A DNA stretch of 64,000 nt from an uncultured Ruegeria sp. (GTDB taxonomy: Bacteria > Pseudomonadota > Alphaproteobacteria > Rhodobacterales > Rhodobacteraceae). The notes under the pieces are model-generated. The model was not told the DNA's origin and did no database searches. It saw nothing but the letters and a program-made list of their open reading frames with translations. The position numbers and the translations under genes are program-made. Positions within the stretch are counted from its first letter, which is position 1. Every line of letters begins with the position of its first letter. This document shows, one piece after another, positions 1-64,000 of the stretch. The stretch is from NCBI RefSeq assembly GCF_947504215.1, contig NZ_CANNGO010000001.1, forward strand, positions 434,001 to 498,000. Direction: 5' to 3'.

Positions 1-353
1 CATTGACTGACCTGAACAACGACGGCCTGTTGGATCTGGTGGTGGTGAACCGCGGTGCTGAAATGGAAGTCTACCAGAACCAGTCCGCACCCGGAAAATG
101 GCTATTGGTGGATGTAAGCCAGAACCGCACCAACCGCTGGGCCATCGGCGGCTTTATCGAGGTGAAAACCAACCTTGGGTCGCAAACGCGTGAAATCATA
201 CTTGGCGGAGGACATGCGGGCGGGAGTATCGGTCTGCATCACTTTGGCCTCGACGATGCGAACCAGATCGACATCCGAGTGATCTGGCCCGACGGCGAGA
301 CGAGCGATTGGCAACGCGCCAGCTCCGGCCAGACGGCCAGATTGACGCGCTGA
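1..353 (+). CDS. ASPIC/UnbV (CRTAC1-like) FG-GAP repeat protein, C-terminal fragment (5' truncated by window edge)
   Basis: Translation LNNDGLLDLVVVNRG...GGFIEVKTNLGSQTREIILGGGHAGGSIGLHHFGLDDANQIDIRVIWPDG resembles the FG-GAP/ASPIC-UnbV C-terminus. Confidence 0.85.
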   Translation, partial: LTDLNNDGLLDLVVVNRGAEMEVYQNQSAPGKWLLVDVSQNRTNRWAIGGFIEVKTNLGSQTREIILGGGHAGGSIGLHHFGLDDANQIDIRVIWPDGETSDWQRASSGQTARLTR

Positions 354-1652
354 TCAATTCTCGATCGGTAGCCCGCTCGGGACGCTTTCGGGAACACCCA
401 GACGCAATGCCGGATCTTCGAGGCTGGCGAGAAAGCTCAGTATCGCGTTGATTTCAGCATCTGTTAGGCTTGATGGAGCCAATCCATTGGCATCGCCTAT
501 TGCCTCAACACTATTCATATCAAGCATTGCGCTTTGATCTTCCGCTCCGGGGAATTCGGGCAACATGGCTTTGTCCACCAAGTAAGTCTGCAAGGACGCC
601 GCCGGGTTTAAGTGGTGCCGCAGCACGTCCTCGAGCGCGGCATAGGCCCCAGAGTGGCCGTAGGGCGCGGTCAGTGTCACATTTCTCAATGACGGCGTAC
701 GGAAAGCATAGGCATCCCTCTGGTCACCCGTTACACGCATTCGCCCTTCGTCGCGTGTATGATTCTCAAACCTCGCCGCTTTTCCAGGGCCGATCTGCGG
801 CATCGCAATGGCGTGGAATGCATGATCGGTTTGAAACCAGCCAGAGTGGCAGGTGCTGCAGCCCGCCTCGCCGTAAAAAAGCTGCATCCCTGCCTGCGCC
901 TGTTCTGATAACGTGTCTTCCCCGCGCATCGCACGGTCGAACGGGCTGTTGTCCGCGCGCCACTCAAAGGCGATAAAGTCGGCAACAACGTTTGCGATGG
1001 CCGTGAAGGTGACCTCCTCCCCCGGCATAACTTCTTCGAAAAGCCGCTTGTATTCCGGAATCGCCGCCACGCGTGCGGCTATCAAATCCCACGCGCCACC
1101 GTCCTGAGTCAGAAGCCCAAGACGTACGGCTTTGCTGACCTCGTTTTCCGAGTAATGACCGGCCATCTCATCAGGCGATAAGACCGGGAACATCGCCTGC
1201 GCGGCCAAGGCAGATTGGAACCCCGGTCTCATATGCGTGCCCAAAGGCGTACGGATGCCGTTGGGCTGATGTGGATCAGCTTCCAGACGCCCATCATGGA
1301 AAAAGGTCGTGAATTCAGCGGCACCAAGATTCCACAGCCCGGGCGAGTTACGGGGAATGCGCTGTTCAGGCGGATTGTTCGGGTCGATCTTGCGATCAGG
1401 CCCAAGCCCCACACCACCTTCGCCAATGCCAAGCGAAAGGCCATCCGAGGTGCCGAGATCGGGATGATGGCAGGTTGCACAGCTGATGTTTTTGTTGCCC
1501 GACAGGATCGGGTCATAGAACAATAGTTGACCAAGCTGGACATTTGCAAAGTCGGGCTCGGCAAACTCTGGTCTGGGTCCGAGGTCTTGCGCGTTGGCGC
1601 CTGTGGAGATCAGGCAAGCGCCCAGCGCCATAGCAACTACACAATGCTTCAT
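354..1652 (-). CDS. Di-heme cytochrome c peroxidase / MauG-like protein, secreted
   Basis: Signal peptide; two CXXCH motifs (CATCH, CSTCH); PYGHSGAYAALEDVLRHH typical of the CCP/MauG family. Confidence 0.88.
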   Translation of the reverse strand: MKHCVVAMALGACLISTGANAQDLGPRPEFAEPDFANVQLGQLLFYDPILSGNKNISCATCHHPDLGTSDGLSLGIGEGGVGLGPDRKIDPNNPPEQRIPRNSPGLWNLGAAEFTTFFHDGRLEADPHQPNGIRTPLGTHMRPGFQSALAAQAMFPVLSPDEMAGHYSENEVSKAVRLGLLTQDGGAWDLIAARVAAIPEYKRLFEEVMPGEEVTFTAIANVVADFIAFEWRADNSPFDRAMRGEDTLSEQAQAGMQLFYGEAGCSTCHSGWFQTDHAFHAIAMPQIGPGKAARFENHTRDEGRMRVTGDQRDAYAFRTPSLRNVTLTAPYGHSGAYAALEDVLRHHLNPAASLQTYLVDKAMLPEFPGAEDQSAMLDMNSVEAIGDANGLAPSSLTDAEINAILSFLASLEDPALRLGVPESVPSGLPIEN

Positions 1653-2602
1653 GCTCGCATCCCTGAAATTTCTAAGTCTAGTGTCTGGCGATAGGGGTTA
1701 TCTGGCGAGTAGATGATTGGCGGAAACGAAGCAACGTTGATCGCGTTGGGATAGCCTGAGGGTTCGATACAGACCCCGCCCTCCCGATTGAAAGGTGCAG
1801 ACAGATGCGCCACAGAATACACCTGCGCGCCGGGCTGGTCAGAATACACGCTGAGCTTGAGGCCACTGCCTGCCTCGACCTCGGCAATTGGGTTCTGCGG
1901 TGACCTTTGGGGATCAAAAACAAAGAAATGATCTATGGCCCGTAAGGCGCTGCCGATCGGTTTCGAAAGGGTGAAATCCAATCCAACATCATGCACTTGT
2001 CGAAGCTGTCCCGTAGGTACCCCGTGCTCATCGGTGTCGAGCAATCGATCTGACGCCAACTGCAGACAGGTATCAACGATGCCACTAGCGCTGCCCAGTG
2101 TGTAGTAGTTGTGCTGCGCAACGCTAATAGGCGTCGGTCGATCTGGTCTCGCGGAAATCGCATAAGTGAGGCGAGGGTAGTTCAGGGACACTCTGACTTC
2201 GAACTGCACTTCACCCGGGAACCCATTGTCACCGTCTGGCGATACGAAGCCCAGCACAGCCTCGTTTTCTGCGGCTTGACTAAGTGTCCAATTTTGTCGA
2301 GACAGACCTGTTGTCCCTCCATGCAGCGTATTCGCCCCTTCGTTCGCGCTTAACGGATACCGGATTCCGTCGAGCTGCATGTCTGCACCACCTATCCGAT
2401 TGGCAACCCGCCCGACAATCGCACCCAGATAATAGGGATCCGTCAGATAATCCCGCGGGTCTTCATAGCCCAGGATCAAAGGCGTGTCGTTGATCCACCA
2501 CCCCTGAGTAATCGCCCCGTAACTCAGCAGAGACACGGACATCGTGTGGTCATTCAGCAATACACGATCAATATGCACTGGTGTTCCCTGATCTGCCTTC
2601 AT
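1649..2602 (-). CDS. Aldose 1-epimerase (galactose mutarotase-like)
   Basis: GAIVGRVANRIGGA, NEGANTLHGG, AQHNYYTLG motifs; ATGA overlap with the downstream peroxidase gene. Confidence 0.88.
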   Translation of the reverse strand: MKADQGTPVHIDRVLLNDHTMSVSLLSYGAITQGWWINDTPLILGYEDPRDYLTDPYYLGAIVGRVANRIGGADMQLDGIRYPLSANEGANTLHGGTTGLSRQNWTLSQAAENEAVLGFVSPDGDNGFPGEVQFEVRVSLNYPRLTYAISARPDRPTPISVAQHNYYTLGSASGIVDTCLQLASDRLLDTDEHGVPTGQLRQVHDVGLDFTLSKPIGSALRAIDHFFVFDPQRSPQNPIAEVEAGSGLKLSVYSDQPGAQVYSVAHLSAPFNREGGVCIEPSGYPNAINVASFPPIIYSPDNPYRQTLDLEISGMRA

Positions 2603-4056
2603 CGCGCCGCGAGCGGCGCGAGCGCTTTGTAGGATTGGCTGTAGAGCTGATACTTGCTTTCGTAAGCGTCAAACAGGTCCGCACGCGGGTCAACAACGAC
2701 TGAGGTTTGAGGGGGCACCATGACATCGCCGGGGTTAGCACCGCTGACCGCGCAGGCAGCCAGACGGGCGGCACCAATGGCGGCCCCGAACTCGCTGCCA
2801 TCGGGCAGCGCAAGCGGCACCTTCAATACGGTTGCAAGCGTTTCCAGCCAGAACCGAGAGCGCACGCCGCCGCCCACAGCCAGCAAGCAGTCGGGTTCCG
2901 TACCGGTGCTTTTCAACGCCTCCAGACAGTCTCGCATCGCAAAGGCAACTCCGTCCATGACAGATTGCGTCAGATCGACAGGCCCTGCCGACACATCAAT
3001 ACCCAGAAATGCACCCCGGATATCGCTGTTGTTGTGGGGCGTCCTCTCTCCGGACAGGTAGGGCAGAAAGGTAATGGCTGAGGGTCCGGTCAGTGTTTCC
3101 GGTAACGCCGCCGCCAGTGATCCAACCGATTGACCAAGATTTCGTGACAACCAGTTCATGCTGTTTGTGGCCGACAATATGACTCCCATTTGGATCCACC
3201 GCTCGGGAACCGCGTGACAAAAGCAATGAACAGCGGTTTCAGGGTCCGGCGCGTACGAGTTTTTTGCAACAAGCAGAACACCGGATGTGCCCAGCGAGAC
3301 AAATCCCGACCCCTCATCAATACTGCCAATTCCGCAGGCCGCAGCGGCGTTATCACCAGCGCCCCCTGCGACTACAACTGGCCCGGACAGGCCCCATTCC
3401 TGCAGCAACCCGGTTCTAAGCTCTCCCCCGTGTGCGCTGCCTTCCACCAACCGGGGCATCTGATCGACGCTCATGTGGCTTAGATCAAGGGCGGTTTCCG
3501 ACCACACCCGTTGTCCGACATCCAGCCAAGAGGTCCCGGCACTGTCGGACATCTCGCTGATGTAGTCTCCGGTTAGCCAGAAACGCAGATAATCTTTCGG
3601 CAGCAACACTTTTGCGGTCTTGGCGAACACATCAGGTTCGTGGTTCCGCACCCAGTCAAGTTTGGGGGCGGTGAACCCGGGAAAAACGATGTTGCCGGTA
3701 ATGGTGCGCATCTCGGGCTCTTGGTCCAGCGCGGCCGCTTCTTGGGCGGATCTGGTGTCGTTCCACAGGATACATGGCCGCAGCACTTTGCCTTCGGCGT
3801 CCAGCAGTGTTGCACCGTGCATATGACCGCTTAGGCCGATGCCTCGAACCGCGGACAAAGCGCTGGCATCCACAGCACGCAATGACGCGATCACCTGTTT
3901 GCAGGCTTCAATCCAATCCTCGGGCGCTTGTTCGGACCAGCCGGGTTTTGGCGTTGAGGTCTCGATACCTGCTTCAGCCTCAGCAACAACTTTCCACTCG
4001 TCGTTCACCAGAATTCCGCGAAGACCTGATGTCCCCAAATCCAGACCTAGATACAC
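2599..4056 (-). CDS. xylB: Xylulokinase-like FGGY-family carbohydrate kinase
   Basis: MYLGLDLGTSGLRGILVND; GIGLSGHMHGATLLD; LPYLSGERTPHNNSDIRGAFLG; typical XylB. Confidence 0.88.
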   Translation of the reverse strand: MYLGLDLGTSGLRGILVNDEWKVVAEAEAGIETSTPKPGWSEQAPEDWIEACKQVIASLRAVDASALSAVRGIGLSGHMHGATLLDAEGKVLRPCILWNDTRSAQEAAALDQEPEMRTITGNIVFPGFTAPKLDWVRNHEPDVFAKTAKVLLPKDYLRFWLTGDYISEMSDSAGTSWLDVGQRVWSETALDLSHMSVDQMPRLVEGSAHGGELRTGLLQEWGLSGPVVVAGGAGDNAAAACGIGSIDEGSGFVSLGTSGVLLVAKNSYAPDPETAVHCFCHAVPERWIQMGVILSATNSMNWLSRNLGQSVGSLAAALPETLTGPSAITFLPYLSGERTPHNNSDIRGAFLGIDVSAGPVDLTQSVMDGVAFAMRDCLEALKSTGTEPDCLLAVGGGVRSRFWLETLATVLKVPLALPDGSEFGAAIGAARLAACAVSGANPGDVMVPPQTSVVVDPRADLFDAYESKYQLYSQSYKALAPLAAR

Positions 4057-4149
4057 TCGAAACTCCTTCTTTCACCGCGCATTTCAGGCCGCGCGCGACC
4101 CTGTTGTTTTGGCCCACCGCACCCAGCGCTGACGGGCCAACTGGTTACC

Positions 4150-5304
4150 CTAGCCGAGCTTTACCCACGCCGCGTTTCGTGCCGAGCTTTGTACACAAGC
4201 CGTGACAAATTTCACGCCATTTAAGCCATCCTGAACAGTTGGATACATAACCGCAGTATCGGATGATTTCCCTGTTCTGAAGGCCTGAATCGCTTCTGCA
4301 GCTTCGCTGTAGATATTCGCAAACCCTTCCAGATACCCCTCCGGATGGCCGGGCGGCACGCGGCTTAGTCGGTTGGCAGCTTCACCTGCACCGGGCCCAT
4401 TGCGGGTGATCAGGCGCTTGGATTCACCGTAGGGCGAAAACCACAAATAGTTCGGATCTTCCTGCGCCCATTCCAAGCCACCCTTTTCCCCATAAACACG
4501 CAGACGCAGGGCGTTTTCATTTCCCGGTGCGACCTGCGAGGACCATAGCATACCGCGCGCGCCGCCATCGAACCGCAGCAAGACATGGGCGTTGTCATCA
4601 ACTTTGCGACCAGGAACGAAGGCTTGCAAATCGGCGGCGAGGCTTTCGGCCTGCAGCCCGGTGACGAAACAGGCAAGGTTGTAGGCATGAGTTCCGATAT
4701 CTCCGGTCGAGCCACCCGCACCCGAGCGTTCGGGGTCGGTTCGCCACTCTGCCTGCTTGAAATCCTGCTGTTCTGTCAGCCAATCCTGCGGATACTCAAC
4801 CTGAACCACGCGGGTTTTCCCGATCTCACCATTGGCTATCATCTCGCGCGCTTGCCGAACCATCGGATAACCCGTGTAGTTATGGGTCAGGATGAACAAG
4901 GCGTCCGCGCTTTCGGCCGCTTTGACCAGTTTCTTTGCATCGCTCAGCGTCGATGTCAGCGGCTTGTCGCAAATGACATGGATACCGCGTTTCAGAAATT
5001 CGCGCGCTGCAGTGTAATGCACGTGATTGGGGGTAACGATTGAGACCGCCTCGATTCCGGATTTTAGCCGCGCCTCGCGTATCGCCATCTGCTTGAAGTC
5101 GTCATAGACCCGCGCAATCCCCAGTGCCTCTCCGCTTTCGCGGGACTTTTCAGGTGTCGAGGACAAGGCCCCAGCGACCAGTTCAAACTTGTCGTCCAGC
5201 CGCGCCGCGATGCGATGCACGCCCCCGATGAAGGCGTCATTTCCACCGCCGACCATACCTAGGCGAATACGTCCCGAACTATCTTCACTGCGTCCCGTAA
5301 CCAT
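4150..5304 (-). CDS. Gfo/Idh/MocA family oxidoreductase
   Basis: N-terminal GMVGGG Rossmann motif; SIVTPNHVHYTAAREFLKRGIHVICDKPLT. Confidence 0.9.
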   Translation of the reverse strand: MVTGRSEDSSGRIRLGMVGGGNDAFIGGVHRIAARLDDKFELVAGALSSTPEKSRESGEALGIARVYDDFKQMAIREARLKSGIEAVSIVTPNHVHYTAAREFLKRGIHVICDKPLTSTLSDAKKLVKAAESADALFILTHNYTGYPMVRQAREMIANGEIGKTRVVQVEYPQDWLTEQQDFKQAEWRTDPERSGAGGSTGDIGTHAYNLACFVTGLQAESLAADLQAFVPGRKVDDNAHVLLRFDGGARGMLWSSQVAPGNENALRLRVYGEKGGLEWAQEDPNYLWFSPYGESKRLITRNGPGAGEAANRLSRVPPGHPEGYLEGFANIYSEAAEAIQAFRTGKSSDTAVMYPTVQDGLNGVKFVTACVQSSARNAAWVKLG

Positions 5305-6359
5305 CAGTCAATCCCCAGCATTTTTCGGTTGGCTGCTTCGTCGGTGCCACCGTCCGCAAAGTCATCAAAGGCCCTTTCCGTCACGCGAATGATGTGGTCC
5401 GACACGAATTGAGCGCCCTCGCGCGCGCCATCCTCTGGATGCTTCAGACAGCATTCCCACTCAACCACAGCCCAGCCGTCGAAATTGTTGGCCGCCATTT
5501 TCGAGAAGACTGCCCCGAAATCCACCTGACCATCCCCAAGTGACCGGAACCGCCCAGCCCGATCCACCCAGCTTTGGTATCCGGAGTACACGCCCTGTCG
5601 ACCGGTTGGATTGAACTCGGCATCTTTAACATGGAACATTCGAATCCGATCCTTGTAGATGTCGATATTGTCCAGATAATCGAGGCATTGCAGCACGTAG
5701 TGTGACGGATCGTATAGCATGCAGGCACGCGCGTGGTTACCGGTCCGTGCAAGGAACATCTCATAGGTCACACCATCATGCAGATCCTCGCCCGGATGGA
5801 TCTCGTAACAGACATCCACACCGCAATCTTCCGCGTGATCCAGAATGGGTCTCCAGCGACGCGCAAGCTCATCAAACGCCGTTTCGATCAGACCAGCGGG
5901 GCGTTGCGGCCATGGGTAAACATATGGCCAGGCCAGCGCCCCTGAGAAGGTCGCATGCGCCGAAATCCCCATATTCCGTGACGCCGACAGGGCTTTTTTG
6001 ACCTGATCGACAGCCCATTCCTGCCGGGCCTTGGGGTTCCCCCGCACGCTTTCGGCTGCAAACCCGTCGAACGCCGTGTCATAGGCCGGATGTACGGCTA
6101 CCAACTGCCCCTGCAGGTGGGTCGACAGCTCGGTTACCTCAACACCATTTTCCATGGCTTTGCCTTTGAATTCATCGCAGTAGTCGACACTGGATGCAGC
6201 GGTTTCAAGATCGAATAGCCTGTCATCCCAGCTGGGCACCTGAACGCCCTTGTATCCGCAATCGGCAGCCCATCGCGTGATGGCATCCCACGAGTTGAAC
6301 GGAGCGTCGTCCCCGGCGAACTGCGCCAAAAACAATGCTGGGCCCTTGATCATCTTCAT
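5304..6359 (-). CDS. Sugar phosphate isomerase/epimerase (xylose isomerase-like TIM barrel)
   Basis: CYEIHPGEDLHDG, YDPSHYVLQ, FHVKDAEF, WAVVEWECC motifs. Confidence 0.87.
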   Translation of the reverse strand: MKMIKGPALFLAQFAGDDAPFNSWDAITRWAADCGYKGVQVPSWDDRLFDLETAASSVDYCDEFKGKAMENGVEVTELSTHLQGQLVAVHPAYDTAFDGFAAESVRGNPKARQEWAVDQVKKALSASRNMGISAHATFSGALAWPYVYPWPQRPAGLIETAFDELARRWRPILDHAEDCGVDVCYEIHPGEDLHDGVTYEMFLARTGNHARACMLYDPSHYVLQCLDYLDNIDIYKDRIRMFHVKDAEFNPTGRQGVYSGYQSWVDRAGRFRSLGDGQVDFGAVFSKMAANNFDGWAVVEWECCLKHPEDGAREGAQFVSDHIIRVTERAFDDFADGGTDEAANRKMLGID

Positions 6360-6386
6360 AATGTTTCCTCCCCATAACCTAAGCCG

Positions 6387-7445
6387 CTATGGCGGCAAAT
6401 TTTCCTTAAGGTAGATGTCGATGCGAATGCGCTCCTGCGCCCTGTTGAACGGAACCTTGTCGGTTGTCGCGCGCAGCAGACGCACGGCAGAGCGGACGAT
6501 ATGCCCGGAATCCTGTGAAATCAGCGCGTCGAACGTGCCACGGCAGAGCGCCTCGCGGCTCAGCGGTGTCAGCTCGTGGGCGATGATCGCCATATCCTTT
6601 CCGACCTTGCTTTCCGACAGGAACTGGACCAGCCCCGCGTTGCCTGCGGCTGAAGAATAGATTCCAACCAGATCAGGATAGGTCTCAAAAATCTCGGGCA
6701 TCATCTTGTAAATCAGATCCGGGTCATCCCGACCTTCCACGGATGCAACGACTTCGAGATGCGGAAAATCTTCAGCAACCACCAGATCAAAGCCCTGACG
6801 CCGCTCCAAATGGTCACGCGCCAAGCGTGAACCGGTCAGAACCAGAACCTTCCCAGGCCGATGCACAAACCGCCCCATCAACTGAGCCGCAGTACGCCCG
6901 GCAGATACGTTGTCAATTCCAACGAAATGATCCCGGTCCGAGCTGGGAAGGTCAGAGACCAGCGCCACAACCGGCACACCCTTGTCCCTAACCCGTTTTA
7001 CCGCGTCCCTAACTGATGGTGTTTCCGGGCCAAAAACGGCCACGCCATCGACATCTCGCCCATCGACCCCATCCAGGATTTCAACAATATCTTGCGGGTC
7101 AAACGGAGCGACCCTTTTGATCGTCATCCGCGTCCGCTCAATGAACTGGTCCCGCGATTGCTCGCCGATCTGAGTGCTGAGCGCCTCAACAAATTCGTTA
7201 TCCGCGTCCGGTAAAACGAAGAGGAAGTTATAGACCCGATTGCGCGCTAGGTTCGCGGCGGCGGTGTCGCGGACATAGCCCAACTCATCGATGGCCTTGT
7301 GCACTTTCTGGACCGTCACCGCCCTAACACCAGGTCGTCTGTTCAACACACGATCAACCGTAGCCAAGCTTACGCCGGCTACCCGCGCGATGTCGTTCAC
7401 CGTTGGTTTCTTCACCAATTCTAGCTTTTGTTTTTGGTCTTCCAC
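6387..7445 (-). CDS. LacI-family transcriptional regulator (start reassigned to GTG at 7445)
   Basis: KKPTVNDIARVAGVSLATVDRVLNRRPGVRAVTVQKVHKAIDELGY LacI HTH plus periplasmic-binding domain; the ORF-track start at 7526 would overlap the DhaK gene. Confidence 0.9.
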   Translation of the reverse strand: MEDQKQKLELVKKPTVNDIARVAGVSLATVDRVLNRRPGVRAVTVQKVHKAIDELGYVRDTAAANLARNRVYNFLFVLPDADNEFVEALSTQIGEQSRDQFIERTRMTIKRVAPFDPQDIVEILDGVDGRDVDGVAVFGPETPSVRDAVKRVRDKGVPVVALVSDLPSSDRDHFVGIDNVSAGRTAAQLMGRFVHRPGKVLVLTGSRLARDHLERRQGFDLVVAEDFPHLEVVASVEGRDDPDLIYKMMPEIFETYPDLVGIYSSAAGNAGLVQFLSESKVGKDMAIIAHELTPLSREALCRGTFDALISQDSGHIVRSAVRLLRATTDKVPFNRAQERIRIDIYLKENLPP

Positions 7446-7452
7446 TGTTCTG

Positions 7453-9075
7453 CTATTCCTCAATCTCCTGCGCCAACCCTTCGAATAGCAATGCGACGGC
7501 TTCGGCGCCGGGATCATTGTGCCCAATCAGGTTTTCCTCGGGAACATAAGCTGCGCGACCTGCCTTCGCACGATGAATATTAGCTGTTCGGTCAGCGCCT
7601 TGCCGTGCGGCTTTCGCAGCTTGGGGTAAGCCTGCCGGTAGCGCGTCTAGCGCGGGTTCAAGTGCGTCGATCATGGTCCGATCGCCCAGTTTTGCACCGC
7701 CCACCTGACGGACCCTGTTCAAGCCTTCGACCAAGGATTTAGCCACCGACGCGCCGCTTGCGCAGGCATCCCCCGCCGCGTTGAAGAAGATCGCCAGGAT
7801 CACACCAGACGAGCCGCCCATGGTCTGGCTCAACTCATTGCCCAGGGCGGGAAATAGCTGCGTCAGATCGGCAAGAGGCATCCGGTCCAGACTGGCCTGC
7901 AAAGCCCGGGCCGCGGTAGCCAACGTACTGCCCGTATCACCGTCCCCCGATTTGGCATCCAGCGCATTCAGGTCTTGTTCTGCGCCAATCAACAGCGCGG
8001 ACAATCGGGTGATCGTGTCCCTGGTGGCTGGGTTATTCGACGGGATCGGATCGATCGGCGTCAAACCATCCGGCAAAGGCGCGATCTTTACCGGAGCAAT
8101 GGAATTGACGCCCGGCCACGCGACAATATCGACCGGGCCTTTAAGGGCCGCCAACTCATCAGAACCTACGGGCAAGACCGACACGGAAAACCCATGCATG
8201 TCCAGCGAGGTCATCATCGGCGCGGGCCCGATGATATGGCGCGCAATACCGGTTTCAGAAAGCGCATGCGTCAGAACCGCCATTTCCAGTGGCGTTGTCG
8301 AGCCGAGGTTATTCACCAGCGCCACGCAATCGCCCGCCCCTACCCGCTGTTTAAGTTTTTCAACGACCGTAGACATGGCCGTAACCGCATCTGAAAAATC
8401 CACTTGCTGCACACCGGGCTCGCCGTGGATGCCCAATCCCAGTTCCGCTTTTCCCGGAGCTATCCTGTCTTCTTTCGGTGATCCCGGAACGGTGCACGTA
8501 TCCAAGCTCATGCCAATGCTGACGACTTTTTCGATGACCGTCTTGGCCGCATTGGTCACAATGCCAAGATTCGCCCCACCCTCGGCCAACGCACCTGCAA
8601 TCTTGTGAACAAACAACGTGCCCGCCACGCCACGGGGTTGCGGAAGGTCAGGCAGGGCAATGTCGTCATCGACCACAACCATTTCCACCTGCCGACCCAG
8701 CGCGCGGGCGCGTTCAGCGGCGAGCCCAAAGTTCAGCCGGTCCCCGGTATAATTCTTGACGATCAGCAAACAGCCCGCTTCACCCGTCACCGCCAGAATT
8801 CCGGCCAACACGGCCTCGACCGAAGGAGAGGCAAAGACCTCGCCGCACACCGCGGCGGTCAGCATTCCAGCGCCGACAAACCCCGCATGCGCAGGTTCGT
8901 GGCCGGATCCACCCCCGGACACCAATGCGACCTTGGACTTGTCCCAATCCGATCGGTAGACCACCTTGATATGAGGATACCCGTCCAACCGTGTCAGTGT
9001 GCCACCCGAGGAGGACAAAAGGCCGTCAATCGCATCTGTCACAAGGGTTTCTTTGGTGTTGAGGAACTGGGCCAT
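7453..9075 (-). CDS. Dihydroxyacetone kinase family protein (fused DhaK-DhaL)
   Basis: DhaK: ALVSGGGSGHEPAHAGFVGAGMLTAAVCGEVFASP; DhaL: LNALDAKSGDGDTGSTLATAARAL. Confidence 0.9.
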   Translation of the reverse strand: MAQFLNTKETLVTDAIDGLLSSSGGTLTRLDGYPHIKVVYRSDWDKSKVALVSGGGSGHEPAHAGFVGAGMLTAAVCGEVFASPSVEAVLAGILAVTGEAGCLLIVKNYTGDRLNFGLAAERARALGRQVEMVVVDDDIALPDLPQPRGVAGTLFVHKIAGALAEGGANLGIVTNAAKTVIEKVVSIGMSLDTCTVPGSPKEDRIAPGKAELGLGIHGEPGVQQVDFSDAVTAMSTVVEKLKQRVGAGDCVALVNNLGSTTPLEMAVLTHALSETGIARHIIGPAPMMTSLDMHGFSVSVLPVGSDELAALKGPVDIVAWPGVNSIAPVKIAPLPDGLTPIDPIPSNNPATRDTITRLSALLIGAEQDLNALDAKSGDGDTGSTLATAARALQASLDRMPLADLTQLFPALGNELSQTMGGSSGVILAIFFNAAGDACASGASVAKSLVEGLNRVRQVGGAKLGDRTMIDALEPALDALPAGLPQAAKAARQGADRTANIHRAKAGRAAYVPEENLIGHNDPGAEAVALLFEGLAQEIEE

Positions 9076-9086
9076 GCTTTTGCTCC

Positions 9087-10079
9087 TTAAGTCACACGCG
9101 CGCCGGACGCGTCAAAATACAGCGGGTTGTTGGGTCTGATTTTTATTGTCTTTCCGGCGGGGTAATCCTGATGAACATCAATTAGAGTCACGATCGGGTG
9201 CCCGTGCAGATCAAGATGCAGCCTTGTCTGGTCGCCCAGATGTTCGGCGCGGATCACGCGGGCCTCGATGCCTTCGCCTTCAACGATGTTCTCGGGGCGC
9301 AGACCGATCTGCGGAGCCTTGTGATCGCCGCCAAACAGCTCGGACGGCAGGATGTTGATCCGCGGCAGGCCGAGACGGCTGGCGACATATACACTGTCTG
9401 GATTTTCGTAGATGTCGCGGGGAGTGCCATATTGGACAAGCTTACCGTCTTCCAAAACACCAATATGCGTCGCCATGGTCATCGCCTCGACCTGATCATG
9501 CGTCACGTATAAAAGCGTGGAACCCAAATCCGCCTGAATTCTCTTCAATTCAACCCGCAAATCCGCCCGCAGCTTTGCGTCCAAAGAGCTGAGCGGTTCG
9601 TCCATAAGGAAAATCTGAGGATCCCGAACCAGCGCCCGCCCGATTGAAACACGTTGCATCTCGCCGCCCGACAGTTCGGTTGCCTTGTTGTCCAGCTTGT
9701 GCGGGATCTGAAGGATTTCAGCGACCTCATCCACTTTGCGTGTGATCTCGTCTTCAGGCGTTTTTAGGATCGGGGATCGCAGCGGGAAGGACAGGTTTTC
9801 GCGCACCGTCATATGTGGGTAAAGCGAGTATTGCTGAAACACCATGGCCACATCACGTTGGGCCGGCGTTTCAAACCCGACATCGCGACCGTCAATACGA
9901 ACCGATCCCGAATCCAGCTTCTCCAGCCCCGAGATCAACCGCAACGTTGTTGTTTTCCCCGCCCCAGTTGGCCCCAGCAACACCACAAAGGCCCCGTCAG
10001 GGATGGTCATCGAGATATTGTCGACCGCCTTCAGACTGCCAAAGGATTTTGAGATTTGGTCCAATACGACTTCAGCCAT
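9087..10079 (-). CDS. Carbohydrate ABC transporter ATP-binding protein
   Basis: Walker A GPTGAGKTT, signature LSGGEMQRVSIGRAL, Walker B FLMDEPLSSLD. Confidence 0.92.
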   Translation of the reverse strand: MAEVVLDQISKSFGSLKAVDNISMTIPDGAFVVLLGPTGAGKTTTLRLISGLEKLDSGSVRIDGRDVGFETPAQRDVAMVFQQYSLYPHMTVRENLSFPLRSPILKTPEDEITRKVDEVAEILQIPHKLDNKATELSGGEMQRVSIGRALVRDPQIFLMDEPLSSLDAKLRADLRVELKRIQADLGSTLLYVTHDQVEAMTMATHIGVLEDGKLVQYGTPRDIYENPDSVYVASRLGLPRINILPSELFGGDHKAPQIGLRPENIVEGEGIEARVIRAEHLGDQTRLHLDLHGHPIVTLIDVHQDYPAGKTIKIRPNNPLYFDASGARVT

Positions 10080-11169
10080 TGGTCAGCACCTCATTGTTCA
10101 GGACAGATCGCAATGCCCGGCCCGTGGACTGTTCGAACAATGTCACCATCGCGGACCGGAACTCCAACCCGACTGTTTCGCCGGGGCTGACGGTATCGCG
10201 AGCGTCAATACGAGCCTTCAGCTCTCCGTTTGGGCTTTGAAGCGTCACGATCTGGGTGGTTCCCAGATATTCTGCGGCCAGTACCTTGGCGCGGTAGCTG
10301 CTGTTGTCGGACAGAAACACATGCTCGGGGCGGACACCGAACACCAGCTCGCCCTCGGCGGCCTCAAGCGACTGCGGCACTGCCTCATCATGACCGTTCA
10401 AACGCACCATGTCCGATCCGGGTTCGACATTGCCTTGAAACGACAAAAAGTTCATTGACGGCGACCCGATGAAATCCGCAACAAACATGGTCGCGGGCTT
10501 GTCATAGATTTCCTGCGGGGTTCCGAATTGTTCGATCACCGCATTGTTCATCACGACGATCTTGTCACCCATTTGCATGGCTTCCAACTGATCATGCGTG
10601 ACGTAAACTGTCGTGGCCCCCATACGGTCATGCAGCCCGCGCAGTTCTTCAGCCATGTGTTCGCGAAACTCGGCATCTAACGCACCCAGCGGTTCATCCA
10701 TCATGAAAGCCTTGGGTTCACGCACGATGGCCCGTCCCAATGCTACACGCTGCCGATCACCGCCTGACAGACCACCCACCGGGCTGTCTAGAATATCGTG
10801 GATACCCAGAATTCCGGCGACCTCGTTCACCTTGGCTTTTACCTCCGCACGCGGCATGCCCTGAGAGATCAGCGGATAGCTAATGTTCTTGCGCACGTTC
10901 ATATGCGGATAAAGCGCAAACATTTGAAAGACAAAGGCAATATCACGCTCGGACGGGGGTCTTTGGCTGATCTCTTCTCCGTCTAGATAAATCTCGCCCG
11001 AGGTCGGAAGCTCAAGCCCTGCGATCATCCGCAAGGTCGTGGTTTTCCCACATCCCGAAGGCCCCAGGAGCATGAAGAACTCACCATCTTCGATCGTGAA
11101 CGAGCTTTCGCGGACTGCCGTGAAATCGCCGAACATCTTCTTGACGTTTTTGACTACGATCTGGGCCAT
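10072..11169 (-). CDS. Carbohydrate ABC transporter ATP-binding protein (second ATPase; start MAQIVVKNVKK)
   Basis: Walker A GPSGCGKTT, LSGGDRQRVALGRAI, MMDEPLGALD. Confidence 0.92.
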   Translation of the reverse strand: MAQIVVKNVKKMFGDFTAVRESSFTIEDGEFFMLLGPSGCGKTTTLRMIAGLELPTSGEIYLDGEEISQRPPSERDIAFVFQMFALYPHMNVRKNISYPLISQGMPRAEVKAKVNEVAGILGIHDILDSPVGGLSGGDRQRVALGRAIVREPKAFMMDEPLGALDAEFREHMAEELRGLHDRMGATTVYVTHDQLEAMQMGDKIVVMNNAVIEQFGTPQEIYDKPATMFVADFIGSPSMNFLSFQGNVEPGSDMVRLNGHDEAVPQSLEAAEGELVFGVRPEHVFLSDNSSYRAKVLAAEYLGTTQIVTLQSPNGELKARIDARDTVSPGETVGLEFRSAMVTLFEQSTGRALRSVLNNEVLTNG

Positions 11170-11171
11170 TT

Positions 11172-11360
11172 CTACTCCGGAAAATGGCTGACGACGATGA
11201 ACATAACCGTTCCGATCAGCGTGACGATGAATGAGTATGTGAAGGCCCAAAGAACAAAGGGTTGCATCAACATGAAGACCCCAAGCGCGATCAGGATGGT
11301 TGCGACCATCTCCCATGGGCCACGGCGGAATCGCATCAGACCTGACAGAAAATCACTCAT
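11172..11360 (-). CDS. DUF2160-like small membrane protein of ABC transporter
   Basis: MSDFLSGLMRFRRGPWEMVATILIALGVFMLMQPFVLWAFTYSFIVTLIGTVMFIVVSHFPE; two TM segments; sits between ATPase and permease genes. Confidence 0.75.
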   Translation of the reverse strand: MSDFLSGLMRFRRGPWEMVATILIALGVFMLMQPFVLWAFTYSFIVTLIGTVMFIVVSHFPE

Positions 11361-12295
11361 TTGCGTACCGCTCCAAAGGTAATCCCGCGCAGCAGGTGCT
11401 TGCGCATCAGGATAGTGAAAACCATTACGGGGATCAGGAAGATCGTCGCCCCGGCCGCAACTGCGGGCCAATCCAACCCGCCAACTCCGATGATGGTGGG
11501 GATGAAAGGCGGTGCGGTCTGAGCGGTAGCCGAAGTCAGCAGCACAGCAAACGCGTATTCATTCCATGCGAAGATAAGGCAAAAGATCGCCGTCGATGCG
11601 ATGCCCGTCGCGGCCTGTGGCAAGACCACTTTGTAGAAAGCCTGAAACCTTGTGTAGCCGTCGATCAGCGCCGCCTCTTCGTATTCGCGCGGGATTTCAT
11701 CGATGAAGCCTTTCAGCAGCCAGACCGCGAGTGAGATATTCACGCCCGTGTACAGTAGGATCATCCCCAGATGCGTATCGCTAAGCCCCAGGTTCCTGAA
11801 CATCAGGAATATGGGAATGGCCACGGCCACCGGCGGCATCATCCGCGTGCTGAGGATAAAGAACAGCAGATCATCCTTAAGCGGAACCTTGAACCGGCTG
11901 AATGCATAAGCCGCCAGTGTGCCCAGGAAGATGCTCAGGAAGGTTGATCCAAACCCAATGATTACGGAGTTCATAAAGCGCTCGCCAAACTTGGACGGCC
12001 CGACGATCACCATGTCATATTGCCTGACGATGTCATCCGCCCAGTTCTGTGGTGGGTTCGCGTCTAGAAACTCCTGCGTTTGCCGGGTTCGGGTGGTGAA
12101 TAGGTTTACGTATCCCTCCAGCGTCGGGTCGAACACGACTTTGGGGGGATAACTGATGGCATCGGCCGGGGATTTGAACCCGGTCAGCAAGATCCAGACC
12201 AACGGAATCATGGTTATCAGCGCATAGGTGATGACCAAAGTCCCTGCGACCCACTTGGACCGTTTTGAAGGTTCGGTAACCGAAAAGCTGCTCAT
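11357..12295 (-). CDS. Carbohydrate ABC transporter permease (MalG-type)
   Basis: MSSFSVTEPSKRSKW start; EYEEAALIDGYTRFQAFYKVVLPQAATGI EAA loop; multiple TMs. Confidence 0.9.
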   Translation of the reverse strand: MSSFSVTEPSKRSKWVAGTLVITYALITMIPLVWILLTGFKSPADAISYPPKVVFDPTLEGYVNLFTTRTRQTQEFLDANPPQNWADDIVRQYDMVIVGPSKFGERFMNSVIIGFGSTFLSIFLGTLAAYAFSRFKVPLKDDLLFFILSTRMMPPVAVAIPIFLMFRNLGLSDTHLGMILLYTGVNISLAVWLLKGFIDEIPREYEEAALIDGYTRFQAFYKVVLPQAATGIASTAIFCLIFAWNEYAFAVLLTSATAQTAPPFIPTIIGVGGLDWPAVAAGATIFLIPVMVFTILMRKHLLRGITFGAVRK

Positions 12296-13239
12296 CGTTG
12301 TTTCACCTTGTTCAAGGCTTTCACGTATATGGACGCCAGGCCAAACACCGTTACAAACAGGATGATTGCGTAGGCCGAGGCATAGCCAGTGCGCCATTTC
12401 TCAAACGCTTCGCGCTTCAGATTGATTGACGTCAGCTCGGTCGTTGAACCTGGCCCGCCACCTGTCAGCTGGACCACAAGATCGAACATCTTGAAGTTCT
12501 CGATCCCGCGGAATAGGACCGCTAGCATCAGGAACGGCAGCACCATCGGGATGGTTATCGTAAAGAACTGCCGCAGCTTGCTGGCCCGGTCGACCTCTGC
12601 GGCCTCATAGATGTAATCGGGAATACTGCGCAGCCCGGCCAGACAGATCAGCATCACAAACGGCGTCCACATCCAGGTGTCCACGATGACAATCGCCCAA
12701 GGTGCCAACTGAACCGATCCCAGCATCTCAAAGCTGGATGGATCCTTGCCGGAGAACCAGGACACGATGTAGTTGAACAGACCTATCTGTGGCTGATACA
12801 GAAACTTCCAGAAATTCCCGACCACCGCAGGAGACAGCATCATCGGCAACACGATGATCGTCGTCCAAAGGTCATTACCCTTGAATTTCTTGTTCAGCAG
12901 CCAGGCCAGCGTGAATCCGATCAGCACCTGAAAGAAGATCGTCCAGAACAGAAAATGTGCCGTCGCCTGCATGTTCAGCCAGGTGTCGGAATCCGTCAGA
13001 ATGCGTTCATAATTCCGGAACCCGACATCTTTGACCTCACGCCCGATCCGGTTGGCTTTGAAATTGGTAAAGCTCAGTTGGATGGTCCAGATCAGTGGAA
13101 AGATATTGATCGCCAGCAGCAAAAAGATCGTGGGGGAGATAAAGATCCAAGCGATCGCCCGATCTGACAATCCCCGAATTTTTCGCGCAACTCGAACGGG
13201 CGTTGCCTTCGCAACGCGATCTACGGTCCTGTCAGACAT
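12292..13239 (-). CDS. Sugar ABC transporter permease (MalF-type)
   Basis: PDYIYEAAEVDRASKLRQFFTITIPMVLPFLM EAA loop; multiple TMs. Confidence 0.9.
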   Translation of the reverse strand: MSDRTVDRVAKATPVRVARKIRGLSDRAIAWIFISPTIFLLLAINIFPLIWTIQLSFTNFKANRIGREVKDVGFRNYERILTDSDTWLNMQATAHFLFWTIFFQVLIGFTLAWLLNKKFKGNDLWTTIIVLPMMLSPAVVGNFWKFLYQPQIGLFNYIVSWFSGKDPSSFEMLGSVQLAPWAIVIVDTWMWTPFVMLICLAGLRSIPDYIYEAAEVDRASKLRQFFTITIPMVLPFLMLAVLFRGIENFKMFDLVVQLTGGGPGSTTELTSINLKREAFEKWRTGYASAYAIILFVTVFGLASIYVKALNKVKQR

Positions 13240-13281
13240 CTCTTTGCCAGTTCTTGTCGGTTTCGGACTCTGAGAGAAATG

Positions 13282-13307
13282 CAGGAGCGGGTCTGATCCC
13301 GCTCCTG
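13282..13307 (-). other. Intercistronic hairpin between substrate-binding protein and permease genes
   Basis: Perfect 10-bp stem CAGGAGCGGG-TCTGAT-CCCGCTCCTG just after the stop at 13321; no obvious U-tract. Confidence 0.75.
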
Positions 13308-13320
13308 TCCGGTTTCCGGA

Positions 13321-14640
13321 TTACAACTTGCCTTCGTCTTCGAAGGTCTCGGTCCAATCCTCGATCAAAAGATCCAGCGCTTCCTGTGCCGTGCCCTGAT
13401 CGGCAACAACGTAATCATGAATGCGCTTTTGCATCGCCAGCAGCAGCTCGGCATAGGCCGGCTCTTGCCAGAAATCCTGAACATCATTCATGGCCAAAAG
13501 GAAATCGCCGGCAAACGGGGCACTGTCGACAAACCCGGGGTCCTGCAGCACCGAGTTGTGTGCGGAATATCCACCCAGTTCCCACCACTTGGCCTGAACC
13601 GCAGGCTGCGCGAACCATTTGATGTATTCCAGGGCCGCATCCTGCTTGTCAGAATAGCTGACAACGGAAATACCCTGCCCACCCAATGTCGAACCAGCCT
13701 GATTTTGCGGTGGATTCACAAAGAAGTCGATCTTATCACCGCCCGTACTTGGATCTGCGTAAAGACCTGGGAAGAACGCAAACCAGTTCATCGCCATGGC
13801 GACCTGACCAGACTTAAAGGCGTCCAGGCTCTCACCCATGTATGAATTGGTGTATCCCGGAGGTGTCGCGGTCTTGTAGAACTCTTTGTAGAATTCCAGT
13901 GCTTCGACGGCCTCGGGCGAATTTACGGCCCCCTCCATATCATAGGACCCCGGAGTGTTTTCATATTTGAACCCCCATGGGTAAAGCGCACCGGTCACAC
14001 CCATTGTGATGCCTTCCGAGCCACGCTCGGTGAAGATCGCAGCACCGTAAACGGTCTTGCCCTCAATCTCGCGTCCCTGGAAAAACTGTGCGATCTGCAG
14101 CAGTTCTTTCTGGGATTCCGGTTCGCGCAGATCTTGCCCGGTGGCTTCTTTGTAAGCAGCCTGAATCTCAGGATCTTCAAACCAGTCTTTGCGATAAAAC
14201 CATCCGTTGGCATCGCCCATCGCTGGCAGCGCATAATAGTTCGGCGTGCCTTTGGGCCAAGTCGAATAGGCGTAGACGGTGGCTGGGGCAAAATCATCCA
14301 TACTGATGCTTTCAGCATCAAAAAACTCGTTCAGCTGGACATAATGGCCGTTTTCCGCGCCACCCCCGATCCACTGGCTGTCGCCAATCAGCAGATCACA
14401 AAGCTTACCGCCCGAGTTCAATTCGTTCAGCATCCGGTCCGCAAAGTTCGGCCAAGGCACGAACTCAAAATTCATCGTATGGCCGGATTCGGCTTCGAAT
14501 TCCTTGGACAGTTCGACAAGCGCGTTGGCCGGATCCCAGGCTGCCCAGCATAACGTCAAATCTTCAGCATTTGCCTTGGTAGAAAGAGTAGTAGCGGCAA
14601 GGACTATTGCGCTGGCCGAGGCCAGTTTTGAGTAAGTCAT
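13321..14640 (-). CDS. Sugar ABC transporter substrate-binding protein
   Basis: Start MTYSKLASASAIVLAATTLSTKANA signal peptide; family-1 solute-binding protein features. Confidence 0.88.
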   Translation of the reverse strand: MTYSKLASASAIVLAATTLSTKANAEDLTLCWAAWDPANALVELSKEFEAESGHTMNFEFVPWPNFADRMLNELNSGGKLCDLLIGDSQWIGGGAENGHYVQLNEFFDAESISMDDFAPATVYAYSTWPKGTPNYYALPAMGDANGWFYRKDWFEDPEIQAAYKEATGQDLREPESQKELLQIAQFFQGREIEGKTVYGAAIFTERGSEGITMGVTGALYPWGFKYENTPGSYDMEGAVNSPEAVEALEFYKEFYKTATPPGYTNSYMGESLDAFKSGQVAMAMNWFAFFPGLYADPSTGGDKIDFFVNPPQNQAGSTLGGQGISVVSYSDKQDAALEYIKWFAQPAVQAKWWELGGYSAHNSVLQDPGFVDSAPFAGDFLLAMNDVQDFWQEPAYAELLLAMQKRIHDYVVADQGTAQEALDLLIEDWTETFEDEGKL

Positions 14641-14706
14641 CCATTCCTCCCTTTTTTGCGCCGTCAATCGAGGATGTGCGAATCGCGGCATGTTTCCAAG
14701 GCTATT

Positions 14707-14722
14707 TGAGGTACGCACCTCA
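14707..14722. promoter_or_regulatory. Predicted LacI-family operator 1 (TGAGGTACGCACCTCA)
   Basis: Inverted repeat TGAGGT-N-CG-N-ACCTCA upstream of the operon's first gene; central CG typical of LacI-family operators. Confidence 0.7.
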
Positions 14723-14736
14723 AGTCCAGATATTTT

Positions 14737-14752
14737 TGAGGTTCGTACCTCA
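14737..14752. promoter_or_regulatory. Predicted LacI-family operator 2 (TGAGGTTCGTACCTCA)
   Basis: Second copy of the inverted repeat, 30 bp centre-to-centre from the first. Confidence 0.7.
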
Positions 14753-14998
14753 TCGCGCCGCCATCGACCGTCTGATGTATTGCTAATTATTTGTTTTTAT
14801 TTGCTTTCTAAAAGAACCAGAATCTGCACGCCGGCCCATAACAATATCTGTGATTTGAAATCCCGAACAAAGCCCAACTATGTTCCTCGCGTTGGCGGTA
14901 ACCGCCAACGACATCCAAATTAACTCTGGTATTGCTCAAGCGAACGCCGCACCATTCTGAGCAAACGGCATTTGAACTATTGCGTAAGGCGCGATTTC

Positions 14999-15778
14999 AT
15001 GACCACTCTTTCGATCTCCCGGTTGAACAGATTTCCAGTCAAAGGACTGAGCGCAGAGCCAATAACTTCAGTCGCCCTGCGCCCAGCCGAGGGTATCCCC
15101 GGCGACCGCCTTTTCGGCTTTGCACGGTATAATTCGGGCTTCGATCCAAGCGACCCACAACCCTTGCCCAAGGACCGGTTTGTGGTTCTGTTGAAAGAGG
15201 CCGAGTTGGCAAGTCTGCAGACAGAGTTCTCCGCTGACAACCAAATCCTTGAAGTCTCGCGCAACAGTGAGTTTTTCAGGTTCAATATGCGGACATCACA
15301 AGGGCGCAAGGACGCGGCCGCTTTCCTGCATAGGGAGCTCGCCTTGGCTGATCCTGAACCGCCTGTATTTGTGTCGTCCGAACCGCACCGGTTCACCGAT
15401 GTTTCTGTCGTCTCCCCTGTCATGATGAATGCAATATCCGTGCTGAACCTCGCTTCGGTTAAGGCGCTGAGCCGCCATCTGGGTGAAAATGTCCACCCCG
15501 CTAGGTTTCGCGCCAATATCGAAATAGATGGCCTGCCACCTTTCGCTGAGTTGGATGCCATCGGATCCACATTGGTATTTGGGGACGTTGAGCTACGACT
15601 TCTGCAGCGCACCAAAAGATGCGCCGCGACCGAAGTTAACCCGGAAACGGCCGAGCGCGACCTCAAACTCCCTTACCTATTGCGGAAGCACTTGGGTCAC
15701 ACAGATATGGGCGTTTACGTTGAGGTGGTTAAACCCGGTGAATTGCGTTTGGGACAATCAGGTCACTTGCTGGCTTGA
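14999..15778 (+). CDS. MOSC domain-containing protein
   Basis: LSISRLNRFPVKGLSAEPITSVALRPAEGIPGDRLFGF...ARFRANIEIDGLPPFAE...RCAATEVNPETAERD. Confidence 0.88.
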   Translation: MTTLSISRLNRFPVKGLSAEPITSVALRPAEGIPGDRLFGFARYNSGFDPSDPQPLPKDRFVVLLKEAELASLQTEFSADNQILEVSRNSEFFRFNMRTSQGRKDAAAFLHRELALADPEPPVFVSSEPHRFTDVSVVSPVMMNAISVLNLASVKALSRHLGENVHPARFRANIEIDGLPPFAELDAIGSTLVFGDVELRLLQRTKRCAATEVNPETAERDLKLPYLLRKHLGHTDMGVYVEVVKPGELRLGQSGHLLA

Positions 15779-15989
15779 TCGCAAAGACCCCGAGTCCTGG
15801 AATGAGGGGGCGCGTAAGTCGATGTCTTCGACCGGGCAGCCCACTTTGATCAACCCCCCGAACCACTCTGACCTAAATACCCGTGAAATGGGTTGGGGTC
15901 AGGATACATTGGTTTCGGTTCGCCAGCATAACTCGGCATCGGAAAAAGAGCGGGACTCAAAGTGTCAATGAAGTAACCCAAGAGCAGGA

Positions 15990-16260
15990 GGCTCTGGCAA
16001 AACGACGGGTCATGTGTGCAGCTGCTGCCAGGGTCCCGCGACGACGTCAGGTCTCATGGCTTCGTCCATCTTCGCACAAACGATGGCAGAGCGTTCCGGA
16101 CATTAAACATACTGAATGAACACAGCCGGGGATGCCTTGCGATCCGGGTGAAGCGGAAGCTGAAGTCAACCGAGGTCATCAATGCCCTCACAGATCTGTT
16201 CATCTTGCGAGACGTACCGTCCTACAAACGAACGATCTCTGGGCTGCTTTTGAAGTCCCT
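15990..16260 (+). pseudogene. Decayed IS3-family transposase (OrfB-like) remnant
   Basis: NDGSCVQLLPGSRDDVRSHGFVHLRTNDGRAFRTLNILNEHSRGCLAIRVKRKLKSTEVINALTDLFILRDVPSY resembles the IS3 DDE transposase core, then reading frame degrades. Confidence 0.75.
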
Positions 16261-16431
16261 GAATGGCGACCGACTATTCATGAACCAAGGCTACGAAAGC
16301 CACCTGCGGGCCTCAAGCCAAGTTTTTCCGGCAAAACCAGTTCATCATCTAAAAACGAAGATTCTGCAGGTCGGTGCGAACCAAGATACTGGCGGTTGCT
16401 CTAACTAACCCTCGAATTCATTCCTTGATGC

Positions 16432-17103
16432 CTATAGTTTTACTTGCCGCCTAGAGGGGATGTGCCGCGCAGAGGCTTTCTCTTCCGGGATCCTTAAACC
16501 TCCCACTTGCAGCAGAAGATCCACTACCGCGTCGATCCCTTTCCTATAGCGAAGCGACGTGAATAGATGGGGTCGTCCGTTGCGCATTCTTAGTGCGTCT
16601 CGGTCCATAACTTCTAACGAAGCGCCAACATGTGGTGCCAGGTCGGTTTTGTTGATAACCAGAATATCTGATTTGGTAATAGCCGGGCCACCCTTGCGGG
16701 GGATCTCCTCACCTGCTGCAACATCAATCACATACAGCGTCACATCTGCCAATTCAGGGCTGAAAGTGGCCGATAGGTTGTCACCACCGCTTTCGATCAA
16801 AACAACATCCAGATCAGGATGGCGCGCTTGCATCTCGGCCACGGCTGCCAAATTGATCGACGCATCCTCGCGGATCGCGGTGTGCGGGCAGCCTCCAGTT
16901 TCAACACCGATAATCCGGTCCTGAGGCAGGATCTGCATCCGCATCAACGCTTCGGCGTCTTCTTGGGTATAGATGTCGTTGGTGATGACACCGACCGAAC
17001 ACGCATCGCGCAGGACTTCGGACATGGCCGCGGTCAGAGTGGTTTTTCCTGCTCCAACCGGGCCACCGATGCCCACGCGAAGGGGACCGTTCATATTGCT
17101 CAT
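16432..17103 (-). CDS. ureG: Urease accessory protein UreG
   Basis: [55 protein letters not shown]. Confidence 0.95.
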
Positions 17104-17747
17104 GTTCGGAATATCCTTGAGTATTGTGTTTCGTGTTTCATGGACGCGACGTCTGCCAAGAACGCCGTTGAGCTAACGTCATCCAAGCCACCCTGTTGCG
17201 CCCCGTCGGCGATGTGAGCACACAGCGGCGTCAGATTTCGGATCAATCTTTGGGCATCAGTCTGACCCAAAGGCACAAGGCGCGTTGCACATGCGACAAG
17301 GTTGCTTGCGAATGCTTGCAGAAACATCTTTGTCATCAACAAAACGGGAAGGTTCTGCAATCGTGCAGCATGGCCGACAGAGACCGGGTAAGTGAACTGC
17401 TTAAGGTCCAACTCCCAAGTGTTTCCTGTGACAGTCGCGAACGCCTGTCCGAGCAATTGCGTTTCCTTCAACCTTTCCGATGACGCGCAAAAGGCGCGTG
17501 AGGTTGCATCGATGCCGACCAATTCATCGATATCCTGCGCGTTGTAGGCCGCCACAGCGAACAAAGCGTCATTCAGCCCTGAGCCGTGTTCCAGCACATC
17601 CGAAATCCAGGCCTCGGTGTCCTGCGGACCTGTGACCGTTCCCTCTTCTATCGCTGCCGCCAGCCCATGCGAATACGCAAACGCCCCCACGGGATAGGAC
17701 GGAGATAACCATTGGCACAGCGTCAGGATATCGGCATCAGTGTGCAT
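17100..17747 (-). CDS. ureF: Urease accessory protein UreF
   Basis: [31 protein letters not shown]. Confidence 0.92.
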
Positions 17748-18189
17748 GCCCATGCGTCCTGCCGTGCCCATAGGCCCCGCCTTCGGGGGTGAACGGTTCG
17801 TGTACTTCTCGAATTGAGGCACCAATTTTCAGAAGCATGTCTCTGATAACGTGATCGACTTGGATCAACAGCCGATCCTTCTCGATCTGGCAAGGCGTGT
17901 GGCGATTGCCAATATGCCACGCGATGCGCGTCAGGTCAGGGGCTGTTACCTGCAGAAGCGCTTCGGGTGCAGCCTGTATTTCCACCTCGCGACCGTCATC
18001 AAGAACCAAAACGCCGCCGTGGTTCAAAGAGGTCGTTTGCGCCAGGTCGATAAGTATTTGTTCACCGCTCTCGCAGGTCAGAACCTTGCGGCGCAAAAAA
18101 CGGTCATCATAGGTCAGCGACAGGCAATCTGCTGGCTTGCTGTGCGTATGTTCCAAGTACTGGCGCGCGGTACAGAGAATGACGGTCAT
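17737..18189 (-). CDS. ureE: Urease accessory protein UreE
   Basis: IAWHIGNRHTPCQIEKDRLLIQVDHVIRDMLLKIGA; short C-terminal His tail [10 protein letters not shown]. Confidence 0.92.
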   Translation of the reverse strand: MTVILCTARQYLEHTHSKPADCLSLTYDDRFLRRKVLTCESGEQILIDLAQTTSLNHGGVLVLDDGREVEIQAAPEALLQVTAPDLTRIAWHIGNRHTPCQIEKDRLLIQVDHVIRDMLLKIGASIREVHEPFTPEGGAYGHGRTHGHAH

Positions 18190-18544
18190 GCGATCGCCCT
18201 CACTGTAACAGGATTGGTTAGCGCCAGATTAAGTCGGCAAGCACGCGATGAACGATTCGATCGCGCCTCAGATCCCTTTTTTTCAGCTCTTCGTCGCTGA
18301 GCGATTACAGGAAGTCGGCTCGCAGAACACGCGATTGAGCTTCGGTCACGCTGCTCAGAGCTGAGTAGATTGACGTAATCAGACTGGGCAGCGAAAAGCG
18401 TGTGCGTGTTGTAGAATGTGCCAGTTGGACCTTTGTAAACGTTGATCCTCCCATGGGCTCTAATTTTTGTCATTTCTGCCTCGCTGAGTAGTGCGTGTTT
18501 GCTAATGCTTCGGTTGCTTACGCAGCAACGCAGCAAAATCTTGG

Positions 18545-20305
18545 TCAAAACATAAAGTATCGCTGCGCCATCGGCAGAACCTCGGCCGGTTGGCAGGTCA
18601 GCAATTCACCATCTGCGCGGACCTCGTAGGTTTCTGGGTCAACCTCGATATTGGGCGTTGCATCGTTCAGCAGCAGGTCACGCTTGCCGATGTTGCGGGT
18701 GTTCTGCACGGCCACAGTTTGCTTAGCTAGCCCTAGTGTATCTCCGATCCCCTCTGCTTGGGCGGCCGCAGAGACGAATGTGATCGCCGAATTTTCGACC
18801 GAGCGGCCGTAGGCGCCAAACATCGGTCGGCTATAAACTGGCTGTGGTGTGGGGATTGAGGCATTGGGGTCCCCCATCTGCGCGCAGGCAATGGTGCCGC
18901 CCAGCAGAACCATCTCGGGCTTCACACCAAAGAAAGCAGGGTTCCAAAGGACCAAATCGGCACGTTTGCCTTCTTCTATGCTGCCGATTTGATGGCTGAG
19001 ACCATGTGCGATGGCCGGGTTGATCGTGCATTTGGCGATATAGCGCCGGACGCGTAGGTTGTCGTTCTGGCCGGTTTCCTCAGCTAGGCGGCCCCGCTGT
19101 TTCTTCATCTTGTCGGCGGTTTGCCACGTCCGGATCAGGACCTCCCCGACGCGACCCATCGCCTGACTGTCCGAGGCGATGATGCTGAACGCACCCATGT
19201 CATGCAGGATGTCTTCGGCCGCGATGGTCTCGCGCCGAATGCGGCTTTCAGCAAAGGCCACGTCTTCGGGGATGGATTTGTCGAGGTGATGGCAGACCAT
19301 CAGCATATCCAGATGCTCTTCCAACGTGTTCACTGTGAAAGGCCGTGTCGGGTTGGTGGACGAGGGTAGAACGTGGTTTTCGCCGCAGATCTTGATGATG
19401 TCAGGGGCGTGTCCTCCGCCCGCACCTTCGGTGTGGAAGGCGTGGATCGTACGGCCCTTCATGGCGGCAACGGTGTTTTCCACGAACCCGGACTCGTTCA
19501 AAGTGTCAGTGTGAATCATCACCTGCACGTCCATCGCATCCGCCACGGACAGGCAGCAATCGATGGCAGCGGGTGTCGTTCCCCAGTCTTCGTGCAGTTT
19601 CAGGGCGCAGGCCCCAGCTTTGACCTGTTCTTCTAACGCAGCAGGCAGGGAAGCATTGCCTTTGCCTGCAAAAGCCAGGTTCATCGGAAAGGCATCAGCC
19701 GCCTGCAACATTCGCCCGATATGCCAAGGGCCGGGGGTGCAGGTTGTCGCCAATGTTCCATGGGCCGGGCCGGTGCCACCGCCCAGCATGGTGGTTAGGC
19801 CGGAATGCAGCGCGTCCTCAATCTGTTGAGGGCAGATGAAGTGAATATGACTGTCGAAGCCACCGGCGGTCAGGATGCGCCCTTCGCCCGCGATGATTTC
19901 GGTGCCTGGCCCAATGATGATGTCTACACCCGGCTGCGTATCGGGATTTCCGGCCTTACCGATTTTAGCGATGCGTCCGTCTTTCAGACCCACGTCCGCC
20001 TTGTAGATACCTGAGTGATCTACAATTACCGCGTTGGTGATGACCGTATCCACTGCCCCGTCGGCGCGTGTGACCTGAGACTGACCCATTCCGTCGCGGA
20101 TCACCTTTCCGCCGCCGAACTTGACCTCTTCGCCATAGAGCAATGCATTATCGCCGGTTCCACCGGTTGCGGCGCCCCCCGCACGCTCGGCCGTCAGGTC
20201 ACGTTCAACTTCGATCACCAGATCAGTATCCGCGAGTCGCAGCTTGTCTCCGATGGTGGGGCCGAACATGGCGGCATAATCCGCGCGTTTGATTTGCGTC
20301 GGCAT
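18545..20305 (-). CDS. ureC: Urease subunit alpha UreC
   Basis: [78 protein letters not shown]. Confidence 0.96.
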
Positions 20306-20610
20306 CAGAGCGACCCCATGACCTTTTGATTGAACCCATAGACTTTTCGTGCCCCGCCGATGGGGATCAGTGAAACTTCGCGGGCTTGCCCAGGTTCGAA
20401 CCGAACCGCAGTGCCAGGCGCGATGTCTAACCGCAGGCCATGGGCTTCTTTACGATCAAAATCGAGCGCAGGATTGGTCTCGGCAAAATGATAGTGCGAG
20501 CCAACCTGTACGGGGCGATCTCCGGTGTTTGCGACCATCAATGTAATCGCCGTCAAACCGGAATTCAGTGTGATTTCACCTTCGGCCGGGAAAAGCTCGC
20601 CGGGGATCAT
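20305..20610 (-). CDS. ureB: Urease subunit beta UreB (start [11 protein letters not shown])
   Basis: [18 protein letters not shown]...[21 protein letters not shown]-track start (20826) is too far upstream. Confidence 0.93.
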
Positions 20611-20768
20611 TTCGGCAGCATCCATAACAGCGTGATCGCAACAACGGCAATCAAGGCCAGACCGACGCCCAACGTGGCATAGTCTGCGCCATGGGCGTGA
20701 AGATGAGTATCCGTATGGGCCATGGCCGGACCGGACAAAACAAGAGCGGGGAACAGCATGCGGTGCAT
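20607..20768 (-). CDS. 53-aa predicted secreted/membrane His-rich small protein between ureA and ureB (not in the ORF track)
   Basis: [53 protein letters not shown]; purine-rich RBS (GAGGAAAATCCC-ATG); stop overlaps the ureB start as ATGA. Confidence 0.75.
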
Positions 20769-20785
20769 GGGATTTTCCTCTATAT

Positions 20786-21088
20786 TTAGCGAATGGGGTT
20801 GTGGACGGTGACCAGCTTGGTCCCATCCCGAAAAGTGGCTTCGACCTGAACCTCGTGAATCATCTCGGGCACGCCTTCCATGCAGTGGCTACGGGTGATG
20901 ACCTGGGCCCCGGCCTGCATCAGGTCAGCAACCGAACGCCCGTCACGCGCACCTTCGACCACCGCGTCAGTTATCAGCGCTATCGCCTCGGGGTGGTTCA
21001 GCTTGACGCCGCGCACCAAACGCTTTCGGGCGACTTCGGCGGCCATCGCCACCATCAGTTTGTCTTTTTCTCGGGGTGTCAGGTTCAT
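20786..21088 (-). CDS. ureA: Urease subunit gamma UreA
   Basis: [39 protein letters not shown]. Confidence 0.96.
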
Positions 21089-21089
21089 G

Positions 21090-21956
21090 TCAGAGCATCC
21101 AGCATCGTGGGAGGGTGTCGTTGTTCAGTCTTCGCAGAACCGGCATCAGCGCACGGCGAAGCGCGAAGCTGGTTTTCGCCAGCATTCGGATTACCAGCAT
21201 ATCGTTTTGGATGAGGCTCGCCCCAGCAGTGTCTGGCAGCAGATGTCGAACGGGGTCCAACTGGCCCTCGGCCGTAGCCGAGGCAAAGACTACCAGCGCC
21301 ATCGCGCCGGCACCGTTGGCAATATGCGGTCTGCAAAGATGCGCCTGCAGATCACCGGAGAACCGCATAGCGTCCAGGAAAGCAGGCGCCCCATCACGCA
21401 ATATCTCGATCCGGTCACGAAGACGGATGTCGGTCAATGTCTCTCCCATGGCCGCGCGGCCAAAAACCAATGGCTCGACCAATAACATGGTCGCATCCGG
21501 TTCCATCTCGATCTGCAGTCGACGGTCCAACGCGCTGCCGTTGAACAGAATGGTCTCTTGAGGCAGCCAGTTCAATCGCGCACCCGAGCTGACAGTCAGG
21601 TGGTTGGATATCTGTGCGTATGGCCCCGGCTGCGCTTTGTAGGCGCGCTCGCAAGCCTGCGTTGTCAGGGTCAGCGTGGTGCCCTCAGCAGCGTTGGCGG
21701 TGAAGCGGAATGAGTCACCGCCAGTTACGCCTCCGGCTGTGTTAAGCAGAACTGCATCAAGCCCCTGTGCCGATGCGCGGGGAAACAGGCACTTAGAAGA
21801 CCCCGACTGGAGAAGCGTGTCCAAAACCGAGTTTTCGCCCAGTTTTTTTGTGCTCAGGTTGACGACACCCTTCGCACGCGGCGGGTTCGCACCTTGCTGA
21901 GGCAATATGGAGGCAAATTGAGTAATGGGGCACCCGCGGAACCTAATTCGTGCCAC
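21090..21956 (-). CDS. ureD: Urease accessory protein UreD
   Basis: [56 protein letters not shown]. Confidence 0.92.
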
Positions 21957-22302
21957 TTGTTTCTCCGCTGGCGCCTCGGAACGCTATTGCGCGGGACATA
22001 ATGTAGGCAAAAACCAACTCGTGCGATCAATTTTTAACCACGAGCCTGCGCGGTAGATTAAAAATTAAGCAGATACTGCCGTTTTCCCGAAATGCAGCTC
22101 AGGCTGGTTGCTTACTTTGCTGCGATGCAGAAACCGTATGGGTGCCCACAGTGGGGAAAACTCCCGGGGTGTGTGACGGCTGCGCGAATTGGACATCGGA
22201 CACAACCGCCACACGGAACGCAACAACAGTTGCGGGGATCAGGTAGAAGAAGACAGCACTGTTGTGCAAGTCCTCTTGCTGTGAACCCGCCAGGAGGATT
22301 AC

Positions 22303-23583
22303 ATGAAATCTCTCAAATCCACGCTCGCCGGATCGGTTGTATTTGCGACCATGGCCACCATCGCGCTATCGGCCGAAGACACGATCAAGGTTGGAGTGCT
22401 GCATTCGCTGTCAGGCACGATGGCAATCTCGGAAACCACGCTGAAAGACACCATGCTGATGCTGATCGACCAGCAAAACGCCAAGGGTGGCCTGTTGGGC
22501 AAGCAGCTTGAGGCCGTTGTGGTCGATCCTGCCTCGGACTGGCCCCTCTTTGCAGAGAAAGCGCGTGAGCTGCTGACCGTACATGAGGTGGATGTGATCT
22601 TCGGCAATTGGACCTCGGTGAGCCGCAAATCGGTTCTGCCGGTGATCGAAGAACTGAACGGCCTACTGTTCTATCCGGTTCAGTACGAGGGCGAAGAGTC
22701 TTCGAAAAACGTTTTCTACACTGGGGCCGCACCGAACCAGCAAGCCATCCCGGCCACCGACTATTTTCTGGACGAACTGGGAGTAGAGAAATTCGCACTG
22801 CTGGGAACCGACTACGTCTATCCCCGCACAACCAACAACATCCTTGAAAGCTATCTGAAGCAAAAGGGTATTTCGGATGAGGACATATTCGTCAATTACA
22901 CGCCCTTCGGCCATTCCGATTGGTCCAAGATCGTGTCTGACGTCGTCGCACTCGGCGCCGACGGCAAGAAGGTTGGCGTGATCTCGACCATCAACGGCGA
23001 TGCAAATATCGGCTTCTACAAAGAACTGGCAGCGGCCGGTGTGTCGGCGGATGACATCCCTGTCGTGGCTTTCTCGGTCGGTGAAGAAGAGCTGTCAGGC
23101 CTCGACACCACGAACCTTGTCGGCCATCTGGCGGCCTGGAACTACTTCCAGTCGGCAGACACCGATGCCAATGCTGAATTCATCGAAACATGGAAAACCG
23201 CCATGGGCGATGAGCGCGTGACCAATGACCCGATGGAAGCACACTATATTGGCTTCAACATGTGGGTGAACGCCGCGACCACGGCCGGTTCGACCGATGT
23301 CGACGCAGTACGCACCGCCATGTACGGGCAGGAATTCCCGAACCTGACCGGTGGTACTGCAGTGATGCTGCCGAACCACCACCTGGCCAAGCCGGTATTG
23401 ATCGGTGAGATTCAGGAAGACGGCCAGTTCGACATCATCAGCGAAACGGACGTTGTTCCAGGCGACGCCTGGACCGACTTCCTGCCGGAATCGGCGGTTC
23501 TGGTATCGGATTGGAAAGATCTGGGCTGTGGGATGTATAACACCGAGACCGAGACCTGCGTTCAGACCCTGTCGAACTACTAA
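22303..23583 (+). CDS. urtA: Urea ABC transporter substrate-binding protein UrtA
   Basis: EDTIKVGVLHSLSGTMAISETTLKDTMLMLIDQQNAKGGLLGKQLEAVVVDPASDWPLFAEKARELL. Confidence 0.95.
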   Translation: MKSLKSTLAGSVVFATMATIALSAEDTIKVGVLHSLSGTMAISETTLKDTMLMLIDQQNAKGGLLGKQLEAVVVDPASDWPLFAEKARELLTVHEVDVIFGNWTSVSRKSVLPVIEELNGLLFYPVQYEGEESSKNVFYTGAAPNQQAIPATDYFLDELGVEKFALLGTDYVYPRTTNNILESYLKQKGISDEDIFVNYTPFGHSDWSKIVSDVVALGADGKKVGVISTINGDANIGFYKELAAAGVSADDIPVVAFSVGEEELSGLDTTNLVGHLAAWNYFQSADTDANAEFIETWKTAMGDERVTNDPMEAHYIGFNMWVNAATTAGSTDVDAVRTAMYGQEFPNLTGGTAVMLPNHHLAKPVLIGEIQEDGQFDIISETDVVPGDAWTDFLPESAVLVSDWKDLGCGMYNTETETCVQTLSNY

Positions 23584-23591
23584 ACGATCCT

Positions 23592-23619
23592 GCAAGGCGG
23601 GCGCGATCGCCCGCCTTGC
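23592..23619 (+). other. urtA-urtB intercistronic hairpin
   Basis: Perfect 12-bp stem GCAAGGCGGGCG-CGAT-CGCCCGCCTTGC just after the urtA stop; no U-tract. Confidence 0.85.
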
Positions 23620-23643
23620 CTCAAGATATTCGGGTTTCACCAC

Positions 23644-25596
23644 ATGTTACGACTTTTCCTTGCGGGCCTCGCAATCCTGTGCGCCTGCCTGACCGCCAAC
23701 GCTCAAGAGGTTGGTCTGCAGCCGATCCTGCAAGAGCATCAGGAAACCATCGCCAAAAGCTCACGCAAGACCATCAAGCCCGCCATTGACGCAATCGCGG
23801 CCAGCGGGTTGCCGCAGGCACAAGTGATGCTCGAGACTTGGGGTGCCAAGGATATGTGGATGCGTAAGTCCGACGGGCTGTTCTTTTCTGCTGAACAGGC
23901 CGAGGGGCAGTCCTATGTGCTAACTGATTTCGACACGGGCAAGGTCGTCGGTACCATTAAGAAATCCGATTTAAAACAATTGAAACCCAACAGCGGCGTA
24001 CGTGCTATGATCGGGACTGCTCTGGTACAGTTCCAACTGACCGACCCGGACCGAAAGAAGCGCCTGGCCGCTCTGCAATCCATTCAACGTGACCCCGAAG
24101 GCGCTCTGCTCGAACCTCTGCGCGCCTCGATCGAGGACGAAGCCGATGCGGATTTGAGGGCGCGGAAGCAGCGGCTCGAACGGCTGCTGACTATTGGGTA
24201 TGACACAGACACGGCGGCCCGCGTGGCTGCAATTGAAGACATGTCGGACGATTTGAGCGTCGACGTTCGCGCAGCGTTGAACCCGTTGGTCGTTACCTCA
24301 CGAAAGGCTGCTGCGGACCTTCCGTTGAATGTTAATGTCGCCGTCATTCTGGAACCCGGATCAGACTCATTGTCGCGGGACGAAGCGTATGACCTGTTGG
24401 TCGCCAGCGATCTGGCAGCGCCGCCTGTGTCTCCGGACAACATCCGCACAGCTCTGGCTGGGAATATCGACGGTGGCCGCGTGGGTGGCGTCCCGGTCGC
24501 GCAACTGAACACCACCACCGCGCGCGCGCGCGCGTACGCCACTCTGGCCGAAGCCGGAATAGTCCCCGCTTTGGTAACCGAGGCCGATATCGACACGGCA
24601 CTGGGTGCGCATACGTTCTTTGAAACCTATGCCGAAGCCTCTCCGGAAGTGACCGCCGCCGCCGAAAAGGCGCTGGAACAGATCGAACTTAAGGTTGGCC
24701 TGAACCAGTCGCTCGACCTGATGCTGGATGCGATCTCGCTGGCGTCGATCTACTTCCTGGCCGCCATTGGCTTGGCTATCACTTTCGGCGTGATGGGTGT
24801 GATCAACATGGCCCATGGCGAATTCATCATGATGGGTGCCTACACTGGCTACGTCGTTCAGCAATTCATCCCCGATCATACGCTCTCTATCATTGTCGCC
24901 ATCCCGATGGCCTTTGCCGTGACATTTGCCATGGGCGTCGCGATGGAGCGGCTGGTGATCCGCTGGCTCTATTCGCGCCCGTTGGAGACGCTGCTGGCGA
25001 CGTTCGGCATCTCGATTGCCCTCCAACAGCTGGCCAAGAATATCTTTGGCACGCAGGCTCGACCACTTACTGCACCCGGTTGGCTGGACGGGGCATGGGT
25101 GTTGAATGATGTAGTCTCGATCAGCTATATCCGCATCGCGATCTTCGTTCTGGCGCTGATCTTTCTGGGTTTGTTCCTCTACATTATGAAACGCACGCGG
25201 CTTGGGCTTGAGATGCGCGCCGTGACGCAAAACCCGCGCATGGCTGGGTCGATCGGGATCAATCCGGGCCGGGTGAACATGCTGACTTTCGGGCTGGGCT
25301 CGGGCATCGCCGGGATTGCCGGCGTTGCGATTGGCCTGTTCGCTAAAGTGACCTCGGATCTGGGCAGCGATTACATCGTCCAAAGCTTCATGACCGTGGT
25401 CGTTGGCGGTGTCGGCAACATCTGGGGGGCACTGGCAGGCGCCGGGATGATCGGCTTCCTGCAGAAAGGGATCGAGTGGATGAACCCGTCGAACACCCTC
25501 GCGGCGCAAACCTACATGATCGTTTTCATCATCATTTTCATCCAGTTCCGGCCGAGGGGCATCGTCGCCCTAAAAGGCCGCGCAGCGGGGGATTGA
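23644..25596 (+). CDS. urtB: Urea ABC transporter permease UrtB (with N-terminal extension)
   Basis: Signal-like N-terminus; C-terminal LivH-like permease GVMGVINMAHGEFIMMGAYTGYVVQ. Confidence 0.94.
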   Translation: MLRLFLAGLAILCACLTANAQEVGLQPILQEHQETIAKSSRKTIKPAIDAIAASGLPQAQVMLETWGAKDMWMRKSDGLFFSAEQAEGQSYVLTDFDTGKVVGTIKKSDLKQLKPNSGVRAMIGTALVQFQLTDPDRKKRLAALQSIQRDPEGALLEPLRASIEDEADADLRARKQRLERLLTIGYDTDTAARVAAIEDMSDDLSVDVRAALNPLVVTSRKAAADLPLNVNVAVILEPGSDSLSRDEAYDLLVASDLAAPPVSPDNIRTALAGNIDGGRVGGVPVAQLNTTTARARAYATLAEAGIVPALVTEADIDTALGAHTFFETYAEASPEVTAAAEKALEQIELKVGLNQSLDLMLDAISLASIYFLAAIGLAITFGVMGVINMAHGEFIMMGAYTGYVVQQFIPDHTLSIIVAIPMAFAVTFAMGVAMERLVIRWLYSRPLETLLATFGISIALQQLAKNIFGTQARPLTAPGWLDGAWVLNDVVSISYIRIAIFVLALIFLGLFLYIMKRTRLGLEMRAVTQNPRMAGSIGINPGRVNMLTFGLGSGIAGIAGVAIGLFAKVTSDLGSDYIVQSFMTVVVGGVGNIWGALAGAGMIGFLQKGIEWMNPSNTLAAQTYMIVFIIIFIQFRPRGIVALKGRAAGD

Positions 25597-25599
25597 GCC

Positions 25600-26829
25600 A
25601 TGGAACGTAGTTTTGTTGCCAAGAACCCATCGGTGCTGGTCTTTCTGGCCATCCTGTCGCTGTTCACTTTGAGTGTGACCGTCCTGTCGGAAGGGTTCGG
25701 GATCGGCGTGATCTCGACCAGTTTCGTCAAGACGCTGGGCAAGACCCTGTGCCTGTGTCTGATCGCAGTGGCGATGGATTTGGTCTGGGGTTTCACCGGC
25801 ATCCTCTCACTGGGCCACTTCGCGTTCTTCGGGTTAGGCGGCTATATGATAGGTCTGTGGCTGATGTATGAGCGCACACGCCTCATCGTCGTCGAGTCCC
25901 TATCGCAAACCGAAATCCCGCCCACCCCATCCGAGATCGCAGATGCCATCGGCAACCAGATTTTCGGTGTCGTTGGATCATCTGAATTCCCGCTGATCTG
26001 GGCGTTCTCAGACAGCCTGTTTTTGCAACTGGCTCTGGTGGTGCTGATTCCAGGTCTGTTGGCGCTGGTTTTTGGTTGGTTGGCGTTCCGTAGCCGGGTC
26101 ACCGGCGTATACCTGTCGATCCTAACCCAAGCGATGACGCTGGCTCTGGCGTTATATCTGTTCCAGAATGACAGCGGATTGCGCGGAAACAACGGGCTGT
26201 CGGGCTTGCAGAACTTGCCCGGCGTCACCGCTTCGCAGGACGTGGTGTCGATCTGGTTCCTCTGGGCGTCTGCGCTGGCGCTCGGTCTTGGATACATGCT
26301 GGCCGCATGGGTTGTCTCTGGCAAGTTCGGTTCAGTTATACGCGGTATCCGCGACAACGAAGCCCGTGTGCGCTTCCTTGGCTATTCAGTCGAAGCCTAT
26401 AAACTCGCCGTCTTTGCCCTAACCGCCTGCATCGCAGCCATCGCGGGTGCGCTATATTACCCGCAGGCAGGCATCATCAACCCCGAAGAAATGGCCCCGA
26501 TCGCCTCGATCTATTTGGCTGTTTGGGTTGCCATTGGCGGACGCGGCCGTCTGTATGGCGCGGTCATCGGCGCGGCGTTTGTCAGCCTTCTTAGCACGTG
26601 GTTCACCGGTGGACAGGCTCCGGATATCCCTTTGGGCGTTTACACGATCAAATGGGTCGATTGGTGGCAGGTTCTGCTGGGCGTGTCCTTCGTTCTGGTC
26701 ACGCTGTTCGCCCCGCAAGGTATCGGTGGGCTGTTCGATCTGCTGGCCAATCGTCGCCCGTTGGATCGTCATGGCGCTAATCTTGGCCCGGATGACGGGG
26801 CTCTTCGCGAAAAGGAGGCCACCGAGTGA
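25600..26829 (+). CDS. urtC: Urea ABC transporter permease UrtC
   Basis: LivM-like: MDLVWGFTGILSLGHFAFFGLGGYMIGLWLMYER. Confidence 0.94.
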   Translation: MERSFVAKNPSVLVFLAILSLFTLSVTVLSEGFGIGVISTSFVKTLGKTLCLCLIAVAMDLVWGFTGILSLGHFAFFGLGGYMIGLWLMYERTRLIVVESLSQTEIPPTPSEIADAIGNQIFGVVGSSEFPLIWAFSDSLFLQLALVVLIPGLLALVFGWLAFRSRVTGVYLSILTQAMTLALALYLFQNDSGLRGNNGLSGLQNLPGVTASQDVVSIWFLWASALALGLGYMLAAWVVSGKFGSVIRGIRDNEARVRFLGYSVEAYKLAVFALTACIAAIAGALYYPQAGIINPEEMAPIASIYLAVWVAIGGRGRLYGAVIGAAFVSLLSTWFTGGQAPDIPLGVYTIKWVDWWQVLLGVSFVLVTLFAPQGIGGLFDLLANRRPLDRHGANLGPDDGALREKEATE

Positions 26830-27566
26830 GCACTTTGTTAGAAGTCAGCGGCGTCTCGGTTACCTTTGACGGGTTTCGCGCCATCAACAACCTGTCGTTC
26901 CAGATCGGCAATGCCGAACTGCGCGCCGTGATCGGACCAAACGGTGCAGGCAAAACAACGTTCATGGATATTGTCACTGGCAAAACCCGACCCAATGAAG
27001 GCCGGGTCATCTGGGGCGAAAAATCCGTATCCCTGCTGCGTAAGAGCGAGGCCAAGATCGCGCAGATGGGGATCGGGCGGAAGTTCCAGAAACCCACGGT
27101 GTTCGAGGATCAGACCGTTCAGGAAAACCTGCTGATGGCCTTGAAGAACAAGCGCGGGTGGTTTGGCGTTTTGTTTTATCGCCCCTCGCCTACGGATTTA
27201 GACGGGGTCGAGCAGCTGGCTTTTGAGATCGGCCTAAAAGACGAACTGCCCCGCAAGTCAGGCGAGCTGAGCCACGGACAAAAGCAATGGCTGGAAATCG
27301 GGATGCTACTGGCACAGGAACCGCGCCTGTTGCTCGTGGACGAACCCGCCGCTGGGATGACCCCGCACGAACGAGAACACACGACCGAGCTCCTGGTGCA
27401 GGCCGCCAAGACCCGTGCGGTGGTCGTTGTTGAACATGACATGGAGTTCGTCCGCCGCCTGAACTGCAAGGTCACTGTGCTGCACGAGGGGTCGGTTCTG
27501 GCAGAAGGCAGCCTTGATCACGTGACATCGAATCAGGACGTTATTGATGTCTATTTGGGGCGCTAG
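26826..27566 (+). CDS. urtD: Urea ABC transporter ATP-binding protein UrtD
   Basis: LivG-like ATPase: GPNGAGKTTFMDIVTGKTRP; LSHGQKQWLEIGMLL. Confidence 0.94.
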   Translation: MSTLLEVSGVSVTFDGFRAINNLSFQIGNAELRAVIGPNGAGKTTFMDIVTGKTRPNEGRVIWGEKSVSLLRKSEAKIAQMGIGRKFQKPTVFEDQTVQENLLMALKNKRGWFGVLFYRPSPTDLDGVEQLAFEIGLKDELPRKSGELSHGQKQWLEIGMLLAQEPRLLLVDEPAAGMTPHEREHTTELLVQAAKTRAVVVVEHDMEFVRRLNCKVTVLHEGSVLAEGSLDHVTSNQDVIDVYLGR

Positions 27567-27569
27567 ACG

Positions 27570-28268
27570 ATGCTGAAACTAACAGATCTGACTTTGCACT
27601 ACGGGCACTCCCGAATCCTTAACGGCATCTCAATGGAGGCCATGCAAGGCGAAGTGACCTGCGTGATGGGGGCCAATGGCGTTGGGAAAACCAGCCTGCT
27701 TAAGGCAATCTCGGGTACGCATCCGCGCTCGGGTGGTGAAGTGGAGCTAGACGGAGATCAACTGCCGATCTTGCCCGCCCATCGTATGGCTTGGAAAGGT
27801 GTGGCCTATGTCCCCCAGGGTCGCGAGATTTTCCAATTGCTCACCGTTCGTGAAAACCTTGAAGCGGGGTTCTCTTGCCTTCCCAGCAGCGAACATTTCA
27901 TTCCGGACGAGATTTTCGATCTGTTCCCGGTGCTCAAACAAATGCAGAGCCGGCGCGGAGGCGACCTTTCAGGTGGTCAGCAACAACAATTGGCGATTGC
28001 GCGCGCTTTGATAACAAAACCTAGGCTATTGCTTCTGGACGAGCCTACTGAAGGTATTCAACCGAACATAATCCAGCAAATTGGTGAAGCCATTCGGCAC
28101 CTCAGAACTACCAGGGGGATGGCAATTGTCTTGGTGGAGCAGTACTTCGATTTTGCCTATGACCTTGCTGACAGGCTTGTCGTGCTGCGACGCGGAGAAG
28201 TCATGATCAAAGGAGCAAAAGGGGATCTAATGCGCGAACAAGTATTGCAAGCCGTAACAGTCAAGTAA
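27570..28268 (+). CDS. urtE: Urea ABC transporter ATP-binding protein UrtE
   Basis: LivF-like ATPase: GANGVGKTSLLKAISG; LSGGQQQQLAIARALI; last gene of urtABCDE. Confidence 0.94.
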   Translation: MLKLTDLTLHYGHSRILNGISMEAMQGEVTCVMGANGVGKTSLLKAISGTHPRSGGEVELDGDQLPILPAHRMAWKGVAYVPQGREIFQLLTVRENLEAGFSCLPSSEHFIPDEIFDLFPVLKQMQSRRGGDLSGGQQQQLAIARALITKPRLLLLDEPTEGIQPNIIQQIGEAIRHLRTTRGMAIVLVEQYFDFAYDLADRLVVLRRGEVMIKGAKGDLMREQVLQAVTVK

Positions 28269-28564
28269 CAATCGTAGACTTAGGCTTCGAGATAGGCCGC
28301 GTCCAAGTGGTTGAAAATCATCAACTACTCACGCTCCATACTCAACAACTTTGAGCTATTTCCGATCTTTCCCTGTGAATTGCCGGATATCAGGGAAAAC
28401 TCCTCGAAGCAAACCCGCTAAAACAAGGCACCGAGACTTTGGCTCGAATTACACTTGTGGAGTGTGACGCGAACGGTTTTTGCCCTGGAACAGGCAAAGC
28501 AACCAGCGGGAATTGCGGCGCAAGTCCGAGGCAGAAACCACAATTGAAGTAAGACGGGCTTTGG

Positions 28565-28654
28565 TGGCGGGGAGACAGGGATTCGAACCCTGGGAACGCT
28601 CTCACGTTCAACGGTTTTCAAGACCGCCGCATTCGACCACTCTGCCACCTCCCC
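28565..28654 (-). tRNA. tRNA-Ser (anticodon UGA)
   Basis: GGGGAGGTGGCAGAGTGGTCGAATGCGGCGGTCTTGAAAACCGTTGAACGTGAGAGCGTTCCCAGGGTTCGAATCCCTGTCTCCCCGCCA; long variable arm, anticodon TGA. Confidence 0.95.
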
Positions 28655-28856
28655 GCGTGAGGCAGGGTCTAAGGCGAACTTAATTCAGAGGCAAGTCGAA
28701 ATCGGGAAATCTTGCCGAAGCAAGTGCAGCAGTCTTTCCATGACACATCACCCGCGTTATGATCCGGGCGAAAGACCGTAGCAGGCTGGCACGCAGAACC
28801 AGCCGACCGGCGGCGGGGCTCGGAAAACGAGGTCCCATCAGGCAAGGGATGAAAAG

Positions 28857-29972
28857 ATGAAGCGAGCGACCGAGACACGCGCAGGGCCGAAGAGGCTGGC
28901 GTATCTGGCTTTGACTTTTGCAGTGCTATCTGGATGTGAGGAAACTCTGGGATCAGCAGAGAAACCAGAAGAAAACACAGGAAAGATTGAGCTTTTGCCG
29001 GAGGTATCAAGCGGTTCCCAGCGTGATGTTGAAGCCCCTGATGTCTTTGAGGTAACCGAAGCCGGACTGTGGGATGGCAGACCGTCCCTGGGGGGAATCT
29101 GGGTTGCACATCCCGATGTCACCCAGCCCGAACGCGTTGTTATCAAGAACACGTCCAACAACAAGACAACAACAGGCGCTTTGTTCCGGCGCGAGCGCAA
29201 CTTGCCCGGCCCTGCACTTCAAGTATCATCTGCCGCAGCTGAAAAGCTGGGAATGCTGGCTGGCGCTCCAACCAAAGTGAACGTTGTTGCTTTGCGTCGT
29301 GAGGCCGTTGAAGAAACCCCGCCCCCGGCCGAAAAAGCGCCGGAAGCCGACAATGCCACCGAAGAACCTGAGGCATCGGCGGAAACCGTGTCAGCAGAGG
29401 ACACAGGTCAGGACGCGACGCCGGAAAAGCCTGCCAAGCGGAAGTGGTGGCAAAAGAAAGAGCCTGCGGTTGCCGCGTCTGCCGGTGCAGTCGTTGCAGC
29501 AACGGATGAGACCACCGAGGCGGCAACTGAAGCGGCCACCGAGGCCGCGACATCGCCAGGGCTGTCGGATGCACCGGTCGCAGCACCAGCCGAACAACCT
29601 GCCAAGCGGAAGTGGTGGCAAAAGAAGCAACCAAACGAAATCACTGAAACGCCCCTTGATCCGATCGAGGGTGCGGCGGCTGCAATCGATGCCGCCGAAC
29701 CGACCCCGGCGGCAGCCGCTACAGCAACCGGATCAACGCTTACGAAACCATATGTGCAGGTTGGTACTTTTGGCGTAGAGACCAATGCAAACAGCGCAGC
29801 TGAAAAGATCCGCAAAGGCGGTTTGTCTGCTGAGGTGCGCGAGCTAAAGACTGAAGACAAGACGGTCTGGCGGGTTCTGGTCGGACCTGCCACCACCCGT
29901 ACAGAGCGCAAAGCCATTCAGAGCAGTGTTAAGTCTCTTGGCTTTAACGACGCTTTCACCGTGTCCAACTGA
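28857..29972 (+). CDS. SPOR domain-containing protein
   Basis: C-terminus PYVQVGTFGVETNANSAAEKIRKGGLSAEVRELKTEDKTVWRVLVGP; low-complexity Ala/Glu/Thr linker. Confidence 0.88.
   Translation: MKRATETRAGPKRLAYLALTFAVLSGCEETLGSAEKPEENTGKIELLPEVSSGSQRDVEAPDVFEVTEAGLWDGRPSLGGIWVAHPDVTQPERVVIKNTSNNKTTTGALFRRERNLPGPALQVSSAAAEKLGMLAGAPTKVNVVALRREAVEETPPPAEKAPEADNATEEPEASAETVSAEDTGQDATPEKPAKRKWWQKKEPAVAASAGAVVAATDETTEAATEAATEAATSPGLSDAPVAAPAEQPAKRKWWQKKQPNEITETPLDPIEGAAAAIDAAEPTPAAAATATGSTLTKPYVQVGTFGVETNANSAAEKIRKGGLSAEVRELKTEDKTVWRVLVGPATTRTERKAIQSSVKSLGFNDAFTVSN
29430..29626 (+). repeat. In-frame 29-bp direct repeat pair in SPOR protein gene
   Basis: CCTGCCAAGCGGAAGTGGTGGCAAAAGAA at 29430-29458 and 29598-29626, encoding PAKRKWWQKK twice. 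Confidence 0.9.
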
Positions 29973-29987
29973 AACAGGAGGCTTAGC

Positions 29988-31154
29988 GTGCTATCCTCAT
30001 TGCGAACATCCGTTTTGACGCTCGGGTTGGCCATTTTGGCCTTGCCCGCACATGCGTTCGATACCTCGGCCCGTGCGGCCTATGTGATTGACCAGACAAC
30101 AGGCACGGTTCTGCTGTCGAAAGAGGCCGATCAGCCTTTGCCGCCTGCATCAATGTCCAAGCTCATGACGCTCTACGTTGCGTTCGAGGCGTTGCGGGAT
30201 GGGCGTCTGACGTTGAGCGAGACGCTGCCAGTGTCTGAACACGCAATGAGCTATGGCGGCTCAACGATGTTTTTGAACACTCAAGACAGGGTCAGTGTCG
30301 AAGATCTGCTGCGCGGGATCATCGTCTTGTCAGGCAATGATGCCTGCGTCGTTATCGCAGAAGCGCTCAGCCCTGACGGGACTGAGGCTGGTTTTGCGCG
30401 CTACATGACCCAGCGTGCCAAGCAAATGGGTATGAACAATTCGAATTTTGCCAATTCAAACGGCTGGCCCGCGGCAGGGCATATGATGTCCGTGCACGAT
30501 CTTGCCGTCTTGGCCAATGCTTTGATCACCGATTTTCCGGAATACTACCCGTTGTTTGCCGAAGAGGTCTTTGAGTTCGATGGAAGGGCCCCGTCCAACG
30601 CACGAAACCGCAATCCCTTGCTGCGTCTCGATATCGGCGCAGACGGCTTAAAGACCGGACATACGCAAGAAGCGGGGTACGGCCTCGTCGGCTCGGCTAA
30701 ACAAGGCGACCGTCGCGTGATCTTCGTACTGACCGGCATCGACAGCACCGGCCAGCGCGCAGAGGAGGCTGAGGCCGTGGTTAACTGGTCGTTTCGAAAT
30801 TTTGTCGAGAGGACAGTTGCCGACGCGGAAGCGCCAATAGCGGAAGCAAGGCTGTGGATGGGCGAAAAGAAGACAGTTAGCCTGGTGCCCGAAGGCGACT
30901 TGACGGTTCTGTTCCCGGTTCTGGGCACGCAAGACGTCGAAGCCGAGGTGGTCTATGAGGGGCCCATCAACGCCCCAGTTTCAAAAGGTCAGCAACTGGC
31001 TGAGCTTGTGATCAAACCCGAAGGCTTGCCCGAAATCCGCCGCCCCCTTGTCGCGGCCGAGGACGTGGCAATCGGTGGTTTCCTTGTGCGCATGCTGACC
31101 GTTGGGGGCATTGTTCTGAAGGATGTTATCAACAAACCGCTGGAGTCGATGTGA
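29988..31154 (+). CDS. D-alanyl-D-alanine carboxypeptidase (serine-type PBP)
   Basis: SMSKLMTLYVAFEAL (SxxK), SGNDACV (SxN), LKTGHTQEAGYGL (KTG). Confidence 0.93.
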   Translation: MLSSLRTSVLTLGLAILALPAHAFDTSARAAYVIDQTTGTVLLSKEADQPLPPASMSKLMTLYVAFEALRDGRLTLSETLPVSEHAMSYGGSTMFLNTQDRVSVEDLLRGIIVLSGNDACVVIAEALSPDGTEAGFARYMTQRAKQMGMNNSNFANSNGWPAAGHMMSVHDLAVLANALITDFPEYYPLFAEEVFEFDGRAPSNARNRNPLLRLDIGADGLKTGHTQEAGYGLVGSAKQGDRRVIFVLTGIDSTGQRAEEAEAVVNWSFRNFVERTVADAEAPIAEARLWMGEKKTVSLVPEGDLTVLFPVLGTQDVEAEVVYEGPINAPVSKGQQLAELVIKPEGLPEIRRPLVAAEDVAIGGFLVRMLTVGGIVLKDVINKPLESM

Positions 31155-31777
31155 CACAGCGCGGGTTGTTTCTGACCTTTGAAGGCATTGATGGATCAGG
31201 AAAGTCAACGCAGGCAAGGATGCTTGCCGAGCATCTGCGCGAAACTGGCCGCGACGTGATATTGACCCGCGAGCCCGGCGGATCTGCCGGAGCCGAAGAA
31301 ATTCGCAGCCTCGTGCTGGAGGGTGATCCCGACAGATGGTCAGCAGAAACGGAAATCCTGCTGTTCACCGCCGCCCGTCGTGACCATCTTGAACGCACGA
31401 TCGAGCCTGCATTGACTGCAGGCAAAGTCGTGATCTGTGACCGCTTTGCAGACAGTACTCGCATGTATCAGGGCCTGTCTCGTGGCGACTTGCGCGGCTT
31501 GGTGGACCAGTTACACAGCCTGATGATCAAGCGCGAGCCAGACATGACGGTTTTGATAGACATGGACCCTGACACTGGCCTGTCCCGCGCCAAAGGTCGG
31601 CAAGGCGCCGAAGAACGGTTCGAAGATTTTGGCCCCGCTTTACAACGTAAGATGCGCGCTGGTTTTCTGGCGCTGGCAGAAGAGTTTTCTGACAGATTCC
31701 GTATCGTGGATGGGAATCGGGACATGGACAGCGTCGCCCGCGATGTGACAAAGATCGTTACAGCAGCTTTGCGATAG
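31151..31777 (+). CDS. tmk: Thymidylate kinase
   Basis: GLFLTFEGIDGSGKSTQARMLAEHL; DRFADSTRMYQG. Confidence 0.95.
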   Translation: MTQRGLFLTFEGIDGSGKSTQARMLAEHLRETGRDVILTREPGGSAGAEEIRSLVLEGDPDRWSAETEILLFTAARRDHLERTIEPALTAGKVVICDRFADSTRMYQGLSRGDLRGLVDQLHSLMIKREPDMTVLIDMDPDTGLSRAKGRQGAEERFEDFGPALQRKMRAGFLALAEEFSDRFRIVDGNRDMDSVARDVTKIVTAALR

Positions 31778-31780
31778 AAG

Positions 31781-32902
31781 ATGAGCGACGACACCCCAAC
31801 CCCAGATCAGGCGCCCGGCGCCCCACACCCGCGCGAAACACCCCGCATCTTCGGACAGGACGCGGCCGAGCAAGCCTTTTTGGCCGCCTACAATTCGGAT
31901 CGGCTGCACCACGGCTGGCTACTGACCGGTCCGCGCGGCGTGGGCAAGGCAACACTTGCGTGGCGCATCGCGAGGTTTCTTCTCGCCACAGCTCCGACGG
32001 ATGACGGCGGGTTGTTTGGCGCGCCGCCACCGCCTGAGACGCTGGATATCGACCCCGATCATCCGGTTTGCCATCGCATGTTGGCGGGCGCAGAGCCCGG
32101 ACTGGCGGCGATTACCCGTTCGTTGAACGATCAGGGCCGCCGGAGAGCTGAAATTGTTGTGGATGACGTCCGCAAGCTCGGGCGGTTTTTTGGCTTGTCA
32201 TCCGCCGATGGCGGGCGCCGGGTTGTGATCGTCGATGCGGCCGATGAAATGAACGTCAGTGCGGCCAATGCGCTTTTGAAGATGCTCGAAGAACCGCCGG
32301 CGCGCACGACACTGTTGCTGGTATCTCATCAACCCTCGCGCCTGCTGCCAACTATCCGGTCGCGGTGCCGCACTCTACGCCTGTCCCCGCTTGGGCCAGA
32401 GGACATGCAAGCCGCCCTTGCGCAAACAGGGGCAGATGTCCCCGCGCAACCAGATCATCTGGCGGCCTTGGCGGCAGGATCAGTCGGGGACGCCGTACGC
32501 CTGATCAATCTTGGCGGGCTCGAGACTTATGCCGAATTGATCGCCATTCTGGGCACCCTGCCCCGCATGGACAGACAGCGCGCGCTGGCGTTGGCCATGG
32601 CTGCAGCCCAGCGTGGGGCGGCAGAACGGTTTGAGCTTTTGTTGACGTTGATTGACGTCGCTTTGGCGCGATTGGCTTTGACAGGGGCAACCGGCGCGCC
32701 GCCCTCACCCGAAGCTGCACCGAACGAGGCTGAAATTCTGACGCGCTTGTCTGCTTCACCGCATCAAGCGCGCCGTTGGGCCGAGGTTGCCGCCGTTGTG
32801 ACAGCGCGCGGTCGACACGGTCAGGCGGTGAACCTTGACCCTGCGGCTTTGGTCCTAGATACGGTGTTCAACATACAGGAAGCCGCCGGTCAGAACAGAT
32901 GA
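31781..32902 (+). CDS. holB: DNA polymerase III subunit delta'
   Basis: HHGWLLTGPRGVGKATLAWRIARFLL; VIVDAADEMNVSAANALLKMLEEPP. Confidence 0.92.
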   Translation: MSDDTPTPDQAPGAPHPRETPRIFGQDAAEQAFLAAYNSDRLHHGWLLTGPRGVGKATLAWRIARFLLATAPTDDGGLFGAPPPPETLDIDPDHPVCHRMLAGAEPGLAAITRSLNDQGRRRAEIVVDDVRKLGRFFGLSSADGGRRVVIVDAADEMNVSAANALLKMLEEPPARTTLLLVSHQPSRLLPTIRSRCRTLRLSPLGPEDMQAALAQTGADVPAQPDHLAALAAGSVGDAVRLINLGGLETYAELIAILGTLPRMDRQRALALAMAAAQRGAAERFELLLTLIDVALARLALTGATGAPPSPEAAPNEAEILTRLSASPHQARRWAEVAAVVTARGRHGQAVNLDPAALVLDTVFNIQEAAGQNR

Positions 32903-33705
32903 GCGTTACCCCCCAAATCACGGACAGCCATTGCCATCTGGATTTCCCGGATTTCGACGGGCAACTGGATGAGATTGTCACCCACGCCGCGCAGGCTGGT
33001 GTGACCCGTATGGTGACAATCTGCACGCGGCTTCGAAACGAACCAACCGTTCGTGCCATTGCTGAAACCTACGCGCCGGTGTTTTACGCTGCCGGCACCC
33101 ACCCGATGAGCGCCGCCGAGGAACCACTGGCGACCGCCGATGAATTGGTGGCGCTGGCACAGCATCCGAAATTCGTTGGCATCGGCGAAAGCGGGTTAGA
33201 TTATCACTACACAGCGGACAGCGCCGCACTGCAAAAGCAATCATTGCGCGTTCACATCGAGGCAGCGCAACGCACGGGCCTGCCTCTGATTATCCACGCC
33301 CGCGCAGCAGATGACGATATGGCCCGCATTTTGTCCGAAGAGTTCCGCAATGCGCCCTACGGCTGCGTGATGCACTGCTTTTCCTCTTCTGCAGAGCTTG
33401 CCAAGGCAGCGCTGGATTTGGGTTTTTATCTGTCCATGTCGGGTATCGCGGCTTTCCCCAAAAGCCAGGAATTGCGCGATATTTTTTCAAGCGCGCCTGT
33501 AGATCGGATTCTGGTCGAAACTGACGCGCCTTATCTGGCCCCGCCGCCCTATCGCGGGAAACGCAATGAACCAGCCTATACTGCGCATACGGCGCAAAAA
33601 GGGGCAGAGATTTTCGAAATGGATTACGCTGCCTTTGCGGCCCAGACACAGGCGAATTTCGATCGGCTTTTTACTAAGGTCGCCGCGTTCAAGGCGGCTG
33701 CATGA
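32899..33705 (+). CDS. TatD family hydrolase
   Basis: ITDSHCHLDFPDF; VGIGESGLDYHY; LPLIIHARAADDD; LVETDAPYLAPPPYRGKRNEP. Confidence 0.95.
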   Translation: MSVTPQITDSHCHLDFPDFDGQLDEIVTHAAQAGVTRMVTICTRLRNEPTVRAIAETYAPVFYAAGTHPMSAAEEPLATADELVALAQHPKFVGIGESGLDYHYTADSAALQKQSLRVHIEAAQRTGLPLIIHARAADDDMARILSEEFRNAPYGCVMHCFSSSAELAKAALDLGFYLSMSGIAAFPKSQELRDIFSSAPVDRILVETDAPYLAPPPYRGKRNEPAYTAHTAQKGAEIFEMDYAAFAAQTQANFDRLFTKVAAFKAAA

Positions 33706-34499
33706 CCCAGCTAAGATGCACCATTCTGGGCTGCGGGTCATCCGGCGGCGTCCCCCGTTTGGGTGGACACTGGGGTGATTGTGATCCTGCAAACCCCAGG
33801 AACATTCGCCGGCGATGCTCAATGCTGGTTGAACGTGACGGTCCAGAGGGGACAACCTCTGTCCTGATCGACACCACACCGGATATGCGCGGTCAACTTT
33901 TGGATTCGGGGACCGGTCGATTGGACGGTGTGGTCTATACGCATTCGCACGCCGATCACGTCCATGGAATCGATGATTTGCGGATGATCGTGTTCAACAT
34001 GAAATCCCGCGTCCCAGTCTGGGCCGATGGGGATACACAAAATGCCTTGTTGGGACGCTTCGGATACGCGTTTATTCAGCCCGAAGGCTCGCCCTACCCG
34101 CCTATTCTGGACCTAAAAACCATTGATGGCCCTTTTGAAATTGATGGTCCTGGCGGACCCATCCCGTTTCGCCCATTCAAAGTAAACCACGGCTCGATCG
34201 ACTCGTTAGGATTTCGGATGGGGAAACTTGTGTACCTGCCTGATGTGGCGGAAATCTATGACGATGCATGGCCGGAGCTTGAGGGCTTGGACTGCCTTGT
34301 CATCGACGCCCTCCGCCGCTCACCACACCCGACCCACACACATCTGGAAAAGACGCTTGGTTGGATTGCAAAACTGGAGCCCAAACAGGCGGTTCTAACC
34401 AATATGCATATCGATCTCGATTTCGCGACCGTCGAGGCGGAAACTCCCGATCATATCACCCCCGCCTATGACGGTATGGTGATCCATCAGGCGCTGTAA
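33702..34499 (+). CDS. MBL-fold metallo-hydrolase (PhnP-like)
   Basis: LGCGSSGGVPRLGGHWGDCDPANPRNIRRRCS; VVYTHSHADHVHGIDDLR. Confidence 0.92.
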   Translation: MTQLRCTILGCGSSGGVPRLGGHWGDCDPANPRNIRRRCSMLVERDGPEGTTSVLIDTTPDMRGQLLDSGTGRLDGVVYTHSHADHVHGIDDLRMIVFNMKSRVPVWADGDTQNALLGRFGYAFIQPEGSPYPPILDLKTIDGPFEIDGPGGPIPFRPFKVNHGSIDSLGFRMGKLVYLPDVAEIYDDAWPELEGLDCLVIDALRRSPHPTHTHLEKTLGWIAKLEPKQAVLTNMHIDLDFATVEAETPDHITPAYDGMVIHQAL

Positions 34500-34556
34500 G
34501 GCTCTGCCCGGAACACCGCGGATATCACCGTCTGTGGCACAGCCAATGGAGGTGAA

Positions 34557-35489
34557 ATGCTCCAGAGTCTGATCGACGTCATCCTTCCGGTGTTTCTGGT
34601 TATCGGTGCTGGTTATGCGGCAACCCGCTCGGGGTACTTCAACGAAGTTCACGTCGATGGGTTGATGAAATTCACCCAGGGCTTCGCCATCCCTTGCCTG
34701 CTGTTTTTGGCAATCGCGCATCTCGACCTGAGCGCCAGTTTCGATCCACGGCTACTGGCCAGCTTCTATTCCGCTGCCGCGCTTTGTTTTATGACTGGCC
34801 TGTTTGGCGCACGCATCATCTTTGGTCGTGACTGGGAAGACTGCGTTGCCATTGGGTTCTGCTGCTTGTTCTCAAACTCAGTCTTGTTAGGTCTACCAAT
34901 CACCGAACGTGCGTATGGCCCCGAGAACCTCACAGGCAACTATGCGATCATCGCGTTCCATTCCCCGTTTTGCTACTGCGTTGGAATCACCGTCATGGAA
35001 GTGGTGCGCAACCGGGGACATGGCGGGGTGCGTATGGCACGGTCCGTATTGTCCGCGATGTTTAAAAATGCACTGATCCTTGGGATCGCGTTGGGGTTTC
35101 TAGTCAATCTGTCAGGTTTTGCCATTCCGGCCGTTGTTGACGAGGCCCTTGGCTTGGTAACCCGCGCCGCCCTGCCCGGCGCTTTGTTTGCGCTGGGGGG
35201 CGTGCTGGTCAAATACAAACCCGAAGGTGATCTGCGTACCATTGCCTATGTGTGTGCAATCTCTTTGATGTTGCATCCTAGCCTGGTTTGGATGTTCGGA
35301 AAATCCACTGGGCTGCCGCAGGATTTGTTTCGATCAGGTGTCTTGAACGCAGCAATGGCGCCAGGGTTCAACGCGTACATCTTTGCCAATATGTATGGCC
35401 GCGCCAAACGTGTCGCGGCCTCGTCCGTACTGATTGGGACGGCTGCATCAATTCTAAGCGTCTGGCTTTGGTTGACCCTCTTGGGCTAA
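34557..35489 (+). CDS. AEC family transporter (auxin efflux carrier-like)
   Basis: IDVILPVFLVIGAGYAATRSGYF; approximately ten hydrophobic segments. Confidence 0.88.
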   Translation: MLQSLIDVILPVFLVIGAGYAATRSGYFNEVHVDGLMKFTQGFAIPCLLFLAIAHLDLSASFDPRLLASFYSAAALCFMTGLFGARIIFGRDWEDCVAIGFCCLFSNSVLLGLPITERAYGPENLTGNYAIIAFHSPFCYCVGITVMEVVRNRGHGGVRMARSVLSAMFKNALILGIALGFLVNLSGFAIPAVVDEALGLVTRAALPGALFALGGVLVKYKPEGDLRTIAYVCAISLMLHPSLVWMFGKSTGLPQDLFRSGVLNAAMAPGFNAYIFANMYGRAKRVAASSVLIGTAASILSVWLWLTLLG

Positions 35490-35561
35490 GCCCACGCGAC
35501 GCACGGATTGACAATTTGTGGCGGCGGTACATCTATCGCACAATTGGACAGGAGCCTTCGC

Positions 35562-36260
35562 ATGCCGCATGCCATCATCGTCGCCCATGGTCAGCCCTCT
35601 GACCCCGAGCCCGCCGAGGCGGCGCTTGCAGATTTTGCTGCCAAGGTTGACGCTTTGACAACAGATGTATCCGTTCATTCCGCTACCTTAGCTGCGCCAG
35701 GCACGTTCGAGGGTCGGATGGACGGCCTACCCGAAGATACCGTGATCTATCCGCTTTTCATGGCGAAAGGCTGGTTCGTGACCAGCGCATTGCCGAAACG
35801 CGTAGGAGACCGGAACTTGCGCATTCTAGATCCGCTGGGCATCGATCCTGAACTACCCAAACTTACTGCGCGCGCGCTGCACACCACACTATCTGACAAG
35901 CGATGGGAGGCCGCCTCAACCGATCTGGTCGTCGCTGCGCATGGCTCCGGTCGCAGCCGCAACCCGTCCGCCGTTGCGGCGGAATTCGCATCGAAACTAG
36001 GACAATTGGTTTCTTTCAACTCAATCCGAGTTGGGTTTGTTGAAGAAGCCCCACCCATCGCCACAGCTGCTAGCGGATTAGGCGTGCAGGCCCTGTGTCT
36101 TCCATTCTTTGCCTGCACCGGCGGGCATGTTTTGGAGGACGTTCCGGAAGAGCTGGGCCGGGCGGAGTTTAAGGGGGTCGTTTTGCCAGTGGTCGGAGAA
36201 CTACCGCCAATCCAGCTGCAAATCGCAAAGAAATTAAGTCTTGCGCATCAATCAGCTTAG
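35562..36260 (+). CDS. CbiX/sirohydrochlorin chelatase-like protein
   Basis: Start MPHAIIVAHGQPSDPEPAEAALADFA; LVVAAHGSGRSRNPS; CLPFFACTGGHVLEDVPEEL. Confidence 0.75.
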   Translation: MPHAIIVAHGQPSDPEPAEAALADFAAKVDALTTDVSVHSATLAAPGTFEGRMDGLPEDTVIYPLFMAKGWFVTSALPKRVGDRNLRILDPLGIDPELPKLTARALHTTLSDKRWEAASTDLVVAAHGSGRSRNPSAVAAEFASKLGQLVSFNSIRVGFVEEAPPIATAASGLGVQALCLPFFACTGGHVLEDVPEELGRAEFKGVVLPVVGELPPIQLQIAKKLSLAHQSA

Positions 36261-36303
36261 ACCTTGCGGCGCAAACGCCCTTCTGTTGATGCATCAAGCA
36301 AAG

Positions 36304-37293
36304 CTACTGCTGGGCCTTTGACAAGGTCGAATAAAGGCGATGGCAGGATCGCCCGTCTCGTTTAGCCTGATAAAGGGCAAGGTCGGCAGCATGAAGAAGT
36401 TCTTCCGCTTCTGGTGCCCTAAACTGTGTTGATAAGGCGGTCCCAATGCTTGCAGATACGTGGCAAGTCTGCTGCTGGAACGTCATCGGTTCATTCAACC
36501 TGAGGATAAGTCGTTCAGCAATCGACGCGAGCGTTTCTTCACGTGTCAGGCCTTTAAAAATAATGACAAACTCATCGCCTCCGACCCTCGCCACTGTGTC
36601 ATCGCCACGCGTTTCTTCGACCATGATACGCGCCGCTTGCTGCAGGACAAAATCGCCTGCCGCATGGCCCAACCTGTCATTCACGGATTTGAAGAAATCA
36701 AGATCCAGATGCATCAGGGCAAAACTGGAATTGGAAAAAGTCAGGTGGTCAAGCATATGGTCCATTGCCCGCCGGTTTTTCAATCCTGTCAACGTGTCCG
36801 TATAGGCCTTTTCCTCGGCGGCGAGCATGGCCCCCTGAAGCCTGAGGTTCAGAGACCGTGAGGCCTCCATCGCTGCAGACTTGGCCTCGACAAGATACAG
36901 AAGTTCGATTGCCAAATCAGTGCCCGAGAAGTCCGCGCTTGTCAGAGCATAGTCGCGTACGGCATCCAAGATCGAGATACCAAAGGACAGGTTGATGACA
37001 GCCCCTTCGCCATGCTGCAAAGGGGCGACCAATCCTTTTAGGGCAGTGCGCGGTTCATCATGGAACTTAAGGTGCAGCTTTGCACCAGCCATCGACATGA
37101 GCGCAGGAATCGTTGTGACCGTTCGGGGACGGATCAGCTCGAAGATATCCAGAAAGCTGGAACCCACTAACGGGATATTGGGGCGCAGTTTTTGTAGGGT
37201 TGGTCCTGCCTGCCGAATGTCCCCCTTCTCGTCTATCAGCAGGAACATCGGGCACAAGGTTTCGAGAAGGCTCGCCAGGTCTTGGGTGTTCAT
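36304..37293 (-). CDS. Diguanylate cyclase with H-NOXA/HNOBA-like N-terminal domain
   Basis: GGDEF intact (VARVGGDEF), I-site-like RGDD 5 residues upstream; N-terminus CPMFLLIDEKGDIRQAGPTLQKLRP...FLDIFELIRPR resembles the H-NOX-associated PAS-like domain. Confidence 0.82.
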   Translation of the reverse strand: MNTQDLASLLETLCPMFLLIDEKGDIRQAGPTLQKLRPNIPLVGSSFLDIFELIRPRTVTTIPALMSMAGAKLHLKFHDEPRTALKGLVAPLQHGEGAVINLSFGISILDAVRDYALTSADFSGTDLAIELLYLVEAKSAAMEASRSLNLRLQGAMLAAEEKAYTDTLTGLKNRRAMDHMLDHLTFSNSSFALMHLDLDFFKSVNDRLGHAAGDFVLQQAARIMVEETRGDDTVARVGGDEFVIIFKGLTREETLASIAERLILRLNEPMTFQQQTCHVSASIGTALSTQFRAPEAEELLHAADLALYQAKRDGRSCHRLYSTLSKAQQ

Positions 37294-37880
37294 TACTCCG
37301 CACGCGCCCCCAAATCAAAGTGGCGACCTTCGGAAAAAGCACTCTCTACCAGCGTTACTGTGATCACCTCAGCGGTTTCGTGCTGCCCGTCATGCGACAG
37401 TATAACCAGCGCACCATAGTCGTCAGCCATTGCGCGCAACACGCCAACCATGACGCTCGAGTAACCTGGCAAACCCGGATCGCAGAGCAGTTGGTACCCT
37501 GTCATGGATAGTTCTCTCAGTTCGAGCGCTGGCAGGGCGAGGTCGGAGACAGCCAATCTGACACGATCAGACAAATCGTCGAGGGAATGCAGAAACTCCA
37601 CATAGGTTCCGCCGCCAAACCGCAGCAAACGGCGCAGCCCCTCCATGTTTGGGTGAGACACAAGATAGGTGCCGACATCCTCCAGGATTTCCGCTTTCGG
37701 GCGGCCAATTTCTGCGCTCAACACGTCCATAACACGAATGGAGACATCATCATCGTAGATGAGCATTGCCTCGAACTCGACAAAACCCAGCTCCGCAGCC
37801 TCGGTAACGCGCAGCCAGCACGACCGACCATAGGTTGCGCGTACAAAAGACTGAATCGCCCGATTGATCAGACCATGCAT
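37293..37880 (-). CDS. Heme NO-binding (H-NOX/HNOB) domain protein
   Basis: MHGLINRAIQSFVRATYG...EILEDVGTYLVSHPNMEGLRRLLRFGGGTYVEFLHSLDDL follows the H-NOX pattern; abuts the cyclase gene. Confidence 0.82.
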   Translation of the reverse strand: MHGLINRAIQSFVRATYGRSCWLRVTEAAELGFVEFEAMLIYDDDVSIRVMDVLSAEIGRPKAEILEDVGTYLVSHPNMEGLRRLLRFGGGTYVEFLHSLDDLSDRVRLAVSDLALPALELRELSMTGYQLLCDPGLPGYSSVMVGVLRAMADDYGALVILSHDGQHETAEVITVTLVESAFSEGRHFDLGARAE

Positions 37881-38001
37881 GAGATGCCTCAGATTAATTG
37901 CTTCTCAATTTTGGTCCGACAAACCTTAACAAACAGCCAAAATCACCTCCAAGATACCGCGAATGCAACCGAGTATCAGAGCGACACCAGTCCAGTAGTC
38001 A

Positions 38002-39561
38002 CTAGAAATCCGTAGGCGCACCGCCTTCTGCTTTTCGGCGCGCGACGAAATCGGCAAGCTCGTCTCGTATCCCATCATCAATGGCAGGCGGTTCAAAGCT
38101 TGAGATAATCTCTTTGAACATGTGATGCGCGCGTTCGGCGGTCCAGATACCACCGGCAACGTCCCATCCTTCGTAGTTTTTCCAATCGCTAAGGAAGGGT
38201 TGGTAAAAGGCTGTGGTGTAGCGGTCCTGTGTGTGCTGAATTCCAAAGAAATGGCCATCGTTTCCGACCGAACGAATAGCATCCAACGCAATTTCATCTG
38301 GCCCCGTTGCCGTCAGTGCGGGATCCATATAGCGCTGAATTTGCTGAAGGATTTCGCAATCCATGATAAACTTTTCCGGGCTTGCTATCAGCCCGCCTTC
38401 GAGCCAGCCTGCGGCGTGATAAACCATATTCGTGCCCGACTGCACCGCAGCCCAAAGCGAATTTGAAGTTTCCCACACTGACTGCCCATCCGGTACATTC
38501 GCCGCGCAAACACCAGAGGATCGCATAGGCAACCCATAATACCGCGCCATCTGCCCCGTCATCTGGGTAGAGCGCATGTATTCGGGTGTGCCAAAAGCGG
38601 GTGCGCCGGATTTCATATCCACATTCGACGTAAAGGTCCCAATCACGCAAGGAATGCCGGGGCGTACATATTGGAACAACGCAATCGCGCATAACGCTTC
38701 GGCCAAAGATTGAGCAACCGCACCCGCCATTGTAACCGGCGCCATAGCACCGGCCAATGTAAACGGAGTCACGACTATGGCCTGCCCACGGCGCGCCAAA
38801 CGCAGGCAGCCGTCAATCATCGGATGGTCGTGTTTCAGCGGTGAGGTCGAGTTGATGTTGGTGTACATCCGAGGTGTCGCCTCAAACTCTTCATGGCTGT
38901 GACCGCCTGCGATGCGCACCATCTCCATGACATCTTCAACGCGTTCTTTCCCTAGCGAGTATGCATGCATCGCTTTGTCCGTCAGGGTCAGCTTGTCATA
39001 CAGCACATCAAGGTGGCGAACACTTGCATGTATATCCACCGGTTCGACCGGATACCCACCCGCAAAATGGATACAGTTAAAATACTGCGTCAGTTTCAAC
39101 AGATTCCGGCACATCTCACGATTGCCGGGAACCTTGGTTCCAATTTCCATGTCCCAATAGTTCGGCGGCGACGAAACATTTCCAAACAGCAGGTTTTTAC
39201 CGCCAATCTCGATCTTTCGACTCGGATTTCTTGGCGTGATCGAAAACTGGCTTGGCGCCTTCGCCACCATTTCCATCACAAAATCACGCCCCATGCGGAC
39301 GTTATCGCCTTCTATGGTACAGCCCGCTTCTCGCAGGATACCGATGGCCTCTTCATTGTAGAACTCGATGCCGATTTCTTCGAGGATACGCATCGCCCCG
39401 TCATGGATCGCCTCAATCCCGTCCTGATCCAAAGGCTCGGTCGGTTGATCCGTGTTGATCGGTGGGTTCCATGGCATTTGATCAATGGCCGCGCTGCCTC
39501 GGCGAGCAGCCGCCCCTGCGCGTCCACCGCCCCGACGTTTGCGTGTTTTCGTGTCGGCCAT
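38002..39561 (-). CDS. Trimethylamine methyltransferase family protein (MttB superfamily, non-pyrrolysine)
   Basis: AIHDGAMRILEEIGIEFYNEEAIGILREAGC...NSTSPLKHDHPMIDGCLRLARRGQAIVVTPFTLAGAMAPVTMAGAV; uninterrupted by amber. Confidence 0.9.
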   Translation of the reverse strand: MADTKTRKRRGGGRAGAAARRGSAAIDQMPWNPPINTDQPTEPLDQDGIEAIHDGAMRILEEIGIEFYNEEAIGILREAGCTIEGDNVRMGRDFVMEMVAKAPSQFSITPRNPSRKIEIGGKNLLFGNVSSPPNYWDMEIGTKVPGNREMCRNLLKLTQYFNCIHFAGGYPVEPVDIHASVRHLDVLYDKLTLTDKAMHAYSLGKERVEDVMEMVRIAGGHSHEEFEATPRMYTNINSTSPLKHDHPMIDGCLRLARRGQAIVVTPFTLAGAMAPVTMAGAVAQSLAEALCAIALFQYVRPGIPCVIGTFTSNVDMKSGAPAFGTPEYMRSTQMTGQMARYYGLPMRSSGVCAANVPDGQSVWETSNSLWAAVQSGTNMVYHAAGWLEGGLIASPEKFIMDCEILQQIQRYMDPALTATGPDEIALDAIRSVGNDGHFFGIQHTQDRYTTAFYQPFLSDWKNYEGWDVAGGIWTAERAHHMFKEIISSFEPPAIDDGIRDELADFVARRKAEGGAPTDF

Positions 39562-39666
39562 CGTCGCCTCCTGCGTTTGCTTTTGTCCAAGCAAGCCCCG
39601 AAGACGGGCATCAAGCCGCTCTGTCTGCGACAGAGTGTGTCGGTTTTTACGATCCGATTGCTGAAT

Positions 39667-40374
39667 TCAAAGTTTGGCGTGTTGGTTTTCCAGCAGCCAG
39701 CCGGGAATGTGTCCGATGTCCGGCAGGACAACATCCGCCATCGGCGCCAATGCTTCGGCCGAGGCCAACCCAGTCAAAACACCGATTGTTGTCATGCCTG
39801 CAGCACGCCCGGCCTGCAAATCGTGCAAGCTGTCGCCCACCATCGCGATACGCGCCGGCTCAACACCGACATGCGCCGCAAATGCCAGCAATTGGCCAGG
39901 GCCAGGTTTGAAACCATGACCGCTGTCATAGCCCGCGACAAAGTCGAAATGCTGTCTGACCCCGGCAGATACCAAGTGTTCAAGCGCGGGGTGTTCACTG
40001 TCGTTTGTCGCGATCCCCAACTTGATTCCCGAGTTCTGAAGCCGCTCCAGCAATGGAGCCAAAGGGGTAGCCGGTGCCTGTGGAACCGCCGCTGCTTCGG
40101 CATTCATCAGTTCAACCAGTTCACCGAATGACATGTCTTCGACGTGTGGAACCAGAACCTCGGCGATTTCGTCCACGGTTGCGGCAATCACGATACTGTC
40201 TTCGGCATAACGCTGCTGCTGAAAATCGAACCCGATGATTTGCCCAAGTTCCGTCGCGCGCGTTTCATCTTGGTTGCTCAAACGCAGCAGCATGGAGCGT
40301 CCGAACACCCCCCATGTGTTAGCAAAGTCGAACAAAGTACCGTCCTTGTCGAAGACGATGGCGTCAATTGGCAT
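39667..40374 (-). CDS. HAD family hydrolase (phosphoglycolate phosphatase-like)
   Basis: AIVFDKDGTLFDF; LGIATNDSE; AMVGDSLHDLQAGRAAGM. Confidence 0.9.
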   Translation of the reverse strand: MPIDAIVFDKDGTLFDFANTWGVFGRSMLLRLSNQDETRATELGQIIGFDFQQQRYAEDSIVIAATVDEIAEVLVPHVEDMSFGELVELMNAEAAAVPQAPATPLAPLLERLQNSGIKLGIATNDSEHPALEHLVSAGVRQHFDFVAGYDSGHGFKPGPGQLLAFAAHVGVEPARIAMVGDSLHDLQAGRAAGMTTIGVLTGLASAEALAPMADVVLPDIGHIPGWLLENQHAKL

Positions 40375-40403
40375 TGAGTGAGTGCTCCTGCAAAGTCTAT
40401 CGT

Positions 40404-40688
40404 TCAGGTCCAGTGCGTGTCAGCATTGCCTGACAATGCCGCGCGCGCCTGAGCGGGGCGGTCGTAGGGGATCGAATTGGTGTCACAAAACGCCATGACC
40501 CAGGAATCGTCAAGCATCAGAAAATCCAGAACAGACACCGCAAAATCCGGATCCCCCGCTCTGTCACGCAGGTCTTCTGTTGCAGCGCCTGTAGATCCCA
40601 GGAAAACGGGCAGCAACTCGTCATTGCCGACAAGCCACGCAAGGGCCCTCAGCGCCAGTGTTTCGGCGGAATCGGTAGAGATCGGCAT
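40404..40688 (-). CDS. DUF3572 family protein
   Basis: ETLALRALAWLVGNDELLPVFLGSTGAATEDLRDRAGDPDFAVSVLDFLMLDDSWVMAFCD. Confidence 0.8.
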   Translation of the reverse strand: MPISTDSAETLALRALAWLVGNDELLPVFLGSTGAATEDLRDRAGDPDFAVSVLDFLMLDDSWVMAFCDTNSIPYDRPAQARAALSGNADTHWT

Positions 40689-40776
40689 AAACGAGCCTCA
40701 GGATCGGTTTTGGAAAGGGTTTATTAACCAGACTCATAAACACTTTGTTCACGCATGCAATCAATGGTGAGCAACT

Positions 40777-42180
40777 ATGTCCGTGCAGGGAACCATCCTT
40801 GTCCTCGACGGGGTATCAACCAACCGCATTATGCTGAAGGTTCAGCTGACCGCGGCATGGTACCACGTGGTTCAGGGTGAAAAACTCAAAGGGTTGACGT
40901 CGCTGGTGCGCCGAACCCGGCCAGACTTGGTGCTGACAGCGCAGACATTGCCCGATGGTACTGCGGCAGACGTAAAAAAGCTGATCACAACACAACCAGA
41001 TCTCGTCGACGTTCCCGTTGTCGCGATTGCACCACAGAACGATAATGAGGCGCGTCTGCGTGCATTGGCGGATGGGCTGGATGATGTCCTGACGCATCCT
41101 TACAAAGACGCGCTGCTGTTGGCCCGTATCCGAAGCTTACTGCGCGTGCATGCAGACACACAGGAGTTACAGGTCGACAACGGGGGCCAATCAATCGGGT
41201 TTGCGGAATCAGCCACCGCTTTGATCACACCCCCCCAAACGGCCCGTGTAGACATTCTGGCACAGACAGCGCGAACGGGCTCAGCCTGGCAAAAGGCGTT
41301 ATCCGATCAAAGTCGACATCAGATTTCCTGGCACACTCGGTCAAACTTCAACGGTGTGTTGTCCGGATCAATTCCGGACGCAATAGTGGTTGAATTGGAT
41401 GCAAGCCCCTACGGGTTGAACGTCCTGGCCGATCTCAGATCGCGCAGCGCCACGCGGCACACTGTTTTGATTGGTGTGCTGAAGGACAACAATGCCTCCA
41501 TGGCCTCCGAAATTCTGGACCGCGGCGCCGACGCCGTATGTTTGGGCGGGTTTTGTGCAGAAGAAATTGAGCTACGCCTGAAAAATCAGATAGCCCGCAA
41601 AGCGCGGATAGACCAGATGCGTGCATCGTTGCGACAGGGTATTGCAGAATCCTGGATTGATCCGCTGACCGGCCTGCACAATCGTCGCTACGCGATGCGT
41701 GCTATGGACCAGATTACTCGGCAGTCGATGCAATCCAACCAAGGCTTCGCCGTCATGCTCGCGGATCTCGATCATTTCAAAACAATCAACGACCGTTATG
41801 GGCATGCAAACGGCGATTTCGTTCTGTCTCAGGCTGCCGAGCGTATGCAGAGTATCCTGGGATCAAATGGTTTTATCGCCCGGATCGGCGGGGAAGAATT
41901 CATGATCGGCACGTCAGATCTGTCCCGAGATGCGGCATTGAGGCTTGCAGAATCGCTTTGCAACTGCATATGCGATGAACCCTTTCATCTGCCCGATCAA
42001 CAAGAACCGATCTCTGTCACGATCAGTGTTGGCCTGAAACTGTCGAACCCGTCGAAACCAACAGAAGATCCCCAGTCTTTCGAAAAAGTAATAAGATGCG
42101 CGGACAAAGCGCTCTATGCCGCTAAACGAGCCGGACGCAATCGGGTATGGGTCAGGCCAAGCGCGGCATTATCCAACTAG
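40777..42180 (+). CDS. PleD-like diguanylate cyclase (two receiver-like domains plus GGDEF)
   Basis: N-terminal receiver fold; GLHNRRYAMRAMDQITRQ...FAVMLADLDHFKTINDRYGHANGDFVL...RIGGEEF. Confidence 0.87.
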   Translation: MSVQGTILVLDGVSTNRIMLKVQLTAAWYHVVQGEKLKGLTSLVRRTRPDLVLTAQTLPDGTAADVKKLITTQPDLVDVPVVAIAPQNDNEARLRALADGLDDVLTHPYKDALLLARIRSLLRVHADTQELQVDNGGQSIGFAESATALITPPQTARVDILAQTARTGSAWQKALSDQSRHQISWHTRSNFNGVLSGSIPDAIVVELDASPYGLNVLADLRSRSATRHTVLIGVLKDNNASMASEILDRGADAVCLGGFCAEEIELRLKNQIARKARIDQMRASLRQGIAESWIDPLTGLHNRRYAMRAMDQITRQSMQSNQGFAVMLADLDHFKTINDRYGHANGDFVLSQAAERMQSILGSNGFIARIGGEEFMIGTSDLSRDAALRLAESLCNCICDEPFHLPDQQEPISVTISVGLKLSNPSKPTEDPQSFEKVIRCADKALYAAKRAGRNRVWVRPSAALSN

Positions 42181-42650
42181 TCTTTTTTCTTGCGTGAATG
42201 CGGACCTTTCTGGATCACCTCTTGCAGGCGTTCGGCATAGGTCTGACGCTCTTCATCGCTCATGGCAGTGACCCGAGCCATCCATTGCGCCTGCAACTCA
42301 GATTGCAGATCTGCCGTTGCCTGAGCCTGTTGCTGCAGCAATCCTTCAACCGCAACCGGATCGAACGGAACAGCGCGCAGAGCCGCACTGATGGCTTCAA
42401 ACCCCTGAGTTCGCGCGTTTGACCCTTCTTTGTGCAGTCCGGACAATTCACCCCGCATTGCTTTGCGATCTTCTTTCGGCAACGCACGATAAAGTGCCGG
42501 TCCAAACCCCGGCGGCGCCTTGGCATGATCGCTGCCCTTCACACGCAGCACCGTTCCGACGGCAACACCGACTATCAACAAATTCAGGGCCAGCGACACG
42601 ATCAGTACCACTGACATCCATCGCCGCTTTGTTTTGGGTTCAGCGTTCAT
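42177..42650 (-). CDS. Periplasmic heavy-metal sensor/CpxP-ZraP-like protein
   Basis: N-terminal TM; ALPKEDRKAMRGELSGLHKEGSNARTQGFEAISAALRAVPFDPVAVEGLLQQQAQATADLQSELQAQWMARVTAMSDEERQTYAERLQEVI. Confidence 0.8.
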   Translation of the reverse strand: MNAEPKTKRRWMSVVLIVSLALNLLIVGVAVGTVLRVKGSDHAKAPPGFGPALYRALPKEDRKAMRGELSGLHKEGSNARTQGFEAISAALRAVPFDPVAVEGLLQQQAQATADLQSELQAQWMARVTAMSDEERQTYAERLQEVIQKGPHSRKKKD

Positions 42651-43000
42651 TCCGTATTCTCCAGAAAACTCGTATCAAATCCGAGGTCGGCCACCAGATA
42701 GCTTGTATCCTGCGCCGTCAGCAGGTTGGCCGGATCGGGTAAGAATGTCGGGGCCGCAAAGCCGATCCAGACGCCAGCTGCGCTGGCTGCAACCAAACCG
42801 CCAAAGCCTTGCCAACCGCCAATAGTTTCAAAAAGCCGCGTCCAGGCCCCGCGTTTCGGGCGGGCCGTGGGCGCCAAACGCTCCAACCGAATCGCTTCGG
42901 CGTCCGTTTGGATGCGCACAACCAGATCATCAGCCAACGTTAGCCGATCTCGCCTTGCGTCGGCGAACAGATGATCCAGTTTCAGGTCTTCATCAGCCAT
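42647..43000 (-). CDS. Hypothetical single-TM protein, candidate anti-sigma factor
   Basis: MADEDLKLDHLFADARRDRLTLADDLVVRI...one TM (GFGGLVAASAAGVWIGFAAPTF); between sigma factor and CpxP-like gene. Confidence 0.65.
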   Translation of the reverse strand: MADEDLKLDHLFADARRDRLTLADDLVVRIQTDAEAIRLERLAPTARPKRGAWTRLFETIGGWQGFGGLVAASAAGVWIGFAAPTFLPDPANLLTAQDTSYLVADLGFDTSFLENTE

Positions 43001-43607
43001 TGTCATACCCCAATTCATCTCGTCGGTCGGCCAGTATAGCAGCCAAAGATCGTTTTCCACGCGCCGTCAGGCTTTCAACTGCTTCTACTGAAATACCCAT
43101 GACCCCTGCGATCTCGGGGTTGGGCAGCTCTTCGATATGGCGCAAGACCACCGCCTGCCGCTGCCGTTCCGGCAATTCCGATAAAGCAAGCTGTAGCGCA
43201 TCTTTGCGGGCCTCGTCCTGCAATCGGTCAACCACGCTGGCCTTGCCGTCTTCGGGCTCGGGCACGTCGGACAATCTGTCAGGCCTTTTTTTGCGCCTGA
43301 TGTCCACGCACAGATTCAACGTCACCCGATACAGCCATGTTGACACTTTGGCGGTTCCTGGCACCCAATCTGGCGCCATCTGCCAAAGCCGCATCATCGC
43401 GTCCTGTGTCACATCTTCGGCCTCGGCACGGTTCCCTAGCATACGCAAAGCAACCGAAAAACTGCGTGGTCCCAAACGATCTGTCAAAACACGCGCCGCC
43501 CCGGCGTCACCATCGGCAAAGCGCCTCAGCAACGCATCGTCGCTGAGGTCGTTCGCGGCGAAATCAACGCCGCGAACATCTTGCGGATGGGAGGTCAGGT
43601 CCTCCAT
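42993..43607 (-). CDS. ECF-type RNA polymerase sigma factor
   Basis: RNRAEAEDVTQDAMMRLWQMAPDWVPGTAKVSTWLYRVTLNLCVDIRRKK...LPERQRQAVVLRHIEELPNPEIAGVMGISVEAVESLTARGKRSL. Confidence 0.93.
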   Translation of the reverse strand: MEDLTSHPQDVRGVDFAANDLSDDALLRRFADGDAGAARVLTDRLGPRSFSVALRMLGNRAEAEDVTQDAMMRLWQMAPDWVPGTAKVSTWLYRVTLNLCVDIRRKKRPDRLSDVPEPEDGKASVVDRLQDEARKDALQLALSELPERQRQAVVLRHIEELPNPEIAGVMGISVEAVESLTARGKRSLAAILADRRDELGYDNG

Positions 43608-43613
43608 CCTGCA

Positions 43614-44081
43614 TCAGTTATTGTCAGAGTCAGCCGCATCACGTTTCTTTTTGTGACGGCCCATCTTGTCCTTGGCATCGGCAAATTCCTGTTCCGAGAT
43701 CCCACCGCTGTTATCCGCATCGATCCGGTCAAACATCTTGTCAGCCCGGCGCTGTTTCGGCAACTCGTCTTCGCTCAGATATCCGTCGTTGTTGGCGTCA
43801 TGCTTTTCGAACATCTTCGCGACGCGATCGTTGGTGCGCTGCTGTCTGGCAGCCTGCACTTCCTCAACGCTTAACTGTCCGTCGCCGTCAGTGTCGGCAT
43901 TTGTGAAACGCTGGCTGCGCTGGGCCTGCATCTCTTCTTGTGTCACTTGGCCATCACCATTGGCGTCAAGTTCTTCGAAAGACACGGGTTCGCGGTCTTT
44001 TGGACCGGCCGCCAAAACGGATGTGCCTGTGATTGCGACCGCCGAAAGAACTATGGCCGGGATGAATTTTGCGTTTTTCAT
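43614..44081 (-). CDS. Secreted EF-hand domain protein (four EF-hand loops)
   Basis: Signal peptide; loops DANGDGQVTQEE, DTDGDGQLSVEE, DANNDGYLSEDE, DADNSGGISEQE. Confidence 0.9.
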   Translation of the reverse strand: MKNAKFIPAIVLSAVAITGTSVLAAGPKDREPVSFEELDANGDGQVTQEEMQAQRSQRFTNADTDGDGQLSVEEVQAARQQRTNDRVAKMFEKHDANNDGYLSEDELPKQRRADKMFDRIDADNSGGISEQEFADAKDKMGRHKKKRDAADSDNN

Positions 44082-44306
44082 ATCGGTTTTCCCTTGCTGG
44101 CGCGACCTTATTGCCGCTGCTCATATCTATTCAAACGCAGCACCGTTGGGTTTCCGTCGCCAAAAAAAGAAAATCTTTTCGGCTGCCCGGAAACACACCC
44201 TGACTACTTTCCCTCAACCAGGCGGCACAAAGCGACGCACCCCCCTTTATTGTGGACTCAAACAGGCGCACTATCTGTCAAATATGAATGCGCGAGTTTT
44301 ACTAAG

Positions 44307-44702
44307 ATGGATCAAACGATCGACACGACGACAGAGAATGAGCGTCCGACATGGCCCGCTCTGGTCAAAGGGTTTCGGTGCAAATGCCCAAACTGTGGCG
44401 AAGGCAAGATTTTGCACAGCTACCTGAAAGTCAACGACACCTGCGCGATCTGTGGAGAAGAGCTGTTCCATCATCGTGCGGATGACGGACCGGCCTATCT
44501 GACGATCCTTCTGGTCGGGCACCTGCTGGCACCTGCCTTACACGTGTCATATGTGCATTGGCGCCCGGATCCATGGACCATGGCCATAAGCCTGTCGATC
44601 GCGTGTGTTGCGCTGTCCCTCTTCCTTCTTCCGCGACTGAAGGGGGCTGTCGTTGCCTATCAATGGGCGCGACGCATGAACGGGTTTGAAAAACCCTCGT
44701 GA
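44307..44702 (+). CDS. DUF983 domain-containing protein
   Basis: RPTWPALVKGFRCKCPNCGEGKILHSYLKVNDTCAICGEELFHHRADDGPAYLTI. Confidence 0.88.
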   Translation: MDQTIDTTTENERPTWPALVKGFRCKCPNCGEGKILHSYLKVNDTCAICGEELFHHRADDGPAYLTILLVGHLLAPALHVSYVHWRPDPWTMAISLSIACVALSLFLLPRLKGAVVAYQWARRMNGFEKPS

Positions 44703-44727
44703 CCCAGGCAGGCAGGTTAGACAGGGC

Positions 44728-45429
44728 ATGACCACCGATAAAACCGCAATCCGAAACGCAGCCACTGTCATTGTGCTGCGGGACCGCATGACTAACCCTT
44801 CGATCCTGATGGGTCAGCGCGGTGCAAAAGCGGCCTTTATGCCAAACAAATTTGTCTTCCCAGGTGGAGCCGTCGATCCTGCGGATGCAGACGTGCCCTT
44901 GGCCACAGCGCTTCCCGATCTGTGTCATGAACGCCTGTCGGAAAAGTCCGAAAACGGCATGCAAGCGGCATTAGCTGCCGCTGCTATTCGGGAGCTATGG
45001 GAAGAAACAGGTCTGATCCTGGGGCAGCCGGGTGTATGGCCTCAGAATGCTCCAGCCGATTGGCAGAGCTTTGCCCAAAAAGGGTTCATGCCATCCGCAG
45101 CTGCGTTGCAGTTCGTGTTTCGCGCGGTCACGCCGCCGGGTCGCCCACGCCGGTTCGACGCCCGTTTTTTTCTTGTCGACGCTGCTGCAATACAAGGCGA
45201 CCTGGACGATTTCAGTCACGCCTCGGACGAGCTTTCTCATTTGCAATGGGTCGAGCTGGATCGGGCACGGGATCTGGACCTGCCATTCATTACCGAGGTT
45301 GTTCTGGCCGAGATTGCGGGTCGCATTTCGGACCCGGAACCACCCGAATCCGTCCCGTTTTACCTAAACAAAGAAGAACAAAGCCTGTTTCTGCGGCTCA
45401 GAGGATACCCCATGCCCGAGATTGACTGA
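44728..45429 (+). CDS. NUDIX hydrolase
   Basis: FVFPGGAVDPADAD...ALAAAAIRELWEETGLILG. Confidence 0.88.
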   Translation: MTTDKTAIRNAATVIVLRDRMTNPSILMGQRGAKAAFMPNKFVFPGGAVDPADADVPLATALPDLCHERLSEKSENGMQAALAAAAIRELWEETGLILGQPGVWPQNAPADWQSFAQKGFMPSAAALQFVFRAVTPPGRPRRFDARFFLVDAAAIQGDLDDFSHASDELSHLQWVELDRARDLDLPFITEVVLAEIAGRISDPEPPESVPFYLNKEEQSLFLRLRGYPMPEID

Positions 45430-45439
45430 GGCCGTCGGA

Positions 45440-47107
45440 TTACTTCATCCGGCTTACAACTACAGTCACTTCGGGCTTTTTGCCGATTTCGGATTTCGCA
45501 GTTTGGCGCGCGATCCGGCGCATTTCTTCTTCCAGCCTGTCGTCATCTCGCAACGTCTTGGCTTCGGCGCGCATCAGAAACTGGTTAAGGTCTTCCTCCA
45601 GAACTTCAACCAGTGCCGCACGCGATGTCCCAATCTCAGGCAGGCCCATCGTATCGCACCATGGCTCACCCAACGGTTCATCCTCTTCATCCAGAATAAC
45701 CGTGACCGTGATGTGCCCGTTCAGTGCCATGCGAATACGATCCCGCACAACCCCGTCCAGTGCGCCGACCTTGACGGACCCATCCAGATAGGTCCGACCG
45801 GTCTCGACGAAATCCACGACCTTGGGCGCATTTCCGGTCAAATCCAGCATGGTTCCGTTCACCGCCAGCACCCCGGTGCGGCCACCCGCTTCTGCCAGTT
45901 TGGCATGTTCACGCAGATGCCTGTGTTCACCATGCATCGGAATGACCATCTGTGGATCGACCAAACCATGAACCTGTTCCAGATCGGGGCGGTTGGCATG
46001 GCCCGAGACGTGATACAAGCCCGCGCCGTCATCCACCACATCCACACCCTTTTCGCTGAGCTGGTTCATGATGAAAATCACACCACGCTCGTTCCCAGGA
46101 ATGGTTTTGGACGAGAACAAGAACAGGTCGCCCTCTTTCAGCTCCAACCCACGATACTTGCCACGCGCCAGCTGTGCGCTGGCAGCCCGGCGCTCGCCCT
46201 GGCTGCCTGTGACGATCAGCATCAGGTTCTGGCGCGGCAGGTCCAGGGCTTCTTCGGCGCTTATCACGCGTGGGAAATCGGACAAGATGCCGGTTTCGGT
46301 CGCAGCCTCGATCATTCTGCGCATGGCGCGACCCAGCAACACAACCGAACGCCCGGCTCTTTCGCCTGCCTCGGCCAGCGTTTTGACCCGCGCAACGTTG
46401 GATGCAAACGTGGTTGCAACCACCATGCTTTCCGCGTTTTCGACCAGTTTGGTGATCTCAGGGCCGACCTCCGACTCCGAACGACCGGCATGAGTTGAAA
46501 ACACATTGGTACTGTCACAAACCAACGCCTTGACACCTGGCCTGGCCACTTCGCCCCACAGGTTTTGGTCAAAGGGCTCGCCCACAACGGGGTTCGCATC
46601 CAGTTTGAAATCACCGGTATGCACGATCCGGCCAGCGGGCGTATCGATCACCAGCGCAGCGCTTTCCGGGATCGAGTGCGAAACCGGCAAAAAACCCACT
46701 TTGAAGGGACCAACCGAGATTTGTTCCGGCCATGCAGACGCCGTATGAACTGCGTCTTCCGGATGGCCATGTTCTTCCATCTTGCGACGCGCGATGTTGG
46801 CCGTAAACGCTCGTGCATAAACCGGCGCCTTCAAAGCATCATAGCAATGCGCAACAGCGCCCACGTGGTCTTCATGCGCATGCGTAACAAATACAGCTTC
46901 CAACTGGTCCGCTCGTTCCCGCAGCCACGAGATATCGGCATGAATCAGATTCACCCCGGGCGTTGTGTCCATATCCGGGAATGTCACGCCCAAATCCACA
47001 AGGATCAGACGCTCCTGACCGGGTTTTCCATAACCATAAACGTAAGCGTTCATGCCAATTTCACCTGCGCCGCCCAGCGGCAGGTAGATCAGTCTTTCGC
47101 TGCTCAT
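45440..47107 (-). CDS. rnj: Ribonuclease J
   Basis: LPLGGAGEIGMNAYVYGYG; FVTHAHEDHVGAVAHCYDALKAPVYA; VSGHANRPDLEQVHGLVDPQMVIPMHGEHRHL. Confidence 0.93.
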   Translation of the reverse strand: MSSERLIYLPLGGAGEIGMNAYVYGYGKPGQERLILVDLGVTFPDMDTTPGVNLIHADISWLRERADQLEAVFVTHAHEDHVGAVAHCYDALKAPVYARAFTANIARRKMEEHGHPEDAVHTASAWPEQISVGPFKVGFLPVSHSIPESAALVIDTPAGRIVHTGDFKLDANPVVGEPFDQNLWGEVARPGVKALVCDSTNVFSTHAGRSESEVGPEITKLVENAESMVVATTFASNVARVKTLAEAGERAGRSVVLLGRAMRRMIEAATETGILSDFPRVISAEEALDLPRQNLMLIVTGSQGERRAASAQLARGKYRGLELKEGDLFLFSSKTIPGNERGVIFIMNQLSEKGVDVVDDGAGLYHVSGHANRPDLEQVHGLVDPQMVIPMHGEHRHLREHAKLAEAGGRTGVLAVNGTMLDLTGNAPKVVDFVETGRTYLDGSVKVGALDGVVRDRIRMALNGHITVTVILDEEDEPLGEPWCDTMGLPEIGTSRAALVEVLEEDLNQFLMRAEAKTLRDDDRLEEEMRRIARQTAKSEIGKKPEVTVVVSRMK

Positions 47108-47883
47108 GTCGACCCGTTTTCCTTGTTATAGCGATGGATCACGGTCAGGCCGTGCATCGTCAAATCATCTTCGATTGCGTCGAACCCTACGTCGGCCTGA
47201 TCGAACAAGGGCGCGAGACCACCGGTTCCAACGACTTTCATCGGCATTCCGTATTCCGTCTTTATGCGGGCAATAAGCCCCTCGATCAGCCCGGAATAGC
47301 CCCAATACACGCCAGACTGGATGCAGCCAACCGTATTCGTGCCGATAACTTTTTCTGGGCGGGTAATGTCGATATGCGGCAACGCTGCGGCCCCCTGATG
47401 CAAGGCCTCAAGGCTGAGGTTGACACCGGGTGCAATGATCCCACCGACATATGCACCATCCGCCGCCACCACATCGAAATTGGTCGCTGTGCCAAAGTCA
47501 ACAACAACGATATTGCCGCCATGGCGGTCAAAAGCCGCGGCCGCATTGGCCAGTCGGTCCGGGCCCGGAACAGTTCCTTCGTCGATACGAGGGTTCACAG
47601 GCAGCAGGCATTCGGGTTTACCGACCACCAAGGGTCGGCAGCCAAAAAAACGGTCTGCAAAAACACGCAGGTTGAACACGACACGCGGGACGGTTGATGC
47701 GATTATCACGTCACTAATGTCCGCCTCGATCCCGTAGTGTTTCACCAGCGTCGAGTACCACGTGAAATAGGCATCCGCCGTTCGTGCGTGGTGGGTCGAA
47801 GTACGCAAGGTGCATAGGAACTTCTCACCATCCCAAATCGAGAAGACGGTATTGGTGTTGCCGCAATCAATGGCCAGAAGCAT
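47104..47883 (-). CDS. coaX: Type III pantothenate kinase
   Basis: MLLAIDCGNTNTVFSIWDG; VPGPDRLANAAAAFDRHGGNIVVVDFGTATNFDVV; VIGTNTVGCIQSGVYWGY. Confidence 0.94.
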   Translation of the reverse strand: MLLAIDCGNTNTVFSIWDGEKFLCTLRTSTHHARTADAYFTWYSTLVKHYGIEADISDVIIASTVPRVVFNLRVFADRFFGCRPLVVGKPECLLPVNPRIDEGTVPGPDRLANAAAAFDRHGGNIVVVDFGTATNFDVVAADGAYVGGIIAPGVNLSLEALHQGAAALPHIDITRPEKVIGTNTVGCIQSGVYWGYSGLIEGLIARIKTEYGMPMKVVGTGGLAPLFDQADVGFDAIEDDLTMHGLTVIHRYNKENGST

Positions 47884-47894
47884 CTGAGCCCCTT

Positions 47895-48644
47895 TCAGAA
47901 AAACACATCCGCCGCCGGAATGCTGACACGGCCTTTTGCGGTGTTTAGGACAAGGTTACCCCCCGCGTCCACCGTTTCAAAGGTTCCTACGGTCTCGGAC
48001 GTTGCGGTACGTGCGGTGATGACTTCGCCCAACCGCGCGGCACTGGACAACCACGCTATGCGGATCGGATCAAACCCATATGTGACAAACTGCGTTTCGT
48101 ACCGCGCGTAAGCAGCCGCCAGTTCGGTCAGGAAATCATCGGGCGAGACAAGCGCCCCGGTTTCCGATAGCAATGAGACCGGGCGCAAAGCTTGGGGTTC
48201 CACCATTTCAACACCGGGGGCTTCGGCCAAATTCACACCAATGCCGATGGCCAGATGTGAGACGCCGCGCCCCTGCCCCATGCTCTCAAGCAGAATGCCC
48301 GCCAGTTTGCCCCCGTTCAAAAGAACGTCGTTCGGCCATTTCAAGGATAACCCCGCGGCGCGTCCCGTCACGGCGACACAGGCATCGAACAGCGCCAAAG
48401 CCGCCACAAAGCTGCGCAGCGCAATCTGATCTGGCGTCCCTTGCGGGTGCAGCAACAACGTAGCCGCCAGATTACCTTTCGGATTGGTCCAGGCCCGGCC
48501 ACGCCGACCGCGTGCAACGGTTTGATGATGTGCCATGATCCAAACAGGCCCCTGAGCTGTTGGGGCAATGCGCGCAGCCTCGTTCAATGTGCTGTCGACC
48601 TCCTGCAGCACGTGAAGCCCGTATCCCTGCGGCCAGTCGCTCAT
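47895..48644 (-). CDS. birA: Biotin--[acetyl-CoA-carboxylase] ligase
   Basis: VDSTLNEAARIAPTAQGPVWIMAHHQTVARGRRGRAWTNPKGNLAATLLL; LSLKWPNDVLLNGGKLAGILLE. Confidence 0.93.
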   Translation of the reverse strand: MSDWPQGYGLHVLQEVDSTLNEAARIAPTAQGPVWIMAHHQTVARGRRGRAWTNPKGNLAATLLLHPQGTPDQIALRSFVAALALFDACVAVTGRAAGLSLKWPNDVLLNGGKLAGILLESMGQGRGVSHLAIGIGVNLAEAPGVEMVEPQALRPVSLLSETGALVSPDDFLTELAAAYARYETQFVTYGFDPIRIAWLSSAARLGEVITARTATSETVGTFETVDAGGNLVLNTAKGRVSIPAADVFF

Positions 48645-48698
48645 GTCAAAAAGGCTCGATCCACAGACCGAGCCCCTTGTGTAGGAAGCATTCGAAGA

Positions 48699-50141
48699 TC
48701 AGTTGACAAGTGTTGCCGCCGCAGCAGCCGCTGCGCCCTCGATACCGAACTGATAGAACACGCCGATCAACATCAAAGCCGCAGATCCCATCAAGGCCAC
48801 CCACAAAACGGGCGTCGATCGGGTTTCGATCGGTTCCTCGTTTTCATCCCCAAAATACATGTAGAACACGATCCGGAGATAATAGAACGCGCCAATCACC
48901 GAAGCGATCGCCGAGACGACGACCAGCCCGGTCAGCCCGGCGCTGACACCGGCCTGCCAAACACCGAACTTGGCAAAAAAGCCCAACATTGGTGGAACGC
49001 CCGCAAGGCTGAACATCAGGATCAGAACGGCCAGTGCCTTACCCGGGTCACGTTTCGAATACTGGCGCAGCGCGTCAATATCAGTGACGGGTTTGCCATC
49101 ACGTTCCATCATCAAAATGAACGCGAACGTGCCGATATTCATCGTCACATAGATCGCCAGATACATCAGCATGGCCTTGATACCCAACTCGGTACCTGCA
49201 GCGAGGCCGATCAGGGCATAGCCCATATGAGCGATCGACGAAAACGCCATCAGGCGTTTGATGTTGCGTTGCCCGATTGCAGCCACAGCACCCAACAGCA
49301 TCGACAAGACGGACAATAGGACGATGACCTGCTGCCAGTCTTTCACCACACCACCGAACGCATCGTGTAGCACTCGGGCAAATAACGCCATCGCGGCCAC
49401 TTTGGGTGCGGTTGCAAAGAAGGCTGTAATAGGTGTTGGAGAACCCTCGTAAACATCCGGGGTCCACATATGGAAGGGCACGGCCGAAACCTTGAAGGCC
49501 AGGCCCGAAATCAGGAAGATAAGGCCGAATAACAAACCAACCGAAACATCTCCGTGATGCACGGTCTGTATGATGCCCGAGAATAGTGTTGTTCCGGTGA
49601 AGCCATATACCAACGATGCACCGTAAAGCAGTAGGCCCGAGCTGAGCGCGCCTAGAACGAAGTACTTCAGACCGGCTTCGGTCGATTTTGCGCTGTCCCG
49701 GCGCAACGCTGCCACGACATAGAGCGCCAATGACTGCAGTTCCAGACCCATATAAAGCGACATCAGATCGCCGGCACTGACCATCATCATCATGCCTACG
49801 GCTGCGAGCGCCACCAACAGGGGGTATTCGAAGCGCAACAGATCCCGGCGCGCCATGTAGTCTTGACTCATCACCAAAACAGAGGCAGCCGACAACAGGA
49901 TCGCAACCTTGGCAAAGCGTGAAAATCCGTCATCGACGAACATGCCGTTGAAGGCCACATTCGTGCCGTCGCCATTGGTGGCAATCCAAAACGCCAACAG
50001 CGCCATCAGACCCGCTGTCGCCCAGATCAGGACCGGAGCCAGCGCATCCTTTGTGGTATAGACAGCCCCGATCAGCGCCGCCATCGCATAGATCGCAAGA
50101 ATGATTTCCGGCAGGATAATTGTCAGATCAGCCTGGATCAT
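48699..50141 (-). CDS. nuoN: NADH-quinone oxidoreductase subunit N
   Basis: [42 protein letters not shown]; last nuo gene. Confidence 0.94.
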
Positions 50142-50156
50142 GTTTCCAAAGCTCCC

Positions 50157-51701
50157 TTAATGCGATGCGGCCGTCTGGGTCACGGCCTCTGCCGCGGCCA
50201 GAGCCGTGTCATAGTTCGAGATCAGCGCAGCGGTCGAGTTGCCGATCACATCGGTCACCAGCGACGGATAGACCCCCAGCAGGATCGTCATGATGATCAG
50301 TGGTGCAAAGATCAGACGCTCTCGCGAAGTCATGTCTGTCATGGCCTTCAGGCTTTCCTTGATCAGGTCGCCAAAGACCACCCGACGATAAAGCCACAGC
50401 GCATATCCAGCAGAAAAGATCACACCCGTTGCCGCCACAGCCGTCACCCAGGTATTGACTTGGAATGCGCCCATCATTGTCAGGAATTCGCCGATGAAGC
50501 CACTTGTGCCCGGCAGGCCAACATTCGCCATCGTGAACAGCATGAAGACCAATGCATAGGCAGGCATGCGAATGACCAGACCGCCATACGCATCGATCTC
50601 GCGCGTGTGCATCCGGTCATAGATCACGCCGACGCACAGGAATAACGCTGCTGAGATGAACCCGTGGCTGAGCATCTGGAAGATAGCTCCGTCGATGCCC
50701 TGCTGGTTCGCTGCAAAAATTCCCATGGTCACAAAGCCCATATGTGCAACCGAAGAATAAGCGATCAGCTTTTTCATGTCCTCCTGCACCAGCGCCACCA
50801 GTGATGTGTAAACAACCGCAATCGCAGACATCCACAGCACAACATCGGTCATCACCGCAGAGCCCACTGGGAACATAGGCAAGCTGAACCGTAAGAAGCC
50901 ATAGCCGCCCATCTTCAACAAGATCGCCGCCAGCACGACCGACCCCGCCGTCGGGGCCTGAACGTGCGCATCCGGCAGCCAGGTGTGAACGGGCCACATC
51001 GGCATCTTCACCGCAAAGCTGGCGAAGAAGGCCAGGAACATCAGCGTTTGCAATCCACCCACGACATATACGCCCAGAACACTGAACCCTTCGGACGAGA
51101 ACTGATGTGTCATCAGCGCCTCGATATCCGTGGTGCCCGCATCCGCATACATCGCAACCATTGCCACCAGCATCAGAACTGAGCCGAGGAAGGTATACAG
51201 GAAGAACTTGAAGCTGGCGTATATCCGGTTCGCCCCGCCCCAAATCCCGATGATCAGGAACATCGGGATCAGGCCTGCCTCAAAGAACAGGTAGAACAAC
51301 ACCAGATCGAGCGCCATGAAGACGCCCAGCATCAGGGTTTCAAGCAGCAAGAAGGCGACCATGTATTCCTTGACACGGGTCGTCACGTTCCAGCTGGCCA
51401 GAATGGTCAGGGGCATAATGAAGGTGGTCAGCAGTACAAACAGCACGCTGATCCCATCAACGCCCATCTTGTATTTTAGGCCCATCAGCCATTCACCCTC
51501 TTCCACCATCTGGAAGCCGGTGTTGGATGGATCAAAGCCTGTATAGATGCCAATCGAAACCAGGAAAGTGACCGTGGTTGCCAACAGCGCGATCCACTTT
51601 GCATTGCGCTGTGCTGCCGCGTCGTCCCCGTGCAAGAACAGGGCCAAGATGCCTGCCGCAATGGCGGGGATGAAGGTGACGATCGAGAGGATGTTGTCCA
51701 T
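50157..51701 (-). CDS. nuoM: NADH-quinone oxidoreductase subunit M
   Basis: [56 protein letters not shown]. Confidence 0.95.
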
Positions 51702-53854
51702 TATTGCGCCCCTCCGCCGATCGACATCCAGGTGACAAGGGCTGCGATGCCCAGTACCATCCAGAACGCATAGGTAAAGATATACCCGGTCTGCGCCTTA
51801 CCCGCGAGACGCGTGAAGAAGGGTACCACGCCCATGGCCACTCCGTTCAGGAAACCGTCGATTGTATTGCCGTCCCCGCGTTTCCACAGGAACCGGCCAA
51901 TTGCCAAAGTCGGTTTGACGAAGACCGCATCGTAGATTTCATCAAAGTACCATTTGTTCAGCAGGAACAAATACAGCGGACGCTGGTTCGCGGCCAGACG
52001 TGCGGGCAGCGACGTGTTCACTATGTAGAACCAATAGGCAACTATAAACCCAAGTGCCATGGCCACAAAAGGTGAGACCTTGACCCATTTCGGAGCCGCA
52101 TGCGCATCGTCCAGCACATGATTGTCCGGCGCAATGTACAAGGCGCCCTCGCCCGGCTCACCCGCAAATACATAGTGGTGATCGCCGCCAATGGCCGCTT
52201 TGTCATCATGCGCAGCTTGGTCGCCATGGCTTTCGTCCGCTTGCGCCTCATCGGCATGTGTGTCGTCACCATGGGTCTCATCAGCAGTGCCGTGGTCGCC
52301 GGCCGCGGCATGTTCTGATGCCTCAGCCACCGGAATGCCATAGAACTTGCCGACCTTGTCCGCGTGGCCAAAGAAGTTTCCGTACCAGATCATCCCGGCA
52401 AACACCGCGCCCAGCGACAGAACGCCCAGCGGTATCAGCATGGTCATCGGACTTTCATGCGCGTGCTCATGCGTATGCTTGTCGCCGCGTTGCTCCCCGT
52501 AGAATGTCAGGAAGATCAGGCGCCAGCTATAGAACGACGTGAACGCAGCCGCGATCACCAGCATCCAGAACGCGTAACCAGTGCCGCCGGCAAAGGCGCT
52601 TTCGATGATGGCATCCTTGGACAGAAATCCAGCAAATCCGATATGGGTCAGTGGAATGCCAACGCCGGTGATGGCAAGCGTTCCCATCATCATCGCCCAG
52701 AAGGTGTAGGGGATTCTCTTACGCAACCCGCCGTATTCCGTCATTTCCTGCTCGTGATGCATCGCGTGAATGACCGAACCCGCCCCAAGGAACAACAGCG
52801 CCTTGAAGAACGCGTGCGTCAGCAGGTGGAACATCGCAGCCGAGTACATCCCGACGCCAGCCGCCACGAACATATAACCCAGCTGAGAACAGGTCGAATA
52901 GGCAATGACGCGCTTGATGTCGGTCTGAACCAGACCCACGGTCGCGGCAAAGAACGCGGTGGACGCGCCAAGGAAGGTGATGAACCCGGTTGCACCCGGC
53001 GCGAACTCCATCAGCGGTGACATACGGCAGACAAGAAAGACACCAGCCGTCACCATGGTGGCCGCGTGGATCAGCGCGGACACAGGTGTCGGGCCTTCCA
53101 TCGCGTCCGGCAACCATGTGTGCAGGATCAACTGTGCCGATTTGCCCATCGCGCCGATGAACAACAGAACACAAATCACTTCAATTGCGCTCCATTCGCC
53201 CCACAGGAAATGCAACTGCGTTTCAGCCAGTTTCGGGGCCGACGCGAAAACGTCGGAGAGGTTGATGCTGTCGGTCAGGAAGAACAGTGCAAAAATTCCT
53301 AGCGCAAATCCAAAGTCACCCACTCGGTTAACGACGAACGCTTTAATCGCGGCAGCGTTCGCCGTCGGCTTGCGATAGTAGAACCCGATCAGCAGGTAAG
53401 ACGCGACACCCACACCTTCCCAGCCAAAGAACATCTGAACCAGATTGTCCGATGTCACCAGCATCAGCATGGCGAAGGTAAAGAACGACAGATAGGCAAA
53501 GAACCGTGGCTTATAGCTTTCGCCCTCGCGCCATTGCGGGTCGTTGTCCATGTAGCCAAAGGAGTACAGATGCACGAGCGCCGAGACGGTCGTCACCACG
53601 ATCAGCATGATTGCGGTCAGCCGGTCCAGACGCACCGCCCAGCTTGTCGACAGCGAGCCGCTCTCGATCCAGCGCATGATCTCGATCTGTTGGGTGACAC
53701 CGTCGAAGGTCAGGAAAACGATCCAGGACAGCAAACAGGCCAGAAACAGCAGGCCTGTGGCTGTCCACATGGCGGCTTTCTCGCCGATGAAGCGCCAGCC
53801 GAAGCCGCAAAGCAGCGCGCCCACGAGAGGGGCAAAGAGGATGGTGGTTTCCAT
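51701..53854 (-). CDS. nuoL: NADH-quinone oxidoreductase subunit L (with His/Asp-rich insertion)
   Basis: [76 protein letters not shown]. Confidence 0.95.
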
Positions 53855-53861
53855 AGTTCTC

Positions 53862-54167
53862 TTAGCCCTTCATCATATTGACGTCTTCAACCGCGATGGT
53901 GCCACGGTTGCGGAAGAAGCAGACCAGAATGGCCAGACCAATCGCCGCCTCGGCCGCCGCCACTGTCAGTACGAACAGCGTAAACACCTGTCCGACCAGA
54001 TCGCCAAGGAAGCTTGAGAACGCCACGAGGTTGATATTCACCGCCAGTAGCATCAGTTCGATGCTCATAAGCAGAATAATGACGTTCTTGCGGTTCAGGA
54101 AGAGACCGAAGATGCCGATGACGAACAGCGTCGCCGCGACCGTAAGATAGTGTTCAAGTCCGATCAT
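53862..54167 (-). CDS. nuoK: NADH-quinone oxidoreductase subunit K
   Basis: [51 protein letters not shown]. Confidence 0.95.
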
Positions 54168-54421
54168 TGGTCCCCGTTCCCAAAGTAGTCGCGCGCCCAC
54201 ATCGCAATACAAACCGGCTGTAAGAACTTCATGCTATTGAAGCAAACATCCGTTCCGTTTCTGTTGGAACGCCAAATGCCATAAACGTGCGGATGGAGGC
54301 CCGGAATATCTGGGCCTTGCATCTCTCCGGGCCACTGCGGCAAACCATCAACGTCCGTGGTCGCAAGAGCGGCGCTCGAAAATGCAGCCAGCATTATGGC
54401 AAGAGTTAAGCGTCGCATCAC
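54164..54421 (-). CDS. Small secreted hypothetical protein within nuo operon (between nuoJ and nuoK)
   Basis: Signal peptide [20 protein letters not shown]; 85 aa; overlaps nuoK start and nuoJ stop by 4 nt each. Confidence 0.75.
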
Positions 54422-55020
54422 AACCCCTGCCCCGGTTTCACGTCCTTCAATTCCATCGCCTTGGCCGGGTCGCGCATCATCTGGCCGATGATGTCCTGAC
54501 GTTTGATGTCTTGACGGTGGCGCAGGGTCAGCACGATGGCGCCGATCATGGCCACCAGCAGGATCAGGCCCGCCAGTTGGAACAAAAGGAAATATTGATC
54601 GTAAAGGATGACACCCAGCGCTTCGGTGTTGTGGCGGTCCACGGGGATCGGTTGCGCCAGATTGGCGGCAGCACCCTGCGCGCTATCCCAGGCCCCAAAG
54701 GCCATTACGAACTGCATCAGGATGACCAGACCAATCAGCAGGGCCAGCGGCATATAGCGCGCCATCTCGGCCTTCAGCTCGGCAAAGTCCACGTCCAGCA
54801 TCATCACCACAAAGAGGAACAGCACCGCGACCGCGCCGACATAGACGATGATCAGCAGCATTGCCACAAACTCGGCCCCCAGCAGCACGAACAGTCCCGC
54901 CGACGACAGGAAAGACAGGATCAGCCACAGCACCGAGTGCACCGGCTGGCGGCTGATCACCGTGAACAGCCCGCCGGTGATGGCACTGATGGCAAACAGG
55001 TAGAAGGCAAAGACGGTCAT
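54418..55020 (-). CDS. nuoJ: NADH-quinone oxidoreductase subunit J
   Basis: [77 protein letters not shown]. Confidence 0.95.
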
Positions 55021-55427
55021 TGATCCTCATCCTTTTTGTCGCCCATGACCTCTTGCGCCAGTTCCAGCGCGCGGGTCATGGCCGGGATGCCGGCAAACAC
55101 CGACATCTGACCGATCGTTTCCACGATCTCTTGTTTCCTGGCACCGGCCTCCAGCGCATGGCGCACGGTTTGACGCACCGCTGCATCGGCCTGCGCCCCC
55201 TGACAGGTCAGCCCTGCCAACGTCAGCAGCAGGCGGGTTTTGGCGTCCAACCCGTCGGTGTTGACGGTATTGCCGAACATCATCTCCATGACCTCTTTGG
55301 GCATGGTCGGCCACAGCGCCTCGAACCCTTTAGGCGAAAAGCTCTCCATCGCCGGGTTCATCGCCTTGGCCATGTCCTGAGCCTGCTTCATCATCAGCTC
55401 GAACGGATTTGTCGGCGTGTCACTCAT
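55017..55427 (-). CDS. Carboxymuconolactone decarboxylase (CMD)-like small protein within nuo operon
   Basis: Start [93 protein letters not shown]; short overlaps with nuoI and nuoJ. Confidence 0.82.
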
Positions 55428-55918
55428 CTGTACGGCGCGTCCATTTCCAGATTGCGGGCAATCTCGGCTTCCCAGCGTTCGCCGTTGTCGAGCAGTTTTT
55501 CCTTGTCGTAGAACAGCTCTTCGCGGGTTTCGGTAGCGAATTCGAAGTTCGGACCTTCGACGATGGCATCGACCGGGCAGGCCTCCTGACAGAAACCGCA
55601 ATAGATGCACTTGGTCATGTCGATGTCGTACCGCGTGGTGCGGCGGCTGCCATCTTCGCGCGGTTCGGCGTCGATGGTGATGGCCTGCGCCGGACAGATC
55701 GCTTCGCACAGCTTGCAGGCGATGCAGCGTTCTTCACCATTCGGATACCGGCGCAGAGCGTGCTCACCCCGGAACCGTGGCGACAGGGGCCCCTTTTCGT
55801 GCGGGTAGTTGATGGTGGCCTTGGGGGCAAAGAAGTACTTCAGCCCCAGCTTCATGCCGACCCAGAAGTCTTGCAGCAAAAAGTACTTGGCGGCGCGGGT
55901 GTAGTCGATTTGAGTCAT
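55424..55918 (-). CDS. nuoI: NADH-quinone oxidoreductase subunit I (2x[4Fe-4S])
   Basis: [16 protein letters not shown] and [24 protein letters not shown]. Confidence 0.96.
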
Positions 55919-55919
55919 A

Positions 55920-56957
55920 TCAGCCTCCTACGCTCCAGCGGGCGAACGCGCCCCAGAACCAGTCGAATTTCGCTGCAAAGGCCACAAAGACCACCCATGC
56001 CAATGAGAACGGCAGGAAGACTTTCCAGCCCAGCCGCATCAGTTGGTCATAGCGGTAGCGGGGCGTGATTGCCTTGACCATTGCAAACAGGAAGAAGAAG
56101 AAAGCCATCTTGGCGATCATCCACAATACGCCATCCGGCAAGCCAGGGATCGGTGACAGCCAGCCGCCGAAGAACAGCAGCGTGGTCAGCGCGCACATCA
56201 GGAAGATGGCGATGTATTCACCGGCCATGAACAGCAGGAAAGGCGTGGCCGAGTATTCGACCTGATAGCCTGCGACCAGTTCGGATTCCGCCTCGGGCAG
56301 ATCAAACGGGGGGCGATTGGTTTCGGCAAGCGCCGAGATGAAGAACAGGAACACCATCGGGAAATGCGGTAGCCAGTACCAGTTGAACAGGCCTAGATTG
56401 CCGTCCTGTGCCTGTACGATGGCCCCGAAATTCATCGATCCGGTCGAGATTATCACGCCGATGATGATCAGGCCGATGGAGACCTCATAAGAGATCATCT
56501 GCGCTGCCGAGCGCAGCGAACCCAGGAACGGGTACTTTGAGTTTGATGCCCAACCGCCCATAATCACGCCATAAACTTCCAACGAAGACACAGCAAAGAC
56601 GTACAGAATGGCCACGTTGATATCGGACAGGACCCAGCCGTCGTTGAACGGGATCACCGCCCAGGCGATCATCGCCAAGACAAAGGATGTCAAAGGGGCG
56701 AGGATAAATACTGTGCGGTCGGCCCCGGCGGGTATGACCACCTCTTTGACCACATATTTCAGAGCGTCTGCTACGGTTTGCAGCAAGCCGTAGACGCCAA
56801 CCACGTTGGGCCCCCGGCGCATCTGAACAGCCGCCCAAATCTTGCGGTCGCCATAGACAAGGAACAACAGTGAGATCATCACAAAGGCAACAACCGCAAG
56901 CACTTGCGCCAGAATGATGATGGCTATTCCGCCTGGGGTGTTAAAGAATTCAGCCAT
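55920..56957 (-). CDS. nuoH: NADH-quinone oxidoreductase subunit H
   Basis: [66 protein letters not shown]. Confidence 0.96.
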
Positions 56958-57174
56958 TGGTCCTCACACCGTGGGTATTCCGTTTTCCGCGTGCGATGCA
57001 AAGGCCATGTGCCTGCGCATATTGCGGCTGGGTCGGCGTGTTGGTGTAAACAGCATCTGCCGCTATTGCGCCACCCTTTTTGTTCAGCGTCATATCCAAA
57101 TCGCACGCGGCCGCCCGCCACCTTGTGTCACGTGCAGGCGCGCTTGAACGCGATATGACGAAAGTCTGCTTCAT
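56950..57174 (-). CDS. Hypothetical 74-aa protein between nuoG and nuoH
   Basis: ATG overlaps the nuoG stop (ATGA) and 3' end overlaps nuoH start by 8 nt; no recognised domain. Confidence 0.5.
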
Positions 57175-59192
57175 TCCGCGGCAATCTGCTCGGATTTGCG
57201 GGCCTGTGCCTGCGCCGACAGTTCTGCCATCAACTCTGAGGCGCGCGCGATCGGGTTGGTCAGATAGAAGTCTTTGATTGCATTGCGGAAAGTTGCCTTG
57301 CCCAGAGCGGCCGGGTCCAATGCCTGAACTTCGTTCTCAATCACTTCGTCGAGGCGCGCCAGATGCGGCACTGCTTCGATCAACGTGCTGCGCAGCTGGG
57401 CCAGCGAGTCAAAGGGCAACGTGGCACCCAATTCCGCCGACAAAGCCCGCAAGATAGCCCAGTTTTCCTTAGCTTCACCCGGCGCAAAGCCTGCGCGCAT
57501 CGCCAGCTGAGGGCGACCTTCTGTGTTCACGAACAGACCGTTTTCTTCGGTATAGGCGGCACCCGGCAAGATTACGTCAGCGCGGTGGGCACCGCGATCG
57601 CCATGGCTGCCCTGATAGATCACAAAAGCGCCGTCGCTGATCTCGACCTCGTCCGCCCCGAGGTTATAGATCACATCGGCAGCGCCGACGGCATCCATAC
57701 CGCCTTCGTTGGTCGCATCCACATCCATCGCACCAACACGCGAAGCTGCGGTATGCAGGATGAGCAGACCGCTTTCGGTATCTGTCGCAACGCTTTGCGC
57801 AGCGGCCAGAACGGCAGCACCGTCCGCTTCTTGCAACGCGCCCTGCCCAACAATAACCAGTGAACGTTTATCCTTGATTTCGTCGTCGCCACTCATGTCG
57901 ACGACCTTTTGCAGCGCCGCCCGGTCATCCCCCATATGGTGATAGCCGTAGGTCAGATCCACCGCCTGCCCGACCAACGCCACCTCGGCCCCGTGTATCC
58001 AAGCCTTGCGGATACGCGCGTTCAGAACCGGTGCTTCGTCGCGCGGATTTGTTCCAATCAGCAGAATGCGCTCGGCAGTATCGATGTCTTCAATCGCAGC
58101 CGTTCCAGCATAAGCACCTCGATTGCCCGCAGGCAGCTTGGCCCCATCGGTGCGGCATTCAACAACGCCACCCTGCCCGTCAATCACCTGTTTTAGCGCA
58201 AAGGCTGCCTCGACCGGCACCAAATCACCCACGATTCCAGCTGGTTTTTTGGCTCCTTTGAACGCTTCGGCCACTTTGGCAAGTGCCTCTGGCCATGTCG
58301 CAGCACGCAGTTTGCCGTTTTCACGCACGTAAGGCCGGTCCAACCGCTGACGACGCAAACCGTCCCAGACAAAGCGGGTCTTGTCGCTGATCCATTCCTC
58401 ATTTACGCCGTCATGATTGCGCGGCAGGAACCGCATCACTTCGCGGCCTTTGGTGTCGACGCGAATGTTCGAACCCAAAGCATCCATCACATCAACAGAT
58501 TCCGTCTTGGTCAGCTCCCAAGGCCGCGCGGTAAATGCGTAAGGCTTTGACGTCAGCGCTCCAACCGGGCAGAGATCAATGATATTGCCTTGCAAATTGG
58601 AGTCGAGCGTTTCGTTTAGATACGCCGTGATTTCGGCATCCTCTCCGCGGCCGGTTTGGCCCATCTGGGTGATCCCGGCCACCTCGGTGGTGAACCGAAC
58701 GCAGCGCGTGCAGCTGATGCATCGGGTCATCGCGGTGCCGACAAGTGGTCCGAGGTTCAGATCGTCGACCGCGCGTTTGGCCTCTTTAAACCGTGACCCA
58801 GCCATACCGTAGGCCATTGCCTGATCCTGGAGGTCACACTCGCCGCCCTGATCACAGATCGGACAGTCCAGCGGGTGATTGATCAGCAGGAATTCCATCA
58901 CCCCTTCGCGGGCCTTCTTGACCATAGGCGAGTTCGTCTTGACCACCGGCGCCTGCCCTTCCGGACCGGGGCGCAGATCGCGCACCTGCATCGCACAGGA
59001 GGCCGCCGGTTTCGGCGGGCCGCCAACAACTTCGACCAGGCACATCCGGCAGTTCCCGGCAATCGACAAGCGCTCGTGGTAACAAAAGCGCGGCACTTCG
59101 ACCCCAGCCTGTTCGCAGGCCTGGATTAGGGTCATCGCACCATCGACTTCGATTTCCTGCCCGTCGATATTGACTTTGCGGAGGTCAGACAT
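57171..59192 (-). CDS. nuoG: NADH-quinone oxidoreductase subunit G
   Basis: [62 protein letters not shown]. Confidence 0.96.
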
Positions 59193-59195
59193 GGT

Positions 59196-59600
59196 CTAGT
59201 TCGCCCTCAAATAAACGCCGATGGCGCTGTTTCTTTCGATTTCCGTACGACCCAACGTACAGAAGGAATTCGGATTGTCGTAAGAGACGCCATGCTGGGC
59301 CAAATAGGCCTCACCTTTGGATCGCATCCGGTCTTTTTCGGAATCAGAGTCCACGTAGGCGCGGATTTCCTTGTCTGAATACCCCAGTTTGTTCGCCTTG
59401 GACCGCAACCCCCATATCACCCCGATCGCCTTCATCCGGCGCCCGCTTATCGACGGGCAATAGTCCGAAATTTCGTTTGCAATGGCGATGTAGTAGAGTT
59501 CATTGTCGATCTCTTTGACATCTCTCAAGGGCGGTTTTGCGTCTGCTGCCGCCGGGATTGTCATGAGGGCCGCCAAAGCGATTGTTTTTGCAAAAGACAT
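59196..59600 (-). CDS. Secreted hypothetical protein, probably DUF5333 family
   Basis: Start MSFAKTIALAALMTIPAAADAKPPLRDVKEIDNELYYIAIANEISDYCPSISGRRMKAIG; signal peptide. Confidence 0.7.
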   Translation of the reverse strand: MSFAKTIALAALMTIPAAADAKPPLRDVKEIDNELYYIAIANEISDYCPSISGRRMKAIGVIWGLRSKANKLGYSDKEIRAYVDSDSEKDRMRSKGEAYLAQHGVSYDNPNSFCTLGRTEIERNSAIGVYLRAN

Positions 59601-59698
59601 GGTTTTTCCTTTCGTCTTGGGTTCCCCAAGACGACGTGCGACCCGGTTGCTATGCAATAACGGCCCAGGGATCGTGTTGTGATATGCAAAAACACGGC

Positions 59699-60064
59699 TC
59701 ATGGTCTTTGGCACGTCCCCGCAAATGTCAGCTTGTCGTCACTGATCTGCAATTGCTGTGGCTCGGTATCCGGGCCAACCTTCCACTCGATCCGCGACGA
59801 GCCAAAATTTTCTATGCAGAACTTTGTACCCTCATAACGCCCTGCCTCGCGGGCGCCATCCAACGATGCGGATACGCCATTTACGACCACCGAGAAATCG
59901 GCTGGCGAGACTTTTTTGTCCACCACTTTAGCCTTGGCCCGAAAAGCCTGACCATCGAACAGAATCCGATCATCCGATGGCCTGAGCAATCCACAAGCTG
60001 ATACAAGAAGACACGCAGAAACAAGTGTAGCGCGCTTAAGAACGACTTTTACCAAGGTAACCAC
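59699..60064 (-). CDS. Predicted lipoprotein, hypothetical
   Basis: N-terminus LVSACLLVSACGLL with lipobox-like LVSAC; 121 aa. Confidence 0.7.
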   Translation of the reverse strand: MVTLVKVVLKRATLVSACLLVSACGLLRPSDDRILFDGQAFRAKAKVVDKKVSPADFSVVVNGVSASLDGAREAGRYEGTKFCIENFGSSRIEWKVGPDTEPQQLQISDDKLTFAGTCQRP

Positions 60065-60134
60065 CCCCGTTTAGCGGCCGGCCTGAGCGGCATGTCGACA
60101 ACGACCGAGACCGTTAACTGTGTCTGCATCGCAA

Positions 60135-60641
60135 TCACTCCGCTGCAACCTGGGCGCACCGATTGTCGCGCCACTTGCTTGCCTGTTTCAATTCATCCCA
60201 GCCAAAGGCCTGGGTGTCGGGACCATTTGTCCGCAGGTGGTCCAACCTCTCCAACCCTTCTTCAAGGGTCGGTTTGTGCCCTTCAGGCACCCACCACATC
60301 ACAAAGTGCGGCTCGCCCAGCACTTCAAACCAGTCATGCCGGCGCTCGTAGAACTGTTTGTGGATCGTGCCCCAAACAAAACGCTCAAGACTTTCGACAT
60401 TTTTCCAAACAGTCATGTTAGCAACGAATTGTGGATCACCGTCGATGTTGTTTTCGGTATTGCCGGTTCCCGGCTCGCCTGATCCCTCCATCATCCAGAC
60501 AAAGCCCGGCATGCGCTTGCCAAGCCCGTTGATACGGTCGAGATTGTTCATGAATTCCGCCACTCGCGGATCATCAGTCGGGGTCAGCAAACGCCCGATG
60601 TTTAATTCCGCCAGGTGATGTCCGTCAGGTTGGATCAAAAC
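60135..60641 (-). CDS. DUF3291 domain protein, copy 1 (GTG start inferred)
   Basis: IQPDGHHLAELNIGRLLTPTDDPRVAEFMNNLDRINGLGKRMPGFVWMMEG...FVWGTIHKQFYERRHDWFEVLGEPHFVMWWVPEGHKPTLEE. Confidence 0.82.
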   Translation of the reverse strand, partial: VLIQPDGHHLAELNIGRLLTPTDDPRVAEFMNNLDRINGLGKRMPGFVWMMEGSGEPGTGNTENNIDGDPQFVANMTVWKNVESLERFVWGTIHKQFYERRHDWFEVLGEPHFVMWWVPEGHKPTLEEGLERLDHLRTNGPDTQAFGWDELKQASKWRDNRCAQVAAE

Positions 60642-61054
60642 GCCGCCCCCAATGCCAGAACGCCCAGAATGACCATACAGGCCCATCCGACGACATAAGA
60701 AATCGACCGCAACCCGCTGTTTTGCTTCCCAATTCCGCGCAAATGGATCACCAGCATGACGATCCGCGCCACCAACGCAACCGACGCCAACAGGTTCACC
60801 CAAAACGGGCTTGCCCCCAAAAGGATCGCCGCAATGGTCACGGCAAGATACGCTGGCAGTGTCTCGGTTCCGTTCAGGTAAGCGCGATTCAGGCGATAAG
60901 CGTTATCGGAATAGTCCTGCTCTGGCGTTGCGCCCGGGGCCAGTCCCTTGCCCTGTTTTGCCAGAGCAGTAAACGGTGACATGAACAGGACGATCAAGGT
61001 AAAGATCACCAGCGAGGCAATTGCGTGTGAATACTCAGCGAATACATCCAACAT
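60635..61054 (-). CDS. MAPEG family membrane protein
   Basis: RAYLNGTETLPAYLAVTIAAILLGASPFWVNLLASVALVARIVMLVIHLRGIGKQNSGLRSISYVVGWACMVILG. Confidence 0.82.
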   Translation of the reverse strand: MLDVFAEYSHAIASLVIFTLIVLFMSPFTALAKQGKGLAPGATPEQDYSDNAYRLNRAYLNGTETLPAYLAVTIAAILLGASPFWVNLLASVALVARIVMLVIHLRGIGKQNSGLRSISYVVGWACMVILGVLALGAAF

Positions 61055-61066
61055 ACCGTCTCTCCT

Positions 61067-61564
61067 TCACCCGACCTGTTCGCATTGAGCGGCTTTCCAA
61101 AGCGCCGCTTCTTTGGCACCAGCCCACCCAAAGGAAAACTCGGTCTCCCCGTGTTCTTCAAGATGACGATACCGTTCGGCCGCCTCCGCAATGGTCGGTC
61201 GATGCCCAGCCGGAACCCACCATAAAACCAACCGCAAGGCGTCACTGGGCGCATACCATTCGTGTTTTCGGTCATAGAACTGTTTGTGAACGGTGTTCCA
61301 GACGAAATTCTCCAAACTGGTAATATCTTCCCATACCGACAATGTCGAAGCCGTTCGCGGATTGCCCCCCAACGGGCCTGTCAGATCGCATTGCGCGTCT
61401 TCCATCGCATCATCCGACATGCGCCATACAAAACCGGGGGCACGCATAGCAACCGCGTATACCCGGTCGAGGTTATCCGCAAAGTCTTTGACGCGCGGAT
61501 CTTCCCAGTCGTAGCGCAACGTGCCGATATTGAACTCGGCGATATGATGACCCGATGGCTGCAT
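61067..61564 (-). CDS. DUF3291 domain protein, copy 2
   Basis: MQPSGHHIAEFNIGTLRYDWEDPRVKDFADNLDRVYAVAMRAPGFVWRM...NFVWNTVHKQFYDRKHEWYAPSDALRLVLWWVPAGHRPTIAEA. Confidence 0.85.
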   Translation of the reverse strand: MQPSGHHIAEFNIGTLRYDWEDPRVKDFADNLDRVYAVAMRAPGFVWRMSDDAMEDAQCDLTGPLGGNPRTASTLSVWEDITSLENFVWNTVHKQFYDRKHEWYAPSDALRLVLWWVPAGHRPTIAEAAERYRHLEEHGETEFSFGWAGAKEAALWKAAQCEQVG

Positions 61565-61566
61565 TT

Positions 61567-62865
61567 TCACTCGGCCGCCATCGCGCGCATGCGACCCGAT
61601 TTCTGGGCTCTGATACGGTCTTCGATTTCTTCGCGGAAGTTGCGGATAAGGCCCTGGATCGGCCAAGCAGCCGCATCCCCAAGGGCGCAGATCGTGTGGC
61701 CTTCGACCTGTTTGGTCACATCGAACAACATGTCGATCTCTTCCAGCTCCGCTTCACCGCGCACCAGACGGTCCATAACACGCATCATCCAACCCGTGCC
61801 TTCTCGGCAGGGCGTGCACTGGCCGCAGCTTTCGTGCTTGTAGAATTTTGACAGACGCCAGATCGCTTTAATGATGTCCGTGGACTTGTCCATCACGATC
61901 ACGGCAGCGGTCCCGAGGCCCGAGCCCAGATCGTTACGCAGATGGTCAAAATCCATGATCGCATCGCGCATGTTCTCGCCGCGAACACATGGCACCGAGG
62001 ACCCACCCGGGATTACTGCCAACAGGTTGTCCCAACCACCGCGAATGCCGCCGCAATGGGTTTCGATCAGCTGTTCAAACGGGATCGACATCGCCTCTTC
62101 GACAACACAAGGATTGTTGACGTGACCAGAGATCGCAAACAGTTTGGTGCCTGCGTTGTTCTGACGGCCAAAGCCAGCAAACCAGTCAGCTCCGCGCCGC
62201 AGAATGGTTGGCACAACAGCGATGGATTCCACGTTGTTCACTGTGGTCGGGCAACCATAAAGACCCGCGCCCGCTGGGAACGGAGGTTTCATCCGCGGCA
62301 TGCCCTTTTTGCCTTCAAGGCTTTCAATCAGCGCGGTTTCTTCACCGCAAATATAAGCCCCGGCCCCGTGATGCAGGAACAGATCGAAATCCCATCCCGA
62401 TCCGGCGGCGTTTTTACCCAGCAGACCGGCATCATAAGCCTCATCAATCGCGGCCTGCAGCGCCTCGCGTTCGCGAATATATTCGCCGCGCAGGTAGATA
62501 TAACAAGTGTTTGCGTTCATCGCGAAGGACGCGATCAGGCAGCCTTCGATCAAGGTATGCGGATCATGGCGCATAATCTCGCGGTCTTTGCAGGTGCCGG
62601 GTTCGGATTCGTCGGCATTCACCACCAGATAGGCCGGGCGACCATCGCTTTCCTTGGGCATGAACGACCATTTCAGACCCGTTGGAAAACCCGCACCGCC
62701 CCGACCGCGCAAGCCTGAATCTTTCATCGTTTGAATAATCCAGTCGCGCCCATTGCCAATCAGGCCAGCGGTTCCGTCCCAATGCCCCCGAGCTTGCGCG
62801 CCTTTCAGCGTCCGATCGTGCATCCCGTAGATGTTGGTAAAGATCCGGTCCTGATCCTTCAGCAT
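61567..62865 (-). CDS. nuoF: NADH-quinone oxidoreductase subunit F
   Basis: [67 protein letters not shown]. Confidence 0.96.
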
Positions 62866-62872
62866 CGCTCGC

Positions 62873-63097
62873 TTACCTTTGGTTGTCCTGACGCATGCGC
62901 CAGAGTTGAAATATGTTGATCACCGCGTAGATGAATCCGCCCAATGCGGCGAAATCAAACAGCAGCGCATAGCGCCCGGGCATTTCCAAAGCCGGGCCGA
63001 TGAACAGCGACACAGCAAGCCACAACAGCATGGTCACAGCAATGACCACCCCGATATGCCGGCCCTTGCGGGCTATTGCTTGTTCCTTATCGTCCAT
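62873..63097 (-). CDS. DUF5337-like two-TM small protein between nuoE and nuoF
   Basis: [74 protein letters not shown]. Confidence 0.72.
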
Positions 63098-63138
63098 CTT
63101 ATCCCGGCACCCAATTGGTGGCGCCGCTCATCCCTGTG

Positions 63139-64000
63139 TCAGTCTTCGTAAAGCCCGTCTTTTTTTGCGCGTTTGGCGAATTCCGTCTCTTCACCCGCTG
63201 CCAGTTTCGACGCTTGTTCGATCCAGCCATCCCGTTCAATCCGACCTTTGAACTTCAATCGCGCATCAACCCACGCCACATGCCCATCTGTCCAGGCTGC
63301 GATCTGGTCAAAGTGATAGAAGCCCAACTCGTTGAGCGTCTGCTCCAGCTTCGGTCCCACGCCTTTCAACAGCTTCAGGTCATCTGGCGCACCACCCCGA
63401 GCGCCAGTCAGCGTTTCGGGCTGCTCTTCTTTGAGCTCGGCCGGTTTTGCTTCGGCTTTCTTGGCCTTGGCAGGTTTGGATTTAGCCTCTGCCGCCTGCT
63501 TTGCCGCAGGTTTGCCAGTTGCAGGTGCCTTGGGTGGCTTCGGAGCCGACTTCGTCGCAGCGGCTTTGCCATCCTTGCCCAACCATGGCGTCAGGATCGG
63601 AACCTCGGTTCCGTCGATCCGTCTTACGGTGTCGCCCAGATCACTGGCCAAGGCGACACTGGCATTGTATTGCGGCTTGCCTGCGTCATATTCGGTCAGG
63701 CTGGACAGACCACTCAGAGGTTCTGCGGCATAGCGCCCGTTTTGCGGGCCCGGCAGCGGCACTTTGCCCGCTGCCAGATCGTCGATGATCTTACCAAAAC
63801 TCTCGGCCGTCAGATCTTCGTAGTAATCCTTGCCGATCTGCGCCATCGGCGCATTGGTGCAGGAGCCCAGACATTCGACCTCTTCCCAACTCAGCTTACC
63901 ATCGGCGGACAAAGCATGCGGTTTCTCGGCGATCTTGTCCTTGCAGACCGCGATCAGGTCTTCGGCCCCGCAGATCATGCAGGAAGTCGTGCCACAAACC
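63139..64000 (-). CDS. nuoE: NADH-quinone oxidoreductase subunit E, 5' truncated by window edge, with C-terminal extension
   Basis: [16 protein letters not shown]...[27 protein letters not shown] [2Fe-2S] pattern continues to the window edge; C-terminal [28 protein letters not shown]. Confidence 0.93.

Follow-up and report, generated by a model that had tools for sequence, protein, structure and literature searches.

A probable Group 5 H-NOX protein lacking the proximal histidine and the YxSxR motif is encoded next to an HNOBA-GGDEF diguanylate cyclase in Ruegeria

The window, a stretch of 64,000 nucleotides from an uncultured marine Ruegeria sp., carries the gene of an H-NOX-like protein flanked by those of a methyltransferase and a diguanylate cyclase. 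The H-NOX ORF lies on the minus strand, a point absent from the preliminary description of this DNA, and the features relevant to the analysis are the following:

38002 to 39594, minus strand: MttB-family methyltransferase, directly upstream of the H-NOX gene, with a 121-bp gap
37293 to 37880, minus strand: H-NOX-fold protein (HNOB) of 195 aa without the proximal His and YxSxR; ATG at 37880, TAA at 37295-37293
37620 to 37634, minus strand: R83-R84-L-L-R87, family-specific invariant arginines, present in 129/129 members and, as a triad, in none of 41 canonical H-NOX proteins
37569 to 37571, minus strand: codon of Ser104 (TCT), the residue that aligns with the proximal heme-ligating His (Alr2278 H105 / Tt H102) in pairwise and multiple alignments
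37470 to 37484, minus strand: C133-D-P135-G-L137 (CDPGL), at the place of YxSxR, from pairwise and multiple alignments
36304 to 37293, minus strand: diguanylate cyclase partner with HNOBA (2.5e-5) and GGDEF (3e-42) domains, GGDEF and the RxxD I-site being intact

The cyclase gene is the next one downstream, and its ATG overlaps the stop codon of the H-NOX gene as TAATG. The gene order mttB-hnox-dgc was common to the window, Dinoroseobacter shibae (D. shibae) and Phaeobacter sp. G2, while a search upstream of the window H-NOX gene for a full CtrA site (TTAA-N7-TTAA) found none. Elsewhere in the window, a second cyclase gene of PleD/DgcB-like type, with receiver and GGDEF domains, was observed at 40777-42180 on the plus strand, 3.5 kb from the HNOBA-GGDEF gene, and at 42177-43607 on the minus strand the order of ORFs, judged by eye, suggests that an ECF-type sigma factor (42993-43607) precedes two further proteins, an anti-sigma-like one in the membrane and a small membrane-anchored one.

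The ORF had been described as following the H-NOX pattern, and both the profile search and structure prediction agreed with this. Pfam HNOB matched residues 2-156 of the protein (4.1e-20, 72.8 bits, cut-off 25.5), while no NCBIfam model matched it. The nearest solved structure by sequence was the Nostoc Alr2278 H-NOX (phmmer 3e-19), and the AlphaFold (AF2) model presented a confident H-NOX fold (pLDDT 89.7, pTM 0.87), which compared with the Nostoc H-NOX (2o09) at a TM of 0.82 and 2.2 Å. By its profile match and its predicted fold, the ORF is a genuine H-NOX fold of the HNOB superfamily. It is the one HNOB gene of its genome, which also encodes, on another contig (C9:71146-71724), a protein with the FIST domain known from NosP, an NO sensor; the genome may thus hold another heme-NO sensor.

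The pairwise alignment with Alr2278 and the multiple alignments agreed exactly in placing Ser104 (codon 37571-37569) at the position of the helix F proximal His, as previously described. The loss of the YxSxR propionate motif was likewise confirmed, although its register had to be corrected from LCDPG to CDPGL, one residue further on, leaving C-x-P-x-L in its place. Both defining heme contacts are therefore gone from the aligned protein. An artefact of alignment is excluded by 41 canonical H-NOX sequences placed in one alignment with the family: they kept the proximal His in 40/41 cases (Gln in one) and Y/S/R in 41/41, indicating that the residue loss is real. Residue loss in sequence alone is, nevertheless, no proof of heme loss.

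A survey of homologues recovered HNOB genes in 224 of the 298 sampled Rhodobacteraceae genomes, canonical copies counted, and separated two kinds of H-NOX: a canonical one, scoring ~100-146 bits and retaining the His and YxSxR, and a divergent, lower-scoring one, which includes the window protein and in which only two members (L109 and L111) scored near 100 bits. Across 129 non-redundant members of the divergent kind, the proximal position carried Pro in 92 (71%), His in 11 (8.5%), Ser in 10, Ala in 5 and others in 11, and YxSxR was found in none (0/129). Consistently, the 80 named relatives, mostly Ruegeria and other roseobacters, presented the proximal His in no case and Cys at the Tyr position in all. 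The substitution had been treated as unusual, whereas most members of this large Rhodobacteraceae family, which had already been reported, are His-less. At all divergent loci an HNOBA-GGDEF gene was located directly downstream, and the partner cyclases kept GGDEF intact at 184/184 loci and RxxD at 183/184. When 385 genomes were searched across the class, the alignable matches from outside the family were all canonical, with one further weak match (L230).

On a tree of the divergent family, built without the four diagnostic columns, the His and non-His states required at least 11 changes, 4 of them forced by supported branches, a count that cannot separate gain from loss. Trp at the Ser position of YxSxR was evaluated as a co-trait of His and rejected, since the Fisher p of 2e-4 came down to 3 independent pairs on supported branches, with no signal. 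Two single cases were also observed: a canonical YSR-type Rhodobacteraceae H-NOX outside the Group 5 family that carries Gln at the proximal His (L110), and a His-bearing member with one in-frame TAA in the match, possibly a pseudogene (L119, G274:C24).

The His-less phenomenon in Rhodobacteraceae has an earlier description, under the name Group 5 H-NOX. In the part of the review that deals with it, Group 5 is a very large fifth cluster built from the Paracoccus denitrificans H-NOX, with the proximal His in <10% of proteins, mostly Pro at that position and no conserved Cys, and its neighbourhoods were analysed for GGDEF and MTTB genes (Lee-Lopez & Yukl 2022, PMC8738867). As far as this part of the review allows the comparison, the present family resembles Group 5 in its shares of His and Pro and in its GGDEF and MttB neighbours. 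The window protein presents two Group 5 features, a replaced proximal His and an adjacent GGDEF gene, and differs in carrying Ser, which represents a sub-state within the Ruegeria branch. In tblastn, the P. denitrificans H-NOX matched at 36% identity and E 1e-19 with agreeing motifs, a value to be read against the E < 1e-47 given in that part of the review for the edges of the published cluster.

The P. denitrificans pair HnoX/DgcA (Pden_3719/3720) belongs to the same family, with hnoX overlapping the GGDEF gene, although HnoX is only ~36% identical to the window protein; at the locus of the related P. ferrooxidans, the upstream gene is ComEC, not MttB. The axial His is missing from the H-NOX proteins of both P. 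denitrificans and Rhodobacter sphaeroides (R. sphaeroides) (Kumar & Spiro 2017, PMC5588039), and in our alignments the P. denitrificans member presented Pro at the proximal position with RRLLR kept, and the R. sphaeroides 2.4.1 member also presented Pro. An hnoX mutant of P. denitrificans underproduces biofilm and a dgcAB mutant overproduces it, and inhibition of DgcA by H-NOX was proposed (PMC5588039). The biofilm defect was confirmed later in work in which c-di-GMP could not be measured (PMC12582929), and the hnoX phenotype has been modelled as lost cyclase inhibition (PMC5588039; PMC12582929).

This phenotype bears on whether the window gene, having lost its key residues, is a functionless and decaying remnant, which we consider extremely improbable. 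Its dN/dS against relatives was ~0.04-0.11 where computable, revealing purifying selection, and the reading frame was unbroken in nearly all relatives, ruling out gene decay; the invariant motifs of the family and the frequency of HNOB genes among the sampled genomes (224/298, canonical copies counted) argue in the same direction as the P. denitrificans mutant.

Heme might still be bound, through His2, His98, Cys133 or the shape of the pocket alone, and NO still be sensed. H2, H98 and C133 were present in 93, 72 and 67% of the family, respectively, C133 in 81/81 of the close-relative set, and the pocket proline P117 was invariant, while the structure of the Shewanella oneidensis (S. oneidensis) H103G mutant H-NOX in the Fe(II)CO state (2kil) demonstrates that heme can sit without the His. 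However, H2 and H98 also occurred in His-bearing members, none of these residues behaved as a compensating ligand, YxSxR was lost as well, and the consulted part of the Group 5 review reports no conserved Cys (PMC8738867). In the case of His98, suggested earlier as a substitute ligand, the residue stood alongside the proximal His in 7/11 His-bearing members and was missing in 32/118 His-less ones, making a replacement unlikely, and its coexistence with the proximal His ruled out a simple ligand swap. On this balance, we regard continued heme binding as unlikely. A Zn/Cys redox H-NOX of the Vibrio cholerae (V. cholerae) type was rejected, as the family has no conserved Cys set and C133 (67%) is the sole Cys column above 30%.

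A precedent comes from sGC alpha, also part of a nucleotide cyclase system, whose 'pseudo-H-NOX' has the fold but not the heme ligand residues and binds no heme, the real block being an N-terminal extension (PMC8196705). Unlike the window protein, sGC alpha is eukaryotic, forms one fused chain and blocks its pocket with this extension, and no extension of that kind was present in the window protein.

In addition to the arginines, G90, P117, D153, Y155 and G156 were present together with R83, R84 and R87 in 129/129 members, P117 being universal in canonical H-NOX too. In the 41 canonical proteins, the R83 column held mainly P/G and the R84 column mainly E/A/Q/G, and R87 was found in 3. One canonical H-NOX adjoining an HNOBA-GGDEF gene (L082) lacked the RRxxR motif, suggesting that the motif is no prerequisite for mere pairing with such a cyclase, whereas the retention of the triad in His-bearing and His-less members alike suggests that it serves something common to both, which may be a cyclase interface, an anion/propionate anchor or structure. 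The invariance of R83, R84, R87 and G90, the absence of the triad from canonical proteins and the case of L082 would also fit a pocket holding a different, putative ligand anchored by R83/R84/R87, in a sensor that acts on the cyclase; as the arginines could equally be the cyclase contact surface or structural, we consider this reading doubtful. We entertain only tentatively, as a rather improbable history, a repurposing of the pocket in which YxSxR disappeared first, followed in most cases by the proximal His, while the RRxxR cluster arose, yielding a non-heme sensor (or an opposite-side heme site) that would control the core cyclase.

The D. shibae system (Dshi_2815/Dgc1) is a syntenic mttB-hnox-dgc orthologue whose H-NOX is 43% identical to the window protein. 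Like the latter, it has lost YxSxR and kept the Arg triad, and its AlphaFold model agreed with that of the window protein in fold and in the best-matching structures, but it retains the proximal His (LDDLHDR). According to the accounts of this work in PMC7232146 and PMC8846402, the D. shibae protein is an NO sensor that, when NO-bound, inhibits the neighbouring Dgc1 (Bedrunka 2018).

Taken together, we favour, with somewhat better than even confidence, the reading that the window protein is a Group 5 H-NOX and serves the HNOBA-GGDEF cyclase as a regulatory partner, without a His-ligated heme. Gene pairing and published work on D. shibae and P. denitrificans suggest that a Group 5 H-NOX would most likely contact the HNOBA region of its partner cyclase and most likely restrain its c-di-GMP synthesis, and we infer cyclase binding and inhibition for the window protein on the same grounds. 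It could do so either as a constitutive 'switched' (NO-bound-like) subunit of the cyclase or in response to some input other than heme-NO. Of the earlier interpretation, the H-NOX-like character and the loss of both contacts stand, and the best interpretation left is a heme-free partner or a sensor of something else, while the His98 swap is weak.

How Group 5 proteins sense anything is a question posed by the 2022 review (PMC8738867), whose passage on the group mentions neither a group-wide loss of YxSxR nor an Arg triad. The present results add that YxSxR is lost in every sampled member, that the R83/R84/R87 triad is invariant, apparently a new observation, and that the studied D. shibae NO sensor falls in the His-bearing minority of the family, a placement that also appears to be new. 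Across roseobacters and Paracoccaceae, the H-NOX genes of this family carry a heme NO-binding annotation, with NO sensing inferred from D. shibae; since the D. shibae protein belongs to a minority of ~8.5%, its heme-NO mechanism should not be extended to proteins such as that of the window or to most relatives, including the Pro-bearing one of R. sphaeroides. The family of the window protein probably regulates the adjoining c-di-GMP-making enzyme without classic heme sensing, and its natural His-bearing and His-less orthologues, which share the same cyclase partner, make H-NOX action without heme ligation directly testable.
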